This document shows positions 1 to 64,000 of a DNA stretch of 64,000 bases, piece after piece. The stretch is from Candidatus Rikenella faecigallinarum. GTDB taxonomy: Bacteria > Bacteroidota > Bacteroidia > Bacteroidales > Rikenellaceae. Each line of letters begins with the position of its first letter. Position 1 is the stretch's first letter. The notes under the pieces are model-generated. The model did not search any database. It was not told the origin of the DNA and saw only the letters and a list, made by a program, of their open reading frames with translations. The position numbers were made by a program, and so were the translations under genes. Where the stretch lies: the NCBI GenBank assembly GCA_019113395.1, contig DXHL01000006.1, forward strand, positions 124,001-188,000, read 5' to 3'.

Positions 1-197
1 CTCAACTCGGGCAAACGGTCGTGCTCCACCGTGTGAAGCCCCAACTGTTCGAGGCGCGTAACCTCCACCCGATTGTGGACAATATCCCCAAGGGACCACA
101 CACCCCCCTCACGCGTGGACAACAACTCTTCGGCTGCCGTAATGGCCTTCACGACCCCGAAGCAAAATCCCGATTTTTCGTCAATTTCGATGTGCAT
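1..197 (-). CDS. ispH: 4-hydroxy-3-methylbut-2-enyl diphosphate reductase, N-terminal part
   Basis: This is the first 65 codons of IspH (LytB), the last enzyme of the non-mevalonate isoprenoid pathway, which uses a [4Fe-4S] cluster to make IPP and DMAPP in the cytoplasm. The translation starts MHIEIDEKSGFCFGVV; the Cys in GFCFGV is the first cluster ligand of the family, followed by AITAAEELL and a GDIVHN motif. The ATG at 197 is preceded at about 15 nt by AAAAGGAG. The rest runs off the left end. It follows trmB on the same strand after 51 bp. The identification is firm although the gene is partial. Confidence 0.93.
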   Translation of the reverse strand, partial: MHIEIDEKSGFCFGVVKAITAAEELLSTREGGVWSLGDIVHNRVEVTRLEQLGLHTVEHDRLPEL

Positions 198-248
198 ACC
201 TCAACGGTCTCCTTTTCATACATGCGCCGCCGTTCGACCATCCATCCG

Positions 249-989
249 CTACCGCACCGGCGTATGCTCGCCCACCAACAATTCGTCAGCCGGAAAATCG
301 GGCGCCGTAAACGAGGTTCGCCCCCCCGGCGACCACTGCAGGTAGGTAATGGGCAGCCCCTCGGCCAGAAAACGCGTCTCGTAGGTGGTTTTTATCGAGA
401 GGCGGGCATCGGCAATGCCCTTGCCGTAAATATCGTCGCAGCAGACCGTCGGCACAATCCCGTTGGCCTCGAGCACCGCACGGGTATAGTTGTGCAGGTG
501 TCCCGAATCGGTCTTCAGGTGGATGATACCGTCAGGGCGCAGAAACTGTGCATAGCGTTCCAGGAAACCGGGTGCCGTCAGCCGTTTGTTCACACGCCGT
601 TTGTTCATCTGCGGGTCGGGGAAGGTAATCCAGATTTGGTCCACCTCGCCCGGCGCAAAGAAGGAGCCGATAAACTCAATACGGGTCCGCAGGAAAGCCA
701 CATTGGCCATCTCCTGTTCGGTCGCCGTCTTGGCCCCGCGCCACATCCGCGCCCCTTTGATATCCACCCCGATGTAGTTCACCTCGGGATGCGCCGCCGC
801 CAGTCCCACGGTATACTCGCCCCGTCCGCAGCCCAACTCGAGCACTATCGGGTTGTCGTTGCCGAAAAAGTCACTGCGCCAGTGTCCCTTCAGGGGGTGG
901 TCTTTACCGAAGATTTCATCAAACTCGGGTTGCACCATGCACCGGAAGGTGAGGTTTTCGCTGAATTTCTTGAGTTTATTTTTTCCCAT
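249..989 (-). CDS. trmB: tRNA (guanine-N7-)-methyltransferase
   Basis: TrmB (246 aa) transfers a methyl group from S-adenosylmethionine to N7 of G46 in the tRNA variable loop. The SAM-binding loop reads ELGCGRGEYTVGLA, followed by the acidic strand end IGVDIKGARMWRGA; the family signature ITFPDPQMNKRR and the C-terminal TTYETRF motif are present. I start at MGKNKLKKF (989) instead of an in-frame ATG eight codons upstream because the family normally begins with this basic segment. It lies downstream of gldH and upstream of ispH on the same strand, probably in one transcript. Confidence 0.95.
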   Translation of the reverse strand: MGKNKLKKFSENLTFRCMVQPEFDEIFGKDHPLKGHWRSDFFGNDNPIVLELGCGRGEYTVGLAAAHPEVNYIGVDIKGARMWRGAKTATEQEMANVAFLRTRIEFIGSFFAPGEVDQIWITFPDPQMNKRRVNKRLTAPGFLERYAQFLRPDGIIHLKTDSGHLHNYTRAVLEANGIVPTVCCDDIYGKGIADARLSIKTTYETRFLAEGLPITYLQWSPGGRTSFTAPDFPADELLVGEHTPVR

Positions 990-1056
990 AAGGAGATTGA
1001 TTGCGGTCCACAAAGATTTAGTCGAGCGTCCATTCCACCATCCAAAGGCGACACGC

Positions 1057-1596
1057 CTACTCCGCCACCGTCACAGGGGCCGCCTGACTGACCGTCACCC
1101 CGAGCGACAGCACCCCCACCAACGGGTCATCACCACTCAGCTGGCGAATGGAGAGGGCATATTCGCCCGCTGCACGATAGCGTATCCGACTGCGATAGCG
1201 TTGGGTGAGGTCGTAATGGTTGGAGTAGTGATTGCCATACCACTGCCACTCGCCTCCCTCGGAGGGTTTCCCGAGCGGCAGATAGACCGTATCGACCCAA
1301 AAGCGTTTATCGGGCGTCACGGCCTTGATTTCGAGCGGCAGCTCCGCATAGGCAAAGTCGGCACGGTGGCGAACGGTAATATCCACCCATCGGTCTGACG
1401 GCGTTCCTCCCCGCAGGGTATCCACCCCGAGCGGCACAAAGGTAAAGACCACCGACTGGTTCTGTTTCCACCCCGACGCCGGCAGGTCATACATCTCCAT
1501 GTAATCCCGCGCGACACACCCCGTCAGAAGCGTCATACACCACCCTGCCAGCCAAACCACACCCCCACGCACCCATATATGTTCTCTACGCTTCAT
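1057..1596 (-). CDS. gldH: gliding-motility-type lipoprotein GldH
   Basis: A 179-aa lipoprotein: basic N-terminus, hydrophobic stretch and lipobox LLTG-C with the acylated Cys at residue 27. The body matches GldH (YDLPASGWKQNQSVVF, then a beta-rich domain with the motif YLPLGKPSEG). GldH is named from Flavobacterium gliding but is widespread in non-gliding Bacteroidota, where its role is unclear. A much longer in-frame ORF upstream is only the opposite reading of ricT; the true ATG at 1596 overlaps the end of ricT by 11 bp, so the two are translationally coupled. The ricT-gldH pairing is common in the phylum. Confidence 0.88.
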   Translation of the reverse strand: MKRREHIWVRGGVVWLAGWCMTLLTGCVARDYMEMYDLPASGWKQNQSVVFTFVPLGVDTLRGGTPSDRWVDITVRHRADFAYAELPLEIKAVTPDKRFWVDTVYLPLGKPSEGGEWQWYGNHYSNHYDLTQRYRSRIRYRAAGEYALSIRQLSGDDPLVGVLSLGVTVSQAAPVTVAE

Positions 1597-2977
1597 GCGT
1601 CCCTTGTCCGCCCGAAGCGTTGTTATTCGAATCATTGCCCGGACGCCGACGGCCACCCCGTCCATTGTTCTTACCGCCCCGACGGCTGTGGTTGCCTCGT
1701 CCGCGGCCTGCCGCAGCTGCGTCCCCCTGTTCGGGTCGCGCCGTGGGACGTTGTTCGTCCGCGTCACCCCGCTGTTGCGCCTGTTCGGGACGCGCCGTAA
1801 CCTCACCTGCCGCAGAACCCCCTCCGCGATTATTCCGTCCACCTCGACCACGATTGCGCCCGCCGCGACTTTTGCCGCTGCGAGCCTGGTCGAAACGCGT
1901 AATGCTCTCCTCGCCCACCACATTCTTGATTTCGGGCTCCGCAGGCGCTGCCTGTTGCATCAAAACTGCATCCTCCAGACGGTCTACCTTTTCGCCCCGA
2001 CGGTTCATCGCGACAATCTGCCGCACCCGCTCCGTGGTCAGCGGAATCATCACGGCCGTCGATTGTGCATCGGGACTGAACCACATGATTTGTTTAAAGA
2101 TATCGCTCTTCACCAGATGATACGAGCCGTCCATTGCCTCCAGCGGTCCGTTAAGCCGCGGGAAGGAGCGACGGGCATCGATATACGAATCCAGTTCGTA
2201 ATTCAGACAACATTTGAGTTTGCCGCACTGTCCGGCCAGTTTCTGCGGATTGAGCGAGATTTCCTGATGTCGCGCCGCACCGATGGTGACCGACGAAAAG
2301 TTGTTCATCCAGGTCGAGCAACACAACTCACGGCCGCACGGGGCAATCCCCCCGATGCGTCCGGCCTCCTGCCGCGCACCGATTTGGCGCATTTCGACCC
2401 GAATACGGAACTGTTCGGCCAATACCTTAATCAGTTCCCGGAAATCGACCCGTTCGTCGGCAATGTAGTAGAAAATGGCCTTCAGTTTATCTCCCTGGTA
2501 TTCGACATCCCCGATTTTCATGTTCAGGTGCAGGTCGGCGGCAATCTGCCGCGAACGTATCATGGTCGAGTGTTCGAGGGCGATGGCCTCCTGCCACTTT
2601 TCGATGTCGTAGGGTTTGGCTTTGCGATAGATTTTTTTGAATTCGACCCCCTGCGGATTGAAGCCCGTCCGTTTCATCTGTTTGGAAACCAGTTCTCCGG
2701 TGAGGGTCACGATGCCGATGTCGTGTCCGGGGTTGGCTTCGACCGCCACAATGTCCCCTGCCCGCAGGTGAAGCCCCGCATTGTTCCAGTAGTATCCTTT
2801 GCGGGTATTCTTGAACTGCACTTCGTAGATATCGTTGGTGGCCATGGGGTTGGGCAGGTCGGCCATCCAGTCGAACGTTTCGAGTTTATGGCATCCGGGG
2901 CAGTTGTGTGCCTGGGGCTCGCCGTTGGCATCGGTCGAGAAGCAGCAGCCTCGGGTTGTATTTTTAATACAGGTCAT
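1586..2977 (-). CDS. ricT: RicT/YaaT-type PSP1-domain protein with RG-rich tail
   Basis: A 463-aa protein of the PSP1 C-terminal domain family (B. subtilis RicT/YaaT). It has an N-terminal Cys cluster (TRGCCFSTD, NCPGCHK) and the characteristic pair CGRELCCSTW and CGKLKCCLNYE that in RicT-type proteins binds an Fe-S cluster. In Firmicutes RicT works in a complex that tunes RNase Y and mRNA maturation; the partner in Bacteroidota is not established. Residues about 370-463 are a low-complexity tail with two RG/RGG blocks separated by an acidic stretch that repeats TARPEQ, which suggests nucleic-acid binding (inference). I start at MTCIKNTTRG (2977). A promoter lies at 3037-3068. Confidence 0.9.
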   Translation of the reverse strand: MTCIKNTTRGCCFSTDANGEPQAHNCPGCHKLETFDWMADLPNPMATNDIYEVQFKNTRKGYYWNNAGLHLRAGDIVAVEANPGHDIGIVTLTGELVSKQMKRTGFNPQGVEFKKIYRKAKPYDIEKWQEAIALEHSTMIRSRQIAADLHLNMKIGDVEYQGDKLKAIFYYIADERVDFRELIKVLAEQFRIRVEMRQIGARQEAGRIGGIAPCGRELCCSTWMNNFSSVTIGAARHQEISLNPQKLAGQCGKLKCCLNYELDSYIDARRSFPRLNGPLEAMDGSYHLVKSDIFKQIMWFSPDAQSTAVMIPLTTERVRQIVAMNRRGEKVDRLEDAVLMQQAAPAEPEIKNVVGEESITRFDQARSGKSRGGRNRGRGGRNNRGGGSAAGEVTARPEQAQQRGDADEQRPTARPEQGDAAAAGRGRGNHSRRGGKNNGRGGRRRPGNDSNNNASGGQGTHEA

Positions 2978-3036
2978 GGTTTTTGCATATTGTGAACGCG
3001 CCTTTGCAGCGAAAGGCACGGTAAGTGGCTAATATG

Positions 3037-3068
3037 CAAAGGTACGACGATTAGAGCACTTCTGCAAC
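3037..3068 (-). promoter_or_regulatory. Bacteroidota promoter of ricT-gldH-trmB-ispH
   Basis: On the minus strand a TACCTTTG -7 element (3037-3044) is preceded by TTG (3066-3068) with a 20-bp spacer, matching the TTTG/TAnnTTTG Bacteroidota consensus. It overlaps the 3' end of folC, so the ricT operon has its own start. The predicted leader is about 55 nt. Confidence 0.65.
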
Positions 3069-4346
3069 TGTGAAGGTGCTTCCCCCGACGAAGATAAGGT
3101 CGTCGGCGTTGGCCGCGGCGCGGGCTGCGGCCAACGCCGCGGGAATGGAGGGCACCACCTCTCCACGCAGTCCTGCGGCGCGGGCGCGCCCGGCCAGCGT
3201 TTCCGCGGACAAAGCCCGCGGAAGCTGAGCCTGGGTAAAGAGATAGTGCGCCTCGCGCGGCAAGAGCGGCAGGATATGGTCCAGGTCCTTGTCCGCCACC
3301 ACTCCGAGGATAAAGTAGAGAGTGTGGTATTGTTGGCGCGCCAGTTGGGCAGTCACAAAGCGCAGTCCGGCCTCGTTGTGTCCCGTGTCGCAGATAATCG
3401 GGCAGGGGTCGGCGGCGGTGGCAATGTTTTGCCACCGCCCGGGGACGCGGGCTTCGGCCAGCCCGCGTCGCACCTCCATGGTGGTAAGCGGGCGCGACAA
3501 CCGCTCCGTCAGGCAGTCGAGCGCGGCAAGAGCCGTACAGAGGTTACGTTGCTGGTAATCGCCCTCCATGCCCAGTTGGAGCGTAAAGCGATAGCCATCC
3601 AGAAGGTTTTCCACCTCGTAGAGCCTCCCCTCGTGCTGCGCACAGCGATAACGCTGGTCGGCAAAAAATATCGGCGAGTCGGTTTCATGAGCCCGGGCAA
3701 TAAAGGTCGGAGCCGTTTCGGGTTGATACTCCCCGACCACCACCGGCACCGCGGGTTTGATGATGCCGGCCTTTTCGGCCGCAATTTTCGGGAGCGTATC
3801 CCCCAAAAACTGCATGTGATCGAAACTGATATTGGTGATGACGCTGACCAGCGGCGTGATGACGTTCGTACAGTCCAGCCGTCCGCCCATTCCGACCTCC
3901 ACCACGGCGATATCGACCCCTTCATGTCGGAACCAGTCGAAGGCCATCACGGTAGTTATTTCGAAAAACGAGGGGTGGAGCGTTTCTATATCGGGTCGCA
4001 TCCGTTCGACGAACTCCACGACAGCCGCCTCGGGCATCGGGATGCCATTCACCTGAATCCGCTCCCGAAAATCCTTCAGATGGGGCGAGGTGTAAAGCCC
4101 CACGCGGTAACCCGCCTCGCGCAACACGGCGTAGAGCATCTGCGAGACAGAGCCTTTGCCGTTGGTTCCTGCCACATGCACCGTTTGAAAGGCTTGATAT
4201 GGATTACCGAGCCGTTCGTTGAGTTCGATGGTAGTTTCGAGTCCCTCTTTGTAGGCACTGCCGCCCACCTGCTGGAACATCGGAGCCGTATGGTACAGAT
4301 AGTCGATGGTTTCGGGATAGGTCATCATAATACTGTTTTTCTCCAT
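3051..4346 (-). CDS. folC: Bifunctional folylpolyglutamate synthase / dihydrofolate synthase
   Basis: FolC (431 aa) adds glutamate to dihydropteroate and to reduced folates in the cytoplasm, with ATP. Seen in the sequence: the P-loop VHVAGTNGKGSVSQML, the SPHLKDFRERIQVNG folate loop, VVEVGMGGRLDCTN, and SFDHMQFLGDT, all Mur-ligase/FolC hallmarks in the right order; the C-terminal domain has DTGHNEAGLR. Length is normal for the family. The start could also be one of two ATGs six and seven codons further in (MMTYPETIDYLY), which is where many homologues begin. It follows lnt with a 25-bp gap on the same strand. Confidence 0.95.
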   Translation of the reverse strand: MEKNSIMMTYPETIDYLYHTAPMFQQVGGSAYKEGLETTIELNERLGNPYQAFQTVHVAGTNGKGSVSQMLYAVLREAGYRVGLYTSPHLKDFRERIQVNGIPMPEAAVVEFVERMRPDIETLHPSFFEITTVMAFDWFRHEGVDIAVVEVGMGGRLDCTNVITPLVSVITNISFDHMQFLGDTLPKIAAEKAGIIKPAVPVVVGEYQPETAPTFIARAHETDSPIFFADQRYRCAQHEGRLYEVENLLDGYRFTLQLGMEGDYQQRNLCTALAALDCLTERLSRPLTTMEVRRGLAEARVPGRWQNIATAADPCPIICDTGHNEAGLRFVTAQLARQQYHTLYFILGVVADKDLDHILPLLPREAHYLFTQAQLPRALSAETLAGRARAAGLRGEVVPSIPAALAAARAAANADDLIFVGGSTFTVAEVL

Positions 4347-4371
4347 TCAAAATCTTCCCTGCCACGGAGTG

Positions 4372-5940
4372 TTACTCTTCGAGCAGCAGCGACCGTTTAC
4401 GAAAACGCCAGGCGATGTAGTAGAGCACCGAGAGCCCGGCCACCAGCAACGACAGGCGAACAATATAGTCTCCGCTGCGGACATAGGGGGTAAGGGTTTC
4501 GTTGGCGTTGATGGTGCCGACCAGCAGGGCACGACGGTCCCACCCGACGCTGTCGGTAACCTCACCCCGCTGGTCGATAAAGCCCGAGATGCCGGTATTG
4601 GCACAACGGGCGATGGCACGACGTGTCTCGACCGCCCGCAGGCGGGCATAGCTGAAGTGCTGGCGATAGCCGGGCGTATCGCCCCACCAGCCGTCGTTGG
4701 TGATGATGCACATGGTTTGCGCCCCGCGCCGCACATACTCCGTAAAAAACTCCCCGTAGACCGACTCGTAACAGATGGCCACCCCCGTTCGGTCCCCCTC
4801 GGGATTGACAAAGGTCGAACGGCGGGGCTGCATCCCGAGCGAGCCGGAGATACCCCCGAGGTCGATATTCAGGAATTTCAGCATTCCAAAAACCTTCGGA
4901 TAGGGGAAGAGTTCCGCCCCGACCACCAGCTTGGACTTGTGGTAGACCTGCACGGCCGAATCGGCTGCCGTGATGCCCAAGGCACTGTTGTAGACATCAT
5001 AGGAGATGTTCCACAGCGGGTCAGTGCGGGTCCAGCGGTGGTGCGCCAGCCCGTCGTCGTAGCGCAGGAAGGTCGTTGCCCCGGCAATCATCGTCGCACG
5101 GGGATAACGCTGCATGAATCGGCGCAGGGTGTCGATTTCGGAGTTTCGGGAAAGGTTGTTGAGCCAGAAGTCTCCGTCGAAAGCGGTTTCCGGGGTCAGG
5201 ATATACTCTACCGAGTCGGGTGATTGAGCTGCCAGTTCGAGCAGAATATCCCGCTGTTGCGTAGTGGTCAGCCCCCCGAATTTTTCGTTATAGGGGTCAA
5301 TGTTGGGCTGCACAAGAGCTACGGTAACCGGCGCACTCTTTTCCGAGTAGGTGGCGTAACGAACCAACGAGGCCCCCATCGGCACTACGACCCACAACAA
5401 GGGCAACCACACCGCTTTCCACCGCCGCTCAGGCCAGGTCTGCCACAACCGATAGAACAGGACATTGGCCACCAGCACCCACAGCGACCCGCCGAACGAG
5501 CCCGTGAGTTCGTACCACTGCACCAACTGAGGGGTGTCGGCAAAGCCGTATCCGAGCGTGAGCCACGGGAAGGAGATTTCGTTGTTCATGAAGAGTGCTT
5601 CGAAGGCAATCCAGAGGGTGACGAAGAGGGCCCAGGCGATGGGCTGCGGGGCTCGGAAGCGGAACCAGTGGAAGATAAGGAACGGCACGAGGGTAAAGAA
5701 GAGGCTGCCGATGGGGATACCCAGCGTAGCCACAGGCGTGGCGATGCCCACCCACCAGGTGGTCGAGACGTTCCACAGGGTAAAGGCCAGCGCCACCCAA
5801 AGCCAGTAACGGCGAGGCCTCATATCGCCGAGCAGGAGCAGCGGGACAAAGGCAATGAAGAGGCTCCAGCCGCCGAGGCCCCACCAGGGAAGCGCCAACA
5901 GCAAAGCTGAAGCGAGGGTCAGAAGGAGTTTTTTTAGCAT
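4372..5940 (-). CDS. lnt: Apolipoprotein N-acyltransferase
   Basis: Lnt (522 aa) N-acylates diacylglyceryl-lipoproteins in the inner membrane. The first about 195 residues hold several hydrophobic helices; residues 203-500 are the periplasmic nitrilase-like domain. The catalytic triad is visible as E251 (ILTPETAF), K335 (VYHKSKLVV) and C390 (GVAICYESV). The last helix lies near residues 485-510. The DTPGYRQHF and ARLRAVETRR motifs are typical. It is divergent from the LysE-type gene; a TATCTTTA -7 element lies at 5962-5969. Confidence 0.94.
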   Translation of the reverse strand: MLKKLLLTLASALLLALPWWGLGGWSLFIAFVPLLLLGDMRPRRYWLWVALAFTLWNVSTTWWVGIATPVATLGIPIGSLFFTLVPFLIFHWFRFRAPQPIAWALFVTLWIAFEALFMNNEISFPWLTLGYGFADTPQLVQWYELTGSFGGSLWVLVANVLFYRLWQTWPERRWKAVWLPLLWVVVPMGASLVRYATYSEKSAPVTVALVQPNIDPYNEKFGGLTTTQQRDILLELAAQSPDSVEYILTPETAFDGDFWLNNLSRNSEIDTLRRFMQRYPRATMIAGATTFLRYDDGLAHHRWTRTDPLWNISYDVYNSALGITAADSAVQVYHKSKLVVGAELFPYPKVFGMLKFLNIDLGGISGSLGMQPRRSTFVNPEGDRTGVAICYESVYGEFFTEYVRRGAQTMCIITNDGWWGDTPGYRQHFSYARLRAVETRRAIARCANTGISGFIDQRGEVTDSVGWDRRALLVGTINANETLTPYVRSGDYIVRLSLLVAGLSVLYYIAWRFRKRSLLLEE

Positions 5941-5951
5941 ACCGGGCTCGA

Positions 5952-5988
5952 TTTGCGGTGGTAAAGATAACCAAGTTTCGTAACTTTG
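5952..5988 (+). promoter_or_regulatory. Promoter for the LysE-type gene and cmk
   Basis: A TAACTTTG -7 element at 5981-5988 fits TAnnTTTG. The nearest TTTG (5952-5955) is 25 bp upstream, longer than the usual 19-21, so the -33 assignment is weak. It faces away from lnt. Confidence 0.45.
5962..5969 (-). promoter_or_regulatory. -7 element upstream of lnt
   Basis: On the minus strand this reads TATCTTTA, one base off the TAnnTTTG consensus, 22 bp before the lnt ATG. No good -33 box is visible, so support is moderate at best. Confidence 0.35.
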
Positions 5989-6093
5989 TCTTGCTGTGTG
6001 GTGCAGGCCTTTCCGCTTACGGCGGTAAGACGGGGCCTGACAGAATACCCGGCGGCACTCACCCTGCGAACGCCGCGCACCCCTGAGAAAACG

Positions 6094-6747
6094 ATGACAC
6101 CCCTGATATTCCTGTTACAAGGCCTGTTGGTCGGATTTCTGGCTTCGGTACCGCTGGGGCCTATCGGGGTGATTTGCATCCAGCGCACCCTGAGCGGAAC
6201 CCATAAATCGGGCTTTGCTTCAGGACTGGGGGCAGCCACGGCCGACACCATTTTTGCTTCGCTGGCCGTCTTCTCCCTCTCGTTCCTGACGGACTTCATG
6301 GAGCTTCACAAACACTGGTTTACCGCCATCGGCGGCCTGCTGGTAATTGCCCTCGGATTCTCCATCTTCTACAAACGCGTCAAACGACCCAGCCAACGCC
6401 GGCAAACCAAAAGCAGCCTCCTGAGCGACTACCTCTCGATACTGCTGCTGACGCTGACCAATCCGGCCTATATCCTGGTTTTCATCACGCTGTTTGCCGC
6501 CCTGGGCATCAGCAGCGAAGGACACTCCACGCTGACCAATCTGGGTCTGTTGGTGGGAGTCCTGTGCGGTGCAGCCTGCTGGTGGTTCACGCTGACCTAT
6601 GCCGTCAGCAAACTGCGGAGGAAATTCCGCCTGCGACACCTCTGGTGGATTAACAAGATTACGGGCGTCGTGATTATCCTTTTCGGGATTTTGCTCGTGC
6701 TGAGCCTTGTGGTGAATTTAGGTCCCGTGGGACGCATCCTGCCTTAA
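6094..6747 (+). CDS. LysE/RhtB-family exporter
   Basis: A 217-aa integral membrane protein with about six hydrophobic segments and the LysE-superfamily N-terminal pattern GFLASVPLGPIGVICIQ followed by SGFASGLGAATADTIFA. The middle LTLTNPAYILVF and the C-terminal pair of helices also fit. Family members export amino acids or small solutes; the substrate here cannot be told. I start at MTPLIFLLQG (6094) since the 36 upstream in-frame codons are non-hydrophobic and unlike the family. It is followed 18 bp later by cmk, probably in one transcript. Confidence 0.85.
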   Translation: MTPLIFLLQGLLVGFLASVPLGPIGVICIQRTLSGTHKSGFASGLGAATADTIFASLAVFSLSFLTDFMELHKHWFTAIGGLLVIALGFSIFYKRVKRPSQRRQTKSSLLSDYLSILLLTLTNPAYILVFITLFAALGISSEGHSTLTNLGLLVGVLCGAACWWFTLTYAVSKLRRKFRLRHLWWINKITGVVIILFGILLVLSLVVNLGPVGRILP

Positions 6748-6765
6748 CGCCCCCAAGATTCGTAT

Positions 6766-7443
6766 ATGGAAAACAAAAAAATCATTATCGCCATCGACGG
6801 CTACTCCTCGTGCGGCAAGAGTACCTTCGCCAAGGCACTGGCCGCGCGACTGGGCTATATCTTTATCGACACCGGAGCAATGTATCGTGCCGTAACGCTG
6901 TACGCCATGCGGGAAGGAATTGCCGACCGGCCGCAGGCGGTGGTGGACGCCCTGCCCAAGATAGAAATCGCGTTTCGGTTCAACCCCGAGAGCGGACGGA
7001 GCGAAGTCTACCTCAACGGCGAGAATGTCGAGCGTGAGATTCGGCGCATCGACGTCAGCAACCGGGTGAGCACCATTAGTTCGATACCGGAAGTTCGGGT
7101 CAAACTGGTCGCACTGCAACAAGCGATGGGCGAAGCGCGCGGCGTGGTGATGGACGGCCGGGACATCGGGACGGTGGTCTTTCCGAATGCCGAGTTAAAG
7201 ATATTCATGACGGCCGACCCGCGCGTGCGAGCCGAACGTCGGTACAAAGAGTTGCTGGCCAAGGGCGAGGAGGTCTCTTTGGCAGACATTGAAAAAAATG
7301 TGCGCGAGCGCGACCGACAGGACGAGACGCGTGCGGTGAGTCCTTTGCGGCGTGCGGAAGATGCGGTGGTGCTGGACAACAGCCACATGACCGTTGAGGA
7401 GCAGATGGAGTGGGTGGACGGTCTGCTGAAAAAGTTGCTGTAA
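6766..7443 (+). CDS. cmk: Cytidylate kinase
   Basis: Cmk (225 aa) phosphorylates CMP/dCMP with ATP. The P-loop is [13 protein letters not shown] (residues 11-23), followed by [15 protein letters not shown], the NMP-binding region [15 protein letters not shown], the signature [20 protein letters not shown] and the lid [20 protein letters not shown]. Length and motif order are standard. It is read with the LysE-type gene and ends before a strong bidirectional hairpin. Confidence 0.96.
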
Positions 7444-7468
7444 CGCCTCAGGTTATCTCTCAATAAAC

Positions 7469-7508
7469 ATTCGGGCGGAAGGAACCAGTGAGTTCCTTCC
7501 GCCCGAAT
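7469..7508. terminator. Bidirectional terminator between cmk and the decarboxylase operon
   Basis: A perfect 17-bp inverted repeat (ATTCGGGCGGAAGGAAC and its complement) with a 6-nt loop, lying between the convergent ends of cmk and the beta-subunit gene. It is followed by CTGTTT on the plus strand and by a short T-containing stretch on the minus strand. Confidence 0.8.
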
Positions 7509-7564
7509 CTGTTTAAGGAAGCAGAGAGGGGCGCAGCAAAGTACGGCCCCCTCCCCCGAAAACA

Positions 7565-8725
7565 CTACGACAGGAAGCCGAGCAGAATCCCTGCCGCTAC
7601 CGCCGAGCCAATCACCCCGGCCACATTGGGTCCCATGGCGTGCATCAGCAGGTAGTTGGTCTTGTCGTATTTCATCCCGACCTCCTGGGAGACGCGTGCC
7701 GAGTCAGGCACAGCCGACACCCCGGCATTCCCGATAAGGGGGTTAATCTTGTTCCCCTCTTTGAGGAAGAGGTTAAAGAACTTCACAAAGAGCACTCCGC
7801 CGAACGTAGCTACCACGAAAGAAGCCGCCCCGAGGCCAAAAATACCGAGCGATTTCCAGGTAATGAACGTCGTAGCCTGAGTCGAGGCCCCCACGGTCAG
7901 CCCGATAAGGATGGTGACGATATCAATCATCGGACCGCTGGCCGTAGTAGCCAACCGTTTGGTCACACCGCTCTCCTTGAGCAGGTTTCCGAAGAAGAGC
8001 ATCCCGAGCAGGGGCAGCCCCGACGGCACCAGGAAACAGGTGAGCAACATCCCGATAATCGGGAAGAGGATTTTTTCGCGCTGCGATACCTGACGCGGCG
8101 GTTTCATCCGAATAAGGCGTTCCTTTTTGGTGGTGAGGAGTTTCATAATCGGGGGTTGAATCACCGGCACCAGTGCCATGTAGGAGTATGCCGCGATGGC
8201 AATGGCCCCCATCAGGTCGGGTGCCAGTTTCGAGCTCAGGAAGATGGCGGTAGGCCCGTCGGCCCCCCCGATAATCCCGATAGCCCCGGCTTCAGCCGCG
8301 GTAAAGCCCAGCGCCAGGGCCGTCATGTAGGCCGCAAAGATACCGAGCTGGGCCGCTGCCCCGATAAGCATCAGTTTGGGGTTGGAGATAAGTGCCGAGA
8401 AGTCGGTCATGGCACCGATACCGAGGAAGATAAGCGGTGGATAGACCCCTTTGAGCACCCCGAAATAGAGGTAGTTCAGCACCGAGCCGTCCTCGTAAAT
8501 CCCGATTTGGAGCCCCGGGACGAAAGGGATGTTCCCCACCAGAATCCCGAAGCCGATGGGCAGCAGGAGCATCGGTTCATATTTTTTCGCGATGGCCAGG
8601 TAGATGAAGAAGAGGCCCACGACAATCATGGCGAGGTGTCCCCAGGTCACGTTCGCAAAGCCGGTATAGCCGAGGAACTGCTGCAGGTTTTCGCCGATGA
8701 ACTGAAAGAAACTGTGATTCTCCAT
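7565..8725 (-). CDS. Sodium-translocating decarboxylase, beta subunit
   Basis: The 386-aa membrane subunit of a biotin-dependent, Na+-pumping decarboxylase (OadB/MmdB/GcdB family). It decarboxylates the carboxybiotin carrier and couples this to Na+ export. Many hydrophobic helices are evident; the conserved GIIGGADGPTAIF segment (residues 150-162, with Asp156) and the C-terminal GNAGVSAVPDSARV and HAMGPNVAGVIGSA motifs are intact. It is the last gene of a five-gene operon, 6 bp after the biotin carrier. Together with the epimerase in the same operon, methylmalonyl-CoA is the likely substrate. Confidence 0.93.
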   Translation of the reverse strand: MENHSFFQFIGENLQQFLGYTGFANVTWGHLAMIVVGLFFIYLAIAKKYEPMLLLPIGFGILVGNIPFVPGLQIGIYEDGSVLNYLYFGVLKGVYPPLIFLGIGAMTDFSALISNPKLMLIGAAAQLGIFAAYMTALALGFTAAEAGAIGIIGGADGPTAIFLSSKLAPDLMGAIAIAAYSYMALVPVIQPPIMKLLTTKKERLIRMKPPRQVSQREKILFPIIGMLLTCFLVPSGLPLLGMLFFGNLLKESGVTKRLATTASGPMIDIVTILIGLTVGASTQATTFITWKSLGIFGLGAASFVVATFGGVLFVKFFNLFLKEGNKINPLIGNAGVSAVPDSARVSQEVGMKYDKTNYLLMHAMGPNVAGVIGSAVAAGILLGFLS

Positions 8726-8731
8726 AGCACG

Positions 8732-9184
8732 CTACCCGATTGTGATTAAAATATCGCCTTCGAGGACCGAATCGCCTTTTCGGGCTTTGATTTCCTTCAC
8801 CACACCGTCACGGTCGGAGTCGATGTTGTTTTCCATCTTCATGGCCTCGAGAATCATGAGGCGTTGGCCGGTTTTCACCGCATCGCCCACGTGCACCATC
8901 ACGTCGAGCACCACGCCGGGCAGCGGCGATTTGATATTTCCGGCCGCCACGGATGCCGTCGAGGCCGGGCTGGCCGTACGTGCCGTGGCTGGATGGGGGT
9001 CGGTATCGGCCGTAGCGGGTTTCTGTACGATTTTGGGCGTTTTGGAGACCTTCGGAGCGGTCATTCCTTCGACCTCCACTTCGTACTGGGTCCCGTTGAC
9101 ATTCACCAGGGCCGTGTTGTCCTCAACATTGGATATGGATACGGCATATTCGTTGCCGTTGATTTTGATTTTGTATTCTTTCAT
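8732..9184 (-). CDS. Biotin carboxyl carrier subunit of the decarboxylase
   Basis: A 150-aa biotinyl carrier. Residues 1-42 form a small beta domain, then comes a Pro/Ala/Thr-rich linker (about 43-82) and the biotinyl domain, with the biotinylated lysine K116 in EAMKMEN. It moves CO2 from the carboxyltransferase to the membrane beta subunit. The flexible linker is expected for a swinging carrier. It sits between the OadG-like and beta subunit genes, with 21 and 6 bp spacing. Confidence 0.94.
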   Translation of the reverse strand: MKEYKIKINGNEYAVSISNVEDNTALVNVNGTQYEVEVEGMTAPKVSKTPKIVQKPATADTDPHPATARTASPASTASVAAGNIKSPLPGVVLDVMVHVGDAVKTGQRLMILEAMKMENNIDSDRDGVVKEIKARKGDSVLEGDILITIG

Positions 9185-9205
9185 GGTGTGAAAAACGAGT
9201 CAGGG

Positions 9206-10120
9206 TTATTTACGCACGGGCTGGTTGTTCAGGCCGTAGATTTTGGAGCTCCAGGGCGAGTAGGCACGTGCCACGCGGTTAATGGTCAGCACGTGGGATT
9301 CGATGTCGTGCATGTCGTTTTCGTACTGGCGCAGGGCAATGGCAATCGCAGCAATCTCTTCGCCGATGAGTTGCGCATCGGCTTTGACGCTGTTCTGAAC
9401 GTTTGCCGGCATATCGGCCACAGCCTGTTTCTCTTTTTTGAGCGAGCTGCGCACCATGGATTTCCCGATAAATTTGAATATCAGGTAGAGCAGGATAAGC
9501 GCCGAGAAGACCACCGACATGGCGGTAATGGCCATCACCACGCCCGAGGGGTCGCGCAGGCGGAATTTTTCGGCTGCGGGCATTATCTCTTCGGTTTCGT
9601 TGGCCTGCATGGGAGTAATCCCGGCCAGCGGCCCGAAGGTCAGTTCCCCCGTATCGACATGGTTGGCCCACCCGATAGAGACATCGGGCTGCTGAGCCTG
9701 CACGTCATAGACGATGGAGTCCATAACATTCTTCCCCTGGTCCATGAAGGCCAGGTAGCCGGTCTCGTCCAGCACGAAGTTGGTGTGGAACGTGCCTCGA
9801 TTGGAGGTGCTGTCGGCAAAGAATATCACATAGCCCTGGGGAGCAATCAGCGTCCGGGCATCGTTTTTCGGAATGCGGTAGGTTTTGGTGGCGTCGCCCC
9901 GTTTGACGGTCAGGTAGGCCCCACCCACATTCACACTCGAGTAGCCGGTATTGTGGAGTTCAATCCAGCCGACGTGGTTTCCGTGGTCATCGACGTAGCT
10001 GGAGCGGTTGTTCACCAACACTTCATTAATCCGTATGTCCTTCAATCCCTGAGCATAAGCCGTCCCCAGGAAGGCAGAGACCACCATCAGGGTGAGGATA
10101 AGCAGCTGTTTTTTCATCAT
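9206..10120 (-). CDS. OadG-family subunit with exported lamin-tail domain
   Basis: A 304-aa protein with a signal peptide (residues 1-23, ending TAYAQ), a lamin-tail-like (LTD) beta domain around residues 28-145 (INEVLVNNRSSYVDDHGNH and VGWIELHNTG are typical), one transmembrane helix at about 194-216 (VVMAITAMSVVFSALILL) and a cytoplasmic tail with helical, charged sequence. The helix plus tail is the OadG-like gamma subunit that holds the decarboxylase together. The gene position, between carboxyltransferase and biotin carrier, supports this. Canonical OadG is only about 80-100 aa, so the LTD is an added exported part whose role is unknown. Confidence 0.82.
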   Translation of the reverse strand: MMKKQLLILTLMVVSAFLGTAYAQGLKDIRINEVLVNNRSSYVDDHGNHVGWIELHNTGYSSVNVGGAYLTVKRGDATKTYRIPKNDARTLIAPQGYVIFFADSTSNRGTFHTNFVLDETGYLAFMDQGKNVMDSIVYDVQAQQPDVSIGWANHVDTGELTFGPLAGITPMQANETEEIMPAAEKFRLRDPSGVVMAITAMSVVFSALILLYLIFKFIGKSMVRSSLKKEKQAVADMPANVQNSVKADAQLIGEEIAAIAIALRQYENDMHDIESHVLTINRVARAYSPWSSKIYGLNNQPVRK

Positions 10121-10137
10121 GATGCTCTCCTGCTGGT

Positions 10138-11700
10138 TTACAACGGAATATTGGAGTGTTTTTTCGGCGGATTCACCACCTTCTTGGTCACGAGCGACTG
10201 CAGGGCGCGGATAATGCGGAAACGGGTGTTGCGCGGTTCAATCACGTCGTCGATGTAGCCGTATTTGGCCGCCACGTACGGATTGGCAAACTTGTTCCGG
10301 TACTCTTCCTCTTTTTCGGCGAGGAATTCGGCGCGTTTGGTGTCGTCTTCGATGGCTTTGGCCTCTTTGGCCATGAGCACTTCGACAGCCCCCTGGGCCC
10401 CCATGACGGCAATTTCAGCCGTAGGCCAGGCGTAGTTCAGGTCACCGCGCAGGTGTTTGGAACTCATCACGCAGTATGCGCCGCCATAGGCTTTGCGCAG
10501 GATAACCGTCACTTTGGGCACGGTGGCTTCGCCGTAGGCAAAGAGGAGTTTCGCCCCGTGGGTAATAATCCCGCCGTACTCCTGCGCCGTTCCCGGCAGG
10601 AAGCCCGGCACATCGACCAGCGTCACAATCGGAATGTTGAAGGCGTCGCAAAAGCGCACGAAACGTGCTGCCTTGCGGCTGGCGTTGATGTCGAGCACCC
10701 CGGCGTAGTATTTGGGCTGGTTGGCGATAATCCCGACGCTCTGGCCGTTGAAACGGGCAAAACCCGTCACGATGTTCGGCGCAAAGGTGCGCTGCGATTC
10801 GAGGAATTCACCGTTATCGACGATGGCGTGAATCACATCCAGCACGTCGTACGGTTTGTTGGGATTATCGGGAATAATCTCATTGAGGGCATCTTCGAGA
10901 CGGTCGATATCGTCGGTGCAGACTGCCAGCGGAGCATCCTCGAGATTGTTCTGCGGGAGGTAGCTGAGGAGTTTACGGATAAGGGCCATCCCCTCCTCTT
11001 CGGTTTCGCTGACAAAGTGCGCCACGCCCGACTTGGTGGAGTGCATCGAGGCACCGCCCAACTGTTCCTGGGTCACCTCTTCGCCCGTCACGGTCTTCAC
11101 CACTTTGGGCCCGGTTACGAACATGTAGCTCGTTCCTTTGTTCATGAGGATGAAGTCGGTCAGCGCAGGCGAATAGACCGCCCCCCCGGCACACGGCCCG
11201 AAGATGGCCGAAATCTGAGGAATCACCCCTGAGGCCATAATGTTGCGTTGGAAAATTTCGGTATATCCCGAGAGGGCATTGACCGCCTCCTGGATACGCG
11301 CTCCGCCCGAGTCGTTAATCCCGATGACGGGGGCCCCGTTTTTCATGGCCATGTCCATCACCTTACAGATTTTGGCGGCAAAGGTTTCGGAGAGCGAGCC
11401 GCCGAAGACCGTAAAGTCCTGGCTAAAGACATAGACCAGTCGTCCGTCGATGGTACCGTAGCCGGTCACCACCCCGTCGCCGTAGTACGACTCCTTGTCG
11501 ATGCCGAAGTTCGTGCAGCGGTGGGTGACAAACATGTCGAACTCTTCGAACGAACCTTCGTCGAGGAGCAGGTCGATGCGTTCGCGGGCGGTAAGTTTAC
11601 CTTTTGCATGTTGCGAGTCGATGCGCTTTTGTCCGCCGCCAAGTTTGGCTTTTTCGCGGAGCGTAACGAGCTCTTTAATTTTTTCCTGATTGGCGCTCAT
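10138..11700 (-). CDS. mmdA: Methylmalonyl-CoA decarboxylase carboxyltransferase (propionyl-CoA carboxylase beta-type)
   Basis: A 520-aa carboxyltransferase of the acyl-CoA carboxylase beta family. It moves the carboxyl group from methylmalonyl-CoA to biotin (or the reverse). Both crotonase-like halves are complete: [14 protein letters not shown] near the N-terminus, [16 protein letters not shown] and [12 protein letters not shown] in the first half, and [28 protein letters not shown] and the C-terminal [12 protein letters not shown] in the second. The operon (epimerase upstream; OadG-like, biotin carrier and beta subunit downstream) says it is the decarboxylase that makes propionyl-CoA and pumps Na+. 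Confidence 0.93.
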
Positions 11701-11778
11701 AAAAAAGTTTGTGTGGTTCGGTTTTTATTCGTGAATGGGTTATGTATGTGTCAAGCGAAGAGAGACACTCCCCTGTCC

Positions 11779-12195
11779 CTATTTTTTGGACGGGTCTTCA
11801 CACAGTTCGGTGAGTACTCCCTGGGTCGATTTGGGGTGCAGGAAGGCGATATGGAGTCCTTCGGCTCCTTTGCGCGGCGCTTTGTCGATGAGCTGGATAC
11901 CGTGGCCTTCGCATTCGGCCAGCGCGGCAGCCACACCGTCTTCCACGGCAAAGGCCAGGTGATGGATACCTTCACCGCGTTTTTCGATAAATTTCGCGAT
12001 GGGGCTGTCATCGGCCGTGGGTTCGAGGAGTTCGAGTTTCGTTTGGCCGATTTTGAAGAAGGCGGTTTTCACTTTTTGGTCAGCCACCTCTTCGATATTA
12101 TAGCATTTCAGGCCGAGGACCTTTTCGTAGTAGGGGATGGCCTGTTCGAGGCTCTTCACGGCAATGCCGAGATGTTCGATGTGGGAGAGATTCAT
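11779..12195 (-). CDS. mce: Methylmalonyl-CoA epimerase
   Basis: A 138-aa vicinal-oxygen-chelate protein that interconverts the (R) and (S) forms of methylmalonyl-CoA, linking methylmalonyl-CoA mutase to the decarboxylase. The metal-ligand motifs are present as [18 protein letters not shown] and [10 protein letters not shown]. Length is normal. It is the first gene of the operon, 78 bp before mmdA, and has a well-formed promoter at 12254-12283. This places the cluster in the succinate-to-propionate pathway of Bacteroidota. Confidence 0.95.
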
Positions 12196-12253
12196 AGCGT
12201 ATTGATTTTTAGTCGTTTGAGTTCAGAAGATGGCTTTTTGCAGCCATATACCA

Positions 12254-12283
12254 CAAAGTTACGGTATGTTTTTGAAATAACAA
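12254..12283 (-). promoter_or_regulatory. Promoter of the methylmalonyl-CoA decarboxylase operon
   Basis: On the minus strand TTG (12281-12283), an exact 19-bp spacer and TAACTTTG (12254-12261) match the Bacteroidota consensus well. It lies just after the DUF1573 gene stop and gives a leader of about 50 nt to mce. Confidence 0.7.
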
Positions 12284-12293
12284 TCCAAAAACA

Positions 12294-12659
12294 TCAGTAA
12301 ACTTTTCCCCTCAGCACCGCCTGCAGCGGTTGAGCGGTTTGGGGTGTCGTCACAAAGCGGAGCGTTTTGTAGAACGCTCCGCGGTCGGTGGGCATAAAGG
12401 TGACCGTCACCCGCAGCGTATCACCCGGCATCAGCGGCGCTTTCGGCCAGGAGGGTTTGGTGCAGGTGCAGTCGGTGCGGATATCGCGCACCACGAGAGG
12501 GGTATCGAGGGTATTGACCAGGGTGAGGCTGACGCGGTTTTTGGACTTGAGGGGCACCTCGCCCAACTGCACCACCGGCGGCGTCACCTGCAGCGACTGC
12601 GCCCCGACCGACAGCGAGAGCAGCACCCCGAGTGAACAAAAGAGGAGTTTTGTTGTCAT
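12294..12659 (-). CDS. DUF1573 secreted protein
   Basis: A 121-aa protein with signal peptide (MTTKLLFCSLGVLLSLSVGAQ) and one DUF1573 immunoglobulin-like (ASPM/SPD2/Hydin-like) domain. The hallmark DIRTDCTCTKPSWPKAPL and PGDTLRVTVTFMP motifs are clear. Such single-domain proteins are abundant in Bacteroidota, with no assigned function; export is predicted. I start at 12659, where the signal peptide begins. It is divergent from the transglutaminase-like gene; a TAATTTTG at 12668-12675 on the minus strand could be its -7 element. Confidence 0.85.
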   Translation of the reverse strand: MTTKLLFCSLGVLLSLSVGAQSLQVTPPVVQLGEVPLKSKNRVSLTLVNTLDTPLVVRDIRTDCTCTKPSWPKAPLMPGDTLRVTVTFMPTDRGAFYKTLRFVTTPQTAQPLQAVLRGKVY

Positions 12660-12684
12660 AGTACCTACAAAATTAATACCTTTG
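12653..12684 (+). promoter_or_regulatory. Promoter of the transglutaminase-like lipoprotein gene
   Basis: TTG (12653-12655), a 21-bp spacer and TACCTTTG (12677-12684) fit the Bacteroidota consensus, 34 bp before the ATG. It abuts a minus-strand TAATTTTG (12668-12675), so the two divergent genes may compete for polymerase. Confidence 0.6.
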
Positions 12685-12718
12685 TTCAATCGAAACGAAC
12701 TCAAACAACATCGATATC

Positions 12719-13936
12719 ATGAAGAAAAGTTTCCTCTTAGGCGCAATAGCAGGTATGGGTCTGCTGTTTTCGTGCGCCAGCGACCCCTATGCGGGTCTCG
12801 ACCCGAAATTGGCAGCCGACCTTCAGGCCAATATTGCCGCCGCAGGCGATAACGGTCAAGAGTTGCTCAAGGCGTTGAAAGAAGCCCCGAAGGCACAGCG
12901 CGAAGGAATGGCTTTCCTGATAGCCTACATGCCGGAGGGCGACCGCGACACGCTGACGGCCGATTTTCTATTGGAAGAGGTCGGTTGGGCCTATAAGGCC
13001 CGCGAGACCTTCCCGTGGACCCAAGCGCTGCCCGATTCGGTTTTCTATAACGATGTCCTGCCCTACGCCTCGATGGACGAACGCCGCGAACCGTGGCGGG
13101 CCATGTACTGGGAAAAACTCTACCCGCTGGTGGACAGCATCACCGACGTGCGGGCTGCCATCGACACGATTAACAAACAGCTGCAATACCTCGTCGGGGT
13201 GGAATACAACACCAAACGCGAAAAACCGAACCAGTCACCCAGCGAATCGATGCGTCAGGGAATGGCCTCGTGCAGCGGGCTGTCGATACTGCTGACCGAT
13301 GCGTTCCGTACGATGGGGATTCCGTCGCGCATTGCCGGTACGCCGCTCTGGGTATCGAAAGAGGGGAACCACAACTGGACCGAGGTATGGATTGACGGCG
13401 ACTGGTATTTCACGGAGTACTACCCCACTCCGGCACTGAACCGCAGCTGGTTCCTCGAACGCGCCGGCAAGGCCGACAAGAGCGACCCGATTTACTGGAT
13501 GTACGCCACCTCGTGGAAACCTACCGGGCTGAGTTTCCCGATGGTGTGGGACTTCAAAAACAAGAACGTTCCCGGGATTGACGTAACGGACTTCTACATC
13601 GACCTCTACAATGCCCAGATGGCCGAAGCCAAAAACGGGGCTCCGGTGGTTGTTCGGATGTTCCGTTCGGCAACGGGCGGCCGCAGCAGCGGCGACCGTG
13701 TGGCGCAGGACATCAAGGTGGTGGATGCCGACGGCAATATGGTAGCTGCCGGAAAGACTGCCGGCCCGACCGCCGACATGAACGACTATCTGACCCTCTA
13801 CCTGCCGTTCGGCAAGGCGCTGAAGGTGGAATTTACCGATGCAGCGGGTGCCACCCACAGCACGCCGATTGTCACTCCTCAGGCCGTAGAGGGTAAGGAG
13901 ACGGCCGCCACGGAAGTAGAGCTCTATCTGGAATAG
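12719..13936 (+). CDS. Transglutaminase-like lipoprotein
   Basis: A 405-aa lipoprotein (signal ending GLLFS-C19) with a transglutaminase-like papain-fold domain in the middle. The catalytic Cys is C185 in MASCSGLSILL and the His is H218 in GNHNWTEVWIDGDWYF; both contexts match the family. The N-terminal about 120 residues are helical, and the C-terminus from about residue 300 is a beta domain. It is probably anchored to a cell-envelope membrane and may act as a peptidase or amidase; the substrate is unknown. It is monocistronic, with its own promoter and terminator. Confidence 0.84.
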   Translation: MKKSFLLGAIAGMGLLFSCASDPYAGLDPKLAADLQANIAAAGDNGQELLKALKEAPKAQREGMAFLIAYMPEGDRDTLTADFLLEEVGWAYKARETFPWTQALPDSVFYNDVLPYASMDERREPWRAMYWEKLYPLVDSITDVRAAIDTINKQLQYLVGVEYNTKREKPNQSPSESMRQGMASCSGLSILLTDAFRTMGIPSRIAGTPLWVSKEGNHNWTEVWIDGDWYFTEYYPTPALNRSWFLERAGKADKSDPIYWMYATSWKPTGLSFPMVWDFKNKNVPGIDVTDFYIDLYNAQMAEAKNGAPVVVRMFRSATGGRSSGDRVAQDIKVVDADGNMVAAGKTAGPTADMNDYLTLYLPFGKALKVEFTDAAGATHSTPIVTPQAVEGKETAATEVELYLE

Positions 13937-13954
13937 TTTTCCGTAAGAATCACG

Positions 13955-13996
13955 ACAGGGGCCTTCACACACACTGCGGAAGGTCCCTGTTTTTTT
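13955..13996 (+). terminator. Rho-independent terminator
   Basis: A 12-bp stem (ACAGGGGCCTTC against GAAGGTCCCTGT, one G-T pair) followed directly by six or more T residues. It closes the transglutaminase-like gene. Confidence 0.85.
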
Positions 13997-14047
13997 GCCC
14001 TCTGCTTTTCGCCTTAGCTATTACCCCTTCCCCCTGCTTTGCACACG

Positions 14048-16303
14048 ATGTCCACACCTTATGCCGACGTATTGCTGCCGTTAGCCGCACCGCAGGCCTT
14101 CACCTACTCCGTTCCTGCGGGGGTGGAGTTGGCCGAGGGGATGCGTGTGCGGGTGCCGCTCGGGAAACGGAAAATTTGCGAGGGGGTGGTAGTGCGGCTG
14201 CACGACACGGCTCCACGCAACCCGAACCGTGTCAAAGCGATTGTCGAGGTGCTCGACACGGAGCCTTTCGTGCGACCCGAGCAACGGCGACTGTGGTCGT
14301 GGATGGCCGGCTACTACCTCTGCACGGAGGGTGAGGTGATGAAGGCGGGCCTGCCGGCAGGGATACGCAACGGGAGCTACCATCCTCCGACCGAACTTTT
14401 TGTCCGACTGACGGAGTCTTATCGGTCGCCGCAGCGCATTCAAGAGGCTTTGGAATCGATGCAGCGGGCCAAGACCCAGAGCAAAGCCCTGCTGACCTAC
14501 CTCTCCCGACTGCCACAGGACGCCCAGGGGGAACCGTGTATTGAGACGCTGACAGAAGAGGCGTTGTGGGTTTTACGCAACGACCTCACGGGACAGGTGC
14601 CCGCATCAGCCCTGCTGAAACTGGTCGAACGGGGTATTCTGGTGCAGGCGGAGCGCATTCCGTCAGCAGCATCGCGACGGTCGGGAAGTGCCCCCTTCAA
14701 TGAAGCCGCCATCCCCCGCTCTCCCTATGCAGAGCAAGTGTGGCAGGCTTTTGAAAGCCACCCCACCGTTCTGCTGAGCGGTGAGGTGGCAGATGCCCGT
14801 CGGACGACCCTGCCGCTCTACGGCTCGCTGATTGCCCGCGAAATGGCCGCCGGACGACAAACCCTCCTGCTGCTGCCCGACACGGTGCTGACCACACAGG
14901 TGACCAACGAACTGCAGAACCGCTTCGGGTCGCGCTGCCTCTTCTACCACGCCCGCCTGAGCGACCGTGCCCGCGGCGCAGCCTACCAACGCATGGTGGA
15001 GGCACCCGAGGAGGTCGGATTAATCGTGGGGACCCGTTCATCGCTTTTTCTGCCATTCCAACGGCTCGGGTTGGTCATCGTCGACAACGAACACGACCCC
15101 AACTACCGCCAGAGCGACCCCGCTCCGCGCTACCATGCGCGGGATACGGCACTGGTGCTGGCCGACCTGCACGGAGCCCGTGCGCTGCTGTCGAGCCCTA
15201 CGCCCTCCACCGAGAGCTGGCTGAACGCCCAACCCGAAGGGGGTAAGTACGGGTCGGTGACCGTCCCGACGCCGTGCGATGTGCGGCGTCCCAACGTAAT
15301 GGTACTGGAGCGGGGCAAGGGGCTGCTGTCCAAGTACCTGCAACGACGCATCGGCGAGACGCTGGAGGAGGGACGGCAGGTCGTTCTGTTTCAAAATCGG
15401 CGGGGATTTTCCCCCTACGTCGAATGCGGCAACTGCGGTACGACACCGACCTGCCCGCACTGCAACGTCACCCTGACCTACCACAAGGAACATGCGGCGC
15501 TGGAGTGCCACTATTGCGGGTGGGCACAGCCCTACTCCCTGCGCTGCCCGTCGTGCGAGATGCAGGCGATGGTGCCGCGGGGTATCGGCACGGAACGCAT
15601 CGAAGAGCTGGCGGCAGAGCTCTTTCCCGAGGTAAAGATTGCCCGCATGGACACCGACACGACACGAGGAGCCGGAGCACTCAGCCGTATGCTGACCGAG
15701 CTGTCGGAGGGCGAAACGGGTATTCTGGTCGGTACACAGATAGTCACCCGCACGGCTCAGGCCGGGGAGAACATCGGGCTGGTGGGCGTGATTAATGCGG
15801 ACAACATGTTGTCGTCCCCCGAATTTCGGTCGGCCGAACGCGCCTATCAGCTGCTGATGCAGCTGAAGGCGCTCCTCCCCGATGACGGCAGCGGTGAAAT
15901 GGTGATTCAAAGCTCCCAGCGACTGCATCCCGTACTGGTGGCGGTTTCGAACCACGAGTTGGCCTCGTTCTATGCCGCTCAGCTTCAGGAGCGGCAGGCG
16001 GTAGGCTATCCGCCCTACGTGCGGATGCTGCGGCTGACGTTCCTGCACAGCACCAAGCAGCAGGCAGCCGCGGCGGCTGCCTGCTGCGAAGCCTTGCTGC
16101 GCGAGCGATTCGGACGGCGGGTCTCGCCGCCGTTCGAACCGCAGGTGGACCGCGTCCAGAACCGTTTTATCTTCCATCTGCTGCTGCGCATCGAGCGGCA
16201 ACGCCCCGTGGCACGTGCCAAAGCCCTGATGCTGGAAACAGTCGCAGCCGTACGAAAGCAATACCCCTCGGTGCACATCACGGCGGAGGCCGACCCGCTT
16301 TAA
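14048..16303 (+). CDS. priA: PriA-family primosomal protein with degenerate helicase motifs
   Basis: A 751-aa full-length PriA, the replication-restart factor that recognises stalled forks and loads the replisome. Kept: the N-terminal DNA-binding domain (residues 1-100, AFTYSVP), the zinc region with eight cysteines (C460, 463, 469, 472, 487, 490, 500, 503), motif IV (FQNRRGFSP) and the C-terminal YPPY region. Lost: Walker A, usually GxTGSGKT, is GEVADARRT (245-253); DEEHD is DNEHD (346-350); motif III is LSSPTPS; motif V lost its KG (VTRTAQ); the GRAGR of motif VI is absent (604-616, MQLKALLPDDG). It should not hydrolyse ATP or unwind DNA (inference). The reading frame is intact. An in-frame TTG at 14039 is an alternative start. 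Confidence 0.9.
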   Translation: MSTPYADVLLPLAAPQAFTYSVPAGVELAEGMRVRVPLGKRKICEGVVVRLHDTAPRNPNRVKAIVEVLDTEPFVRPEQRRLWSWMAGYYLCTEGEVMKAGLPAGIRNGSYHPPTELFVRLTESYRSPQRIQEALESMQRAKTQSKALLTYLSRLPQDAQGEPCIETLTEEALWVLRNDLTGQVPASALLKLVERGILVQAERIPSAASRRSGSAPFNEAAIPRSPYAEQVWQAFESHPTVLLSGEVADARRTTLPLYGSLIAREMAAGRQTLLLLPDTVLTTQVTNELQNRFGSRCLFYHARLSDRARGAAYQRMVEAPEEVGLIVGTRSSLFLPFQRLGLVIVDNEHDPNYRQSDPAPRYHARDTALVLADLHGARALLSSPTPSTESWLNAQPEGGKYGSVTVPTPCDVRRPNVMVLERGKGLLSKYLQRRIGETLEEGRQVVLFQNRRGFSPYVECGNCGTTPTCPHCNVTLTYHKEHAALECHYCGWAQPYSLRCPSCEMQAMVPRGIGTERIEELAAELFPEVKIARMDTDTTRGAGALSRMLTELSEGETGILVGTQIVTRTAQAGENIGLVGVINADNMLSSPEFRSAERAYQLLMQLKALLPDDGSGEMVIQSSQRLHPVLVAVSNHELASFYAAQLQERQAVGYPPYVRMLRLTFLHSTKQQAAAAAACCEALLRERFGRRVSPPFEPQVDRVQNRFIFHLLLRIERQRPVARAKALMLETVAAVRKQYPSVHITAEADPL

Positions 16304-16324
16304 CGTTCAGCCCCCACAACGCAA

Positions 16325-16366
16325 CAGGCGGCGGAGAAACACGATTTCTCCGCCGCCTGCGTTTTT
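16325..16366. terminator. Bidirectional terminator between priA and lptB
   Basis: A perfect 15-bp stem (CAGGCGGCGGAGAAA and its complement), loop CACGA, then CGTTTTT on the plus strand. It sits between convergent priA and lptB. Confidence 0.85.
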
Positions 16367-16403
16367 ATATGTCGGACAACATGGCCGTCCTAAGCCACAC
16401 CGT

Positions 16404-17174
16404 CTACTTCTTGACCTTCCGCAACTCGAAGTCGGGCCCGAGATACACCCGCCGCACATACTCGTCCGCAGCCAACTCCTCGGCCGTCCCCGTGCGAATC
16501 ACCTTCCCTTCCACCAGAATATAGGTACGGTCGGTAATACTCAGCGTCTCGTGCACGTTGTGGTCCGTGATAATCACCCCGATATTCTTCTCCTTGAGCG
16601 AGGCCACAATCGACTGAATCTCGGCCACGGCAATCGGGTCCACTCCCGCAAACGGTTCGTCGAGCAGAATAAACTTCGGATTGATGGCCACGGCCCGCGC
16701 AATCTCGGTACGCCGCCGTTCGCCCCCCGAAAGCTGCTGCCCGAGGCTCTTGCGCACCTTCGTCAGACTGAACTCCCGTATCAGATATTCGATGCGGTCG
16801 CGCTGGTACTCCTTGGAGTAGTCGGTCATCTGCAACACCGCCTTGATGTTGTCCTCCACCGAGAGCCGCCGAAAAACCGACGCCTCCTGCGCCAGATACC
16901 CCACCCCGAGCTGCGCCCGACGATAGACGGGTTCTTTGGTAATATCCAGGTCGTTCAAAAAAATCTGTCCGGCGTTGGGCTTAATCAGCCCCACCGTCAT
17001 GTAGAACGTCGTCGTTTTACCGGCTCCGTTCGGCCCCAGCAGCCCCACGATTTCGCCCTGCTCCACGTTGATGGAGACCCCATTCACCACGGTCCGGGAT
17101 TTGTACTTCTTGACCAGGTCCTGCGTCCAAAGACGCATCTTTTCGTTCGGATTGTTTTCGTGTGGATTTTCCAT
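16404..17174 (-). CDS. lptB: LPS export ABC transporter ATPase
   Basis: LptB (256 aa), the ATPase that powers extraction of lipopolysaccharide from the inner membrane with LptFGC. Walker A is [10 protein letters not shown] (residues 47-56), the signature [14 protein letters not shown], and Walker [14 protein letters not shown], followed by the switch His in IITDHNV. The text [20 protein letters not shown] is typical of LptB rather than of other ABC ATPases. The extra N-terminal dozen polar residues are unusual but short. It follows kpsF by about 26 bp on the same strand, grouping LPS transport with Kdo synthesis. Confidence 0.95.
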
Positions 17175-17200
17175 CGGTCGAGGTTTTTCGGACAGAAACG

Positions 17201-18178
17201 TTAGACCACCCCTTCGCGGAGGATGTCATGGATATGGATAATGCCGCAGTAGGTGCTATCCTGTTCGGGATTCAAAACGAGCAGTTGGGTAATTTTGTTT
17301 TGTTCCATCAGGTGAAAAGCCTTCACGGCCAGTTCATCGGCCGAGATGGTTTTGGGATTCACCGACATAATGTCGTGCGCCCGCACCGCCTGAATATCCT
17401 TTCCGCTCTGCAACATACGCCGCAGGTCGCCATCCGTGATAATCCCCAGCAGTTTCCCGTTCTGCGGTTCGACCACCGCCGTAGCCCCCAGCCGTTTGCC
17501 CGAAATTTCGATAATCACGGCATTGAGGTCGGCATCGGGCGACACGGTCGGAGCCCCTTCGTCCGACATAATGTCGCGAACGGTCGTATAGAGTTTCTTG
17601 CCGAGCGCTCCCCCCGGGTGGAAACGGGCAAAATCCTGCGCCGTGAAGCCCCGCATCTTCAGCAGGGTCATGGCCAGCGCATCGCCCATCACCATCTGCG
17701 CCGTGGTACTCGAAGTGGGGGCCAGGTTGTTCGGGCAGGCCTCTTCGGCCACCGTGGTGTTGAGGATACGGTCGCTGTGCTGCGCCAGGAACGAGTCCAG
17801 ATTGCCCACCATGCCGATAATCAGGTTTCCCATCTGGCGGATAAAAGGCACCAGCACCTTAATCTCGGGCGAGTTGCCACTCTTCGAGATGCAGAGAATA
17901 ATATCCTCGGGCTGGATAATCCCCAGGTCGCCATGAATGGCATCGGCCGCGTGCATGAAAACCGCGGGTGTCCCCGTCGAGTTGAGCGTGGCGACAATCT
18001 TGTTGGCAATAATGGCACTCTTGCCAATGCCGGTCACAATCAGCCGCCCCTTGCTGTGGAAAAGGGTCTCGGCGATTTCGACAAACGAACGGTCGATGTA
18101 TCCTTCGAGCCGCTCGACCGCGGCACACTCCGTACGGACAATGTTCCGGGCGAAGAGAATGGTCTGTTCGGGAGTCAC
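17201..18178 (-). CDS. kpsF: D-arabinose-5-phosphate isomerase
   Basis: A KpsF/KdsD-type isomerase (325 aa from the chosen start) that makes arabinose-5-phosphate, the first precursor of Kdo for lipid A-core. An N-terminal SIS domain ([53 protein letters not shown]) is followed by two CBS motifs (VRDIMS..., AHDIMS...). No ATG exists near the start: I chose the GTG at 18178; a TTG at 18199 is an alternative, but it overlaps a TACCTTTG -7 element at 18197-18204 and so would lie upstream of the likely transcript start. It is transcribed with lptB. Confidence 0.9.
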
Positions 18179-18196
18179 TTTCGATTGAATTTTAGA

Positions 18197-18204
18197 CAAA
18201 GGTA
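18197..18204 (-). promoter_or_regulatory. -7 element of kpsF-lptB
   Basis: On the minus strand this reads TACCTTTG, an exact TAnnTTTG match. No strong -33 box is seen. It faces away from the recQ promoter (18206-18234), and its position argues against the TTG at 18199 as the kpsF start. Confidence 0.55.
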
Positions 18205-18205
18205 G

Positions 18206-18234
18206 TTGGATTTCCCGAAAAATCGCTACCTTTA
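18206..18234 (+). promoter_or_regulatory. Promoter of recQ
   Basis: TTGG (18206-18209), a 17-bp spacer and TACCTTTA (18227-18234). The leader to the recQ ATG would be about 60 nt. It is adjacent to the divergent kpsF -7 element. Confidence 0.5.
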
Positions 18235-18301
18235 TTGTTGCCTGAAGCAGAGGCTCCGGCCGACACCTCGGGCTCAACGGTTATTCACGGGGGATTTCAC
18301 T

Positions 18302-20521
18302 ATGGCAAAGAACACGTCTCAGCAACCATCGTCCGACGCCTTGTACGACAGCCTCAAACGCTACTTCGGTTTCTCGCAGTTCAAAGGAAACCAGGAGGAG
18401 GTCATCCGAAACGTACTGGCCGGAAACGATACCTTCGTGTTGATGCCCACAGGCGGAGGAAAGTCGCTCTGCTACCAACTGCCCGCCCTGATGATGGAGG
18501 GGGTGGCCATCGTCATCTCGCCCCTGATTGCCCTGATGAAAAACCAGGTCGATGCCATGCGCACCTTCGCCATGGAGGACGGAGTGGCACACTTCCTCAA
18601 CTCGTCGCTCAACAAGAGTGCCGTACAGAAGGTACGCGAGGATGTGCTGGCCGGAAAGACCAAACTGCTCTACTTCGCTCCCGAGTCCCTGACCAAGGAG
18701 GAGAATGTCGAATTCCTGCGGAAGATAAAGATATCGTTCTACGCGATTGACGAGGCGCACTGCATCTCGGAGTGGGGTCATGACTTTCGTCCCGAGTACC
18801 GGCGCATACGCCCCATTATCGGCGAAATCGGACAGGCCCCTGTCATTGCACTGACCGCCACGGCCACTCCGAAAGTGCAGCTCGACATCCAGAAAAACCT
18901 CGGGATGCAGGACGCCAAGGTTTTCAAATCATCGTTCAACCGCCCCAATCTCTACTACGAGGTACGTCCCAAGGTGGGCGCCACCAAGGAGATTATCAAA
19001 TACATCAAGCAGAATCCCGGCAAGAGCGGCATTATCTACTGCCTCTCGCGCAAAAAGGTCGAAGAGCTGGCCGAGCTGCTGGTGGTGAACGGCATTAAGG
19101 CGCTGCCCTATCACGCAGGAATTGACGCTGCCACCCGCGCCGCCAACCAGGACAAGTTCCTCATGGAGGAAGTGGATGTGATTGTGGCCACCATTGCCTT
19201 CGGGATGGGCATCGACAAGCCCGACGTGCGGTATGTGATACACTACGACATCCCAAAATCGCTCGAAGGATACTACCAGGAGACGGGACGCGCCGGACGC
19301 GACGGCGGCGAAGGACGCTGCATTACCTTTTACAGCTACAAGGATATCCAGAAACTCGAAAAATTCATGCAGGGCAAACCGGTGGCCGAACAGGAAATCG
19401 GGAAACTGCTCCTGCAGGAGACCGTATCGTATGCCGAAAGCGCGATGTGTCGGCGTCGGATGCTGCTGCACTACTTCGGCGAACAGTTTACGGAGCCCAA
19501 CTGCGGCAGTTGCGACAACTGCTGCAACCCGCGCGAAGAGTTCGAGGGCCGGGAGTTCATGCGCCAGATGCTCGAAACGCTGAAGGCCGTCGGACCCGGA
19601 TTCAAGGCGGACTATCTGGAGGCGGTACTGCTGGGCAAAGCCACCAACCTCGTCAAATCCTACAAACACAACCAACTCGAACTGTTCGGTGCAGGGCGTG
19701 ACCACGATGCCCAATTCTGGAGCGCCGTGATTCGGCAGGGGCTGATTCTGGGGCTGGTGGACAAGGATATCGAAAACTACGGGCTGCTGTCGCTCAGCGA
19801 GGCGGGCGAGGCCTATCTGGCTCCGGGCGGTGCCTTCTGCGTCAAACTGGTAGCCGACCACCGCTACGAAGAGAGCGACGACGACGATTCAGTCACCACC
19901 CACAGTACGGCACGCGGAAGCGGTGCCGCCGACCCGATACTCTTCGCCATGCTCACCGAACTCCGCAAAGAGGAGGCCAAACGACACAACCTGCCGCCCT
20001 TTGTGATATTCTCGGAACCCTCGCTCGAAGACATGACCATCCAATACCCCATCACCCTCGAGGAGATGCAGAACATCACGGGTGTCGGCGCAGGGAAAGC
20101 CAAGCGATATGGGGCTCCCTTTGTGAAGTTGATTGCAAAGTATGTAGAGGAAAACAACATCGAACGTCCGCAGGAGATGGTGGTCAAGAGTGTGGTGAAT
20201 AAGAGCGGCAACAAGGTCTTCATTATCCAGAGCATCGACCGCAAGATGGACTTCGAGGACATTGCCGATGCCAAGGGACTCTCGATGGAAGAGTTGCTGG
20301 ACGAAATTGAAGCGATTGTGGGAGCCGGCACACGGCTGAACATCGACTATTACATTAATGAGATAGTCGATGAGGACAAGGTACTCGACATTATCGACTA
20401 CTTCACCGAAGAGGCGCAGAGCGACTCGGTGGCGGATGCCGTGCGGGAGTTGGGACCCGACTATACCGAAGAGGAGATACGGTTGGTACGCATCAAGTTC
20501 CTGAGCGAAGCAGGAAACTGA
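18302..20521 (+). CDS. recQ: ATP-dependent DNA helicase RecQ
   Basis: RecQ (739 aa), a 3'-5' helicase in recombination and fork repair. Motif I is MPTGGGKSLCYQLPAL (residues 48-63), motif II DEAHCISEWGHDFRPEY, motif VI GYYQETGRAGRDG, then the RQC zinc site (CRRRMLLHYFG with NCGSCDNC), the winged helix, and an HRDC domain (about 560-640). After HRDC there is an extra C-terminal region of about 100 residues, acidic, common in Bacteroidota RecQ. In contrast to priA, all helicase motifs are intact. I start at MAKNTSQQPS (18302). Confidence 0.95.
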   Translation: MAKNTSQQPSSDALYDSLKRYFGFSQFKGNQEEVIRNVLAGNDTFVLMPTGGGKSLCYQLPALMMEGVAIVISPLIALMKNQVDAMRTFAMEDGVAHFLNSSLNKSAVQKVREDVLAGKTKLLYFAPESLTKEENVEFLRKIKISFYAIDEAHCISEWGHDFRPEYRRIRPIIGEIGQAPVIALTATATPKVQLDIQKNLGMQDAKVFKSSFNRPNLYYEVRPKVGATKEIIKYIKQNPGKSGIIYCLSRKKVEELAELLVVNGIKALPYHAGIDAATRAANQDKFLMEEVDVIVATIAFGMGIDKPDVRYVIHYDIPKSLEGYYQETGRAGRDGGEGRCITFYSYKDIQKLEKFMQGKPVAEQEIGKLLLQETVSYAESAMCRRRMLLHYFGEQFTEPNCGSCDNCCNPREEFEGREFMRQMLETLKAVGPGFKADYLEAVLLGKATNLVKSYKHNQLELFGAGRDHDAQFWSAVIRQGLILGLVDKDIENYGLLSLSEAGEAYLAPGGAFCVKLVADHRYEESDDDDSVTTHSTARGSGAADPILFAMLTELRKEEAKRHNLPPFVIFSEPSLEDMTIQYPITLEEMQNITGVGAGKAKRYGAPFVKLIAKYVEENNIERPQEMVVKSVVNKSGNKVFIIQSIDRKMDFEDIADAKGLSMEELLDEIEAIVGAGTRLNIDYYINEIVDEDKVLDIIDYFTEEAQSDSVADAVRELGPDYTEEEIRLVRIKFLSEAGN

Positions 20522-20623
20522 CCTGCTCCCAAGAGCGCGCCCCTTTTCTCCTTTTCCGCGACACACTCCCTTATCATTTTCTCCCCCCCCCACGAACGTA
20601 GACCCACAGACAGAGACTCCCGC

Positions 20624-21442
20624 ATGGCAGAAGTAAGAGCAAAGAAACACCTCGGACAACATTTTCTGACCAACCTCGACATTGCCCGGCGCATTGCCGA
20701 ATCCCTCACCCCGGTCACCACGGCGGACAGCTGCTCCCATGTGCTGGAGGTCGGGCCCGGAATGGGGGTGCTGACCCAATTCCTGCTGCCCGCCTACGGC
20801 GAGCAGCTCACCGTTGCGGAGATTGACGGCGAGAGCGTCATCTACCTGCGCAAACACTACCCCGAGCTCCGAATTATCGAGGGGGATTTTCTGCAGCTTA
20901 ACCTGGCTGAGCTGTACGCACAACGGGGAGGGGTGCGCGTGATTGGCAACTTCCCGTACAACATCTCCTCCCAAATCTTCTTCAAAATCCTGGACTATAA
21001 AGAGATGGTTCCCGAGGTGGTGGGGATGATACAGAAAGAGGTGGCCGTGCGGTTGGCCGCGCCTCCGGGCGGCAAAGAGTACGGCATTCTGAGTGTGCTG
21101 CTGCAGGCCTATTACGACATCGAATATCTCTTTACGGTACCCCCCGGCGTCTTCAACCCGCCGCCCAAAGTGCAGAGCGCCGTCATCCGACTCACCCGCA
21201 ACCACGTGGAGCACCTCCCGTGCGACGAGACGCTCTTTCGGCAGATTGTCAAAGCCACCTTCAACCAACGCCGCAAAACCATCCGCAACTCACTCTGCTC
21301 GGCCTTTCTCGCCGTACGGGAAGCCGTGGCATCGGGACGCGTCGAGGCGCACCCCTTCTTCGGACTGCGGCCCGAGACCCTCTCCGTCGAACAGTTTGTG
21401 GAGCTTACACAATGGGTAACAACCCTTACCCGCGCGGAATAA
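20624..21442 (+). CDS. rsmA: 16S rRNA dimethyltransferase RsmA (KsgA)
   Basis: RsmA (272 aa) dimethylates A1518 and A1519 in 16S rRNA helix 45, a late step in 30S maturation. The family opening KKHLGQHFLTNLDIARRI, the SAM motif VLEVGPGMGVLTQFLL, the acidic pair in AEIDGESVIYL, and the NFPYNISSQIFFKIL catalytic motif are all clear. The C-terminal FNQRRKTIRNSL is typical. It lies between recQ and tig and probably uses its own or the recQ transcript. Confidence 0.96.
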   Translation: MAEVRAKKHLGQHFLTNLDIARRIAESLTPVTTADSCSHVLEVGPGMGVLTQFLLPAYGEQLTVAEIDGESVIYLRKHYPELRIIEGDFLQLNLAELYAQRGGVRVIGNFPYNISSQIFFKILDYKEMVPEVVGMIQKEVAVRLAAPPGGKEYGILSVLLQAYYDIEYLFTVPPGVFNPPPKVQSAVIRLTRNHVEHLPCDETLFRQIVKATFNQRRKTIRNSLCSAFLAVREAVASGRVEAHPFFGLRPETLSVEQFVELTQWVTTLTRAE

Positions 21443-21510
21443 TCCACACCCCGAGCGGAGATTTCCCCGACCTTACCGCCAAAAAATAACGGAGTTTTCG
21501 GAAAATGCGT

Positions 21511-21518
21511 TACCTTTG
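21511..21518 (+). promoter_or_regulatory. -7 element of tig
   Basis: TACCTTTG is an exact match to TAnnTTTG, 41 bp before the tig ATG. The -33 region is GTTTTCGG, which is only a partial match. Confidence 0.55.
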
Positions 21519-21559
21519 CGCTCTAAATTGATTTCAAAAAAAACAATCATCATACGCTC

Positions 21560-22876
21560 ATGAACGTAGTCAGAGAAAACCTCGAAAACCAGACCGCGCT
21601 GCTCCGGGTGACCGTGGGCGAAGCCGATTACAAGGAACAGGTCGAAAAACAACTCAAGGATTACAAACGCAAAGCCAACGTACCGGGTTTCCGTCCGGGG
21701 ATGGTGCCGATGGGTATCATCAACAAAATGTACCGCAAAAGCGTGGTGGCCGACAACGCCTACCGTAAGGCCACCGATGCCGCTTTCGACTATATCAAAG
21801 AGAACAACATCGAGACGGTCGGCGACCTGATGCCCTCGGACAAACAGGGCGAAATGGACTTCGACAAAGGTACCGACTTCGAATTTGTGTATGAAATCGG
21901 TCTGGCTCCGGAGGTGGAACTCTCGCTGACCAAAAAGAACACCATCACCAAATACATCATCGAACCCAACGACGACATGCGCAAAGGGTTCCGCAGCAAC
22001 TACATGCGCCGTTTCGGAAAACTGGTGGACGTGGATGCAGTGGCCGATGACGAAGCCCTGACCGGGACCCTCACCCAGGGCGAAACCACCATCGACGATG
22101 CCTACGTAGGGCTTATCAGCCTCGACGAAGAGGCCCGCAAACCCTTCATCGGCAAGAAAGTAGGGGACACGGTTGAGGTGGATGTAAACGTCATCTACAA
22201 GACCCCGTCGCAGCGTGCCTCGATTCTCGGCGTCAAAGAGGCCGAGCTCGAAGGGATGGACCCCAAATATACCTTCACCATCACCCAAATCCGCAAATTC
22301 GCCGAACCGGAAATGAACGACGAGTTCTTCAAGCTGGCCTTCCCGGCCGGTGACGTGAAGAGCGAAGCCGAATTCAACGCCAAAATCGACGAACAGGTAC
22401 GCACCGAGCTGGCCAAAGAGACCGAGTTCAAGTTTACGAACGACCTGCGCAAATACCTCCTCGAAAAAACCAACCTTACGCTTCCCGAAGAGTTCCTGAA
22501 AAACTGGCTCTACCGCGTGAACGAAGGCAAATTCTCGATGGAAGAGATTGAAGCCGAATTCCCGCAGTTCCTCGACATGCTCCGCTGGGACCTTATCCGC
22601 CGCAAGGTGATGAAGGACAACAATATCGAAATTACTCAGGAAGACATCAAAGCCGAAGCCAAAGAACTGGCCATGATGCAGTTCCAGTACTACGGCATGC
22701 ACACCGTGGCGGACGACATGCTCGAAAACTTTGTCGGCTCGATTCTCGGCAACAAGGAAGAGGTACACAAACTCTACGACAAAGTGGGCGAACGCAAGGT
22801 GATTGAAGCCGTTGCCGCCCAAATGAAGGTAAACGAAAAGAACGTAACGCCCGAAGAGTTCCAGAAACTGGCGTAA
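21560..22876 (+). CDS. tig: Trigger factor-like chaperone
   Basis: Trigger factor (438 aa) binds at the ribosome exit tunnel and shields nascent chains. The ribosome-docking loop region reads VPGFRPGMVPMGII (residues about 39-52; E. coli has GFRKGKVP). A PPIase-like middle domain, weak in Bacteroidota, is followed by a long helical C-terminal arm region rich in Glu and Lys. Its placement ahead of clpP and clpX is the classic tig-clpP-clpX order. It has its own promoter and terminator, so it is not obligatorily co-transcribed with clpP. Confidence 0.92.
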   Translation: MNVVRENLENQTALLRVTVGEADYKEQVEKQLKDYKRKANVPGFRPGMVPMGIINKMYRKSVVADNAYRKATDAAFDYIKENNIETVGDLMPSDKQGEMDFDKGTDFEFVYEIGLAPEVELSLTKKNTITKYIIEPNDDMRKGFRSNYMRRFGKLVDVDAVADDEALTGTLTQGETTIDDAYVGLISLDEEARKPFIGKKVGDTVEVDVNVIYKTPSQRASILGVKEAELEGMDPKYTFTITQIRKFAEPEMNDEFFKLAFPAGDVKSEAEFNAKIDEQVRTELAKETEFKFTNDLRKYLLEKTNLTLPEEFLKNWLYRVNEGKFSMEEIEAEFPQFLDMLRWDLIRRKVMKDNNIEITQEDIKAEAKELAMMQFQYYGMHTVADDMLENFVGSILGNKEEVHKLYDKVGERKVIEAVAAQMKVNEKNVTPEEFQKLA

Positions 22877-22933
22877 CACTACGGGTAGGAAAGTGGGAAG
22901 ATAATTTCTCCTTCCAACCCTATAAACTATCTC

Positions 22934-22973
22934 AGGCGCATTTCGTCGATGACGAAATGCGCCTTTGGTTTTT
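22934..22973 (+). terminator. Terminator of tig
   Basis: A perfect 14-bp stem (AGGCGCATTTCGTC and its complement) with loop GAT at 22934-22964, followed by TTGGTTTTT. The -33 box proposed for clpP begins at the end of this stem. Confidence 0.8.
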
Positions 22974-22992
22974 GAAAAAAATCGTATCTTTA
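22964..22992 (+). promoter_or_regulatory. Promoter of clpP-clpX
   Basis: TTTG (22964-22967), a 17-bp spacer and TATCTTTA (22985-22992), ahead of the clpP ATG at 23010. The -33 box overlaps the foot of the tig terminator hairpin. Confidence 0.5.
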
Positions 22993-23009
22993 TCCCCTTA
23001 CCACATTCT

Positions 23010-23702
23010 ATGACAACCCGTATGGACTACACAAAAGAGTTCGAACGCTATGCACGCCTGGGTCGGGGTATCTCGAGCCTGGCCATGCACCGCTATAACC
23101 AAATCACCGCCGAATACATCTCCCCGACCATCATCGAAGAGCGACAACTCAACGTCGCCACGATGGATGTCTTCTCGCGCCTGATGATGGACCGCATCAT
23201 CTTCCTCGGAGTGCCGATTTACGACGATGCCGCCAACATTATCCAGGCCCAGATGCTCTTTCTGGAGTCTACGGACCCCAAAGCCGACATCCAGATTTAC
23301 CTGAATACTCCGGGCGGGTCGGTATCGGCAGGGCTGGGGATTTACGACACGATGCAGCTGATTTCGCCCGACGTGGCCACCATCTGTACGGGGATGGCCG
23401 CATCGATGGGAGCTATCCTGCTCACGGCGGGAACCAAAGGCAAACGTTCGGCCCTGCAACACTCCCGCATCATGATTCACCAACCGCTCGGCGGGGTCGA
23501 AGGACAGGCCAGCGACATTGAAATCACCGCCAAACAGATACTCAAGACCAAAGAGGAGCTCTACACCATCCTCTCGGCCCACAGCGGTGTGGACATCAAA
23601 AAAATCGAACAGGATGCCGACCGCGACTTCTGGATGACCTCGCAGGAGGCCACCGAATACGGGCTGATTGACGGCGTACTGACCAAACGCGAAGGAAAAT
23701 AG
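23010..23702 (+). CDS. clpP: ATP-dependent Clp protease proteolytic subunit
   Basis: ClpP (230 aa), the serine peptidase barrel that degrades proteins fed by ClpX. The Ser context is [14 protein letters not shown], the His context [12 protein letters not shown], and the Asp lies in the [18 protein letters not shown] region. Other hallmarks are [13 protein letters not shown] and [21 protein letters not shown] chose the ATG at 23010; another at 23022 (MDYTKEF) is possible. clpX follows after 22 bp, so the two are an operon. Confidence 0.96.
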
Positions 23703-23724
23703 TTGCGACACGACAAACAGACAC

Positions 23725-24990
23725 ATGGCAGACAACAACCATAACAAAGGAAAAGCACACGAACACTGTTCGTTTTGCGGGGCTCCGGCCACGCAGGTGG
23801 GGATGATTATCCACGGTCAGGAGGCCAACATTTGCGACAACTGTGCCGAACGCGCCTGGGAAATCGTACAGCAGGAGATGGAGAGCCGCTCACGCAACGA
23901 AGCGGCTTCGACCATCGGCGAAGCGATGGCACTCTATACGCCGCAGTCGATAAAGGAGTTTCTGGACCAATACGTCATCGGACAGGACCGCGCCAAACGG
24001 TACATTGCCGTGGCCGTGTACAACCACTACAAACGGCTGATGCACAGCCTGGCCAATCCCGCGGACCACGAGGATGACGACATTGAGCTCGACAAGTCGA
24101 ACATCCTGCTGGTAGGTGAAACGGGAACCGGAAAGACCCTCATTGCACGGACCATTGCCAAACTGCTCAACGTACCATTTGCTATCGTAGACGCCACGGC
24201 CCTCACCGAAGCCGGCTATGTCGGCGAAGATGTCGAGAGCATTCTCTCGCGCCTTCTGCAGGCGGCCGATTACGACGTGGCAGCCGCCGAACGCGGCATC
24301 GTCTTTATCGACGAAATCGACAAAATCGCCCGCAAGAGCGACAACCCGTCAATTACGCGCGACGTCTCGGGCGAAGGGGTGCAACAGGCTCTGCTGAAGA
24401 TACTCGAAGGCACCGTGGTGAACGTGCCGCCGCAGGGAGGACGCAAACACCCCGACCAGAAGTATATCCAGGTCAATACCCGCAACATACTCTTTGTCGC
24501 AGGCGGTGCCTTCGACGGAGTACAGAAAAAGATTGCCCAGCGGCTGAACACCCGGGTGGTGGGCTACGGACAACAGCAAAAAGTGGCCGAAGTGGACCGG
24601 GACAACCTCCTGCAATACATCACTCCGAAAGACCTGCGGTCGTTCGGTCTGATACCGGAACTTATCGGGCGGCTGCCGGTGCTGACCTACCTCGAGCCTC
24701 TGGGACGCGATGCGCTGCGACGCATTCTCACCGAACCCAAAAACGCCATTATCAAGCAGTACGTGCGTCTCTTCGAATTGGACGGCGTCAAACTGACCTT
24801 CGACGACGATGTGCTGGACTACATCGTGAACAAGGCCATCGAATACAAACTGGGAGCCCGCGGTCTGCGCTCCATCTGCGAAGCCATCATGATGGATGCC
24901 ATGTTCGAGGTGCCGGCCGGCAAACGCAAGACCTTCCGCGTGAAACTCGACTACGCCCGCCAACGGGTCGAGGCGATGCATGTAGCCTGA
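23725..24990 (+). CDS. clpX: ATP-dependent Clp protease ATP-binding subunit
   Basis: ClpX (421 aa), the AAA+ unfoldase partner of ClpP. The N-terminal zinc-binding domain has C15, C18, C37 and C40. Walker A is GETGTGKT (131-138), Walker [12 protein letters not shown], and the pore-type region [15 protein letters not shown] and the C-terminal [15 protein letters not shown] (sensor 2) are present. Length and order are standard. It is downstream of clpP in the same transcript. Confidence 0.97.
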
Positions 24991-25075
24991 CACGCACAAC
25001 ACACGGGGGGTAGCCAAGTTACCCTGCATCTCCCGCAACAAACGAAACACACAACACTCAGACATATCAACCTCT

Positions 25076-26428
25076 ATGGAACTGAACCGACTGACAGCCA
25101 TTTCGCCCGTAGACGGGCGATACCGGAACAAGGTGGACGCCCTGGGCAACTACTTCTCGGAATATGCCCTGATACGCTACCGGGTACAGGTCGAAATCGA
25201 ATACTTCATCGCCCTGTGCGAGTTGCCGCTGCCCCAGCTGGCCGACTTCGACAAGGGGCATTACGACGACCTGCGTCGTATCTATCGGGAGTTCAGCCTC
25301 AGCGATGCCGAACGCGTCAAGGAGATTGAACAGACCACCAACCACGATGTGAAAGCCGTGGAATACTTCATCAAAGAGAAGATGGATGCCCTGCGGCTGG
25401 GCGACGAACGGGAATTTGTCCACTTCGGGCTCACCTCGCAGGATATCAACAACACGGCAACCCCATACAGCCTCAAGGCGGCTACCGTAGAGGTCTACTC
25501 CCCCGCCATGGACGAGCTGACGGCCAAACTGCGCGAACTGGCCGACGAATGGCACTCGGTGCCGATGCTGGCCCACACCCACGGACAACCGGCCTCACCG
25601 ACAGTGCTCGGCAAAGAGATTCGGGTCTTTATCGAACGGCTCGACAAACAACTCGCCCAACTCAAAGCCATCCCCTATCCGGCCAAGTTCGGGGGCGCCA
25701 CGGGGAACTTCAATGCCCATTCGGTGGCCTACCCCTCGATTGACTGGGTGTCGTTTGCCAACCGTTTTGTCAATGAGACACTGGGCCTCGAACGGTCGCA
25801 GTACACCACCCAAATCGAACACTACGACAACCTGGCCGCCCTGTTCGATGCCTTCAAACGCATCAACACCATTCTGATTGACCTTGCACGCGACATGTGG
25901 ACCTACATCTCAATGGAGTACTTCAAACAGAAGATTAAAGCCGGCGAAGTGGGTTCATCAGCCATGCCTCATAAGGTAAACCCTATCGACTTCGAAAATG
26001 CCGAAGGAAATTTGGGGCTGGCCAACGCACTGTATGAACATTTGGCCTCAAAATTGCCGGTATCCCGTTTGCAACGCGACCTGACCGACTCGACCGTCCT
26101 GCGGAACATCGGGGTCCCGATGGCGCACACCCTGATTGCCATCAGTTCACTCCTGAAAGGGCTCGGCAAACTGATTATCAACCGCGAAGCCCTGGACCGC
26201 GACCTGGACAACAACTGGGCCGTGGTGGCCGAAGGGATTCAGACCATCCTGCGGCGCGAAAAGTATCCCAACCCCTACGAAGCCCTCAAGGCCCTAACCC
26301 GCACCAACAAAGGAATTACCCGGGAGGACATTGCGGCATTTATTGAGGGGCTGGAGGTCTCGGAGAGCGTCAAAGCCGAGTTGCGTGCACTGACCCCGCA
26401 TACCTACATCGGCATCTTTGCCAAATAA
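25076..26428 (+). CDS. purB: Adenylosuccinate lyase
   Basis: PurB (450 aa) removes fumarate from SAICAR and from adenylosuccinate in purine synthesis. The fumarase/aspartase-superfamily signature GSSAMPHKVNPIDFENAEGN is at about residue 295; HTHGQPASPT holds the catalytic His, and TSQDINNTATPYSL is the N-terminal substrate loop. The opening ELNRLTAISPVDGRY is characteristic of the E. coli-like long form. It is followed after 48 bp by a rubredoxin gene. Confidence 0.96.
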   Translation: MELNRLTAISPVDGRYRNKVDALGNYFSEYALIRYRVQVEIEYFIALCELPLPQLADFDKGHYDDLRRIYREFSLSDAERVKEIEQTTNHDVKAVEYFIKEKMDALRLGDEREFVHFGLTSQDINNTATPYSLKAATVEVYSPAMDELTAKLRELADEWHSVPMLAHTHGQPASPTVLGKEIRVFIERLDKQLAQLKAIPYPAKFGGATGNFNAHSVAYPSIDWVSFANRFVNETLGLERSQYTTQIEHYDNLAALFDAFKRINTILIDLARDMWTYISMEYFKQKIKAGEVGSSAMPHKVNPIDFENAEGNLGLANALYEHLASKLPVSRLQRDLTDSTVLRNIGVPMAHTLIAISSLLKGLGKLIINREALDRDLDNNWAVVAEGIQTILRREKYPNPYEALKALTRTNKGITREDIAAFIEGLEVSESVKAELRALTPHTYIGIFAK

Positions 26429-26476
26429 AACCGGACACGGAACCTTTAACCAAAACCTTAATACACAACTACCACT

Positions 26477-26641
26477 ATGGACAGCTACAAATGCGACGTA
26501 TGCGACTGGGTTTATAACCCCGAAGAAGGATATCCCGAAGGCGGTATTGCCCCGGGCACTCCGTTTGAAGAACTGCCGGACGATTTCGAATGCCCGCTCT
26601 GCGGCGTCGGAAAAGACATGTTCAGCAAAGTCGAAAAATAG
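26477..26641 (+). CDS. Rubredoxin
   Basis: A 54-aa rubredoxin, a small one-iron electron carrier, often used in anaerobes to reduce oxygen or peroxide scavenging enzymes. The two Cys pairs that bind iron are [15 protein letters not shown] and [14 protein letters not shown]; the aromatic residues W11, Y13 and F at the core are kept. The ATG at 26477 follows purB. It fits an anaerobic lifestyle. A hairpin terminator follows at 26727-26761. Confidence 0.95.
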
Positions 26642-26726
26642 ACTTTCCCCTTCCCGGCCTCATCTTTTGTTGTCGCCCCACACGAGGTAAAGACAGCATC
26701 CAAAGAGGCCGAAAGCACACTACTGC

Positions 26727-26761
26727 CGCAAAGGAGCGTACTAAAGATACGCTCCTTTGCG
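26727..26761 (+). terminator. Hairpin after rubredoxin
   Basis: A perfect 14-bp inverted repeat (CGCAAAGGAGCGTA and complement) around a 7-nt loop. No long T-run follows; instead the sequence TTATCTTTG begins at once, which contains the next gene's -7 element. It may act both as terminator and as part of the next promoter region. Confidence 0.6.
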
Positions 26762-26762
26762 T

Positions 26763-26770
26763 TATCTTTG
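26763..26770 (+). promoter_or_regulatory. -7 element of the DUF4834 gene
   Basis: TATCTTTG, an exact TAnnTTTG match, 25 bp before the ATG at 26796. The -33 position lies inside the upstream hairpin, and no TTTG is found there. Confidence 0.5.
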
Positions 26771-26795
26771 TACCGGAACGTTTCAAACAACCTGC

Positions 26796-27134
26796 ATGGA
26801 AGCCTTCTTCACTTTTCTACTTTTTACGTTTGTCGGCCTCTGGCTGTTGGGTGTCATCGGGCGCTGGCTGTTGCGCGGTTGGATAGCCCGCAAACAACGC
26901 GAATTCCAACAACAGTTCGGCGGGGACCCCGCCTCGGAAGATAATCGAAGGGGTGGTTTCCGCGGTTTCTATTCCCCCTTTGGCAACACCGCCCATCAAC
27001 GCAAGCGCGGCAAAGAGGGCGAAGTAACCGTGACGCAAAACACTCGCCGCAGTCAATATGAGGTGGGGAAAGGTGTGGGAGAATATGTCGAGTTCGAAGA
27101 GGTGGAACAAACTTCTACCATGCGGCAGGAGTAA
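26796..27134 (+). CDS. DUF4834 family membrane protein
   Basis: A 112-aa protein with one N-terminal transmembrane segment (residues 1-28, FFTFLLFTFVGLWLLGVIG), a basic stretch, and the C-terminal YVEFEEVEQ motif that is the recognisable end of the DUF4834 family of Bacteroidota. The topology predicted is a short anchor with a polar cytoplasmic tail. Function is unknown. It has its own -7 element and a strong terminator, so it is a single-gene transcript. Confidence 0.75.
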   Translation: MEAFFTFLLFTFVGLWLLGVIGRWLLRGWIARKQREFQQQFGGDPASEDNRRGGFRGFYSPFGNTAHQRKRGKEGEVTVTQNTRRSQYEVGKGVGEYVEFEEVEQTSTMRQE

Positions 27135-27170
27135 CGTCCGTGCAGAGAGTGTCTGCTTGTGTTCTTTCAA

Positions 27171-27215
27171 CAGCGGGAGCATGAAACAATGTAGTTTCAT
27201 GCTCCCGCTGTTTTT
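27171..27215 (+). terminator. Terminator of the DUF4834 gene
   Basis: A perfect 17-bp stem (CAGCGGGAGCATGAAAC and complement), loop AATGTA, followed by TTTTT. The remaining sequence up to 27443 shows no gene or structured RNA that I can recognise. Confidence 0.88.
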
Positions 27216-27443
27216 GACTCCGTCTGTCCTTGATACCCTTGAGTTAAGTGCACCCCAAACGGCCCCTCCCCGCAGGATAAGCCAGCGAACCGTCAGTGTC
27301 GGTATTACGCTCCTCCCGAAACAACACTTAAAGCTGCGGTCGCGGAGTACGGGTAGACACAGGCAGGCTCAAATGCCGAGCGGCACCCACCGGAACCGGA
27401 GGCGAGATAAGTACGGTCTGCAAGGTATGTCCCGAAAAAACAC

Positions 27444-27451
27444 TACCTTTA
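27444..27451 (+). promoter_or_regulatory. -7 element immediately upstream of the ABC exporter
   Basis: TACCTTTA ends 5 bp before the ATG at 27457, so transcription would begin nearly at the start codon and give a leaderless or almost leaderless mRNA. No good -33 box is visible. Confidence 0.4.
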
Positions 27452-27456
27452 CCCGC

Positions 27457-29286
27457 ATGAATACCTACTTCCGCATACTCCGATTCGGACGCCCTTATGG
27501 TCGATATGCTATCCCATACTTCGTCTGCATCATCTTCCATACCATCTTCAACACGCTGATGTTCTCGATGCTGATACCGATTATCGACATCATGTTCAAC
27601 GCCGATGGAATGGTCGAAACCGTCACTACGGCTCCCGAATTCGCCCTCTCGTCCGACTACTTCAAGGCCCTGCTCAACTACGGCCTCTACCGCGTGGCCG
27701 GAGCCGGATACTCCGTCAAGGACATTCTCGTGGCACTGGCCGTTGTGACCGTTATCATCGTCCTGCTGAGCAACACGTTCCGATACTTCGCCCAACGGAT
27801 TCTCGAAAACCTCCGCATACACACCCTCCAGCAAATCCGCGACGAAATGTTCGACCGCGTGATTCGGCTCCAAGTGGGATACTTCAGCAACGAACGAAAA
27901 GGAGACATCATCTCCAAAATCACGGCCGACGTGCAGGTCGTGCAGTTCTGCATCACCAGCACTTTTCAGGTCTTCTTCAAAGAGCCTTTCCTGCTTATCG
28001 GCTACTTCTGGCTCCTTATCAGCATCTCGTTCCACCTGACCCTCTTTACGATTGCGGTACTGCCGGTGATTGCCCTCTTTATCGGATACATCGTCAAGCG
28101 ACTGCGCCGCTCGGCCACCGAAGGACAGGAGTCGTTCGGCGAAATGGTCAGCCTGCTCGACGAATCGCTCGGCGCCATCAAAACCGTCAAAGGGTACAAT
28201 GCCACAGGATACATCGAACAAAAATTCCGAAACCTCGACGGACGCTACTCCGATATCATGCGCTCCATCGCCAAACGGCAGCAGTTGGCCTCGCCGATGA
28301 GTGAATTTTTGGGCGTTGCCTCGCTCTCGTTTATTCTGGTTTACGGGGGGAACATGATTTTGGGCGGTGAACTGGGCGCTGCGGAATTTATCACCTATCT
28401 GGGTGCCTTTTCGCAGGTAACCCGTCCGGCACGTGCCATTGCCGACGCCTTCGGAAGCATCAACCAGGGGATTGCTGCCGGGGAACGGGTGCTCGAAATG
28501 ATGGATACGCCGCCGACCATTACCGACAAGCCCGAAGCACGTACGCTTACCGAATTTCGTGACACCATAGAGTTCCGCCACGTCCGCTTTGCCTACGAAG
28601 ACAAACAGGTGCTCAACGACGTCTCGTTCACCATTCCGAAAGGGCAGACCGTGGCACTGGTAGGTCCCTCGGGCGGAGGGAAATCGACCATTTCGGACCT
28701 CATTCCCCGTTTCTACGACCCGGCCGAAGGAACGGTGCTCATCGACGGCATCGACCTGCGGGATTATGCCGTGGAGAGTGTACGGGCTCATATGGGGATT
28801 GTGGCTCAGGAGACCATTCTCTTCAACGACACCATCGAAGAGAACATCCGCATGGGCAACAACACCGCCACCCTGGAAGAGGTGATGGAGGCGGCTCGGG
28901 TGGCCAACGCCTATGACTTCATCATGGAGACCGAAAACGGGTTCCAGACCAACATTGGCGACCGCGGCATGAAACTCTCCGGCGGACAACGGCAACGTCT
29001 CTCCATTGCGCGCGCCGTGTTGCGCAATCCGGATATTCTGATACTGGACGAAGCCACCTCGGCGCTCGACACCGAGAGCGAACGGCTGGTACAGGAGTCC
29101 CTCTCGTCACTGCTCAAGGGACGGACCTCGCTGGTGATTGCCCACCGTCTCAGCACCATTCAACACGCCGACAAGATTATTGTCGTTGAATCGGGACGCA
29201 TTGCCGAGCAGGGAACACACGCCGAACTGATGGCTCGCGAAGGGATATACCACAAACTGATTGAGATGCAGCAACTGGCGGAATAG
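27457..29286 (+). CDS. MsbA-like ABC exporter (ATPase-permease)
   Basis: A 609-aa half-transporter: about six membrane helices in residues 1-330, then a nucleotide-binding domain with Walker A GPSGGGKST, Q-loop GIVAQETILFNDTIEENI, signature LSGGQRQRLSIARA, Walker B ILDEATSALD and switch IAHRLST. It resembles lipid/multidrug exporters of the MsbA type; lipid A core is a plausible substrate but not proven. An in-frame ORF extends 133 codons further upstream across the preceding terminator and is unlikely to be used; the ATG at 27457 starts the first membrane region. Confidence 0.9.
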   Translation: MNTYFRILRFGRPYGRYAIPYFVCIIFHTIFNTLMFSMLIPIIDIMFNADGMVETVTTAPEFALSSDYFKALLNYGLYRVAGAGYSVKDILVALAVVTVIIVLLSNTFRYFAQRILENLRIHTLQQIRDEMFDRVIRLQVGYFSNERKGDIISKITADVQVVQFCITSTFQVFFKEPFLLIGYFWLLISISFHLTLFTIAVLPVIALFIGYIVKRLRRSATEGQESFGEMVSLLDESLGAIKTVKGYNATGYIEQKFRNLDGRYSDIMRSIAKRQQLASPMSEFLGVASLSFILVYGGNMILGGELGAAEFITYLGAFSQVTRPARAIADAFGSINQGIAAGERVLEMMDTPPTITDKPEARTLTEFRDTIEFRHVRFAYEDKQVLNDVSFTIPKGQTVALVGPSGGGKSTISDLIPRFYDPAEGTVLIDGIDLRDYAVESVRAHMGIVAQETILFNDTIEENIRMGNNTATLEEVMEAARVANAYDFIMETENGFQTNIGDRGMKLSGGQRQRLSIARAVLRNPDILILDEATSALDTESERLVQESLSSLLKGRTSLVIAHRLSTIQHADKIIVVESGRIAEQGTHAELMAREGIYHKLIEMQQLAE

Positions 29287-29380
29287 AGGTTTTCCCATGA
29301 CAGGGTCTGCTGCAGGCCAACCGTACCATTCATCGCGGAACAGCACCCGTCCACGGCGCTGTTTCAAAAAACATCCCACG

Positions 29381-29860
29381 ATGAAAAAAATCTTCTTCTT
29401 GATGAGTCTGTTTCTGCTGGCAGCAGGAGCGGCTCGTGCCCAAAAAATGGTTATCGGCTCCCGTATCCCCGACTTCAAAGGGGTGCAGTGGCTTACCACC
29501 ATGCCGGAGGGGGCAGGCTCCGAACACTCCCGGCCGATGATTATCGAATTTTACCAGCCCTCGAATGCTTCGTCGGCCCGTTTCTTCCCAAAGTTGGAAA
29601 CCATTTGGCAGACCTATGCTTCGGAAGATGACGGGTTGCAAATCGTTGTGCTGGTGGCTCAGGACCGCTCCTGCGCCGAACAACTGCATCAGAAATACAA
29701 CGACCGCTATTTTATCGGCATCGACCCCGACGGACAGGTTTATCGAGCCTTCAACGTGCAGTTCCTGCCCTATACGCTGGTGGTCTCTTCACGCGGCGAG
29801 GTCTACTGGCAGGGAAACCTGGGTAACCTCTCCGACGAGGTGCTCCGCAAAGTAAAATAA
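29381..29860 (+). CDS. Exported thioredoxin-fold protein without CxxC
   Basis: A 159-aa protein with a signal peptide (MKKIFFLMSLFLLAAGAARA) and a TlpA/thioredoxin-like fold: the strand IIEFYQPS, helix region FFPKLETIW, strand QIVVLVAQD, the cis-Pro-like FLPYTLVVSSRGEVYWQG. Where TlpA has FWATWCPPC the sequence is FYQPSNASS (57-65), so the CxxC is N62-A-S-S65. It cannot be a dithiol oxidoreductase by that site; a binding or structural role in the periplasm is likely. It lies 94 bp after the ABC exporter and 34 bp before the CBM9-like gene. Confidence 0.75.
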   Translation: MKKIFFLMSLFLLAAGAARAQKMVIGSRIPDFKGVQWLTTMPEGAGSEHSRPMIIEFYQPSNASSARFFPKLETIWQTYASEDDGLQIVVLVAQDRSCAEQLHQKYNDRYFIGIDPDGQVYRAFNVQFLPYTLVVSSRGEVYWQGNLGNLSDEVLRKVK

Positions 29861-29894
29861 TCCTAATCCACTCATCATACAACCGTTTCAACCA

Positions 29895-30980
29895 GTGAAA
29901 AAACTCCTGCTCTCCGCAGCGCTGCTGCTCACTACCGCCGCCACGCTGTCGGCACAAAACACGCCGAAATTCTCGACCCCCTATGCCTTTGAACCGCCGC
30001 ACTACGTCTGCTACCGTGCGCCGGGCAGTGTCACCATCGACGGGAATATCGACACCCCGGAATGGGAAGCCGTGCCGTGGACCTCGGATTTCGTGGACAT
30101 TCAGGGCTCGAACCGCCCCGAAACTCCGCGCCACCGCTGCCGTGCCAAACTGATGTGGGACGACACCTACCTGTATATCGCTGCCGAGATGATTGAGCCC
30201 CACCTGTGGGCCACACTCACCGAACGCGAATCGGTCATCTTCCATGACAACGATTTCGAGGTGTTTCTGGATGTCACCGGCACCACCCACCACTACATGG
30301 AGTTCGAAGTCAATGCCCTGGGAACGGAGTGGGACCTGATGCTGACCCGCCCCTATCGGGACGGCGGGGCACCGCTCAACGCCTGGAACATGAACGGGAT
30401 GCGGTCGGCTGTCAAACTGTACGGGACGCTGAACGACCCGTCGGACACGGACGAAAAGTGGACCTTCGAGATGGCTATCCCGCTCGCCACGCTGTTCGAG
30501 GTGCAGTACGGCAAACGCGAAATTGCGGACGGCGAACAGTGGCGTCTGAACTTCTCGCGCGTACAATGGCTGCTGGATGTGGTGGACGGCAAGTATGTCA
30601 AACGACCCAAAATGCCCGAAGACAACTGGGTATGGGCCCCGACCGGCAAAATCAACATCCACGAACCGGAATACTGGGGTTTTCTGCAATTCTCGGACAT
30701 TACGGCCGGCCAAGGCATTGCCCCGTTCGTTTGGAACCCGAACGAATCGGTGAAATGGGCCTTGCGTGAGCTCTACTACCGTCAGCGGGAGTTCCGCACG
30801 GCCAACGGTCGCTGGGCCTCTTCGGCCACAGAGCTCAAAGCGGACGAAATCAAGGCTCCGGGGATGGATTTTCAACCCACGGTGTACACCGCCGGCGATT
30901 CCTATCGGATTGTGGCTCCCGGGTTCGGCGGCACCTCGTGGTACATCAACAACGAGGGTTACGTAGGACAGGGCAAATAG
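29895..30980 (+). CDS. Secreted carbohydrate-binding family 9-like protein
   Basis: A 361-aa protein with signal peptide (residues 1-20, cut near TLSAQ) and a CBM9/DOMON-like beta-sandwich spanning about residues 40-260: GSVTIDGNIDTPEWEAVPWTS, AKLMWDDTYLYIAAEM, NDFEVFLDV and KWTFEMAIPL are the usual strands. Such proteins bind sugars or heme at the cell surface in other systems; the ligand here is unknown. The start codon is GTG at 29895; no upstream ATG keeps a signal peptide. No terminator is seen before the long palindromic region. Confidence 0.8.
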   Translation: MKKLLLSAALLLTTAATLSAQNTPKFSTPYAFEPPHYVCYRAPGSVTIDGNIDTPEWEAVPWTSDFVDIQGSNRPETPRHRCRAKLMWDDTYLYIAAEMIEPHLWATLTERESVIFHDNDFEVFLDVTGTTHHYMEFEVNALGTEWDLMLTRPYRDGGAPLNAWNMNGMRSAVKLYGTLNDPSDTDEKWTFEMAIPLATLFEVQYGKREIADGEQWRLNFSRVQWLLDVVDGKYVKRPKMPEDNWVWAPTGKINIHEPEYWGFLQFSDITAGQGIAPFVWNPNESVKWALRELYYRQREFRTANGRWASSATELKADEIKAPGMDFQPTVYTAGDSYRIVAPGFGGTSWYINNEGYVGQGK

Positions 30981-31065
30981 CTCGAATCGTCGTTTCTTTT
31001 GTACCGCAAGGTTTTTCCGCTCGGGACACAAGGAGGTTTGCATGCCAGGCAGCACCGGATCGCCC

Positions 31066-31523
31066 CAGCAACCCGTCGGGCCGAAGCATCCCCGAGCGGA
31101 GGACCGAAAATAGGCTTTGCTATTTTCACTCTCCGCTGGCTTCGGCCCGTCGCATAGAGCCTTCCGCAAATGCTTGCGAATGTGCGTCCCCGAGCGGCAA
31201 AGCCACTGGCGTAACAGTCGGCGGTTTTTGCAAAACCACAGCTTCTCAGACAATCACTACCGCCATGCTTGGTCGGAGCCAGTGGGGGGCGCGCGATATA
31301 GCGCAGGCCTCCGCAGCCCCATGGCTCCGGCCTGACACGGTTGCTGCGCAACCGCATTGTTTCAAATAGGGGTTGGGCGCCGACCGAGATAAACGTAGCA
31401 CATGGGATGGAGAGTAGAGTGCGGCTTCGTGAAGACCGGAGCCGGCGGAGGCGGAAAAGCGAGCCCGTGCGGGTGAGATTTTCAGCCCTCCGCTGGGGGC
31501 GGCTTCGGGCTGACGGGTTGCTG
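31066..31523. repeat. Large imperfect palindrome in a gene-free region
   Basis: Positions 31066-31111 and the complement of 31478-31523 match at 39 of 46 bases with no gap, both centred at 31294.5. The match continues more weakly inward (with an indel of about 8 nt) and outward to near 30,990 and 31,600. Each arm is itself a hairpin: in the left arm GGGCCGAAGC/GCTTCGGCCC surrounds GAAAATAG/CTATTTTC, and similar hairpins occur in the middle (CGGAGCCA at 31274 with TGGCTCCG at 31322). No credible gene lies here in any frame. It could be two inverted copies of a dispersed short repeat, a miniature mobile element, or a structured RNA. Confidence 0.75.
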
Positions 31524-31576
31524 AGGCAACCCGGTGCCGCTGGCGCAACAAATCGCACGCTTTGCCGGGAGGCCTC

Positions 31577-31605
31577 TTGCGATTTCCAAAAAAGACGTAC
31601 CTTTA
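31577..31605 (+). promoter_or_regulatory. Promoter of the outer-membrane barrel gene
   Basis: TTG (31577-31579), an 18-bp spacer and TACCTTTA (31598-31605) at the right edge of the palindromic region. It gives a leader of about 250 nt before the ATG at 31858, long enough for post-transcriptional control. Confidence 0.5.
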
Positions 31606-31734
31606 TCGTCAAATATTCCGATTCGTTCTTTTCATAGCTTCCGTACAAGAAAAGGCTAATTCATCTGTCCTGATAGCACACGACAGGTCATACCGACCGT
31701 CAGATTGCAGGCTATAGGACAATCACAGAAGCAC

Positions 31735-31793
31735 AATACCCAAAGCTCTGAGTGTATATCGATACGGCATACGCTCAGGGCTTGTTGGGTATT
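31735..31793 (+). promoter_or_regulatory. Long leader hairpin before the barrel gene
   Basis: AATACCCAA...CTCTGAGTGTAT (31735-31757) pairs with ATACGCTCAG...TTGGGTATT (31769-31793) with small internal loops. A second hairpin, GCCTTTT-TTCC-AAAAGGC (31838-31855), ends 2 nt before the start codon and could mask translation initiation. I see no match to a riboswitch class that I know. Confidence 0.45.
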
Positions 31794-31857
31794 GGGGTAT
31801 AGCCTTCCCTTTGTACGGACAAGTCTTTGGTGCGTATGCCTTTTTTCCAAAAGGCCG

Positions 31858-34284
31858 ATGCCCCGCCGACAACTCCGATACACCTCCCTCCTCATCATAC
31901 TCCTCGCCGTAACCGCCACGCCTGCCGCGGCGCAGGACATCACACCCCAACTCCAACAAACACAATGGGCTATCGACGCCCGCAACGAAACGTGGCAACT
32001 CCCCCGACTCAACGCCTACAACTCCTACCTCGAACAAACTACGGACTTTAACTTCAGTTTCCTGCGCTACCAACACCGCGGCTACGGAAACCGATATGAG
32101 GAATACCGGCTGGACGGCACCTTGTTTGAGGAGTGGTTTCAGGGGACGCCAGCCTGGAATGCCGTGGGCGGGCTGTATGCCGTAGGAACAGACATTTACC
32201 GCACGGAGGAAGGTTTTCCCAATCCTTTTGGCAACACCGAAAACCGCGCCATCCTCCCGTGGGAGCAGACACGCGGCGGACGCATTGCCCTCTCCACCTC
32301 GAACCGTACCTATGTGGGACGGGGCAGCATCGGCTACAACTCCGCCGAGAACGCACGCAACGGATGGGGATACTCCCTCTACGGCAGCCGCAGTTGGGGG
32401 CGGTCATACATGATTGACGGGCTGTGGAACGACAGTTGGACTGCCTTTGGGTCAGTCTCCAAACGGTTCGGGGGTGACCGTCATCGTATGGCACTGACAG
32501 CGTGGTACGCCCCGACACAACAGGCGCTGCAATCGGCATCTACGGCCGAAGCCTTTGCCCTGACCGGAAACAACCTCTACAACCCCGCGTGGGGAGAATG
32601 GAGTGGAGAACAACGCTCCTCGAACGTTCGCACCGCCCGACAGCCCGTCGTGATGCTGACCCACGCCTACTCCGACAACGAGACCTTCTCGCTGACCACC
32701 ACCGTAGCAGCCCGTTTCGGAAACGAGAGCCGTTCGACCCTCGACTGGCAGAATGCTCCGAATCCCCGACCCGATTACTACCGCAATATGCCGAGCTTTC
32801 AGCCCGAGGGGAGCGAGATGCGGGCGTGGGTCGAGGAGTTGTGGCGCACAGACCCCACGGTGCAACAGATTGACTGGGCGGCGATGGTCGAACGCAACCG
32901 CAACGATTCGCCCCGTGCCCACTACGTGGTAGCGAGCCGCGTACGCGATTATCAGGAGTGGATGCTCCACTCCACCGCCCACTGGCAGCCTAACGAGAGC
33001 ACGTTGCTGACGGCAGGAGTGGAGATGCTGGCCGCCGAAAACCTCCACTACAAACGGTTAGACGACCTGCTGGGAGCAGACTATTGGCTGGACGTGGATG
33101 TCTTTGTCGAGAACCCCGAAGATGTGCAGAACAACACCCAAAACGACATGCACCACCCCAATCGTCAGGTACACGAGGGGGAGGCCTATGACTACAAATA
33201 CTCGATGCAGGCCCTGCTGCCCCGCCTGTGGGGACATTTCACCAAACAGTTGGCGCAGTGGGAAATAGAGGCAGGAGGGTCTCTGGGGGTCACGGCTTAC
33301 CGCCGCTTCGGCTATTACGACAAGGAGAACTTCTCGGGTTCAGCCTCGTTCGGGTGGTCGTCGTGGCTGATACGCCCCGAATGGTCGCTCGACGCGGGGA
33401 TAGGCTGCCGCCTCGGGTCGGGGCTGCGGCTCGGCGGCCGTTTTGCGGCCCAGAGCCTCGCCCCCACACCGCAGAACGCCTTTATCTCGCCCGAATACCG
33501 CAACGCCTGTGCCCCCGGGTTGAAAAACGAACAGCTGCTCGGCGTCGAGCTGTCGCTCGACTACCGCTCGCCGCTGGTCCGTGCATCACTCTCGGCCTAC
33601 GCCACCTCCATCCGAAACCGCACCGAAACCCGAGCCTTCTACGACGACCTGAACCACTTCTACTGCAACTACTTGATGTCGGGCATCCACACCCGTCACC
33701 TCGGGGTGGAGTTTTCGGCCGAGGTACAGTTGAGCAGTCAGCTGTGGCTGCGGGCGGCAGGCATCGTATCCGACAGCCGTTACGCCGCCAACCCCACGGG
33801 CACAGAGATTCAGGAGAGTACGGGCGAGACTGTCGGCACCGAAACGGTTTATTACAAAAGTCTGCACACCGCCACGGGGCCCCAAACCCTCGGCACCCTC
33901 GAAATCGAATACACTCCCAACAACTGGACCCTATCGCTGGCCTTGAACGGGTTTGCAGGCAACTACGTGGCACCTACCCCGCTGCGCCGTACCGAACGGG
34001 CCTTCGAAGTGGTGGACTATGCCATAGCCTTCGACCAGGAGAATTTCGGCGCCGGAGCCACCCTCGACCTCTTTTGCGGCAAGACCTTCTACCTGCCGGG
34101 CGACCAGCGCCTAGGGATATATGCCGGCATCAACAACCTGCTCAACCGCCGCAACATCCGCACCGGCGGTTACGAATCGTCGCGGCTGCGACAAAATGCA
34201 GCCGGCGACTACCTCCCCCTCGACTCGAAATACTACTACGCCCAGGGAATCAACTTTTTCGTCACGGCCTCCTGGCGATTCTGA
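31858..34284 (+). CDS. TonB-receptor-like outer-membrane barrel lacking a canonical plug
   Basis: An 808-aa exported protein: signal peptide (residues 1-25, ending TPAAAQ), then long alternating aromatic/polar beta strands throughout and a C-terminal strand GINFFVTASWRF ending in Phe, which is the signal for BAM insertion. The C-terminal half (GLKNEQLLGVELSLDY, GIYAGINNLLNRRNIRTGGY) resembles TonB-dependent receptor barrels. I see neither the usual N-terminal carboxypeptidase-like domain nor a clear plug domain or TonB box. Substrate unknown. The ORF extends 51 codons upstream but the signal peptide fixes the ATG at 31858. Confidence 0.75.
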   Translation: MPRRQLRYTSLLIILLAVTATPAAAQDITPQLQQTQWAIDARNETWQLPRLNAYNSYLEQTTDFNFSFLRYQHRGYGNRYEEYRLDGTLFEEWFQGTPAWNAVGGLYAVGTDIYRTEEGFPNPFGNTENRAILPWEQTRGGRIALSTSNRTYVGRGSIGYNSAENARNGWGYSLYGSRSWGRSYMIDGLWNDSWTAFGSVSKRFGGDRHRMALTAWYAPTQQALQSASTAEAFALTGNNLYNPAWGEWSGEQRSSNVRTARQPVVMLTHAYSDNETFSLTTTVAARFGNESRSTLDWQNAPNPRPDYYRNMPSFQPEGSEMRAWVEELWRTDPTVQQIDWAAMVERNRNDSPRAHYVVASRVRDYQEWMLHSTAHWQPNESTLLTAGVEMLAAENLHYKRLDDLLGADYWLDVDVFVENPEDVQNNTQNDMHHPNRQVHEGEAYDYKYSMQALLPRLWGHFTKQLAQWEIEAGGSLGVTAYRRFGYYDKENFSGSASFGWSSWLIRPEWSLDAGIGCRLGSGLRLGGRFAAQSLAPTPQNAFISPEYRNACAPGLKNEQLLGVELSLDYRSPLVRASLSAYATSIRNRTETRAFYDDLNHFYCNYLMSGIHTRHLGVEFSAEVQLSSQLWLRAAGIVSDSRYAANPTGTEIQESTGETVGTETVYYKSLHTATGPQTLGTLEIEYTPNNWTLSLALNGFAGNYVAPTPLRRTERAFEVVDYAIAFDQENFGAGATLDLFCGKTFYLPGDQRLGIYAGINNLLNRRNIRTGGYESSRLRQNAAGDYLPLDSKYYYAQGINFFVTASWRF

Positions 34285-34350
34285 CCCGACACGCCCTCTC
34301 TTCGTGTCGTTTCACCCCATCCCCGAGCATACGTCCCCCCGCTTTTTTAC

Positions 34351-34358
34351 TACCTTTG
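34351..34358 (+). promoter_or_regulatory. -7 element immediately upstream of the cation exporter
   Basis: TACCTTTG, an exact consensus match, ends 5 bp before the ATG at 34364, predicting a leaderless mRNA as at the ABC exporter gene. The -33 region is not consensus. Confidence 0.45.
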
Positions 34359-34363
34359 TCTCC

Positions 34364-35368
34364 ATGATACATGCAGACAGCGTCAAACAGCGCGTTCAAA
34401 CACGCCTGGTTATCCTCTCGGTGGTGCTGATGGCCGGGAAATTCCTGGCCTTCTTCCTCACGGGGTCGGTCGGTATCCTGACCGATGCCATGGAGAGCAT
34501 TGTCAATGTGACGGCCGGAGCCATCACCCTCTACAGCCTGCGGGTGGCCGCCCGTCCCAAAGACGACGGCCACCCCTTCGGACACGGCAAAGTGGAACTG
34601 ATTTCAGCCTCCATCGAGGGACTGATGATTCTGACGGCCGGGATTTTAATAATCATCGAGGGCATACGCCGCCTCTTCGAGCCTCAAATGCCGGGACGGC
34701 TCGACATCGGGATTGCCGTCATTGCGGCTGCCGGGCTCGCCAACTGGCTCGCCGGCTGGTACAGCATCCGCATGGGACGGAAATACGACTCCATTGCCCT
34801 GGTAGCCGGCGGACGACACCTCCAGTCCGACACCTATTCGACCATCGGGCTCGTGGCAGGGCTGTTGCTACTCTATTTCACGCGCATTCCCTGGATTGAC
34901 AGCGCCCTGGCTCTGATTTTCGGAGCCCTAATCGGAGTGACCGGCATCAAAATCCTGCACAAGACCATTGACGGACTGATGGACAAGGCCGACCCCGAGG
35001 TGCTCAAGCTGATAGCCCAAACGGTCGAGCGGCACCGCCAGAACGACTGGATTGACGTCCACAACCTCAAGACATTGCGGTACGGCAGTATGATTTATGT
35101 AGATTGTGACCTGACCCTCCCCTGGTACTACAACATTGCCCAGGGTCACGAAGCGTGTGATGCGTTGAAGCAGACCCTCCAAAGGGCTTTTGACGGTCGT
35201 TTGCAGGTACTGATACACTCCGATGCCTGCGGCGAAAAGCATTGCAGCCATTGTCAGGTTTCGACATGCACCTACCGCCGCTTCCCGTTTGAAGCCATCC
35301 AACCCATTACCCTGCCCGAGCTGACCAAAAGCGACGAGGTTCGCACGGCCGAAGGCGAAGAGTCCTAA
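34364..35368 (+). CDS. Cation diffusion facilitator family transporter
   Basis: A 334-aa CDF exporter for divalent metals (Zn, Fe, Mn or Co). Six membrane segments lie in residues 15-215. Transmembrane helix 2 has GILTDAMESIVNV with D41 and N48, and helix 5 has GGRHLQSDTYSTIG with the His-Asp pair, both metal-site patterns of CDF proteins. The C-terminal cytoplasmic domain ends with a cysteine cluster (C289, C294, C297, C302, in ACGEKHCSHCQVSTC) seen in other Bacteroidota members and likely metal-binding. It is convergent with the chromate-transporter genes. Confidence 0.9.
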   Translation: MIHADSVKQRVQTRLVILSVVLMAGKFLAFFLTGSVGILTDAMESIVNVTAGAITLYSLRVAARPKDDGHPFGHGKVELISASIEGLMILTAGILIIIEGIRRLFEPQMPGRLDIGIAVIAAAGLANWLAGWYSIRMGRKYDSIALVAGGRHLQSDTYSTIGLVAGLLLLYFTRIPWIDSALALIFGALIGVTGIKILHKTIDGLMDKADPEVLKLIAQTVERHRQNDWIDVHNLKTLRYGSMIYVDCDLTLPWYYNIAQGHEACDALKQTLQRAFDGRLQVLIHSDACGEKHCSHCQVSTCTYRRFPFEAIQPITLPELTKSDEVRTAEGEES

Positions 35369-35419
35369 AAGAGGGAAACTGGAAACGGAATAAGGGTGAT
35401 TGTTCGCCCCGACTGTTTG

Positions 35420-35947
35420 CTAAAGTCCGTAGAGCAACCACCCGGCCACCCCCGAGAGCACAATCAGCAGAATAGGGCTCACTTTGCGGAGGGCGGCAAC
35501 CAACACCGCCCCGAAAATCACGTAACTTTTCCAGTCGATAAAGTTGTCGGGGGTCAGCAGCACCAATGCCGCAGCCAGAATCAGCCCGACCACAACCGGC
35601 CGCAGGGCCTTCATCACCTGCGCGACATAGGGATTGTCTTTCATCCGCAGGTAGAAGCGCGAGGCAATCAGCATCAGAATAAGCGACGGCGCACAGACCC
35701 CGAAGGTGGCCAGTGCCGAGCCCCAGACCGACCCCGTAGCGGTATATCCGATGTAGGTGGCGCTGTTGATGGCAATGGGTCCGGGGGTTACCTGCGAAAT
35801 GGCGATAATATCGGCAAACTGGGCTGCGCTAATCCACTCGTGGCGGGTCACCACCTCGGCCTGAATCAGCGAAATCATCGCATAGCCTCCGCCGAAACCG
35901 AAGAGGCCTATTTTGAAGAAACTCAGAAAGAGCTGAAGGTAAAGCAT
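35420..35947 (-). CDS. Chromate transporter family protein, second subunit
   Basis: A 175-aa single CHR-domain membrane protein: FFKIGLFGFGGGYAMISLIQ, then the ISQVTPGPIAINSATYIGY motif. Full-length ChrA proteins have two CHR domains in one chain; short single-domain forms occur as adjacent pairs and are thought to work as heterodimers. It starts 6 bp after the stop of its partner on the same strand. Physiological substrate is uncertain; many such genes do not give chromate resistance. Confidence 0.88.
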   Translation of the reverse strand: MLYLQLFLSFFKIGLFGFGGGYAMISLIQAEVVTRHEWISAAQFADIIAISQVTPGPIAINSATYIGYTATGSVWGSALATFGVCAPSLILMLIASRFYLRMKDNPYVAQVMKALRPVVVGLILAAALVLLTPDNFIDWKSYVIFGAVLVAALRKVSPILLIVLSGVAGWLLYGL

Positions 35948-35953
35948 GGTGTT

Positions 35954-36499
35954 TTAGGATTGGCTGAGGTGTTTGGATTTCCAACAGGTCCATCCGATGC
36001 CGGCCACAATGCCGCCGACAATGAACCACAGGGGCGAGAGTCCGAACCAGATGGCGGCAGCGATGGCGATAAAGATGGCATACTCCCAGTATTTGAACCC
36101 TTTGGCGAACGAAAAGACCGGTTGCAGGATAAGAGCCACTACCGCCGGTCGCATTCCTTTGAAGATGCTGTTCACCACCGGGTTTTGGTAGACCTTCGAA
36201 AAGAAAATCGCCACCACCAGCAGAATGATAAACGAGGGGAGCACCGTCCCGAAGAAAGCGGACACCGCACCGCGGGTACGGGCAATCTTGTACCCCACCA
36301 TAATCGACGTATTGACGGCCATGGGCCCCGGAGCCGACTGAGCCACGGCCAGCAGGTTGAGGAACTCTTCGCGGTCTACCCAGCCGTGGCGGTCGATGAC
36401 CTCCTTTTGGATGATGGGAATCATGGCATAGCCGCCCCCGAAGGTGAAGCAGCCTATTTTGAAAAACGAGGTGAAGAGGGTCAGCAGTTGTCGGGACAT
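35954..36499 (-). CDS. Chromate transporter family protein, first subunit
   Basis: A 181-aa single CHR-domain protein: FFKIGCFTFGGGYAMIPIIQKEV and AVAQSAPGPMAVNTSIMVGYKIA match the family, with about five or six membrane segments. I start at MSRQLLTLF (36499) since the 55 upstream in-frame codons overlap the promoter and lack homology. With its neighbour (35420-35947) it forms the split, two-gene type of transporter. The promoter at 36537-36568 drives both. Confidence 0.88.
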   Translation of the reverse strand: MSRQLLTLFTSFFKIGCFTFGGGYAMIPIIQKEVIDRHGWVDREEFLNLLAVAQSAPGPMAVNTSIMVGYKIARTRGAVSAFFGTVLPSFIILLVVAIFFSKVYQNPVVNSIFKGMRPAVVALILQPVFSFAKGFKYWEYAIFIAIAAAIWFGLSPLWFIVGGIVAGIGWTCWKSKHLSQS

Positions 36500-36536
36500 G
36501 GCACGCAACAGGTATACAGGGTTTCCTTTCGGGAGA

Positions 36537-36568
36537 CAAAAGTACAACCCCGCGGGCGGTCGTGCAAA
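36537..36568 (-). promoter_or_regulatory. Promoter of the chromate-transporter pair
   Basis: On the minus strand TTTG (36565-36568), a 20-bp spacer and TACTTTTG (36537-36544). It fits the Bacteroidota consensus and is divergent from the YfhO-like gene. Confidence 0.6.
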
Positions 36569-36598
36569 CGGTCGGGAGGCCTCCACAACGGCCGACGG

Positions 36599-36629
36599 TT
36601 GCGAAATCGCCCGAAAAAACGTACTTTTA
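36599..36629 (+). promoter_or_regulatory. Promoter of the YfhO-like gene
   Basis: TTG (36599-36601), a 20-bp spacer and TACTTTTA (36622-36629), 21 bp before the ATG at 36651. One base off the -7 consensus. Confidence 0.4.
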
Positions 36630-36650
36630 GCCCCAAATTTCGACACGTCT

Positions 36651-39104
36651 ATGCAACTCCACATAGCGCAACTTCTGCGACGGGCCCTGCCTCACATCGT
36701 GGCATTGGCTCTCTATGCGGCCGTTTCGGCCATCTTCTTTGCACCGCAGTATGACGGCGAGGCCCTGCGGCAAACCGACATGGTGATGTACAACGGCGTC
36801 ACCAGCGACATCCAGCAACACCTCGACACCTACGGCGAACACCCCCAGTGGAGCGGCCGCAACTTCAGCGGAATGCCCTCCTACCTCATCCAAATGAACT
36901 ACGACGGACGGTGGGTAAAAAACGTCGCCGACCACCTCTACTTCCTCGGACAACCCGCCTGCTGGATTTTTATCACCATGGCCGGGTTCTACCTGATGCT
37001 GCTGCTCTTCGGGGTAAATCCCTGGCTGGCACTGGTCGGAGGATTGGGATACGGGCTCTCCTCCTACTTCATCATCATCATCGGAGCCGGACACATCACC
37101 AAAATGATGGCCCTCGCCTGGGTCGCTCCCATGGTCGGCTCGGTGTGGTACGCCTACCGCCGCCACCGATGGCTCGGAGCGGCACTGGCCGGCCTGTTCG
37201 CAGCCGTCGAACTCTCCACCAGCCACCCCCAAATCACATACTACTTCCTCTTTGTGCTGCTGGCGCTCGTTATCAATGAGTTTGTCGCAGCGTACAAAGA
37301 AAAGGCGCTCGCCCGATTCGGCAAAACCACGGCCGTACTGCTGCTGGCTGCCGTACTGGCCGTCGGAGCCAACCTCGTGCAACTCTACTACGTTGCCCAG
37401 CACACCCCTGAGACCACCCGCGGCAAAAGCGAACTCACCGAAGCCACCGTTGATACCGAAAACCACACCGGAGGCCTCGACCGCGACTACATCACGGCCT
37501 GGAGCTACGGAAAACTCGAAACCCTGAACCTGCTGGTGCCCAACCTCTACGGGGGCGGATACGACTTCAGCAGCGACGGCGCCGTGGCGCAGGAGCTGCG
37601 CCGCTACGACGTGCCGCGAGGAACGGAACGACAACTCCCCTCCTACTGGGGCGAGCAACCCTCCACGGACGGACCGGTTTACATCGGGGCATGCCTGATT
37701 TTCCTCGCCGTGTTCAGCCTCTTTGTCCTGCGCGGACGGCAGAAATGGTGGATTGTGGCTGTCTCGCTGCTCGCCATCTTCCTCGCCTGGGGACGGCACA
37801 TGATGTGGTTCACCAACCTCTTCCTCGACTACTTCCCCATGTACAACAAGTTCCGCACCGTCTCGATGATTCTGGTGGTGGTGGAATGGGCCGTGCCGCT
37901 GCTGGCGATACTGGGGCTGGCACGCCTGTGGAGTGCCCCTGAGGAAGATGCGCCGCGCATCCAACGCGGCCTGAAGTGGTCGTTGATTACAGTCGGGGGG
38001 CTGACCCTCCTGATTGGGATTTTCGGGCCGATGTTCAGCAGTTTCAGCGGACCGAACGATACGGCCATGCAACTGCCCGACGGCATCCTGTCCGCCATGC
38101 AGGAGGAACGCGCCGCAATGATGCGCGCCGATGCCTTCCGCTCGCTGCTCTTTGTCGTGCTCACGGCCGCCGTGGTGTGGCTCACGGCCAAAGGCAAACT
38201 CAAACACGGCGGAGCCGTGGCTGCCCTCTGCGTTATCGTACTGCTCGACCTCTACCCCATTGACAAACGCTACGTCTCGGCCGAAGACTTCCAACCCAAA
38301 CGGCAGGCACTGGCCATCCCGATGACCGAGGCCGACAAACTCATCCTGCAGGATACCACCGATTACCGCGTGGCCAACTTCACGCTCGACCCCTTCCGCG
38401 ACGCCACCACCTCCTACTACCACCGCTCCGTCGGCGGATACCACGCCGCCAAACTGCGCCGCTACCAGGACCTCATCGAACACCACCTGGCCAAGAACAA
38501 CATGGCGGTGTACGACATGCTGAACACCAAATACTTTATCGTGGCCGACCCGCAGCGTGACGGAGCACCGTCGGTAGTGCCCAATCCGCAGGCATGCGGC
38601 AGCGCATGGATAGTGGACAGCATCGTCTGGGTCGATAACGCCGACCAGGAAATCGCCGCCCTCGAAAGCGACAACCGCGGCGGAGGTTTCAACCCGCATA
38701 CAACGGCCGTCGTGGACCGCCGATTTGCCCCGCAACTCGACGGGCTGACCCTCACCCCCGACACGACCGCCTCGATTACGCTGACCGACTACCGCGTCAA
38801 TCAACAGACCTACCGCACCCGCGCGGCTCACGATGCGGTGGCCGTCCTCTCGGAGATATACTACCCCAAAGGGTGGAGTGCCACCCTCGACGGAAACCCG
38901 GCAGACTACTTCCGTGCCGACTACGTGCTGCGCGCCATCCGTATCCCGGCCGGCGAACACACCCTCACCTTCCACTTCCGGGCTCCCCATTTCGGGCTGA
39001 TGGTGGGCATTACCCGCGCCTCGTCGGCCATCCTGCTCTTCGGCACCCTCGGCCTGCTCATCGCCGCCGCCCTCCGAAACCGCAAACAAAACCTCAAAGC
39101 ATAA
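36651..39104 (+). CDS. YfhO-like multi-pass membrane protein
   Basis: An 817-aa protein with about a dozen membrane helices, including an N-terminal one, a set between about 90 and 250, several in 340-560, and a last helix at about 785-805, with a large extracytoplasmic C-terminal region (about 570-780). It resembles the Bacteroidota YfhO family; the openings NFSGMPSYLIQMNYDGRW and GHITKMMALAWVAPMVG are typical. YfhO-type proteins are GT-C-like glycosyltransferase relatives, one implicated in lipoteichoic acid glycosylation in Firmicutes, so a role in surface glycan transfer is possible. It lies 6 bp before ftsX. Confidence 0.8.
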   Translation: MQLHIAQLLRRALPHIVALALYAAVSAIFFAPQYDGEALRQTDMVMYNGVTSDIQQHLDTYGEHPQWSGRNFSGMPSYLIQMNYDGRWVKNVADHLYFLGQPACWIFITMAGFYLMLLLFGVNPWLALVGGLGYGLSSYFIIIIGAGHITKMMALAWVAPMVGSVWYAYRRHRWLGAALAGLFAAVELSTSHPQITYYFLFVLLALVINEFVAAYKEKALARFGKTTAVLLLAAVLAVGANLVQLYYVAQHTPETTRGKSELTEATVDTENHTGGLDRDYITAWSYGKLETLNLLVPNLYGGGYDFSSDGAVAQELRRYDVPRGTERQLPSYWGEQPSTDGPVYIGACLIFLAVFSLFVLRGRQKWWIVAVSLLAIFLAWGRHMMWFTNLFLDYFPMYNKFRTVSMILVVVEWAVPLLAILGLARLWSAPEEDAPRIQRGLKWSLITVGGLTLLIGIFGPMFSSFSGPNDTAMQLPDGILSAMQEERAAMMRADAFRSLLFVVLTAAVVWLTAKGKLKHGGAVAALCVIVLLDLYPIDKRYVSAEDFQPKRQALAIPMTEADKLILQDTTDYRVANFTLDPFRDATTSYYHRSVGGYHAAKLRRYQDLIEHHLAKNNMAVYDMLNTKYFIVADPQRDGAPSVVPNPQACGSAWIVDSIVWVDNADQEIAALESDNRGGGFNPHTTAVVDRRFAPQLDGLTLTPDTTASITLTDYRVNQQTYRTRAAHDAVAVLSEIYYPKGWSATLDGNPADYFRADYVLRAIRIPAGEHTLTFHFRAPHFGLMVGITRASSAILLFGTLGLLIAAALRNRKQNLKA

Positions 39105-39110
39105 CTCCCC

Positions 39111-39956
39111 ATGGCACGACGCAAAGGACTCACCGCCGACTACTCGATAGCCACGGTCAGCGTTACCCTCGTACTGCTGCTCCTGGGAGTGGTGGGGTAT
39201 ATCCTGATTAACGCCTACTCCTCGACCTCGGCCGTGCGCAGCGAACTGCGATTCTCGGTCATGCTCTCCGACACCGTCACCTCCGACCAGCGCAACGCCA
39301 TCGAAAAACGAATGGGCATGCACCCGGCCATCGCCACGTGGCGCTACATCTCGGCCGACGAGGCCGCTCGCGACTTTCAGGCCTACATCGGAACCGACTT
39401 CGTCGATTTTCTCGGTGAAAATCCCCTCCCCGCCTCCTACGAACTGACCCTCAGCCCCGGCTACACCGACACCCCACAACTGACGGCCCTCGAACGCGAA
39501 TGCAACACCTGGAGCGGTGTCGAAGAGGTGGTTTACCAACAAAAAATCGTCGAAGCCGTCATGCGGAACCTCAACCGGCTGAACATCATCCTCCTAGGGC
39601 TGGGCGGTTTTCTGCTGATAGTGACCGTCATGCTTATCTCGAACACGCTGCGGCTGGCCGTCGCCTCACGACGACAGGCCATCGCCACCATGAAACTCGT
39701 CGGTGCCACACCGGCCTTTATCCGTCGCCCGTTCGTCCTGCGCAGCTTTACACAGGGGGTTGTGGCCGGCGTACTGGCCTCCGTGCTGCTCTACCTATTT
39801 GCCGACGGACTCTCGGAAGTGATGCCTGACGTCAAGCTCATGGTCGATAACGAAACCTTCGCCCTGCTGGCCAGTGCCATGATTTTGGTCGGCGTGCTGA
39901 TTTGCACTACCTTTACGGCGTTGGCCGTCAATCGGTATGTCCGACTGACCGACTAA
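39111..39956 (+). CDS. ftsX: Cell division protein FtsX
   Basis: FtsX (281 aa) is the membrane part of the FtsEX complex that controls peptidoglycan hydrolases at the septum. There is one N-terminal helix (VTLVLLLLGVVGYILI), an extracytoplasmic domain (about 50-165), then three C-terminal helices; the family motif LRLAVASRRQAIATMKLVGATPAFIRRPF lies between helices 2 and 3. ftsE is not in this window. It is followed 54 bp later by the DUF3098 gene. Confidence 0.93.
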   Translation: MARRKGLTADYSIATVSVTLVLLLLGVVGYILINAYSSTSAVRSELRFSVMLSDTVTSDQRNAIEKRMGMHPAIATWRYISADEAARDFQAYIGTDFVDFLGENPLPASYELTLSPGYTDTPQLTALERECNTWSGVEEVVYQQKIVEAVMRNLNRLNIILLGLGGFLLIVTVMLISNTLRLAVASRRQAIATMKLVGATPAFIRRPFVLRSFTQGVVAGVLASVLLYLFADGLSEVMPDVKLMVDNETFALLASAMILVGVLICTTFTALAVNRYVRLTD

Positions 39957-40010
39957 CCCCCCTCCCGAAACGATTGCTCTTTGCAACAGAACCCTTTTTG
40001 CTCTGCATCC

Positions 40011-40289
40011 ATGAAAAAACAGACCCCTGACAACCCGAACAACTCCGCCATGCCCTTCGGACGGGTGAACTACATCCTTATCCTCTGCGGACTGGCGGCC
40101 ATTATCCTCGGTTTTATCCTCCTGAGCGGCGGCGGCACCAGCGACCCCGCCACGGAGTTCAACTATGCGATGTTCAACGCCCGTCGGCTCTACGTCGCCC
40201 CCATCCTGCTGCTGGTCGGATTCCTCTTCGGCATATACGCCATTATGTACCGACCCAAAAACAACTCGAATAACCCCAAAAACAACTAA
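40011..40289 (+). CDS. DUF3098 family membrane protein
   Basis: A 92-aa protein with two hydrophobic segments (YILILCGLAAIILGFILL and LYVAPILLLVGFLFGIYAIM) separated by an exported loop with GGGTSDPATEFNYAMFNARRL. This is the DUF3098 pattern; in Bacteroidota it nearly always lies between ftsX and uppP, as here, suggesting a role in cell-envelope growth (inference from neighbourhood). The TAA stop is directly followed by the ATG of uppP. The gene starts at MKKQTPDN (40011). Confidence 0.85.
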   Translation: MKKQTPDNPNNSAMPFGRVNYILILCGLAAIILGFILLSGGGTSDPATEFNYAMFNARRLYVAPILLLVGFLFGIYAIMYRPKNNSNNPKNN

Positions 40290-41075
40290 ATGGGAACCCT
40301 CGATGCCATTCTGCTCGGCCTGCTCCAGGGACTGACCGAGTTCCTGCCCGTCAGCTCCTCGGGACACCTGGTTATCCTCGGTAACATCCTCGGCGCAAAC
40401 GTCGAAAACACCACCTTTGCCATCCTCGTACACGCCGCTACGGTCCTGGCCACCATCACGGTGTTCTGGGGCGAAATCCTCCATCTGCTCCGCGGAGGAC
40501 TCCAATTCAAAATAAACCCCGAATCGAAATACCTCCTCAAAATCGTCATCTCGATGATTCCCGTGATGATTGTGGGGCTCTTCTTCAAGGATAGCGTCGA
40601 GGCGCTCTTCGGAAACGGTATCCGCTTCGTCGGCTGCATGCTCTTCGTCACGGCGGCTCTGCTCCTGCTCACCCACTTCATCAAACCGAAAAAAACACGC
40701 AACATCACCGCCAAAGATGCCTTTATCATCGGCGTGGCACAAGCCGTGGCCGTGATTCCGGGTATCTCGCGCTCGGGCTCCACCATCGCCACCGGGATGC
40801 TCCTCGGAGACGACAAAACCCAACTCGCCAAATTCTCATTCCTGATGGTGCTCGTGCCCATCCTCGGCGAAGCCTTCCTTGAACTCCTCAAAGGAGAGTT
40901 CTCACCCGCCTCATCCGGTATCTCGGGCTACGCCCTCACGGCAGGATTCCTCGCCGCATACCTCTCGGGACTCTTCGCCTGCAAAGTGATGATTCGCATC
41001 GTCAGCCGCGGCAAACTCTGGTGGTTTGCCCTCTACTGCGCCGTAGCCGGTACCGTTACGGTCTGCCTCGGATAA
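40290..41075 (+). CDS. uppP: Undecaprenyl-diphosphatase
   Basis: UppP/BacA (261 aa) dephosphorylates undecaprenyl diphosphate in the inner membrane so the lipid carrier for peptidoglycan and O-antigen can be reused. The two hallmark motifs are LTEFLPVSSSGHLVI near the N-terminus and PGISRSGSTIATGMLLG in the middle. Several membrane helices are evident. It begins right after the DUF3098 stop, so the two are translationally coupled. Confidence 0.96.
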   Translation: MGTLDAILLGLLQGLTEFLPVSSSGHLVILGNILGANVENTTFAILVHAATVLATITVFWGEILHLLRGGLQFKINPESKYLLKIVISMIPVMIVGLFFKDSVEALFGNGIRFVGCMLFVTAALLLLTHFIKPKKTRNITAKDAFIIGVAQAVAVIPGISRSGSTIATGMLLGDDKTQLAKFSFLMVLVPILGEAFLELLKGEFSPASSGISGYALTAGFLAAYLSGLFACKVMIRIVSRGKLWWFALYCAVAGTVTVCLG

Positions 41076-41103
41076 CTCTTTCGCTCACCCAGCCCCCTGC
41101 CGC

Positions 41104-41856
41104 ATGACCTCTACCCTGCTCGACACCCTTACCCCCGATTACCCCTTTGAGGAGGGACTCGTCCTCCCCATCGACAAACCGCTCGGATGGACCTCAACCG
41201 ACGTGGTGCGCAAAGTGCGAACCCTCATGCGGAAACTCGGACACCGAAAAATCAAGGTCGGACATGCCGGAACCCTCGACCCGCTGGCCACGGGAGTGCT
41301 GCTGGTCTGCGTCGGGCGAGCCACCAAACGGGTCGATGAGCTTCAGACTGAAGAGAAGGAGTATCTGGCCGACATCGAACTGGGCGCCACCACTCCCAGT
41401 TTCGACCTCGAGCACCCGGTCGATGCGCACTACCCCTGGGAGCACATCACCGCCCCGCAAATCGAGACGGCACTCCACAGCCTCGAGGGGGAGCAGGAGC
41501 AGGAACCGCCGCGCTACTCCGCCAAAAAACTTGAAGGACGGCGCGCCTACGAATATGCCCGTGAAGGCGAAGAGGTGCAGATGCGCAAGGCCCTGATTAC
41601 CATCTACTCGGCACACGTGGAGTCGTGCAGTCTGCCGGAATCCCCCCGCATCACCGTGCGCATCGCCTGCAGCAAAGGAACCTATATCCGCTCCTTCGCC
41701 CGCGACCTCGGTGAGCGCCTCGGCAGCGGCGCTCACCTCACGGCGCTGCGACGCACACGCAGCGGCGGGTATCGGGCCGAAGCCTGCATCACCCTCGATG
41801 ACCTCCAGCACCGCCTCTTCCCAAAAATCGGGGAGCGTGAAACAAATCCTGCATAA
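41104..41856 (+). CDS. truB: tRNA pseudouridine(55) synthase
   Basis: TruB (250 aa) makes pseudouridine 55 in the T-loop of all tRNAs. The catalytic Asp is D59 in [14 protein letters not shown]; other motifs are [34 protein letters not shown] and [19 protein letters not shown]. Length is normal for the short form without a PUA domain. It follows uppP by 28 bp and precedes queA by 82 bp on the same strand. Confidence 0.95.
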
Positions 41857-41938
41857 TTCCGTATATTATTTTACCGTTTGTCTTGTCGGCATCCCGCCCA
41901 ACAACGGACTCCACACGCACATATCGAATCATCCGCCT

Positions 41939-42988
41939 ATGAAACTCTCGCAGTACAAGTACGACTTCTCGCCCGACATGCTGGCGAAATACCCCGCCGA
42001 AAATCGCGACGAATCACGACTGCTGGTCTATGACCGCAAAACCGGTAAAATCGAACACAAAATCTTCAAGGAGATTATCGGCTACTTCAAAGAGGGCGAC
42101 GTGATGATTTTCAACAACACCAAAGTCTTTCCCGCCCGCCTCTACGGCAACAAGGAGAAGACCGGTGCCGAAATCGAAATCTTCCTGCTGCGCGAACTCA
42201 ACCGCGAACAACGACTCTGGGACGTGCTGGTGGACCCCGCCCGCAAAATTCGTATCGGAAACAAACTCTACTTCGGCGATGACGATGCCATGGTGGCCGA
42301 AGTCATCGACAACACCACCTCCCGCGGTCGTACCCTGCGCTTCCTGTTCGACGGCGACTACGACCAGTTCAAAACAGCCCTCTACAAACTGGGCGAGACC
42401 CCGCTGCCCCGATGGATTCGACCCAAAGTGGAACCCATCGACGCCGAACGCTATCAGACCATCTACGCCAAAGTCGAAGGTGCCGTAGCCGCCCCCACCG
42501 CCGGGCTGCACTTCAGCAAACACCTCCTCAAACGGCTCGAAATCAAAGGCGTCGGTTGTGCCGAAGTGACCCTCCACGTCGGACTCGGCAACTTCCGCTC
42601 GGTGGACGTCGAGGACCTCACCAAACACAAAATGGACAGCGAACAAATCTTCATCCCCGAAGAGGCTGCCAACATCGTCAATACGGCCCGCGCCAAAGAC
42701 AAACGCGTCTGTGCCATCGGCACCACCGTCATGCGAACCATCGAAAGCTCGGTCTCGACAGACGGCATGCTCAAACCCTTCGAAGGATGGACCAACAAGT
42801 TCATCTTCCCGCCCTACGACTTCAGCGTCGCCAACGCCATGGTCACCAACTTCCACCTCCCCTACTCCACCCAGTTGATGATGGTCTCGGCCTTTGCCGG
42901 CTATGAACCCCTCATGAACCTGTACGAGGTGGCCAAAAAAGAGGGCTACAAATTCGGGACCTACGGCGACGCCATGCTTATCCTCTAA
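41939..42988 (+). CDS. queA: S-adenosylmethionine:tRNA ribosyltransferase-isomerase
   Basis: QueA (349 aa) transfers and rearranges the ribosyl group of SAM onto 7-aminomethyl-7-deazaguanine in tRNA to give epoxyqueuosine. Hallmarks: [51 protein letters not shown], and [10 protein letters not shown] with [11 protein letters not shown] near the end. I start at [10 protein letters not shown] (41939); 76 further in-frame codons upstream overlap truB and are not used. Length is standard. Confidence 0.96.
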
Positions 42989-43056
42989 GCCGCTGCCCAC
43001 GCACGGCTCCGCTCCCCCGCCGAACGTTCGCAAGCGAACAATCCGGAAAAAATGCG

Positions 43057-43064
43057 TACCTTTG
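43057..43064 (+). promoter_or_regulatory. -7 element of the glycogen-synthase-like/DUF4270 pair
   Basis: TACCTTTG, an exact consensus match, 55 bp before the ATG at 43119. The upstream region holds a small inverted repeat (GTTCGC-AA-GCGAAC) near 43025-43038, where the -33 box would begin. Confidence 0.5.
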
Positions 43065-43118
43065 TAGCGTGTCCGTATCCGTACCGGCCGGACACGCCAG
43101 AGTAAAGGAGACAGACCG

Positions 43119-43928
43119 ATGACCAATAACGCCAAAATCTTGTACGTCTGCCAACAGGTAGTCCCCTACCTGCCGGAAAACGATATCGCGACCCTGTGCC
43201 GCTACCTGCCGCAGGCCATGCAGGAGAAAGGGGCCGAAATCCGCATCTTTATGCCTCGATGGGGCTGCATCAACGAACGACGAAACCAACTCCACGAGGT
43301 GATTCGTCTCTCGGGCATGAACCTCATCATCGACGACACCGACCACCAACTCATCATCAAAGTAGCCTCCATCCCCAGCGCACGCGTACAAGTCTACTTC
43401 ATCGACAACGAAGACTTCTTCCAACGCAAGGCCACCTGGGTCGATGCCGACGGAAACTACTTCGACGACAACGAAGAACGGGCCATCTTCTTCGCCCGCG
43501 GCGTCCTCGAAACCGTTAAAAAACTGCGCTGGGCACCCAATATCGTGCACTGCCACGACTGGTTCACCGCCATCGTGCCCGTCTACCTCAAAAAGGTATT
43601 CCATAACGACCCCATCTTCCGCGACCTGAAGATTGTCGTATCGCTCTACAACGACCCCTTCCCCGGCTCACTCAACCCGGAAATGGCCGCCAAACTGCTC
43701 CAGGAAGGTATCAAAAAAGAGGACCTCGCGCTGATTGATACGCCCGACTACACCAACCTGATGAAATTCGCCATCACCCATGCCGATGCCGTGGTAATGG
43801 GAAGCCCAGACATACAACCCGACCTGGCCCAATGGGTCGAAACCGCAGGCAAACCCGTGCTGCCGTATCCCGGTGCCGAAAACTACGACAACGCCTACGC
43901 CGAATTCTATGACAAACTGCTGCAATAA
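43119..43928 (+). CDS. Truncated glycogen/starch-synthase-like protein
   Basis: A 269-aa protein homologous to the N-terminal Rossmann half (GT5) of glycogen synthase: KILYVCQQVVPYLPE, IFMPRWGCINERR, YFIDNEDFFQRK, ERAIFFARGVLETVKKL, PNIVHCHDWFTAIVPVYLKK. The C-terminal GT-B half is absent, and the ADP-glucose site KTGGLGDV is PENDIATL (residues 19-26). It is therefore unlikely to be a glycosyltransferase. The stop is followed by the DUF4270 lipoprotein gene after 4 bp. The pairing with DUF4270 recurs in the phylum. Function unknown. Confidence 0.83.
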   Translation: MTNNAKILYVCQQVVPYLPENDIATLCRYLPQAMQEKGAEIRIFMPRWGCINERRNQLHEVIRLSGMNLIIDDTDHQLIIKVASIPSARVQVYFIDNEDFFQRKATWVDADGNYFDDNEERAIFFARGVLETVKKLRWAPNIVHCHDWFTAIVPVYLKKVFHNDPIFRDLKIVVSLYNDPFPGSLNPEMAAKLLQEGIKKEDLALIDTPDYTNLMKFAITHADAVVMGSPDIQPDLAQWVETAGKPVLPYPGAENYDNAYAEFYDKLLQ

Positions 43929-43932
43929 AACG

Positions 43933-45336
43933 ATGAAAGGGAGAAACCGTCGGACTGGAATGTTCGTCAGCCTGCTGCTGACCCTGACGGTCCTTGTGAG
44001 TGCCTGCACCAACCGCGACGAAATGTTCGGCAATGACATGGTGCCTCCGTCACAACAGATGGGAAGCGCCATCGACTCCACGGTAGCCGTCTTTACCTAC
44101 GCCTCGACCTGCGACTCCCTCGATACCAACATCGCAGGATTCTACCAACCCTTCATGGGCTCATACATCGACCCCGTGGTGGGACGTACCGACATTCAGA
44201 TTTTTGCCAACTTCTCACCCTACGGCTTCGAACACACCCACTACTTCGGCGAAAATCCCGTCATCGACTCCATGCGCTACACCTTCTCCTTTGTCAATGC
44301 CATGGGCGACACCACAAAACCGATGACCATCGACGTGTATGAAGTCAAGGAAGGGATTATCTTCAACCAGGACAGCGCCTACTTCAGCAACTTCGACATG
44401 TCGCCATACATCGATGAGGGGAACCCGCTCTTCTCATTCGAACACAAAGGTATCGGGATGGTGTACGGCAAACTGCCGCAAGAGTTCGCCGAACGACTGC
44501 TCGACAACACCCAGGACCAAACCAACATCTACTACAACGACACCACATTCCACAAAAAATTCCCGGGTCTCTACTTCAAAATACGCGATGCGGTTACCTC
44601 CGGCCAAGGACAGATGCTGCAACTCGACCTGGCCGAAAGCGGGCTGACGCTCTTCTACCACAACACCGGACCCGACGAGCCCGATACAACCTTCCAACGG
44701 ATGCTTTTCTACGGTGACTATACCTACGACTACATCAGTTTCACCACCATTCAGCACAACTACACGCTCTCCAACACCGCAACGGGAGGTATCGACCCCA
44801 GCCTTATCGTCGAGCGCGAGAACATCAACAAGGAGACCCCGAAAACGGAATACCTCTACGTACAGGGGCTGGCTGGGCTGATGGGACTCATGCAGGTGGA
44901 CACGCTCGGTATCCAGGCCCTCAAACAAAAAGCCCTGGACCTGGGATACACCCACGTGGCCCTGCACCGAGCCGAACTGCAACTGACCATGGTCGATGCC
45001 GATGTCGAACAGTACGACCTCTCGTTCTCGTCGCTCGGTATCTACCACAACATGCTCGAATACGACTTCCTCGACGAATACAATCCCGTACTCGATGCCG
45101 TCACCAACAGCGGCTACTCCTCCTGGCTCGGAGGCTCCCTCAACCGCTCGAGAGGTATCTACACCTTCGACGTCACCTCGTACATCCAAAGCCTCATCAC
45201 CGAAAAAGAGGACCGATACACCACGGAACTGCTGCCCTCCTATGCGCTCCGTAACTACTTCTACCGCAGCTGGATATACGGATACAACTCCCCCTATCCT
45301 CCGCGCCTGATACTGACCTACACCATGATTAAATAA
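43933..45336 (+). CDS. DUF4270 lipoprotein
   Basis: A 467-aa lipoprotein (lipobox LVSA-C25) of the DUF4270 family, restricted to Bacteroidota. Beta-rich throughout: FYQPFMGSYIDPVVGRTDIQIF, DSMRYTFSF, the Ser/Thr-rich middle, and the C-terminal YNSPYPPRLILTYTMIK. It is probably an outer-membrane or surface-exposed lipoprotein; no activity is known. It is 4 bp after the glycogen-synthase-like gene and ends before a terminator hairpin, so the two form a two-gene operon. Confidence 0.88.
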   Translation: MKGRNRRTGMFVSLLLTLTVLVSACTNRDEMFGNDMVPPSQQMGSAIDSTVAVFTYASTCDSLDTNIAGFYQPFMGSYIDPVVGRTDIQIFANFSPYGFEHTHYFGENPVIDSMRYTFSFVNAMGDTTKPMTIDVYEVKEGIIFNQDSAYFSNFDMSPYIDEGNPLFSFEHKGIGMVYGKLPQEFAERLLDNTQDQTNIYYNDTTFHKKFPGLYFKIRDAVTSGQGQMLQLDLAESGLTLFYHNTGPDEPDTTFQRMLFYGDYTYDYISFTTIQHNYTLSNTATGGIDPSLIVERENINKETPKTEYLYVQGLAGLMGLMQVDTLGIQALKQKALDLGYTHVALHRAELQLTMVDADVEQYDLSFSSLGIYHNMLEYDFLDEYNPVLDAVTNSGYSSWLGGSLNRSRGIYTFDVTSYIQSLITEKEDRYTTELLPSYALRNYFYRSWIYGYNSPYPPRLILTYTMIK

Positions 45337-45370
45337 CCGGCCGTGCATCGGCACACCATAGTAGCTAAAC

Positions 45371-45403
45371 AACCTAAAGGAGTGCTCCCCTTTAGGTTTT
45401 TAC
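45371..45403 (+). terminator. Terminator before topA
   Basis: AACCTAAAGGAG pairs with CTCCCCTTTAGGTT with a two-base bulge, followed by TTTTT. It ends the DUF4270 operon 18 bp before the topA start codon. Confidence 0.75.
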
Positions 45404-45418
45404 GTATTTTTTGAGATT

Positions 45419-47815
45419 ATGCACGAAAACCTCGTTATTGTCGAGTCGCCCGCCAAGGCGAAAACCATCGAAAAAATACTCGGACAACACTATACCGTCA
45501 AGTCCAGCTTCGGACACATCCGAGACCTCAAGAAAAAAGGACTCAGCATTGACATTGCCAAAGGTTTCGAACCCGAATACGAAGTCTCGCCCGACAAGGT
45601 ACAACTGGTGCGGGAACTCAAAAAACTCTCCGAAGCTGCCACGACCGTTTGGCTCGCTTCCGATGAAGACCGCGAGGGAGAAGCCATTGCCTGGCACCTG
45701 AAAGAGACCCTTGCGCTGCCCGACAGCAAAACCAAACGAATCGTCTTCCACGAGATTACGAAGAATGCCATTCTCCACGCCGTCGAAAACCCGCGGCAGG
45801 TAGACCAGAACCTGGTCAATGCCCAACAGGCACGACGTGTGCTGGACCGACTGGTGGGTTTCGAGCTCTCGCCCCTGCTCTGGAAAAAGGTGCGCCCGTC
45901 GCTCTCGGCCGGACGCGTGCAGTCGGTGACCGTACGGCTCATCGTCGAACGCGAACGCGAAATCATGGCCTTCGAAGGGAGCGACTACTATCGCGTGGTC
46001 GGCACTTTCACTACGCCCGAGGGGGCTACCCTGAAGGCGGAACTCAGCACCCGCTTCTCGACCGAAGCGGAGGCCGCCGCCTTTTTGCAGGCAGTGGCAC
46101 AGGAGGGGGTAACCTTTACGGTGGGACATATCGAAACCAAGCCCGCCAAACGGACTCCCGCTCCACCCTTCACGACCTCCACCCTCCAGCAGGAGGCTGC
46201 CCGAAAACTGGGGTTTTCGGTCAGCCAAACCATGAGCGTGGCCCAGCGCCTCTATGAGGCAGGGCTTATCACCTACATGCGTACCGACTCGGTGCACCTC
46301 TCGTCGCTGGCGCTGGGGGCTGCCAAAACGGCCATTACTGACCTCTTCGGACCGCAGTACCACAAGACACGCCAATACACCACCAAAAGCAAAGGAGCCC
46401 AGGAAGCGCACGAAGCGATACGTCCGACCTACATCGACCGTCGCGAAGCGGGAACCTCGCCGCAGGAGAAACGGCTCTATGACCTCATCTGGAAACGGAC
46501 CGTAGCCTGCCAAATGGCCGATGCACAACTCGAAAAGACCACCGTGCAGATTGCCGTCTCGAATCGGGCGGAAAAGTTCACGGCCTCGGGCGAGGTTATC
46601 ACCTTCGACGGGTTCCTGCGCCTCTACATGGAGTCGCACGACGATGAGAACGGCAGCAAAAACGACAGCACTGCGGATGTTATCCTGCCGCCGTTGGCCG
46701 TGGGTTCCGCGCTGGGTCGGGGCGAAATTACCGCCACCCAGCGTTTTGCCCAGCGTCCTCCCCGATACTCCGAAGCGAGCCTCGTGAAACACCTCGAAGA
46801 GCTGGGTATCGGGCGACCCTCGACCTATGCGCCGACCATCTCAACGGTCATCAATCGAGGGTATGTGGTGAAGGAGGACCGCGAGGGGGTGAAACGGGAG
46901 TACACGGTGCTGACGCTCTCGAAAGCGGGCAACCTGAAACGCACCCAAAAGAGCGAAATCTCGGGAACGGAAAAGAACAAACTCTTCCCGACCGACATCG
47001 GGATGCTGGTGACGGATTACCTGGCGGAACACTTCTCGGCCATTCTGGATTACAACTTCACGGCCAAGGTCGAAAAGGAGTTCGACGAGATTGCCGAAGG
47101 GGAGCTCGATTGGCGACGGATGCTGGCCGCCTTCTACGAGCCGTTCCACGAAGATGTAGACAACGCCGAGGAGGAGACCAACTACGTGCGGTCGGAGCGG
47201 CTGCTGGGAACCGACCCGAAGAGCGGAAAACCGGTGTACGCACGGGTCGGGAAATTCGGACCGATGGTGCAGCTGGGCGAAACGCCTGTGCCGAACACCA
47301 CGCCGACCGATGAACAAAAGCCGAAATACGCCTCTCTGCAAAAGGGCCAGATGGTAGCGACCATCACGCTCGAAGAGGCGCTGGCGCTCTTCGAGCTGCC
47401 CCGCGAAGTGGGTGAATACGAAGGGAAACCGATTGTGGCAGCCGTGGGACGTTTCGGTCCCTACGTGCGGCACGACGGAAAATTCGTCTCGCTCAAGGTG
47501 CGCGAAGGCGACGACCCCCATACCATCACCCTGGAACGAGCCATTGCCCTTATCGAGGAGAAACGGGAGGCTGAACGCAATCGCGTCATTCAACATTATG
47601 ATGCCGAAGACATCCAAGTGCTGAATGGCCGTTGGGGTCCCTACATTGCCCACGGCGGAGCCAACTACAAGATACCCAAGACACTGCTGGCCAAGCGTGA
47701 AGCCTCGTCACTGACACTGGACGAGCTGAAGGCCCTCATTGCGGAACAGCAGCAGGGCGGCGCAGCTGCGCCGCGGCGCCCGTTCCGCCGCACGGCACGC
47801 AGTACGAAGAAATAA
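45419..47815 (+). CDS. topA: DNA topoisomerase I
   Basis: TopA (798 aa), a type IA enzyme that relaxes negative supercoils. The TOPRIM domain holds IVESPAKAKTIEKIL (residues 7-21) and SDEDREGEAIAWHL (81-94), and the catalytic Tyr is Y286 in GLITYMRTDSVHLS. GIGRPSTYAPTISTVINRGYV is also typical. The C-terminus (about 580-770) has repeats of the GRFGPYVRHDGK type in place of cysteine zinc ribbons, then a basic Arg/Lys tail (PRRPFRRTARSTKK) that likely binds DNA. Normal length. Confidence 0.95.
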   Translation: MHENLVIVESPAKAKTIEKILGQHYTVKSSFGHIRDLKKKGLSIDIAKGFEPEYEVSPDKVQLVRELKKLSEAATTVWLASDEDREGEAIAWHLKETLALPDSKTKRIVFHEITKNAILHAVENPRQVDQNLVNAQQARRVLDRLVGFELSPLLWKKVRPSLSAGRVQSVTVRLIVEREREIMAFEGSDYYRVVGTFTTPEGATLKAELSTRFSTEAEAAAFLQAVAQEGVTFTVGHIETKPAKRTPAPPFTTSTLQQEAARKLGFSVSQTMSVAQRLYEAGLITYMRTDSVHLSSLALGAAKTAITDLFGPQYHKTRQYTTKSKGAQEAHEAIRPTYIDRREAGTSPQEKRLYDLIWKRTVACQMADAQLEKTTVQIAVSNRAEKFTASGEVITFDGFLRLYMESHDDENGSKNDSTADVILPPLAVGSALGRGEITATQRFAQRPPRYSEASLVKHLEELGIGRPSTYAPTISTVINRGYVVKEDREGVKREYTVLTLSKAGNLKRTQKSEISGTEKNKLFPTDIGMLVTDYLAEHFSAILDYNFTAKVEKEFDEIAEGELDWRRMLAAFYEPFHEDVDNAEEETNYVRSERLLGTDPKSGKPVYARVGKFGPMVQLGETPVPNTTPTDEQKPKYASLQKGQMVATITLEEALALFELPREVGEYEGKPIVAAVGRFGPYVRHDGKFVSLKVREGDDPHTITLERAIALIEEKREAERNRVIQHYDAEDIQVLNGRWGPYIAHGGANYKIPKTLLAKREASSLTLDELKALIAEQQQGGAAAPRRPFRRTARSTKK

Positions 47816-47861
47816 CTTCCTGTTTTCCGCACGGCTCATCCACCCCCTCAAAGATTACCCC

Positions 47862-49481
47862 ATGCCTCAACTCGTTGAAATTGTCCTGACGCCCCGAGAT
47901 GCCGCCCACGAAGCAACGTGGACGGCTGCCGCATTGCGGATGGCGGGAGTGGCCCCCGAAGAGGCGGCCTGCTGCCGCGTGGTGCGTCGCTCCATCGACG
48001 CTCGGCGGCATGCAACGGGTATTCGCGGGGTAAGAGTGAATATGGCTGTCGAGGTATGGAAGGACTCAGAGGGGAGACCCGACCCGGTGCACTTCGAATG
48101 GGGCGACGTATCCGGAGTGCCCGCCTCGCGAGAGGTCGTCGTGGTGGGGGCTGGGCCCGCAGGACTCTTTGCGGCGCTGGAGCTGATTGAACACGGTTTT
48201 CGGCCCATTGTACTCGAACGGGGAAAAGATGTCTCACTGCGCAAAAGCGACATTGCCGCCATCCAACGCAACGAACGAGTCAATCCCGACTCGAACTACG
48301 CCTTCGGCGAGGGCGGAGCAGGCACCTATTCGGACGGCAAACTATACACCCGCTCGAAAAAACGGGGCAACTACCGCAAAGCCCTCGAAATCCTCCACTA
48401 CCACGGGGCTGACGAGGCCATCCTCTACGATGCCCACCCGCATATCGGAACCGACCGCCTGCCGCGCGTCATTGCCGCCATGCGGGAGACCATTCTGCGG
48501 GCAGGCGGAGTGATTCGTTTTGGAAGTCGGGTCACCGACCTGCTGCTGACCCGCGACAAATCGGCGGTTGTCGGTGTCGTGACTCACGACGGAGAACGCA
48601 TCAAGACACAAGCCGTGGTGCTGGCGACGGGTCACTCGGCTCGCGACATTTACGAACTGCTCCACCAGCGGGGCGTGTACATCGAAGCGAAACCCTTTGC
48701 CATGGGGGTGCGCGTGGAGCACAGACAGGAGCTTATCGACCGCATACAATACAAAACCGCAGACCCCTATTTGCCTGCGGCTTCCTACAGCCTTGTGGCA
48801 CAAGTACCCTCGGGACTCTCGGGAAAAACAGCACCGAAAACACGGGGGGTCTACAGTTTCTGCATGTGCCCCGGAGGGTTTATCGTACCGGCCGTGACCG
48901 ACAACGGAGAGTGCGTCGTAAACGGCATGTCACCCTCGGGGCGAAACAACGTATTTGCCAACTCGGGTATCGTCACCCAGATACTGCCCGAAGACTATGC
49001 CGATTTGGTGCCCCACTTCGGTCCGCTGGCGGGGCTGCGTTTCCAACAGCAACTCGAAAAGATGGGGTACGCACAGGGTGGCGGAGCGCAGGTGGCTCCG
49101 GCTCAACGCCTCGACGCCTTTGTCGGAGGGTTTCGTTGTGGCGAGACACTACCCACCTCGTACCATCCGGGTCTCGCGGCCAGCGACATGGACAAGTGGA
49201 TGCCGCGGTTTATCGCACAGGCCCTGCGAAACGGGTTCCGCGCTTTCGACCAGAAGATGCGCGGTTTCCTGACCGCCGAGGCGCAGGTTATCGGCATTGA
49301 ATCGCGCACTTCCTCCCCGGTTCGTATTCCACGCGACAAGGAGACCTGCATGCACCCGCAGGTGGCAGGGCTTTTCCCGGCGGGCGAGGGTGCCGGGTAT
49401 GCCGGGGGAATTATCTCGGCTGCGGTAGATGGGGCCACGGTGGCTGCCGCGGCTGTGCGTTTTATCCAATCGAAACAGTAA
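47862..49481 (+). CDS. FAD-dependent dehydrogenase of unknown substrate
   Basis: A 539-aa flavoprotein. Residues 1-80 are a small ferredoxin-like domain (MPQLVEIVLTPRDA); the FAD-binding motif is VVVVGAGPAGLFAALELIE (92-110), followed by VLERGKDVSLRK; the VVLATGHSARDIYELL and GLFPAGEGAGYAGGIISAAVDG segments close the site. This is the family of uncharacterised FAD-dependent dehydrogenases related to HI0933 and the COG2509 group. Substrate and partner are unknown. It is followed by aroA after 3 bp, so the two are coupled. Confidence 0.85.
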   Translation: MPQLVEIVLTPRDAAHEATWTAAALRMAGVAPEEAACCRVVRRSIDARRHATGIRGVRVNMAVEVWKDSEGRPDPVHFEWGDVSGVPASREVVVVGAGPAGLFAALELIEHGFRPIVLERGKDVSLRKSDIAAIQRNERVNPDSNYAFGEGGAGTYSDGKLYTRSKKRGNYRKALEILHYHGADEAILYDAHPHIGTDRLPRVIAAMRETILRAGGVIRFGSRVTDLLLTRDKSAVVGVVTHDGERIKTQAVVLATGHSARDIYELLHQRGVYIEAKPFAMGVRVEHRQELIDRIQYKTADPYLPAASYSLVAQVPSGLSGKTAPKTRGVYSFCMCPGGFIVPAVTDNGECVVNGMSPSGRNNVFANSGIVTQILPEDYADLVPHFGPLAGLRFQQQLEKMGYAQGGGAQVAPAQRLDAFVGGFRCGETLPTSYHPGLAASDMDKWMPRFIAQALRNGFRAFDQKMRGFLTAEAQVIGIESRTSSPVRIPRDKETCMHPQVAGLFPAGEGAGYAGGIISAAVDGATVAAAAVRFIQSKQ

Positions 49482-49484
49482 CAG

Positions 49485-50813
49485 ATGGAAAAGACTCTTT
49501 TTCCCTCATACATAGAAGGCACCTTGACGGCGCCTGCTTCAAAAAGCTACGCCCAGCGGGCGCTGGCGGCTGCGCTGTTGGTCCCTGCTGCCGACGGAGC
49601 GCGTGAAACGTGGAGCGAACTGCGGCACCTGGGGCTTTGCAACGATACGGCCGCAGCCCTGGATGCCGTGCAACGGCTCGGAGCCACCGTGGAGCGCACC
49701 GCCGAAAAGGGTTCTACCTATCGTGTGCGCGGCGGATTTCTAGCTCAACATCCCGATGAACTGCACATCGGGGAGTCGGGTCTCTCGGCACGGCTCTTTA
49801 CCCCCATTGCCGCACAATCGCCCCGACCGATAACCGTCAGCGGCCACGGGTCGATTCTCAAACGACCCGTGGCACGAGAAATGGCCGCTCCGCTGCGGGC
49901 ATTGGGGGCGACACTAACCTACTCAGGCGAAGGCTACCTGCCACTCACCGTATGCGGGCCGCTGCGAGGCGGTGAGGTCGAGGTGGACGGCTCGCTCAGT
50001 TCGCAATTCATTACGGGACTGCTGATGGCCGCTCCGTTGTCGGAACGGGATACCGTGCTGCAGGTACACAATCCGAAAAGCATTCCCTACCTACGAATGA
50101 CACTCGAAGTGCTGCACGCGTTCGGAATAACGGTACGGCACTCGGATGACTATACCCAATTCACCATCCCCGGCGGGCAGACTTATCGGCCCTCCGAATA
50201 CTCTATCGAAGGGGACTGGAGCGGCGCTTCGTGCCTGCTGGTTGCCGGTGCCGTGGCGAGCATTCCAGATGGTGCGGGAGTGCGCATCGAGAACCTCAAT
50301 CCCGCGTCGTTGCAGGCTGACCGAGCCATTGTCGAGGCACTGGAACAGGCGGGGGCAATCCTGGAGTGGCAGGACCATGCACTCACCGTCAAACGCCCCG
50401 AGAGACTGCATGCCTTCTCATTCGATGCGACAAACTGCCCCGACCTTTTCCCGGCACTGGTGGCACTGGCCGCCTGCTGCGAGGGAACGACCAGCCTTCA
50501 AGGAACCACCCGCCTCACCCACAAGGAGAGTGACCGTGCAGCCACGCTGGCCGCCGAATTTGGCAAACTGGGCGTAGCTGTAGATATTTCTCAGTCGGAC
50601 CTGATGACCGTACAAGGGCTCTCGCAGGGACAGGAACGGCTCACCGTACACACGCCCCGTCTCGACAGCCACAACGACCACCGTATTGCGATGGCTGCGG
50701 CCGTGGCAGCCCTGCGGGCCGACCGCGCGGTGACCGTCAGCGGAGCAGATGCCGTCGGCAAATCCTATCCCGCTTTCTGGGAGGACCTGGCACATATCAC
50801 TCCACACGCATAA
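49485..50813 (+). CDS. aroA: 3-phosphoshikimate 1-carboxyvinyltransferase (EPSP synthase)
   Basis: AroA (442 aa) joins shikimate-3-phosphate with phosphoenolpyruvate, the penultimate step to chorismate. Recognisable are APASKSYAQRALAAALL, GESGLSARLFTPIAAQ, the SSQFITGLLMAAPL motif, GDWSGASCLLVAG, and LTHKESDRAATLAAEFGKLG with SHNDHRIAMAAAVAAL, which place it with certainty. The loop usually written NSGTAMR or similar reads ESGLSARL here, as in many Bacteroidota. It lies 39 bp before aroC on the same strand, giving a two-step shikimate pair. Confidence 0.93.
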   Translation: MEKTLFPSYIEGTLTAPASKSYAQRALAAALLVPAADGARETWSELRHLGLCNDTAAALDAVQRLGATVERTAEKGSTYRVRGGFLAQHPDELHIGESGLSARLFTPIAAQSPRPITVSGHGSILKRPVAREMAAPLRALGATLTYSGEGYLPLTVCGPLRGGEVEVDGSLSSQFITGLLMAAPLSERDTVLQVHNPKSIPYLRMTLEVLHAFGITVRHSDDYTQFTIPGGQTYRPSEYSIEGDWSGASCLLVAGAVASIPDGAGVRIENLNPASLQADRAIVEALEQAGAILEWQDHALTVKRPERLHAFSFDATNCPDLFPALVALAACCEGTTSLQGTTRLTHKESDRAATLAAEFGKLGVAVDISQSDLMTVQGLSQGQERLTVHTPRLDSHNDHRIAMAAAVAALRADRAVTVSGADAVGKSYPAFWEDLAHITPHA

Positions 50814-50852
50814 TTCGTTATCTATATACCCCCTCATACGCTGCCCAACGAC

Positions 50853-51872
50853 ATGAACAGTTTTGGACGACAATTCAGGCTCTCCATCTTCGGCGAATCG
50901 CACGGCGAACGGGTCGGCATCGTGATTGACGGTGTTCCGGCAGGCATCCCGCTGAGCGAAGAGGAGCTGCGCGCCGACCTCGACCGCCGTCGAGCCGGCG
51001 CCAAAGGCACTACCCCCCGCAAAGAATCCGACGAACCCCACATCGTCTCGGGCGTGTTCAACGGCCACACGACGGGTGCCCCGCTGACCGTACTCTTTCG
51101 GAACGAAAACACCCGCTCGGGAGACTACTCCAACCTCGTGACCCAGCCGCGACCGGGACATGCCGACTTTGTGGCCCGCGAGAAATGGCACGGATACAAC
51201 GACTACCGCGGCGGCGGACACTTCTCGGGCCGTATCACGCTGGGAGTCGTAGCCGCCGGAACCATTGCCAAAAAGGTCTTGGGAGAGGCTGTTCATATCG
51301 AAAGCCACATCCTCGAAATCGGTGGCCACACGGCGCCCGCGGAGATGGAAGCAGCTATTGAACAGGCCGTCAAGGCACAAGACTCCCTGGGCGGCATCAT
51401 CGAGTGTCAGGCCACGGGGCTGCCCGTGGGGTGGGGCGAGCCCTTCTTCGACTCGGTCGAAGCGCTGCTGAGCCACGCCCTCTTCTCCATCCCTGCCGTC
51501 AAAGGGGTGGAGTTCGGTTCGGGCTTTGCTGCGGCACGCATGCGCGGCAGCCAACACAACGACCCCATCATTGCTCCGGACGGCACCACCGGCACCAACC
51601 ACGCCGGAGGCATCAACGGCGGTATTACCAACGGGAACCCGCTGGTATTCCGAGTGGCAGTCAAACCCACCTCCAGCATTGCCCATCCCCAGCAAACCTA
51701 CCACTTTGCCGACCAGCGGGTCGAAGAGCTGGTGGTACGCGGCCGCCACGACGCCTGCATCGCCCTGCGCGTGCCGGTCATTGTCGAAGCCATGACCGCC
51801 ATCGTCCTGTGTGACCTGGCCCTCACTGCCAACCTCGAAACACCCGCCACAACACCCCCGGCACGGGGATAA
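50853..51872 (+). CDS. aroC: Chorismate synthase
   Basis: AroC (339 aa) converts EPSP to chorismate with reduced FMN. The three PROSITE-type signatures are visible: GESHGERVGIVIDGVPAGIP near the start, the TQPRPGHADFVAREKW segment and GSGFAAARMRGSQHNDP; the C-terminal RHDACIALRVPVIVEAMTA is typical. The C-terminus is slightly shorter and more proline/threonine-rich than average. It follows aroA directly, completing the end of the shikimate pathway. Confidence 0.96.
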   Translation: MNSFGRQFRLSIFGESHGERVGIVIDGVPAGIPLSEEELRADLDRRRAGAKGTTPRKESDEPHIVSGVFNGHTTGAPLTVLFRNENTRSGDYSNLVTQPRPGHADFVAREKWHGYNDYRGGGHFSGRITLGVVAAGTIAKKVLGEAVHIESHILEIGGHTAPAEMEAAIEQAVKAQDSLGGIIECQATGLPVGWGEPFFDSVEALLSHALFSIPAVKGVEFGSGFAAARMRGSQHNDPIIAPDGTTGTNHAGGINGGITNGNPLVFRVAVKPTSSIAHPQQTYHFADQRVEELVVRGRHDACIALRVPVIVEAMTAIVLCDLALTANLETPATTPPARG

Positions 51873-51886
51873 ATCAGTGACCGGCA

Positions 51887-51916
51887 TTGCGAATTGGGAA
51901 TTTATCATTACCTTTG
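51887..51916 (+). promoter_or_regulatory. Promoter of DUF177-rpmF
   Basis: TTG (51887-51889), an exact 19-bp spacer and TACCTTTG (51909-51916), a full match to the consensus. The leader to the GTG start at 51939 would be about 17 nt. Confidence 0.7.
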
Positions 51917-51938
51917 CGGGATATAAAGCTACTCGCGC

Positions 51939-52556
51939 GTGAGCCTGAACAGCACATATCACATAGATTTTCACAGTCTTAAGACGGGTGAGAGCTATCT
52001 TTATGACTTCCCGGTGGACGACCGCTTCTTTGAACACTGGCCTGAAGGAGAGGTCGCACACGGAAACGGAGAGGTACATATCCGCATGGTCAAACACGCC
52101 TCCATGCTGGAGCTCACCGTAACCATTGATGCCACGGTCATGCTGACCTGCGACCGCTGTCTCGATGAGTTCCTCTGCCCCGTGCACTTCGAAGGACATC
52201 CGGTAGTGAAAATCAGCGACACCGTGCCCGACGGCGAACACTACTCGGGCGACGCGCACCGCGAAACCAACAACAGCGACGGCGAGGTGCTGTGGATTAC
52301 ACCCGCTGAAGAGTCGCTCGATATGGGACAGTATATCTACGAAAGCATTATGCTCTCGCTGCCGTTCCAACGGGTTCATCCGAACATCAAGGATTGCAAC
52401 CCGGATATGCTCCAACGGTTCCGCATCGTCTCCGAATCGGAATTTGACGAACTCACGGCCCATGCCGCGGCTGCGGATGAGGATACCCAAACGCAAAACC
52501 CGTTTGCCGCCCTCGCCAACCTGAAACAAAACCCTGAAAAGGACGAAAACAAATAA
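51939..52556 (+). CDS. DUF177 (YceD-like) protein
   Basis: A 205-aa YceD/DUF177 family protein. The conserved Cys pair CDRCLDEFLCPV (residues about 69-80) and the acidic C-terminal half with DMGQYIYESIMLSLPF match the family, which is nearly always upstream of rpmF, as here. In E. coli YceD affects 23S rRNA/50S assembly. The start is a GTG at 51939; no ATG exists close by. A low-complexity Asp/Gln/Asn-rich tail ends the protein. It precedes rpmF by 16 bp in one transcript. Confidence 0.88.
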   Translation: MSLNSTYHIDFHSLKTGESYLYDFPVDDRFFEHWPEGEVAHGNGEVHIRMVKHASMLELTVTIDATVMLTCDRCLDEFLCPVHFEGHPVVKISDTVPDGEHYSGDAHRETNNSDGEVLWITPAEESLDMGQYIYESIMLSLPFQRVHPNIKDCNPDMLQRFRIVSESEFDELTAHAAAADEDTQTQNPFAALANLKQNPEKDENK

Positions 52557-52572
52557 TATCACATAAAGAAAA

Positions 52573-52755
52573 ATGGCACATCCTAAACACAAAATCTCTT
52601 CGACTCGTCGTGACAAGAGAAGAACCCACTACAAAGCCGTAGCTCCCACCCTGGCAACCTGCTCGAACTGCGGCGCAACGATTATGTTCCATCGCGTATG
52701 CCCGGAATGTGGTTTCTACCGCGGCAAAAAAGCGATGGAGGTGAAAGGACAGTAA
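52573..52755 (+). CDS. rpmF: 50S ribosomal protein L32
   Basis: L32 (60 aa), a small ribosomal protein of the large subunit. The N-terminus MAHPKHKISSTRRDKRR (family: MAVPKRK/xS.xRRxxRR) and the zinc ribbon CSNCGATIMFHRVCPECG are both intact, so it is the zinc-binding form with four cysteines. It is co-transcribed with the DUF177 gene upstream. Hairpins downstream at 52778 and 52828 separate it from plsX. Confidence 0.97.
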   Translation: MAHPKHKISSTRRDKRRTHYKAVAPTLATCSNCGATIMFHRVCPECGFYRGKKAMEVKGQ

Positions 52756-52777
52756 TCTCCTCCTTCGTATCACCTCT

Positions 52778-52804
52778 TTTATCGCCCGCAGGGCGGGCGA
52801 TAAA
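52778..52804 (+). terminator. Hairpin after rpmF
   Basis: A 12-bp stem (TTTATCGCCCGC with GCGGGCGATAAA) with a 3-nt loop. No long T-run follows, so strength as an intrinsic terminator is uncertain; it may instead be an attenuator or a processing site. Confidence 0.5.
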
Positions 52805-52827
52805 GCACATCATCGATACCCCTTGTT

Positions 52828-52864
52828 CACGACCGGACACCCTCCTGAGGGTGCCTCGGTCGTG
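52828..52864 (+). other. Second hairpin between rpmF and plsX
   Basis: CACGACCGGACACCCTC pairs with GAGGGTGCCTCGGTCGTG with a one-nt bulge. It lies about 90 bp before plsX. With the preceding hairpin it may reduce read-through from rpmF into plsX and fabH. Confidence 0.5.
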
Positions 52865-52953
52865 AAGGTTATCCGGTCTGCTGCCAACGACCGCTCATGG
52901 TCCCCGGCAACACCACCGATACCAACTACCTTAAGAACCTAACGCCATTGATT

Positions 52954-53904
52954 ATGAGAATAGGCCTCGATGCCATGGGCGGCGACTTTGCACCACGGGT
53001 AACCGTGGAGGGTGCTCATGCAGCCTTGGCACATCTCTCGGAGACAACGACCCTCGTGCTCTTCGGCGACCGGCAGGCACTCCAAAAAGAAGACTCCTTC
53101 GGCGTGCTGCAGAATCCCCGAATCGAGGTCATCAACACCTCCGAAGTCATTGCCATGGGCGACCACCCCGTCAAAGCCTTCACCGCAAAAAGCGACTCGA
53201 GTATCGTCGTGGGCTTCCGACATCTCTGTCAAGGAGACATTGCCGGTTTTGCCAGTGCTGGCAGCACCGGTGCCATGATGGTGGGCTGCATGCAGGCCGT
53301 CGGACAAATCGAAGGGGTGATTCGGCCGGCCATTGCCACCGCATTCAAAACAGCGACGGGACAAGACCTGCTGCTGCTGGACGTAGGACTCAACGCGGAT
53401 TGCAAACCCGAAGTACTGGCTCAGTATGGAACCATCGGGAGCATCTATGCGAAAGAGACGCTCGGCATAGCCAACCCGCGCGTGGCACTGCTCAACATCG
53501 GCGAAGAACCCGAAAAAGGAAACCTGCTGACCAAAGCGACCTATCCGCTGATGGCGGAACGCGGTGCGGCGGGAGACTACCACTTCGTAGGAAATATCGA
53601 AGGCAAGCACCTGCTGACCTCCGATGTGGCTGACGTGGTGGTCTGCGACGGATTTTCCGGGAACACCCTTCTCAAAACCATCGAAGGTTTCTACCACATT
53701 CTTCACCAGCAGGGCGTAGACTCCCCCTTCATTGAAGGACTCAACTACGAAAATGTGGGAGGTACGCCGGTACTGGGGATTAATTCGACTGTCATTATCG
53801 GCCACGGCTGCTCCTCGGCCAAGGCGATTGCCAATATGATACTGCTGACCGAGCGTGCTGCACGGACAGACATGGTATCCCAATTCAAAAAGGCGTTTCA
53901 ATAG
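52954..53904 (+). CDS. plsX: Phosphate acyltransferase
   Basis: PlsX (316 aa) makes acyl-phosphate from acyl-ACP, feeding glycerophospholipid synthesis. The hallmark start MRIGLDAMGGDFAPRVTVEGA, the FASAGSTGAMM segment, ATAFKTATGQDLLLLDVGLNADCKP, NIGEEPEKGN and VVVCDGFSGNTLLKTIEG are all in order. An in-frame ORF extends 19 codons further up, but the family start is clear. It precedes fabH; rpmF-plsX-fabH is the classic bacterial order. Confidence 0.95.
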   Translation: MRIGLDAMGGDFAPRVTVEGAHAALAHLSETTTLVLFGDRQALQKEDSFGVLQNPRIEVINTSEVIAMGDHPVKAFTAKSDSSIVVGFRHLCQGDIAGFASAGSTGAMMVGCMQAVGQIEGVIRPAIATAFKTATGQDLLLLDVGLNADCKPEVLAQYGTIGSIYAKETLGIANPRVALLNIGEEPEKGNLLTKATYPLMAERGAAGDYHFVGNIEGKHLLTSDVADVVVCDGFSGNTLLKTIEGFYHILHQQGVDSPFIEGLNYENVGGTPVLGINSTVIIGHGCSSAKAIANMILLTERAARTDMVSQFKKAFQ

Positions 53905-54089
53905 TAACGACAGACTAAGCTCCGGCTTACACGCGTTAGTGTAGAAAACACCTTTTTTATTTTGCTAACTGTTCGTTGGCCTGTCTGGCGCTCGGACCCG
54001 CGCACAAGGAAAAACACGGCACTGCGTACACTGGCCTACTAAGGCCTCTACGTATGTGTCTCCCTCCGACGAACCTGGAACCACAAAGC

Positions 54090-55112
54090 ATGACTAAAAC
54101 TGCGAACAAAATAACGGCCGCCATTACCGGTGTCGGCGCCTATCTGCCCAAGTACATCCTCGACAACGAAGAACTCAGCCGCATGGTTGATACCTCCGAC
54201 GAGTGGATTATGACCCGTATCGGGATTAAAACCCGCCATATCCTCAAGGGAGAAGGCAAAGGGACTTCCTATATGGGGGAACGGGCTGTCAAAGACCTGC
54301 TCGAAAAAACCCAGGTAGACCCGCAGGATATCGACCTGATTATCTGCGCCACGGTAACCCCCGACATGGCCTTCCCGAGCACGGCGAACCTGATTGCCTA
54401 CAAGTCGGGACTCACCAAAGCCTTCGGTTTCGACCTCTCGGCAGCCTGCAGCGGTTTCCTCTTTGCCCTGACCACGGCTGCCAAATTCATCGAATCGGGA
54501 ACCTACAAAAAGATTATTGTGGTAGGGGCTGACAAGATGTCCTCGATTGTGGACTACGAAGACCGTACCACCTGTCCGATTTTCGGGGACGGGGCCGGAG
54601 CAGTGCTCGTAGAACCGAACACCGAAGGGTTGGGGCTGATGGATGCCAGCCTGCACTCGGACGGTTCCGGAGCCGTACATCTCTACCTGAAGGCGGGTGG
54701 GTCATGCTATCCTGCTTCGCATGAAACGGTAGATAACCGTTGGCACTATGTACATCAGGAGGGGCAGCCCGTCTTTAAGGCTGCAGTATCGCACATGGCA
54801 GATACGGCTGTCGAAATCATGGAACGCAACCACCTCACGGCGGAAGATGTACGCTATCTGGTGCCTCACCAGGCAAACAAGCGGATTATCGATGCCACGG
54901 CGCACCGAATGGGGCTGCCTGCTGAACGTTGCATGGTGAACATCGAAAAGTATGGGAATACTACGGCTGCAACGATTCCGATTTGCTTGTGGGACTACGA
55001 AACCCGACTCAAAAAGGGTGACAACCTGATTTTGGCAGCTTTCGGAGGCGGATTTACGTGGGGAGCCATCTACCTGCGTTGGGCCTACGACGGCGGCACG
55101 ATGCACAAATAG
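54090..55112 (+). CDS. fabH: Beta-ketoacyl-ACP synthase III
   Basis: FabH (340 aa) condenses acetyl-CoA with malonyl-ACP to begin fatty-acid synthesis. The catalytic triad is C120 ([10 protein letters not shown]), H260 ([10 protein letters not shown]) and N290 ([12 protein letters not shown]). Other motifs, [16 protein letters not shown] and [11 protein letters not shown], are standard. I start at [11 protein letters not shown] (54090); 38 upstream in-frame codons lie in the 185-bp gap after plsX, which shows only a weak GTGT/ACAC hairpin before a T-run at 53954. Confidence 0.96.
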
Positions 55113-55242
55113 CAGTTGCCATTGGGGGTGAGAAGGGGTATATGACCCGGATATGCGGATGTACCTGTATCACCACTGTGCGGCTGAACCATTCGATTTC
55201 TTCCCCGCCGGAACTTCCTGCGGATAACGCTCTCACTCGCAC

Positions 55243-55314
55243 GGCCGCATAGTTCAAGGGATAGAACGGAAGTTTCCTAAACTTTAAATACAGGTTCGAG
55301 TCCTGTTGTGGCTA
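55243..55314 (+). tRNA. tRNA-Arg (anticodon CCT)
   Basis: A 72-nt cloverleaf can be folded by hand. Acceptor GGCCGCA pairs with TGTGGCT (two G-T wobbles), the D-stem is GTTC/GAAC, the anticodon stem GAAGT/ACTTT encloses loop TTCCTAA with anticodon CCT, and the T-arm is ACAGG-TTCGAGT-CCTGT. The discriminator is A, and CCA is not encoded. Anticodon CCT reads AGG, so the tRNA charges arginine. A strong terminator follows at 55323. It lies between fabH and the alpha-galactosidase gene. Confidence 0.92.
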
Positions 55315-55322
55315 CATAGAGC

Positions 55323-55362
55323 ATGCGGGTTCTTATCAGGATTGATAAGAACCCGCATTTTT
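55323..55362. terminator. Terminator of tRNA-Arg
   Basis: A perfect 16-bp stem (ATGCGGGTTCTTATCA and its complement), loop GGAT, followed by TTTT. The convergent alpha-galactosidase gene ends 29 bp beyond, so the stem could serve both strands. Confidence 0.88.
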
Positions 55363-55390
55363 CGTTTTGTTGCAACAGCAACCGCCGAGA

Positions 55391-56614
55391 CTACTTCCGA
55401 CGGTATATCAACACCTCACAACCGTGCGGCGGCAACACTCCTCGTACAACACCCTTCTTCGCACGCTTGCCGCTCCAGGCTGACACCACCTCGGCCGGAT
55501 AGAGAATATCCGCATCCCGCACCGGGTCCAACGTAAACGACTGAGGTTCATCCGACCGATTGAAGATACAAATCGCCACACCGTTGCTCAACTCCTTGCG
55601 CAGATACTGCAAATGGTCCGACCGCATAAAGGTATAGCCCTGTCGTCCCAGGGAATCCTGGTCAATGGCAATCAAGTGGGGGTTGGTGAGCAGCTGCCGC
55701 GTAAATTCAGACATCGACCGCACATCGTTGTTCACAATCAGCGGGGCCGCCAGCATACACCACAGCGCAAAATGGCTCTTGTACTCCTCGTCGGTACACC
55801 CCGCAAAACGTTTGTCGGGCGACGATGATTTCCCTTTCCCGTAGAGCCCGACCATCAGCAAATCGGGGTCATTCCAGCCCCCCGGTCCTGCATAGCGTTC
55901 CAGCCCCTCCTGCGAATCAAAGATATCGAGAATACCAACCAGATTGGCATCTCCTGAATACCACGTATCACGCGAATCATAGGTCGTGCGCCAGAGGTGT
56001 CCGCCGGCAGCCTTGCCCCAAAGCCAGGGGCTGCGACCGCCCCACTCACAGATAGCGAAGACAATGGGACGTCCGCTGGCTCGCAACGCATCGCCCATCT
56101 TCTTGTAACGCGTAAAAGCGGTCGTTCGGTCCGAGGGAGCATGACAATAGTCGTACTTCAGATAATCAATGCCCCACTTGGCAAAGGTCTTCGCATCGAG
56201 CTCTTCGAAACCGAGGCTGCCCGTCACCCCGGCACAGGTCAGCTCCGCCGCATCGGAATAGATACCCAGTTTCATCCCTTTGGCATGCACATAATCCGCC
56301 ACTGCCTTCATTCCGTTCGGGAACCGCACGGGGTCGGGATAAAGCCTGTTTCGCGTATCTCGTCCGCCGACCCAATAGTCATCGATAATAATATACCGAT
56401 AACCGGCATCACGCATTCCCGTGGCCACCATCGCATCGGCAATCTCACGAATCAACGAGTCACTCACCTCCCACTCAAACTGGTTCCAACTGTTCCAGCC
56501 CATCGGAGGCGTCAAGGCCAGTGTGTCGAGGGGGGTTGCTTCGCGTTGTGCCTGAACGGCACCTGCGGCCAGCAGCAGCACAGCCGCACACATCCATTTT
56601 TTCAGGTTTTTCAT
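55391..56614 (-). CDS. GH27 alpha-galactosidase, exported
   Basis: A 407-aa GH27 enzyme with signal peptide (residues 1-22, ending AVQAQ). It removes terminal alpha-galactose, as from raffinose, melibiose or galactomannan. The opening LTPPMGWNSWN, the YRYIIIDDYWV strand, the nucleophile D155 in YLKYDYC and the acid/base D213 in WRTTYDSRDTW (aligned with human alpha-galactosidase D231) are all present, then a beta-sandwich from about residue 325. Periplasmic or extracellular action is expected. It is a single gene downstream of a terminator and not evidently linked to the glycogen genes. Confidence 0.92.
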   Translation of the reverse strand: MKNLKKWMCAAVLLLAAGAVQAQREATPLDTLALTPPMGWNSWNQFEWEVSDSLIREIADAMVATGMRDAGYRYIIIDDYWVGGRDTRNRLYPDPVRFPNGMKAVADYVHAKGMKLGIYSDAAELTCAGVTGSLGFEELDAKTFAKWGIDYLKYDYCHAPSDRTTAFTRYKKMGDALRASGRPIVFAICEWGGRSPWLWGKAAGGHLWRTTYDSRDTWYSGDANLVGILDIFDSQEGLERYAGPGGWNDPDLLMVGLYGKGKSSSPDKRFAGCTDEEYKSHFALWCMLAAPLIVNNDVRSMSEFTRQLLTNPHLIAIDQDSLGRQGYTFMRSDHLQYLRKELSNGVAICIFNRSDEPQSFTLDPVRDADILYPAEVVSAWSGKRAKKGVVRGVLPPHGCEVLIYRRK

Positions 56615-56655
56615 CGTTCTATTTTTAGTTTGGGTTTGTATCAATCAATGGGCTA

Positions 56656-56699
56656 AAAGGAGGCTCTTTTCGGAACAGTTTCCGAAAAGAGCCTCCTTT
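56656..56699 (-). terminator. Terminator of the glycogen operon
   Basis: A perfect 20-bp stem (AAAGGAGGCTCTTTTCGGAA and complement) with loop CAGT. On the minus strand it is followed by TAGCCCATTG; a T-rich stretch is weak, but the stem is very stable. It lies after the GH57 gene and before the alpha-galactosidase gene. Confidence 0.75.
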
Positions 56700-56778
56700 G
56701 GCATGCTATCAAGACTGCTATCAGCACGTGTACGCCCCACAACAAGAGCATACCGTTGCCGTATGCAGCACGCGCACC

Positions 56779-57966
56779 CTATCCCACCCGATGTTCCACC
56801 TCGCGTTTGAAGTCGCTAAAGACGTTCATGTAGTTCATAAACGCATCGTAGGGCGAATCATACGGATTGAAATAGCTGTGGACGTCACCGTCTGAGAACC
56901 ACTTGGTACACATATAGTAGAAGTGGTCCGACGACTGAAGCGTATACCACACCCGAGTCATGTTCGGGTCATTCAGTTGATAAATCTTATCCTGCAGTGA
57001 ATAGAGTTTGCTGAAAGCCTCATCCTGCAACTCATTGCCCAACCAGGCCGTAATGTCGCGTTCCTCATCGGCCCACGAAATGGGATGGGGCACGTGCAAC
57101 ACGGCCACCGGCTCATATTTCGCAGCTATCTGAGAGGGCGTCCGCAGTTGCAGTTCGGAATGTTTCACCACACGGGTCAGGAACTGTTCCATAAACTCGA
57201 AAATACCCGTGTCGCGTTTCTGGTGTTCCCCGAAGGTTTCGTAGTCCATGAAGAGGTTGATAATTTCCCCTTCCTGGTCCAATATCCAGTCAATGTATTT
57301 ATCCGCCGTCAGCGGCCACCCGTCCCAGTTGCGGTCCGAGAATCGGAACGCAATATCGTCACTCAGGCGGAAATTGCGCAGCAGGAGTTTCTGCTCCTGT
57401 TTAATGGCATTGGCGTAGACAAAGTTCGGACTCTTCCACCCCAGAATATGTTTGGCACCTTCGGTCAACAGGGTGTGATATCCCAGGTTGTAAGCCATTT
57501 CACCGATTCCGTCGCTGTATATAAGTTCCGTATTTCGGAATGCCGCAGGACGCATCCCAAAGAGTTGTTCCATGGTGTCGGCATGGAGCCGCACCTGACG
57601 TTCAAACTCCTCCTTGCTGGTCAGCGAGGCCAGCGAATGGGCATAAGTCTCAGCCAGAAACTCCACGGCACCGGTTCGCGCCAGCTCCTGGAAACTTTCA
57701 ATCACCTCGGGGGCATAGAGTTTGAACTGTTCGACGGCGATTCCCGAGATGGAGAAAGTCACCCGCACATTCTCCGCCCCATGCTCACGGATGAGTTTGA
57801 GCAGAAGCTGGTTCATGGGGAGATAGCATCCCTGAGCCACTTTTTGCAGGATGCTGCGATTCAGGAAGTCGTCAAAGTAGAAATGGTCCTTGCCCATGTT
57901 GAAGAAGCGGTATTTCTTCAGACGGAACGGTTGATGGACCTGGAAATATAGATTGAGGTTTTTCAT
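56779..57966 (-). CDS. GH57 family alpha-amylase-like glycosidase
   Basis: A 395-aa GH57 protein: motif 1 is YFQVHQPFRLKKY (residues 7-19), the AVEFLAETYAHSLASL region holds the candidate nucleophile Glu, and FMDYETFGEHQ the candidate acid Asp. The lack of a signal peptide points to the cytoplasm. With the GT4 and debranching genes upstream in the same operon, it very probably acts on intracellular glycogen or maltodextrins, as an alpha-amylase or 4-alpha-glucanotransferase; which of the two cannot be told from the sequence. Confidence 0.88.
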   Translation of the reverse strand: MKNLNLYFQVHQPFRLKKYRFFNMGKDHFYFDDFLNRSILQKVAQGCYLPMNQLLLKLIREHGAENVRVTFSISGIAVEQFKLYAPEVIESFQELARTGAVEFLAETYAHSLASLTSKEEFERQVRLHADTMEQLFGMRPAAFRNTELIYSDGIGEMAYNLGYHTLLTEGAKHILGWKSPNFVYANAIKQEQKLLLRNFRLSDDIAFRFSDRNWDGWPLTADKYIDWILDQEGEIINLFMDYETFGEHQKRDTGIFEFMEQFLTRVVKHSELQLRTPSQIAAKYEPVAVLHVPHPISWADEERDITAWLGNELQDEAFSKLYSLQDKIYQLNDPNMTRVWYTLQSSDHFYYMCTKWFSDGDVHSYFNPYDSPYDAFMNYMNVFSDFKREVEHRVG

Positions 57967-58053
57967 ATGCTGTTTAGGTTGTGGGTTCGCTGTTAGTCAA
58001 TCCGTCATCTTGTACATTCATGGAAGAGAGGCCGGGACGGGGGTAGATAGGGT

Positions 58054-59346
58054 TCACTTCACCACCGACTGATAGACATCCAACACCTGTTTGGCGGCAT
58101 TGTCCCATTTGAGGGTCGTGACCTCTTCCTGTCCTTTGGTAATAAACATATTGTGGAGAGCCGGATAGGTTACCAGGCTGTAGATGGCGTCTGCCATGGC
58201 ATCGACATCCCAATAGTCCACCTTCACGGCGTGGGTCAGCACTTCGGCCACCCCGGACTGTTTGGAGATAATGACGGGCACATTGGATTTCATGGCCTCG
58301 AGAGGCGAAATTCCGAAGGGTTCCGACACCGACGGCATGATGTAGACATCGCTCAGTTCAAACATGCGCCGCACCTCATCACCCCGCAGGAAGCCCGTAA
58401 AGTGGAAGCGGTCCGAGATACCCAGTTTTGCGACCCGTCGCACCACGTGGTTCAACATGTCTCCGCTGCCAGCCATCACAAATCGCACGTTCGGCACCCG
58501 TTTGAGGACCTTGGCAGCCGCTTCGACAAAGTAGTCGGGTCCCTTTTGGTAGGTAATGCGCCCCAGGAAGGTGACGATTTTATCTTCCACGCCGCGTTCC
58601 TCTTCAGGCCCCTCGTGGGCTTTGAAACGCACACCGTTGTGGACTGTCACCACCTTGTCGGGAGAAATCCCGTACTTCTCGATAACAATATTTCGGGTCA
58701 GGTTACTCACGGCCATCACGCGGTCGGCGGCCATCATCCCGGTGCGTTCGATGTTGTAGACTATGGTATTGATGTTTTCGCCGCTGCGGTCGAACTCCGT
58801 GGCGTGCATATGCACCACCAGCGGTTTGCCGCTCACCCGTTTGGCAGCAATCCCCGCATAGTAGGTCAGCCAGTCGTGGGCATGAATCACGTCGAACTGG
58901 CCCTCCATTTCACGTGCCACCTGTGCGGCGACCATCGCATAGCGGGCCACCTCTTCCATCAGGTTCGCACCGTACTTCCCGCTGAAGTTATATCGCTGTT
59001 TCCAAACATCCTGCGGAATCCCGCGCCGCTTTTCATGTTGGAATTCGCTCCACTCGTTTTCATACTCCTCGGGGCTCAGGTAAGGCACCATGTTGGAGTT
59101 AATCTGAATAAAGGTGAGCTGTTTCCAGAAATCGTCTTCGGTTTCGAGCGTGCCATAGGGAGCCTCCACCTCCGAAGCATTCCGGATGCGCAGGAAACGC
59201 TGGTCTTCGTCCCCGTAGGCCTTCGGCACCACAAAAATCACTTCCACGCCCAGTTTTGCCAACCCGCGTGTCAAACCATAACAGGCTGTTCCCAACCCCC
59301 CGGCGATGTGAGGGGGAAATTCCCAGCCGAACATTAATACTCTCAT
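58054..59346 (-). CDS. GT4 glycosyltransferase of the glycogen operon
   Basis: A 430-aa GT-B glycosyltransferase. The N-terminal half starts MRVLMFGWEFPPHIAGGLGTACYGL, with the GGLG donor-site loop intact, and has HAHDWLTYYAG; the C-terminal half holds FLGRITYQKGPDYFVEA, VMAGSGDML and SVSEPFGISPLEAMKSNVPVI, with the conserved E-x7-E pattern. It is the glycogen-synthase-like enzyme of this operon type in Bacteroidota and, unlike the short protein at 43119, is complete. NDP-glucose to glycogen is the likely reaction. It follows the debranching enzyme by about 160 bp. Confidence 0.88.
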   Translation of the reverse strand: MRVLMFGWEFPPHIAGGLGTACYGLTRGLAKLGVEVIFVVPKAYGDEDQRFLRIRNASEVEAPYGTLETEDDFWKQLTFIQINSNMVPYLSPEEYENEWSEFQHEKRRGIPQDVWKQRYNFSGKYGANLMEEVARYAMVAAQVAREMEGQFDVIHAHDWLTYYAGIAAKRVSGKPLVVHMHATEFDRSGENINTIVYNIERTGMMAADRVMAVSNLTRNIVIEKYGISPDKVVTVHNGVRFKAHEGPEEERGVEDKIVTFLGRITYQKGPDYFVEAAAKVLKRVPNVRFVMAGSGDMLNHVVRRVAKLGISDRFHFTGFLRGDEVRRMFELSDVYIMPSVSEPFGISPLEAMKSNVPVIISKQSGVAEVLTHAVKVDYWDVDAMADAIYSLVTYPALHNMFITKGQEEVTTLKWDNAAKQVLDVYQSVVK

Positions 59347-59505
59347 ATATACTTGTCCTTTCTTGTTTTCATGGATAAGGTCGTTTAGGGTTCACCGAGG
59401 GGAGGCCCGCAGTGAAAGGTCTGGTTGGATTGGATGTGGGTGGGTTTATTCGGGTTAGTCGGTTTGTTTTCAGTTGTTACTGTATGGCGAGGGGGCGGTT
59501 GGGCA

Positions 59506-61503
59506 TTACGCACCCCGTTCCGTTTCGTGAATCATGCGGTTTATCTGCAACAGAGCAGCCACGCTCGGAGCATAGGAGATGGCTCCGCACGGCTCATGCG
59601 GGGCATCGCCGTCATACCCTTCAGGCACCGACCCGATACCGTAGTTCAGCAGGTCTTCTTCGAAACCGCCGAGCAACTCTTTGGCCGTGGCGAGATAGCC
59701 CATGCCGTAGAGTTTGAAACCGGTCCGCACATAGTGTTCCAGCAACCAGGGGAAGACCGTTCCCTGGTGCCGCGCAATGTTGCGGACATACTCATTTCCG
59801 CGGCATATCCCCTGATACTGCGGGTTGTTGGGACTCAGGGTCCGCAGCCCGCGCGGAGTCAGCAGGTAGGCTTCGATGACCGTCATGATTTTCTGCTGTT
59901 CATATTCGTTCAGCGGGGAATAGGGGAGCGAGCAGGCCAACAGCATATTGGGCCGTATATCGGTATTTTTCTCGCTGTCGCGGTAGACGTAATCCGCCAG
60001 ATAGGGTTGTTGGGGATTGTGTTCGAGCCAGAAGGTCGCCTTGAAGTTATCCTGAATTCGTCCGGGCATTTCGACCCATTCGCGCACGAAGGTATCATCG
60101 CCGCACAGCCCGGCCAGTTCCAACGCATAGCACACGGCATTGTACCACAAGGCGTTCACCTCGACGGCAAAGCCCGGGCGCCGTGTCACGGGCTGCCCGT
60201 CGTTCATGGCATTCATCCAGGTGAGGGCCCGTCCGGGCATATCGGCCCATATCAGGCCGTTGTCCGCCATGTGGATATAGCGTTCCCGCTCATCGTCATA
60301 CCAGTCGTTTTCGTTTTCGGCACGGTCGTTGCCCACCCCGTCGCGATAGGCATAGAGTATCTCCTTCATGGCCGACCCGTAGCGCGCCCATATTTCACCC
60401 TTGCCTCCGTCGATAAAGCGTTCGAGTTGCTGGAGGGCATAGAAGAACCACAGCTGGGTGTCGGCCGCAAAGTGGGTTCCGAAAATCCCGTCGTGCAGGC
60501 GGTTTTCGACATGATAGTCAAGGATTTCGACACACTGTTCCACCATGGGTTTGGGCTGGCTGAGGGTCACCCCGGCCAGGGCCATAAAGGTCTCCCGACT
60601 ACGGGCATTATACCACGGATAACCGGCCGTCAGTGAGGTATGGTTTTCCTTGATTATCAAGAACTGTCGTGCCGAGTGGTATAGGGCGGGCAAAAACTCC
60701 GTCTTCACCGTGCGCCGCGCAATCTCCTCTTCAAAAATAGCCCCCAACTGTTCGGGTTGCACCTCAGAGGTTGAACCCGAGAAGATGATGCTTTCTCCGG
60801 TGGCGATTTCCATTTCGAAATAGCCCGTTGTCAGGAGGTCTTCGCGGAAGGGATAGCCGCGTCGTTCCTCTTCGAGGTACTCGAAGTTGTGGTACCAGTC
60901 GGGAGCCTGCACAAATTTCGCCGGTTTGTTTATCTGCATGTGGAGCCACGGGAATCGCGGATAGAGGCGCGCCTTGACGCCTCCCGATATCGGATACGAC
61001 GTACCGTCCGCCTCCATATTTTCGTGGCTGAGTCCATGCCGCGAGCGGAATGCGAGGAAGGGGCGCAGCCGCAGTTTGGTAGCCGAGCGTGCTTCGAGCA
61101 GCGTATAGCGGATGAGCAGTTGTTCAGCAGTATGGACCCAGAGCATCTCCTTTTTCAGCAGCACGCCGCCCACACGGTAGATAATGGTCGGAGTGGGCGT
61201 GTACGAGAAATCGACGATATATTTATGTCCGCGCGGTTCATAGACACCCGGGTAGCGGTGAATGGCCAGATTAAATTCCTGTTCGTGTTGGATAACGGTT
61301 TCGTCGAGCGAGGAGAGCAGCACGAAGTCTTCTCCGCCGAGCGCTTCGACCGGGCAGACCATCAGTCCGTGGTATTTACGGGTATTGCAGCAGACGATGG
61401 TGGTATTCATATAGCCTCCGGCGCGGTTTGTGCTGAGCATTTCGCGTTGGAGGGAGTATTCGAGGTTTCCCAGAGCCTGTTTGTTGAATTGTAATATAGC
61501 CAT
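59506..61503 (-). CDS. Glycogen debranching enzyme
   Basis: A 665-aa protein with the glycogen debranching N-terminal domain (about 1-230: LSTNRAGGYMNTTIVCCNTRKYHGLM) and an (alpha/alpha)6 amylo-alpha-1,6-glucosidase C-terminal domain (GH133; about 280-650: AGYPWYNARSRETFMALAG, TLSPNNPQYQGICRGNE, HQGTVFPWLLEHYV). It hydrolyses alpha-1,6 branch points of glycogen. No signal peptide, so cytoplasmic. I start at MAILQFNKQALG (61503), as 39 further upstream codons show no homology. First gene of the operon with GT4 and GH57. Confidence 0.92.
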   Translation of the reverse strand: MAILQFNKQALGNLEYSLQREMLSTNRAGGYMNTTIVCCNTRKYHGLMVCPVEALGGEDFVLLSSLDETVIQHEQEFNLAIHRYPGVYEPRGHKYIVDFSYTPTPTIIYRVGGVLLKKEMLWVHTAEQLLIRYTLLEARSATKLRLRPFLAFRSRHGLSHENMEADGTSYPISGGVKARLYPRFPWLHMQINKPAKFVQAPDWYHNFEYLEEERRGYPFREDLLTTGYFEMEIATGESIIFSGSTSEVQPEQLGAIFEEEIARRTVKTEFLPALYHSARQFLIIKENHTSLTAGYPWYNARSRETFMALAGVTLSQPKPMVEQCVEILDYHVENRLHDGIFGTHFAADTQLWFFYALQQLERFIDGGKGEIWARYGSAMKEILYAYRDGVGNDRAENENDWYDDERERYIHMADNGLIWADMPGRALTWMNAMNDGQPVTRRPGFAVEVNALWYNAVCYALELAGLCGDDTFVREWVEMPGRIQDNFKATFWLEHNPQQPYLADYVYRDSEKNTDIRPNMLLACSLPYSPLNEYEQQKIMTVIEAYLLTPRGLRTLSPNNPQYQGICRGNEYVRNIARHQGTVFPWLLEHYVRTGFKLYGMGYLATAKELLGGFEEDLLNYGIGSVPEGYDGDAPHEPCGAISYAPSVAALLQINRMIHETERGA

Positions 61504-61796
61504 AACTCTACTGGAATAGAGGGTTTCGAGGGTTAAATGCCGCAACGGTTCGTATGAAAGAGCCAACGATTCAGATTTTCTTTCGGGTTCCGGACGCGGA
61601 GAACTGGGCAGGGAGGCCACGCAAGAACCGATTCATCATTCCGACTGCGGTTCCACGCATGACACCGTACAAAAAAATGGCAGGAGTGGACAAGAAATCA
61701 GTCAGACGGATGCACCGAAAATTCTCTGGAACGTTTGTTCACCGTAAATATAGGATTTATTTCCGAGGTTTCATGTATTTTTTACATTAATTCACA
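61504..61796. other. Gene-free interval between the glycogen operon and recJ
   Basis: This divided interval should hold the glycogen operon promoter. The only -7-like word I find on the minus strand is TATATTTA (61744-61751), without a TTTG at the right distance, so I do not call it. No RNA gene or small ORF with convincing features is seen here. Confidence 0.4.
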
Positions 61797-61831
61797 AAAA
61801 AGGGGAACTTTTGACAAAAGTTCCCCTTTTT
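61797..61831 (-). terminator. Terminator of recJ
   Basis: A perfect 16-bp stem (AAAAAGGGGAACTTTT and complement) with loop GAC. The A/T ends make the hairpin flanked by T-runs on both strands. It lies 33 bp beyond the recJ stop. Confidence 0.88.
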
Positions 61832-61863
61832 ATGGCAGCGCGACAGGCGCGAGTTTCGAAAAT

Positions 61864-63624
61864 TTAGTGTACGGCTTTGATATCTTTGATTCGGAGTTGG
61901 GGGGTCACATGGCCCTGATAGTGATTTTCGACCACATTATAACAGATATCGACAGCTCCGCCCCGTTTGATATGGTCAAAGGCTTCGGTCTGTCCGAAGG
62001 CAATGGCCGACATGGGAGTAAAGGGGCGTTGGCCCTGTACGAGTTCCATTTTGAGGTGTTCGCCGCGAGCACCGACCAGTCGGGCCGTACCGTTGTCGCT
62101 GACATTTTGCGTCACGAACACCGGCGAGGGGTTGCCCGGCCCGAAGGGCTGGAAGGCATTCAGCGTGCGGCGGAACGCCGGCGTAATATCCGCAAAACTG
62201 AGCGGTTCGTCAATGTCAATCTGCGGCACCAGCATGTCGGGTTCGATATGGGCCTCCACGTAGGCCTCGAACCGCATCTTGAACTCTTCGACCCGTTCGG
62301 GTTTCATGGTGAGACCTGCCGCATAGGTATGCCCGCCGAAGTTTTCGAGCAGGTCGGAACAGGACTCGACAGCCTGATAAAGGTCGAACCCCGGCACCGA
62401 GCGCGCCGAACCGGTCACCAGCCCGTGGCTCATGGTCAGCACCACCGTCGGACGGTAGTAGGTCTCGATAAGCCGCGACGCCACAATCCCCACAACACCC
62501 TTCATCCAGTTGGGGTTGTAGATGACCGTACACTTCTTGCGCAACATATCCGGCGACTGTTCGATAAACTGATGCGCCTCGATGGTAATGTTGCGGTCAA
62601 TGCTCTTGCGGTCCTTGTTGAAGGTGTCGATTTGCTGGACGTAGTACATGGCCCGCTGCTCGTTGAGCGCCGTCAGCAGCCGCACTGCCGTCCGTCCGCC
62701 CGACTGGGCCCGCGGGTCGTCTTCGTCGATTTCGATTTCCATCCGCCCGGCGGCATTGATGCGCGGCCCGATTTTGAAGACAATGTCGTCAATGGCAATG
62801 TGGTGCCGTTCCAGCCCACAGAGTTTGATGATGGCCGCCAACCCCTTGTTCGGTTTGCTGTTGAGCCGTATCAACCCGTAGTGAGCCAGGATGCGGTTTT
62901 CGCCGATTATCGGCACGATGTCCGAGGCGATGCTCACCGCTACCAGGTCCAACAGGGGTTCAATGGTGTCGAACGGCAGCTCCTTGAACTGACAGAAGGC
63001 CTGAATCAGTTTGAACCCAACGCCGCACCCCGAGAGGTCCTTGAAGGGGTAGGTGCAATCCTCCCGTTTGGGGTCGAGCACAGCCACGGCATCCGGAATG
63101 GAGTCTCCCGGCAGGTGGTGGTCACAAATAATGAAATCAACTCCTTTACGCTTGGCATAGGCCACTTTGGAGCAGGCTTTAATCCCGCAGTCGAGGGCGA
63201 TAATAAGTTTGGCGCCGTTGTCCGCCGCATAGTCTATTCCTTTTTCGGAGATGCCATACCCTTCGGCATAGCGGTCGGGGATGTAGAACAGCAGGTCGTT
63301 CATCCACCGCGAGAGAAAGTTATAGACCAGCGACACGGCCGTAATGCCGTCCACGTCATAATCGCCGTAGACCATTACGCGTTCGCCCTGCGATATGGCC
63401 CGTTCGATGCGCTGCACCGCGAGCATCATATCTTTCATCAGGTAGGGGTCGTGCAGTTCGTCGAGTTGGGGGTCGAAGAACTGACGAGCCAGCTCCGGGG
63501 TATCTATGCCTCGCTGAACCAAGAGGTTAGCCAGCTTGGGGTCGATGCTGAGCGTGGTGGAGAGTGTCTCCACTTTCGACGCATCACCCGCGGGCCGGAC
63601 AACCCACTTTTTGTCTGCGTGCAT
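61864..63624 (-). CDS. recJ: Single-stranded-DNA-specific exonuclease RecJ
   Basis: RecJ (586 aa) degrades single-stranded DNA 5' to 3' in recombination and mismatch repair. The DHH-phosphoesterase motifs are YGDYDVDGITA (D88, D90, D92), LDCGIK and ICDHHLPG (D167-H168-H169), then the DHHA1 part (GVVGIVASRLIETYYRP with FGGHTYAAGLTM) and an OB-like C-terminal domain. All metal-site residues that I can see are kept. It is preceded by lipB on the same strand after about 129 bp. Confidence 0.95.
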   Translation of the reverse strand: MHADKKWVVRPAGDASKVETLSTTLSIDPKLANLLVQRGIDTPELARQFFDPQLDELHDPYLMKDMMLAVQRIERAISQGERVMVYGDYDVDGITAVSLVYNFLSRWMNDLLFYIPDRYAEGYGISEKGIDYAADNGAKLIIALDCGIKACSKVAYAKRKGVDFIICDHHLPGDSIPDAVAVLDPKREDCTYPFKDLSGCGVGFKLIQAFCQFKELPFDTIEPLLDLVAVSIASDIVPIIGENRILAHYGLIRLNSKPNKGLAAIIKLCGLERHHIAIDDIVFKIGPRINAAGRMEIEIDEDDPRAQSGGRTAVRLLTALNEQRAMYYVQQIDTFNKDRKSIDRNITIEAHQFIEQSPDMLRKKCTVIYNPNWMKGVVGIVASRLIETYYRPTVVLTMSHGLVTGSARSVPGFDLYQAVESCSDLLENFGGHTYAAGLTMKPERVEEFKMRFEAYVEAHIEPDMLVPQIDIDEPLSFADITPAFRRTLNAFQPFGPGNPSPVFVTQNVSDNGTARLVGARGEHLKMELVQGQRPFTPMSAIAFGQTEAFDHIKRGGAVDICYNVVENHYQGHVTPQLRIKDIKAVH

Positions 63625-63753
63625 GATGTTTTATTTTTTTGTTTACTTTTTTTCATCGTCAGGTATTCGTTGGGTTTTGTTCCCGTCCGGCATTCAGGGG
63701 CCGGTTCCCTTTGTCGAGCCTCACAACGCTCCCTCCCTCTCACGACAACACAC

Positions 63754-64000
63754 TCAAGCCCACTCACACGCCCCGAAGAGACGTTCGAAATGACGCACAT
63801 AAGCCCGCTTCACCTCCGCTAGGGCAGGCACCTCACGCCCCGCATCCGCCAACTCGGCCGCCAGGGAGGTCACCCCTTTGTCGGTAAATCCGCAGGGGTT
63901 GATGTAGTTAAAATATTTCAGGTCGGTGGTCACGTTCAGGGCAAAACCGTGCATCGTCACATAATGGGAAGCCTTGACCCCGATGGCACAGATTTTCCGT
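63754..64000 (-). CDS. lipB: Octanoyltransferase, C-terminal part
   Basis: The last 82 codons of LipB, which moves octanoyl from ACP to the lipoyl domains of oxo-acid dehydrogenases and the glycine cleavage H protein. The segment [22 protein letters not shown] holds the invariant Lys-Ile-Cys/Ala-Ile-Gly pattern, and [18 protein letters not shown] contains the catalytic Cys region. The start is outside the right end. The family match is clear although partial. Confidence 0.93.

Follow-up and report, generated by a model that had tools for sequence, protein, structure and literature searches.

A conserved PriA without helicase ATPase motifs in Rikenella

The priA locus

The window, the whole 64,000-nucleotide stretch of DNA that we analyzed, carries a priA gene whose parts are listed in Table 1. 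The frame is open over all 751 codons, and a TTG lies upstream of its ATG start, at 14039. The product scored 405.9 bits against TIGR00595, where the family cut-off is 230.35, which places it in the PriA family, and it matched PRK05580 far better than PRK14873 (490.9 versus 155.8 bits). The domain models PF17764, PF18319 (the PriA zinc ribbon), and PF18074 all scored over their cut-offs, and the PriA domain set is present: an N-terminal 3'-DNA-binding domain, a zinc region with eight cysteines, and a C-terminal domain. In the alignment with E. coli PriA, all eight zinc cysteines are kept, at residues 460, 463, 469, 472, 487, 490, 500, and 503. The DEAD domain match fell below its own cut-off.

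A search for a second, complete priA, suggested in the initial annotation, found none in the same genome, which is 98.65% complete, so the single copy holds; judged by their sequences, the remaining TIGR00595 hits in this genome are Mfd, UvrB, and RecG. Among the relatives' genomes examined there is likewise one PriA per genome. Upstream of priA, at 12719-13936 on the + strand, lies a frame for a predicted lipoprotein of 405 aa, transglutaminase-like by eye, which no NCBIfam model matched.

Table 1. Features of the priA gene in the window
Feature	Residues	Position	Strand	State and evidence
priA		14048..16300	+	Single-copy PriA without ATPase motifs; 751 aa, ATG start; TIGR00595 match
3'-DNA-binding domain	5-105	14060..14362	+	Kept; PF17764, E 2.8e-28
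Former motif I (Walker A)	245-252	14780..14803	+	GEVADARR versus GVTGSGKT; alignment; 2/8 positions invariant in genus
Former motif II (DEEHD)	346-350	15083..15097	+	DNEHD, catalytic Glu lost; alignment
Former motif III (SATP)	383-386	15194..15205	+	SPTP; alignment
Motif IV (NRRGF)	450-454	15395..15409	+	Kept; alignment
Cysteine-rich region, eight zinc cysteines	460-503	15425..15556	+	Kept; profile match and E. coli alignment
Former motif V	562-575	15731..15772	+	GTQIVTRTAQAGEN; RTAQAGE-type replacement conserved in Rikenella
Former motif VI (QVAGRAGR)	605-612	15860..15883	+	QLKALLPD; both arginines lost; L-K-x-L-L-P conserved in Rikenella
PriA C-terminal domain	656-750	16013..16297	+	Kept; PF18074, E 6.3e-8

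Loss of the ATPase motifs

The initial annotation had described a PriA that lost its helicase ATPase motifs and kept motif IV, the eight zinc cysteines, and the N- and C-terminal domains. With E. coli K-12 PriA as the motif reference, we found that each of the losses, in motifs I, II, III, V, and VI, was real, and the alignment and domain matches upheld the retained parts as well. The span that it had marked (14777-15900) corresponds to residues 244-618, from motif I through motif VI.

Among the P-loop glycines of motif I, only the first is left; Lys230 and Thr231 of the E. coli protein are gone, with R251 in place of K230 here and R or Q across Rikenella. In motif II, E. coli D320 is kept as D346 and E321 is replaced by N347 (N, H, or S in Rikenella), while all Rikenella retain Asp346 and Glu348. 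Further replacements are A357 by P384 in motif III, K544-G545 by R568-T569 in motif V, and R584 and R587 by L609 and D612 in motif VI (in Rikenella, L at the former and D, A, or T at the latter). No full-length Rikenella sequence retains the equivalents of K230, E321, R584, and R587. The protein thus lacks motifs I, II, III, V, and VI with the key residues of an active SF2 PriA helicase, and these replacements predict a protein with neither ATPase nor unwinding activity.

Distribution of the loss in Rikenellaceae

Eight Rikenella species were compared. Each of the seven full-length PriA sequences among them has lost motifs I, II, III, V, and VI; the eighth is a C-terminal fragment at a contig end, in which motifs V and VI are lost. 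Losses in 8 of 8 Rikenella genomes are more than would be expected by chance. Degenerate PriA was also found in genus g13, in all three genomes with a PriA match, and in two genomes of genus g10. All other family and order sequences that we read directly have intact PriA motifs; the comparison with relatives on a tree, as suggested in the initial annotation, revealed a clade-wide loss among otherwise intact genera. When 268 Rikenellaceae genomes were surveyed with an intact motif I-III segment, g13 and g10 gave the lowest scores, split and masked genes aside; Rikenella scores overlapped those of divergent intact genera (g9 and g14), so that a Rikenella-like loss could hide in genomes that were not read. 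Four further genomes (G246, G216, G261, and G247) were suspected of losses, but these came down to contig ends, split genes, or masking, and the motifs were intact wherever they could be read.

In the RpoB tree, g13 is the sister of Rikenella (100/99) and g10 lies elsewhere in the family; a single clade of all degenerate genomes was rejected by the RpoB test (p 0.015). The PriA tree, built with the motif columns left out, agrees with the RpoB tree and has long branches, and the test on it did not reject a single degenerate clade (p 0.13). The best reading is that of two losses in the family, one on the Rikenella-g13 stem and one in g10. Since the loss is seen in all Rikenella and in g13, a single loss of the motor probably preceded the split between these two, and the g10 loss was probably a second, independent event. 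It is conceivable that Rikenella and g13 lost the motor separately.

Two side observations concern the relatives. Six sequences from g9, g11, g14, and g21, near Rikenella and g13 (L022, L029, L044, L047, L055, and L057), have GRLTRG, GRMCRG, GRTSRN, or GRVSRG in place of GRAGR; both arginines are kept, as is the P-loop where covered. This altered motif VI is possibly an early step towards motor loss. A genome of the same order (G056; Bacteroidales, 4.2 Mb, 95% complete) had zero PriA matches, reflecting either absence of the gene or a missing contig.

Selection on the degenerate protein

We compared PriA divergence with that of RpoB. Pairs within Rikenella fell near the line defined by intact PriA, with a mean z of -0.76; pairs of a Rikenella and an intact PriA lay above it (z 1.8), and g13 PriA was far above it (z 3.3 to 4.7 relative to RpoB). 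These values fit a burst of change on the Rikenella stem followed by ordinary constraint. Pairwise NG86 dN/dS for Rikenella priA was about 0.1-0.2 (0.13-0.20) over the whole gene and fell below this in lobe 2, though dS was in part saturated. Compared at equal divergence (overall identity 0.73), Rikenella was slightly less conserved than the intact genus g22 in lobe 1 (0.757 versus 0.799) and somewhat more conserved in the C part of lobe 2 (0.823 versus 0.785) and in the C-terminal domain (0.781 versus 0.678), a trend drawn from few genera; the winged-helix/linker part is poorly conserved across all genera.

Within Rikenella, 377 of 746 PriA positions are invariant. Former motif I is drifting; the new forms of motifs II, III, V, and VI are maintained, with 4/6, 4/6, 18/25, and 9/12 positions invariant, respectively. 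None of the degenerate genomes has a broken frame, and motif IV and the eight cysteines are kept in every degenerate sequence compared. Rikenella PriA is therefore under purifying selection and not decaying; the earlier judgment that the gene is not a pseudogene is borne out by both the 751-codon frame and the conservation within the genus. The g13 proteins (L066, L067, and L032) show identities near 31-35% yet keep the eight zinc cysteines and motif IV; given their fast evolution, they may be losing function.

Fold and partner proteins

An AlphaFold2 model of Rikenella PriA, built from a 6-sequence alignment, was of moderate confidence (pLDDT 74.5, pTM 0.60). The top Foldseek matches of this model, well ahead of all others, were PriA structures (4nl4, 6dgd, and 8fak; E 2.7e-46), indicating that the predicted fold is that of PriA. 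DciA was found in 20 of the 21 genomes tested, including this one, whether PriA was intact or not; because it is so widespread, DciA permits the loss of the motor without explaining it.

RecG, with intact-looking motifs, is present in the same genome. The genome also encodes a RecQ that scores over the TIGR01389 cut-off and has intact-looking motifs. Loss of RecG, which we considered as a correlate with the priA300 suppression of recG in mind, is not seen, and neither is a compensating gain of a UvrD-type helicase. In one g13 genome (locus L032 of G019), a recQ 84% identical to that of the window adjoins the degenerate priA (8-1303 and 1501-3591); this is the only genome in which we saw the two genes adjoin.

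Alternative explanations

The main competitor is a division of labor in which PriA binds the fork and RecQ, RecG, or PcrA/UvrD takes over unwinding of the nascent lagging strand at restart. The intact-looking RecQ and RecG speak for it, as does the position of recQ, 2 kb downstream of priA here and next to it in the g13 genome. In two other Rikenella genomes, however, the distance between recQ and priA is about 28 and 48 kb. The same set of UvrD/PcrA-type, AddA/RecB-type, and RecQ- and RecG-sized SF2 helicases is present in nearly all of the examined relatives that have an intact PriA, and almost every relative examined, whatever the state of its PriA, has an SF2 helicase of RecQ size, the names among relatives being inferred from protein size. 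No extra UvrD-type or SF2 helicase tracks motor loss in the pseudohelicase genomes relative to intact relatives. Neither synteny nor gene content supports RecQ as a dedicated partner, and the proposal in the initial annotation that the nearby RecQ supplies the missing motor did not hold up. We consider a takeover by another helicase doubtful.

Far less probable is relaxed selection, whereby PriA-dependent restart would have become dispensable in the lineage and the gene would be heading for loss. The disappearance of five motifs, the drift of the P-loop, the raised rate on the Rikenella stem, and the fast evolution of g13 would suit such a history; the normal rate within Rikenella, the low dN/dS, the unbroken frames, the retention of motif IV and the cysteines, and the conservation of four former motifs in new form argue against it. 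Even less credence is due to a non-canonical ATPase that binds or hydrolyzes ATP through other residues. It could draw on Asp346 and Glu348 and on the arginine often found at the former P-loop lysine; set against this are the loss of the P-loop glycines (bar the first), the Lys, the Thr, the catalytic Glu, and the motif VI arginines, and the finding that the D. radiodurans protein, which carries Arg for the P-loop Lys, lacks ATPase activity (PMC4504706). That the motifs reflect errors of sequencing or assembly, a caveat of the initial annotation, is refuted, since the identical loss recurs in all 8 Rikenella genomes and in 3 of 3 g13 genomes with a PriA match; the likelihood of such errors is practically nil.

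Proposed function

We favor, with considerable confidence, a model in which Rikenella PriA, the sole PriA of the cell, is a pseudohelicase that recognizes forks and reloads DnaB, probably with DciA, and without ATP. The model builds on what we observed directly, namely, the motif losses, the single copy, the clade-wide occurrence, purifying selection, a PriA-like predicted fold, and DciA in the genome; fork binding, DnaB reloading, and cooperation with DciA would follow by analogy. In E. coli, K230R alone abolishes the ATPase and helicase of PriA and leaves primosome assembly intact (reviewed in PMC4504706); by analogy with this mutant and with D. radiodurans PriA, the Rikenella protein would reload DnaB without ATP.

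In this model, the parts with which PriA binds abandoned forks and D-loops would be its 3'-DNA-binding domain, its winged helix, and its two inert helicase lobes, the lobes acting as a DNA-binding scaffold. DnaB would be recruited directly or via a DciA-type loader, with no ATP hydrolysis, and PriA itself would not unwind the nascent lagging strand. After the loss of its motor, the protein would have come under constraint in a new form. Since Asp346 and Glu348 remain, it might still bind nucleotide weakly while hydrolyzing none. A PriA that has no motor may also be kept from unwinding D-loops wrongly, since the helicase-dead priA300 (K230R) allele suppresses E. coli recG defects (PMC4752480). 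More speculatively, the motor may have been lost at least twice in the family and the dead motor of Rikenella remodeled into a conserved DnaB/DciA-docking surface for ATP-free restart in DciA-type bacteria, an extension that we rate as unlikely; candidate parts of such a surface are RTAQAGE (motif V), L-K-x-L-L-P (motif VI), and the unusually conserved C-terminal domain.

A limited literature search found no report of a pseudohelicase PriA in Bacteroidota, and replication restart in this phylum is little studied in the literature searched. The motor loss described here affects an entire genus of gut Bacteroidales that can be cultured, and it recurs at a second site in the family. Because these losses lie among close, intact relatives, they provide pairs of near-sister lineages of which one has the motor and the other does not, and in such pairs the role of the PriA helicase beyond primosome assembly can be addressed by comparison and allele swaps. 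Rikenella probably reload their replication machinery without a PriA motor, for which the laboratory demonstration so far comes from Deinococcus.

Comparison with known PriA proteins

Canonical PriA of E. coli and K. pneumoniae (8fak, 6dgd, and 4nl4) shares with the Rikenella protein its domain order, 3'-DNA-binding domain, zinc cysteines, motif IV, C-terminal domain, and predicted fold, and differs in its ATPase motifs, which Rikenella has lost. Actinobacterial PriA (the NCBIfam PRK14873 group) has no detectable helicase motifs, and its hosts use DciA; by profile score, however, Rikenella PriA is far nearer to PRK05580 than to this group. The E. coli priA300 protein can support primosome assembly without helicase activity, but it is a laboratory point mutant, whereas the Rikenella loss is natural, old, and extensive, with recG still present.

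The closest parallel is D. radiodurans PriA, a natural, ATPase-dead protein whose binding to forks and DnaB persists (Lopper et al. 2015; PMC4504706). In Deinococcus-Thermus PriA the P-loop Lys is Arg and motifs I and II match poorly; outside this group the helicase motifs were reported to be well conserved, and no clear priB or dnaT was reported in Deinococcus (PMC4504706). That report left open whether the lagging strand is cleared by a second helicase or whether only forks that need no clearing are restarted (PMC4504706). Our motif comparison upheld the likeness to Deinococcus drawn in the initial annotation: in both, Walker A and Walker B are lost lineage-wide from a conserved PriA that is otherwise complete in architecture. 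The two differ in phylum and origin, and DNA and DnaB binding were measured for the Deinococcus protein, whereas that of Rikenella is known from its sequence. In Rikenella, motifs I, II, III, V, and VI are all replaced, and the replacements in V and VI are conserved across the genus. Judged by its motifs, Rikenella PriA is an independent case of the Deinococcus kind, with more of the motor replaced.
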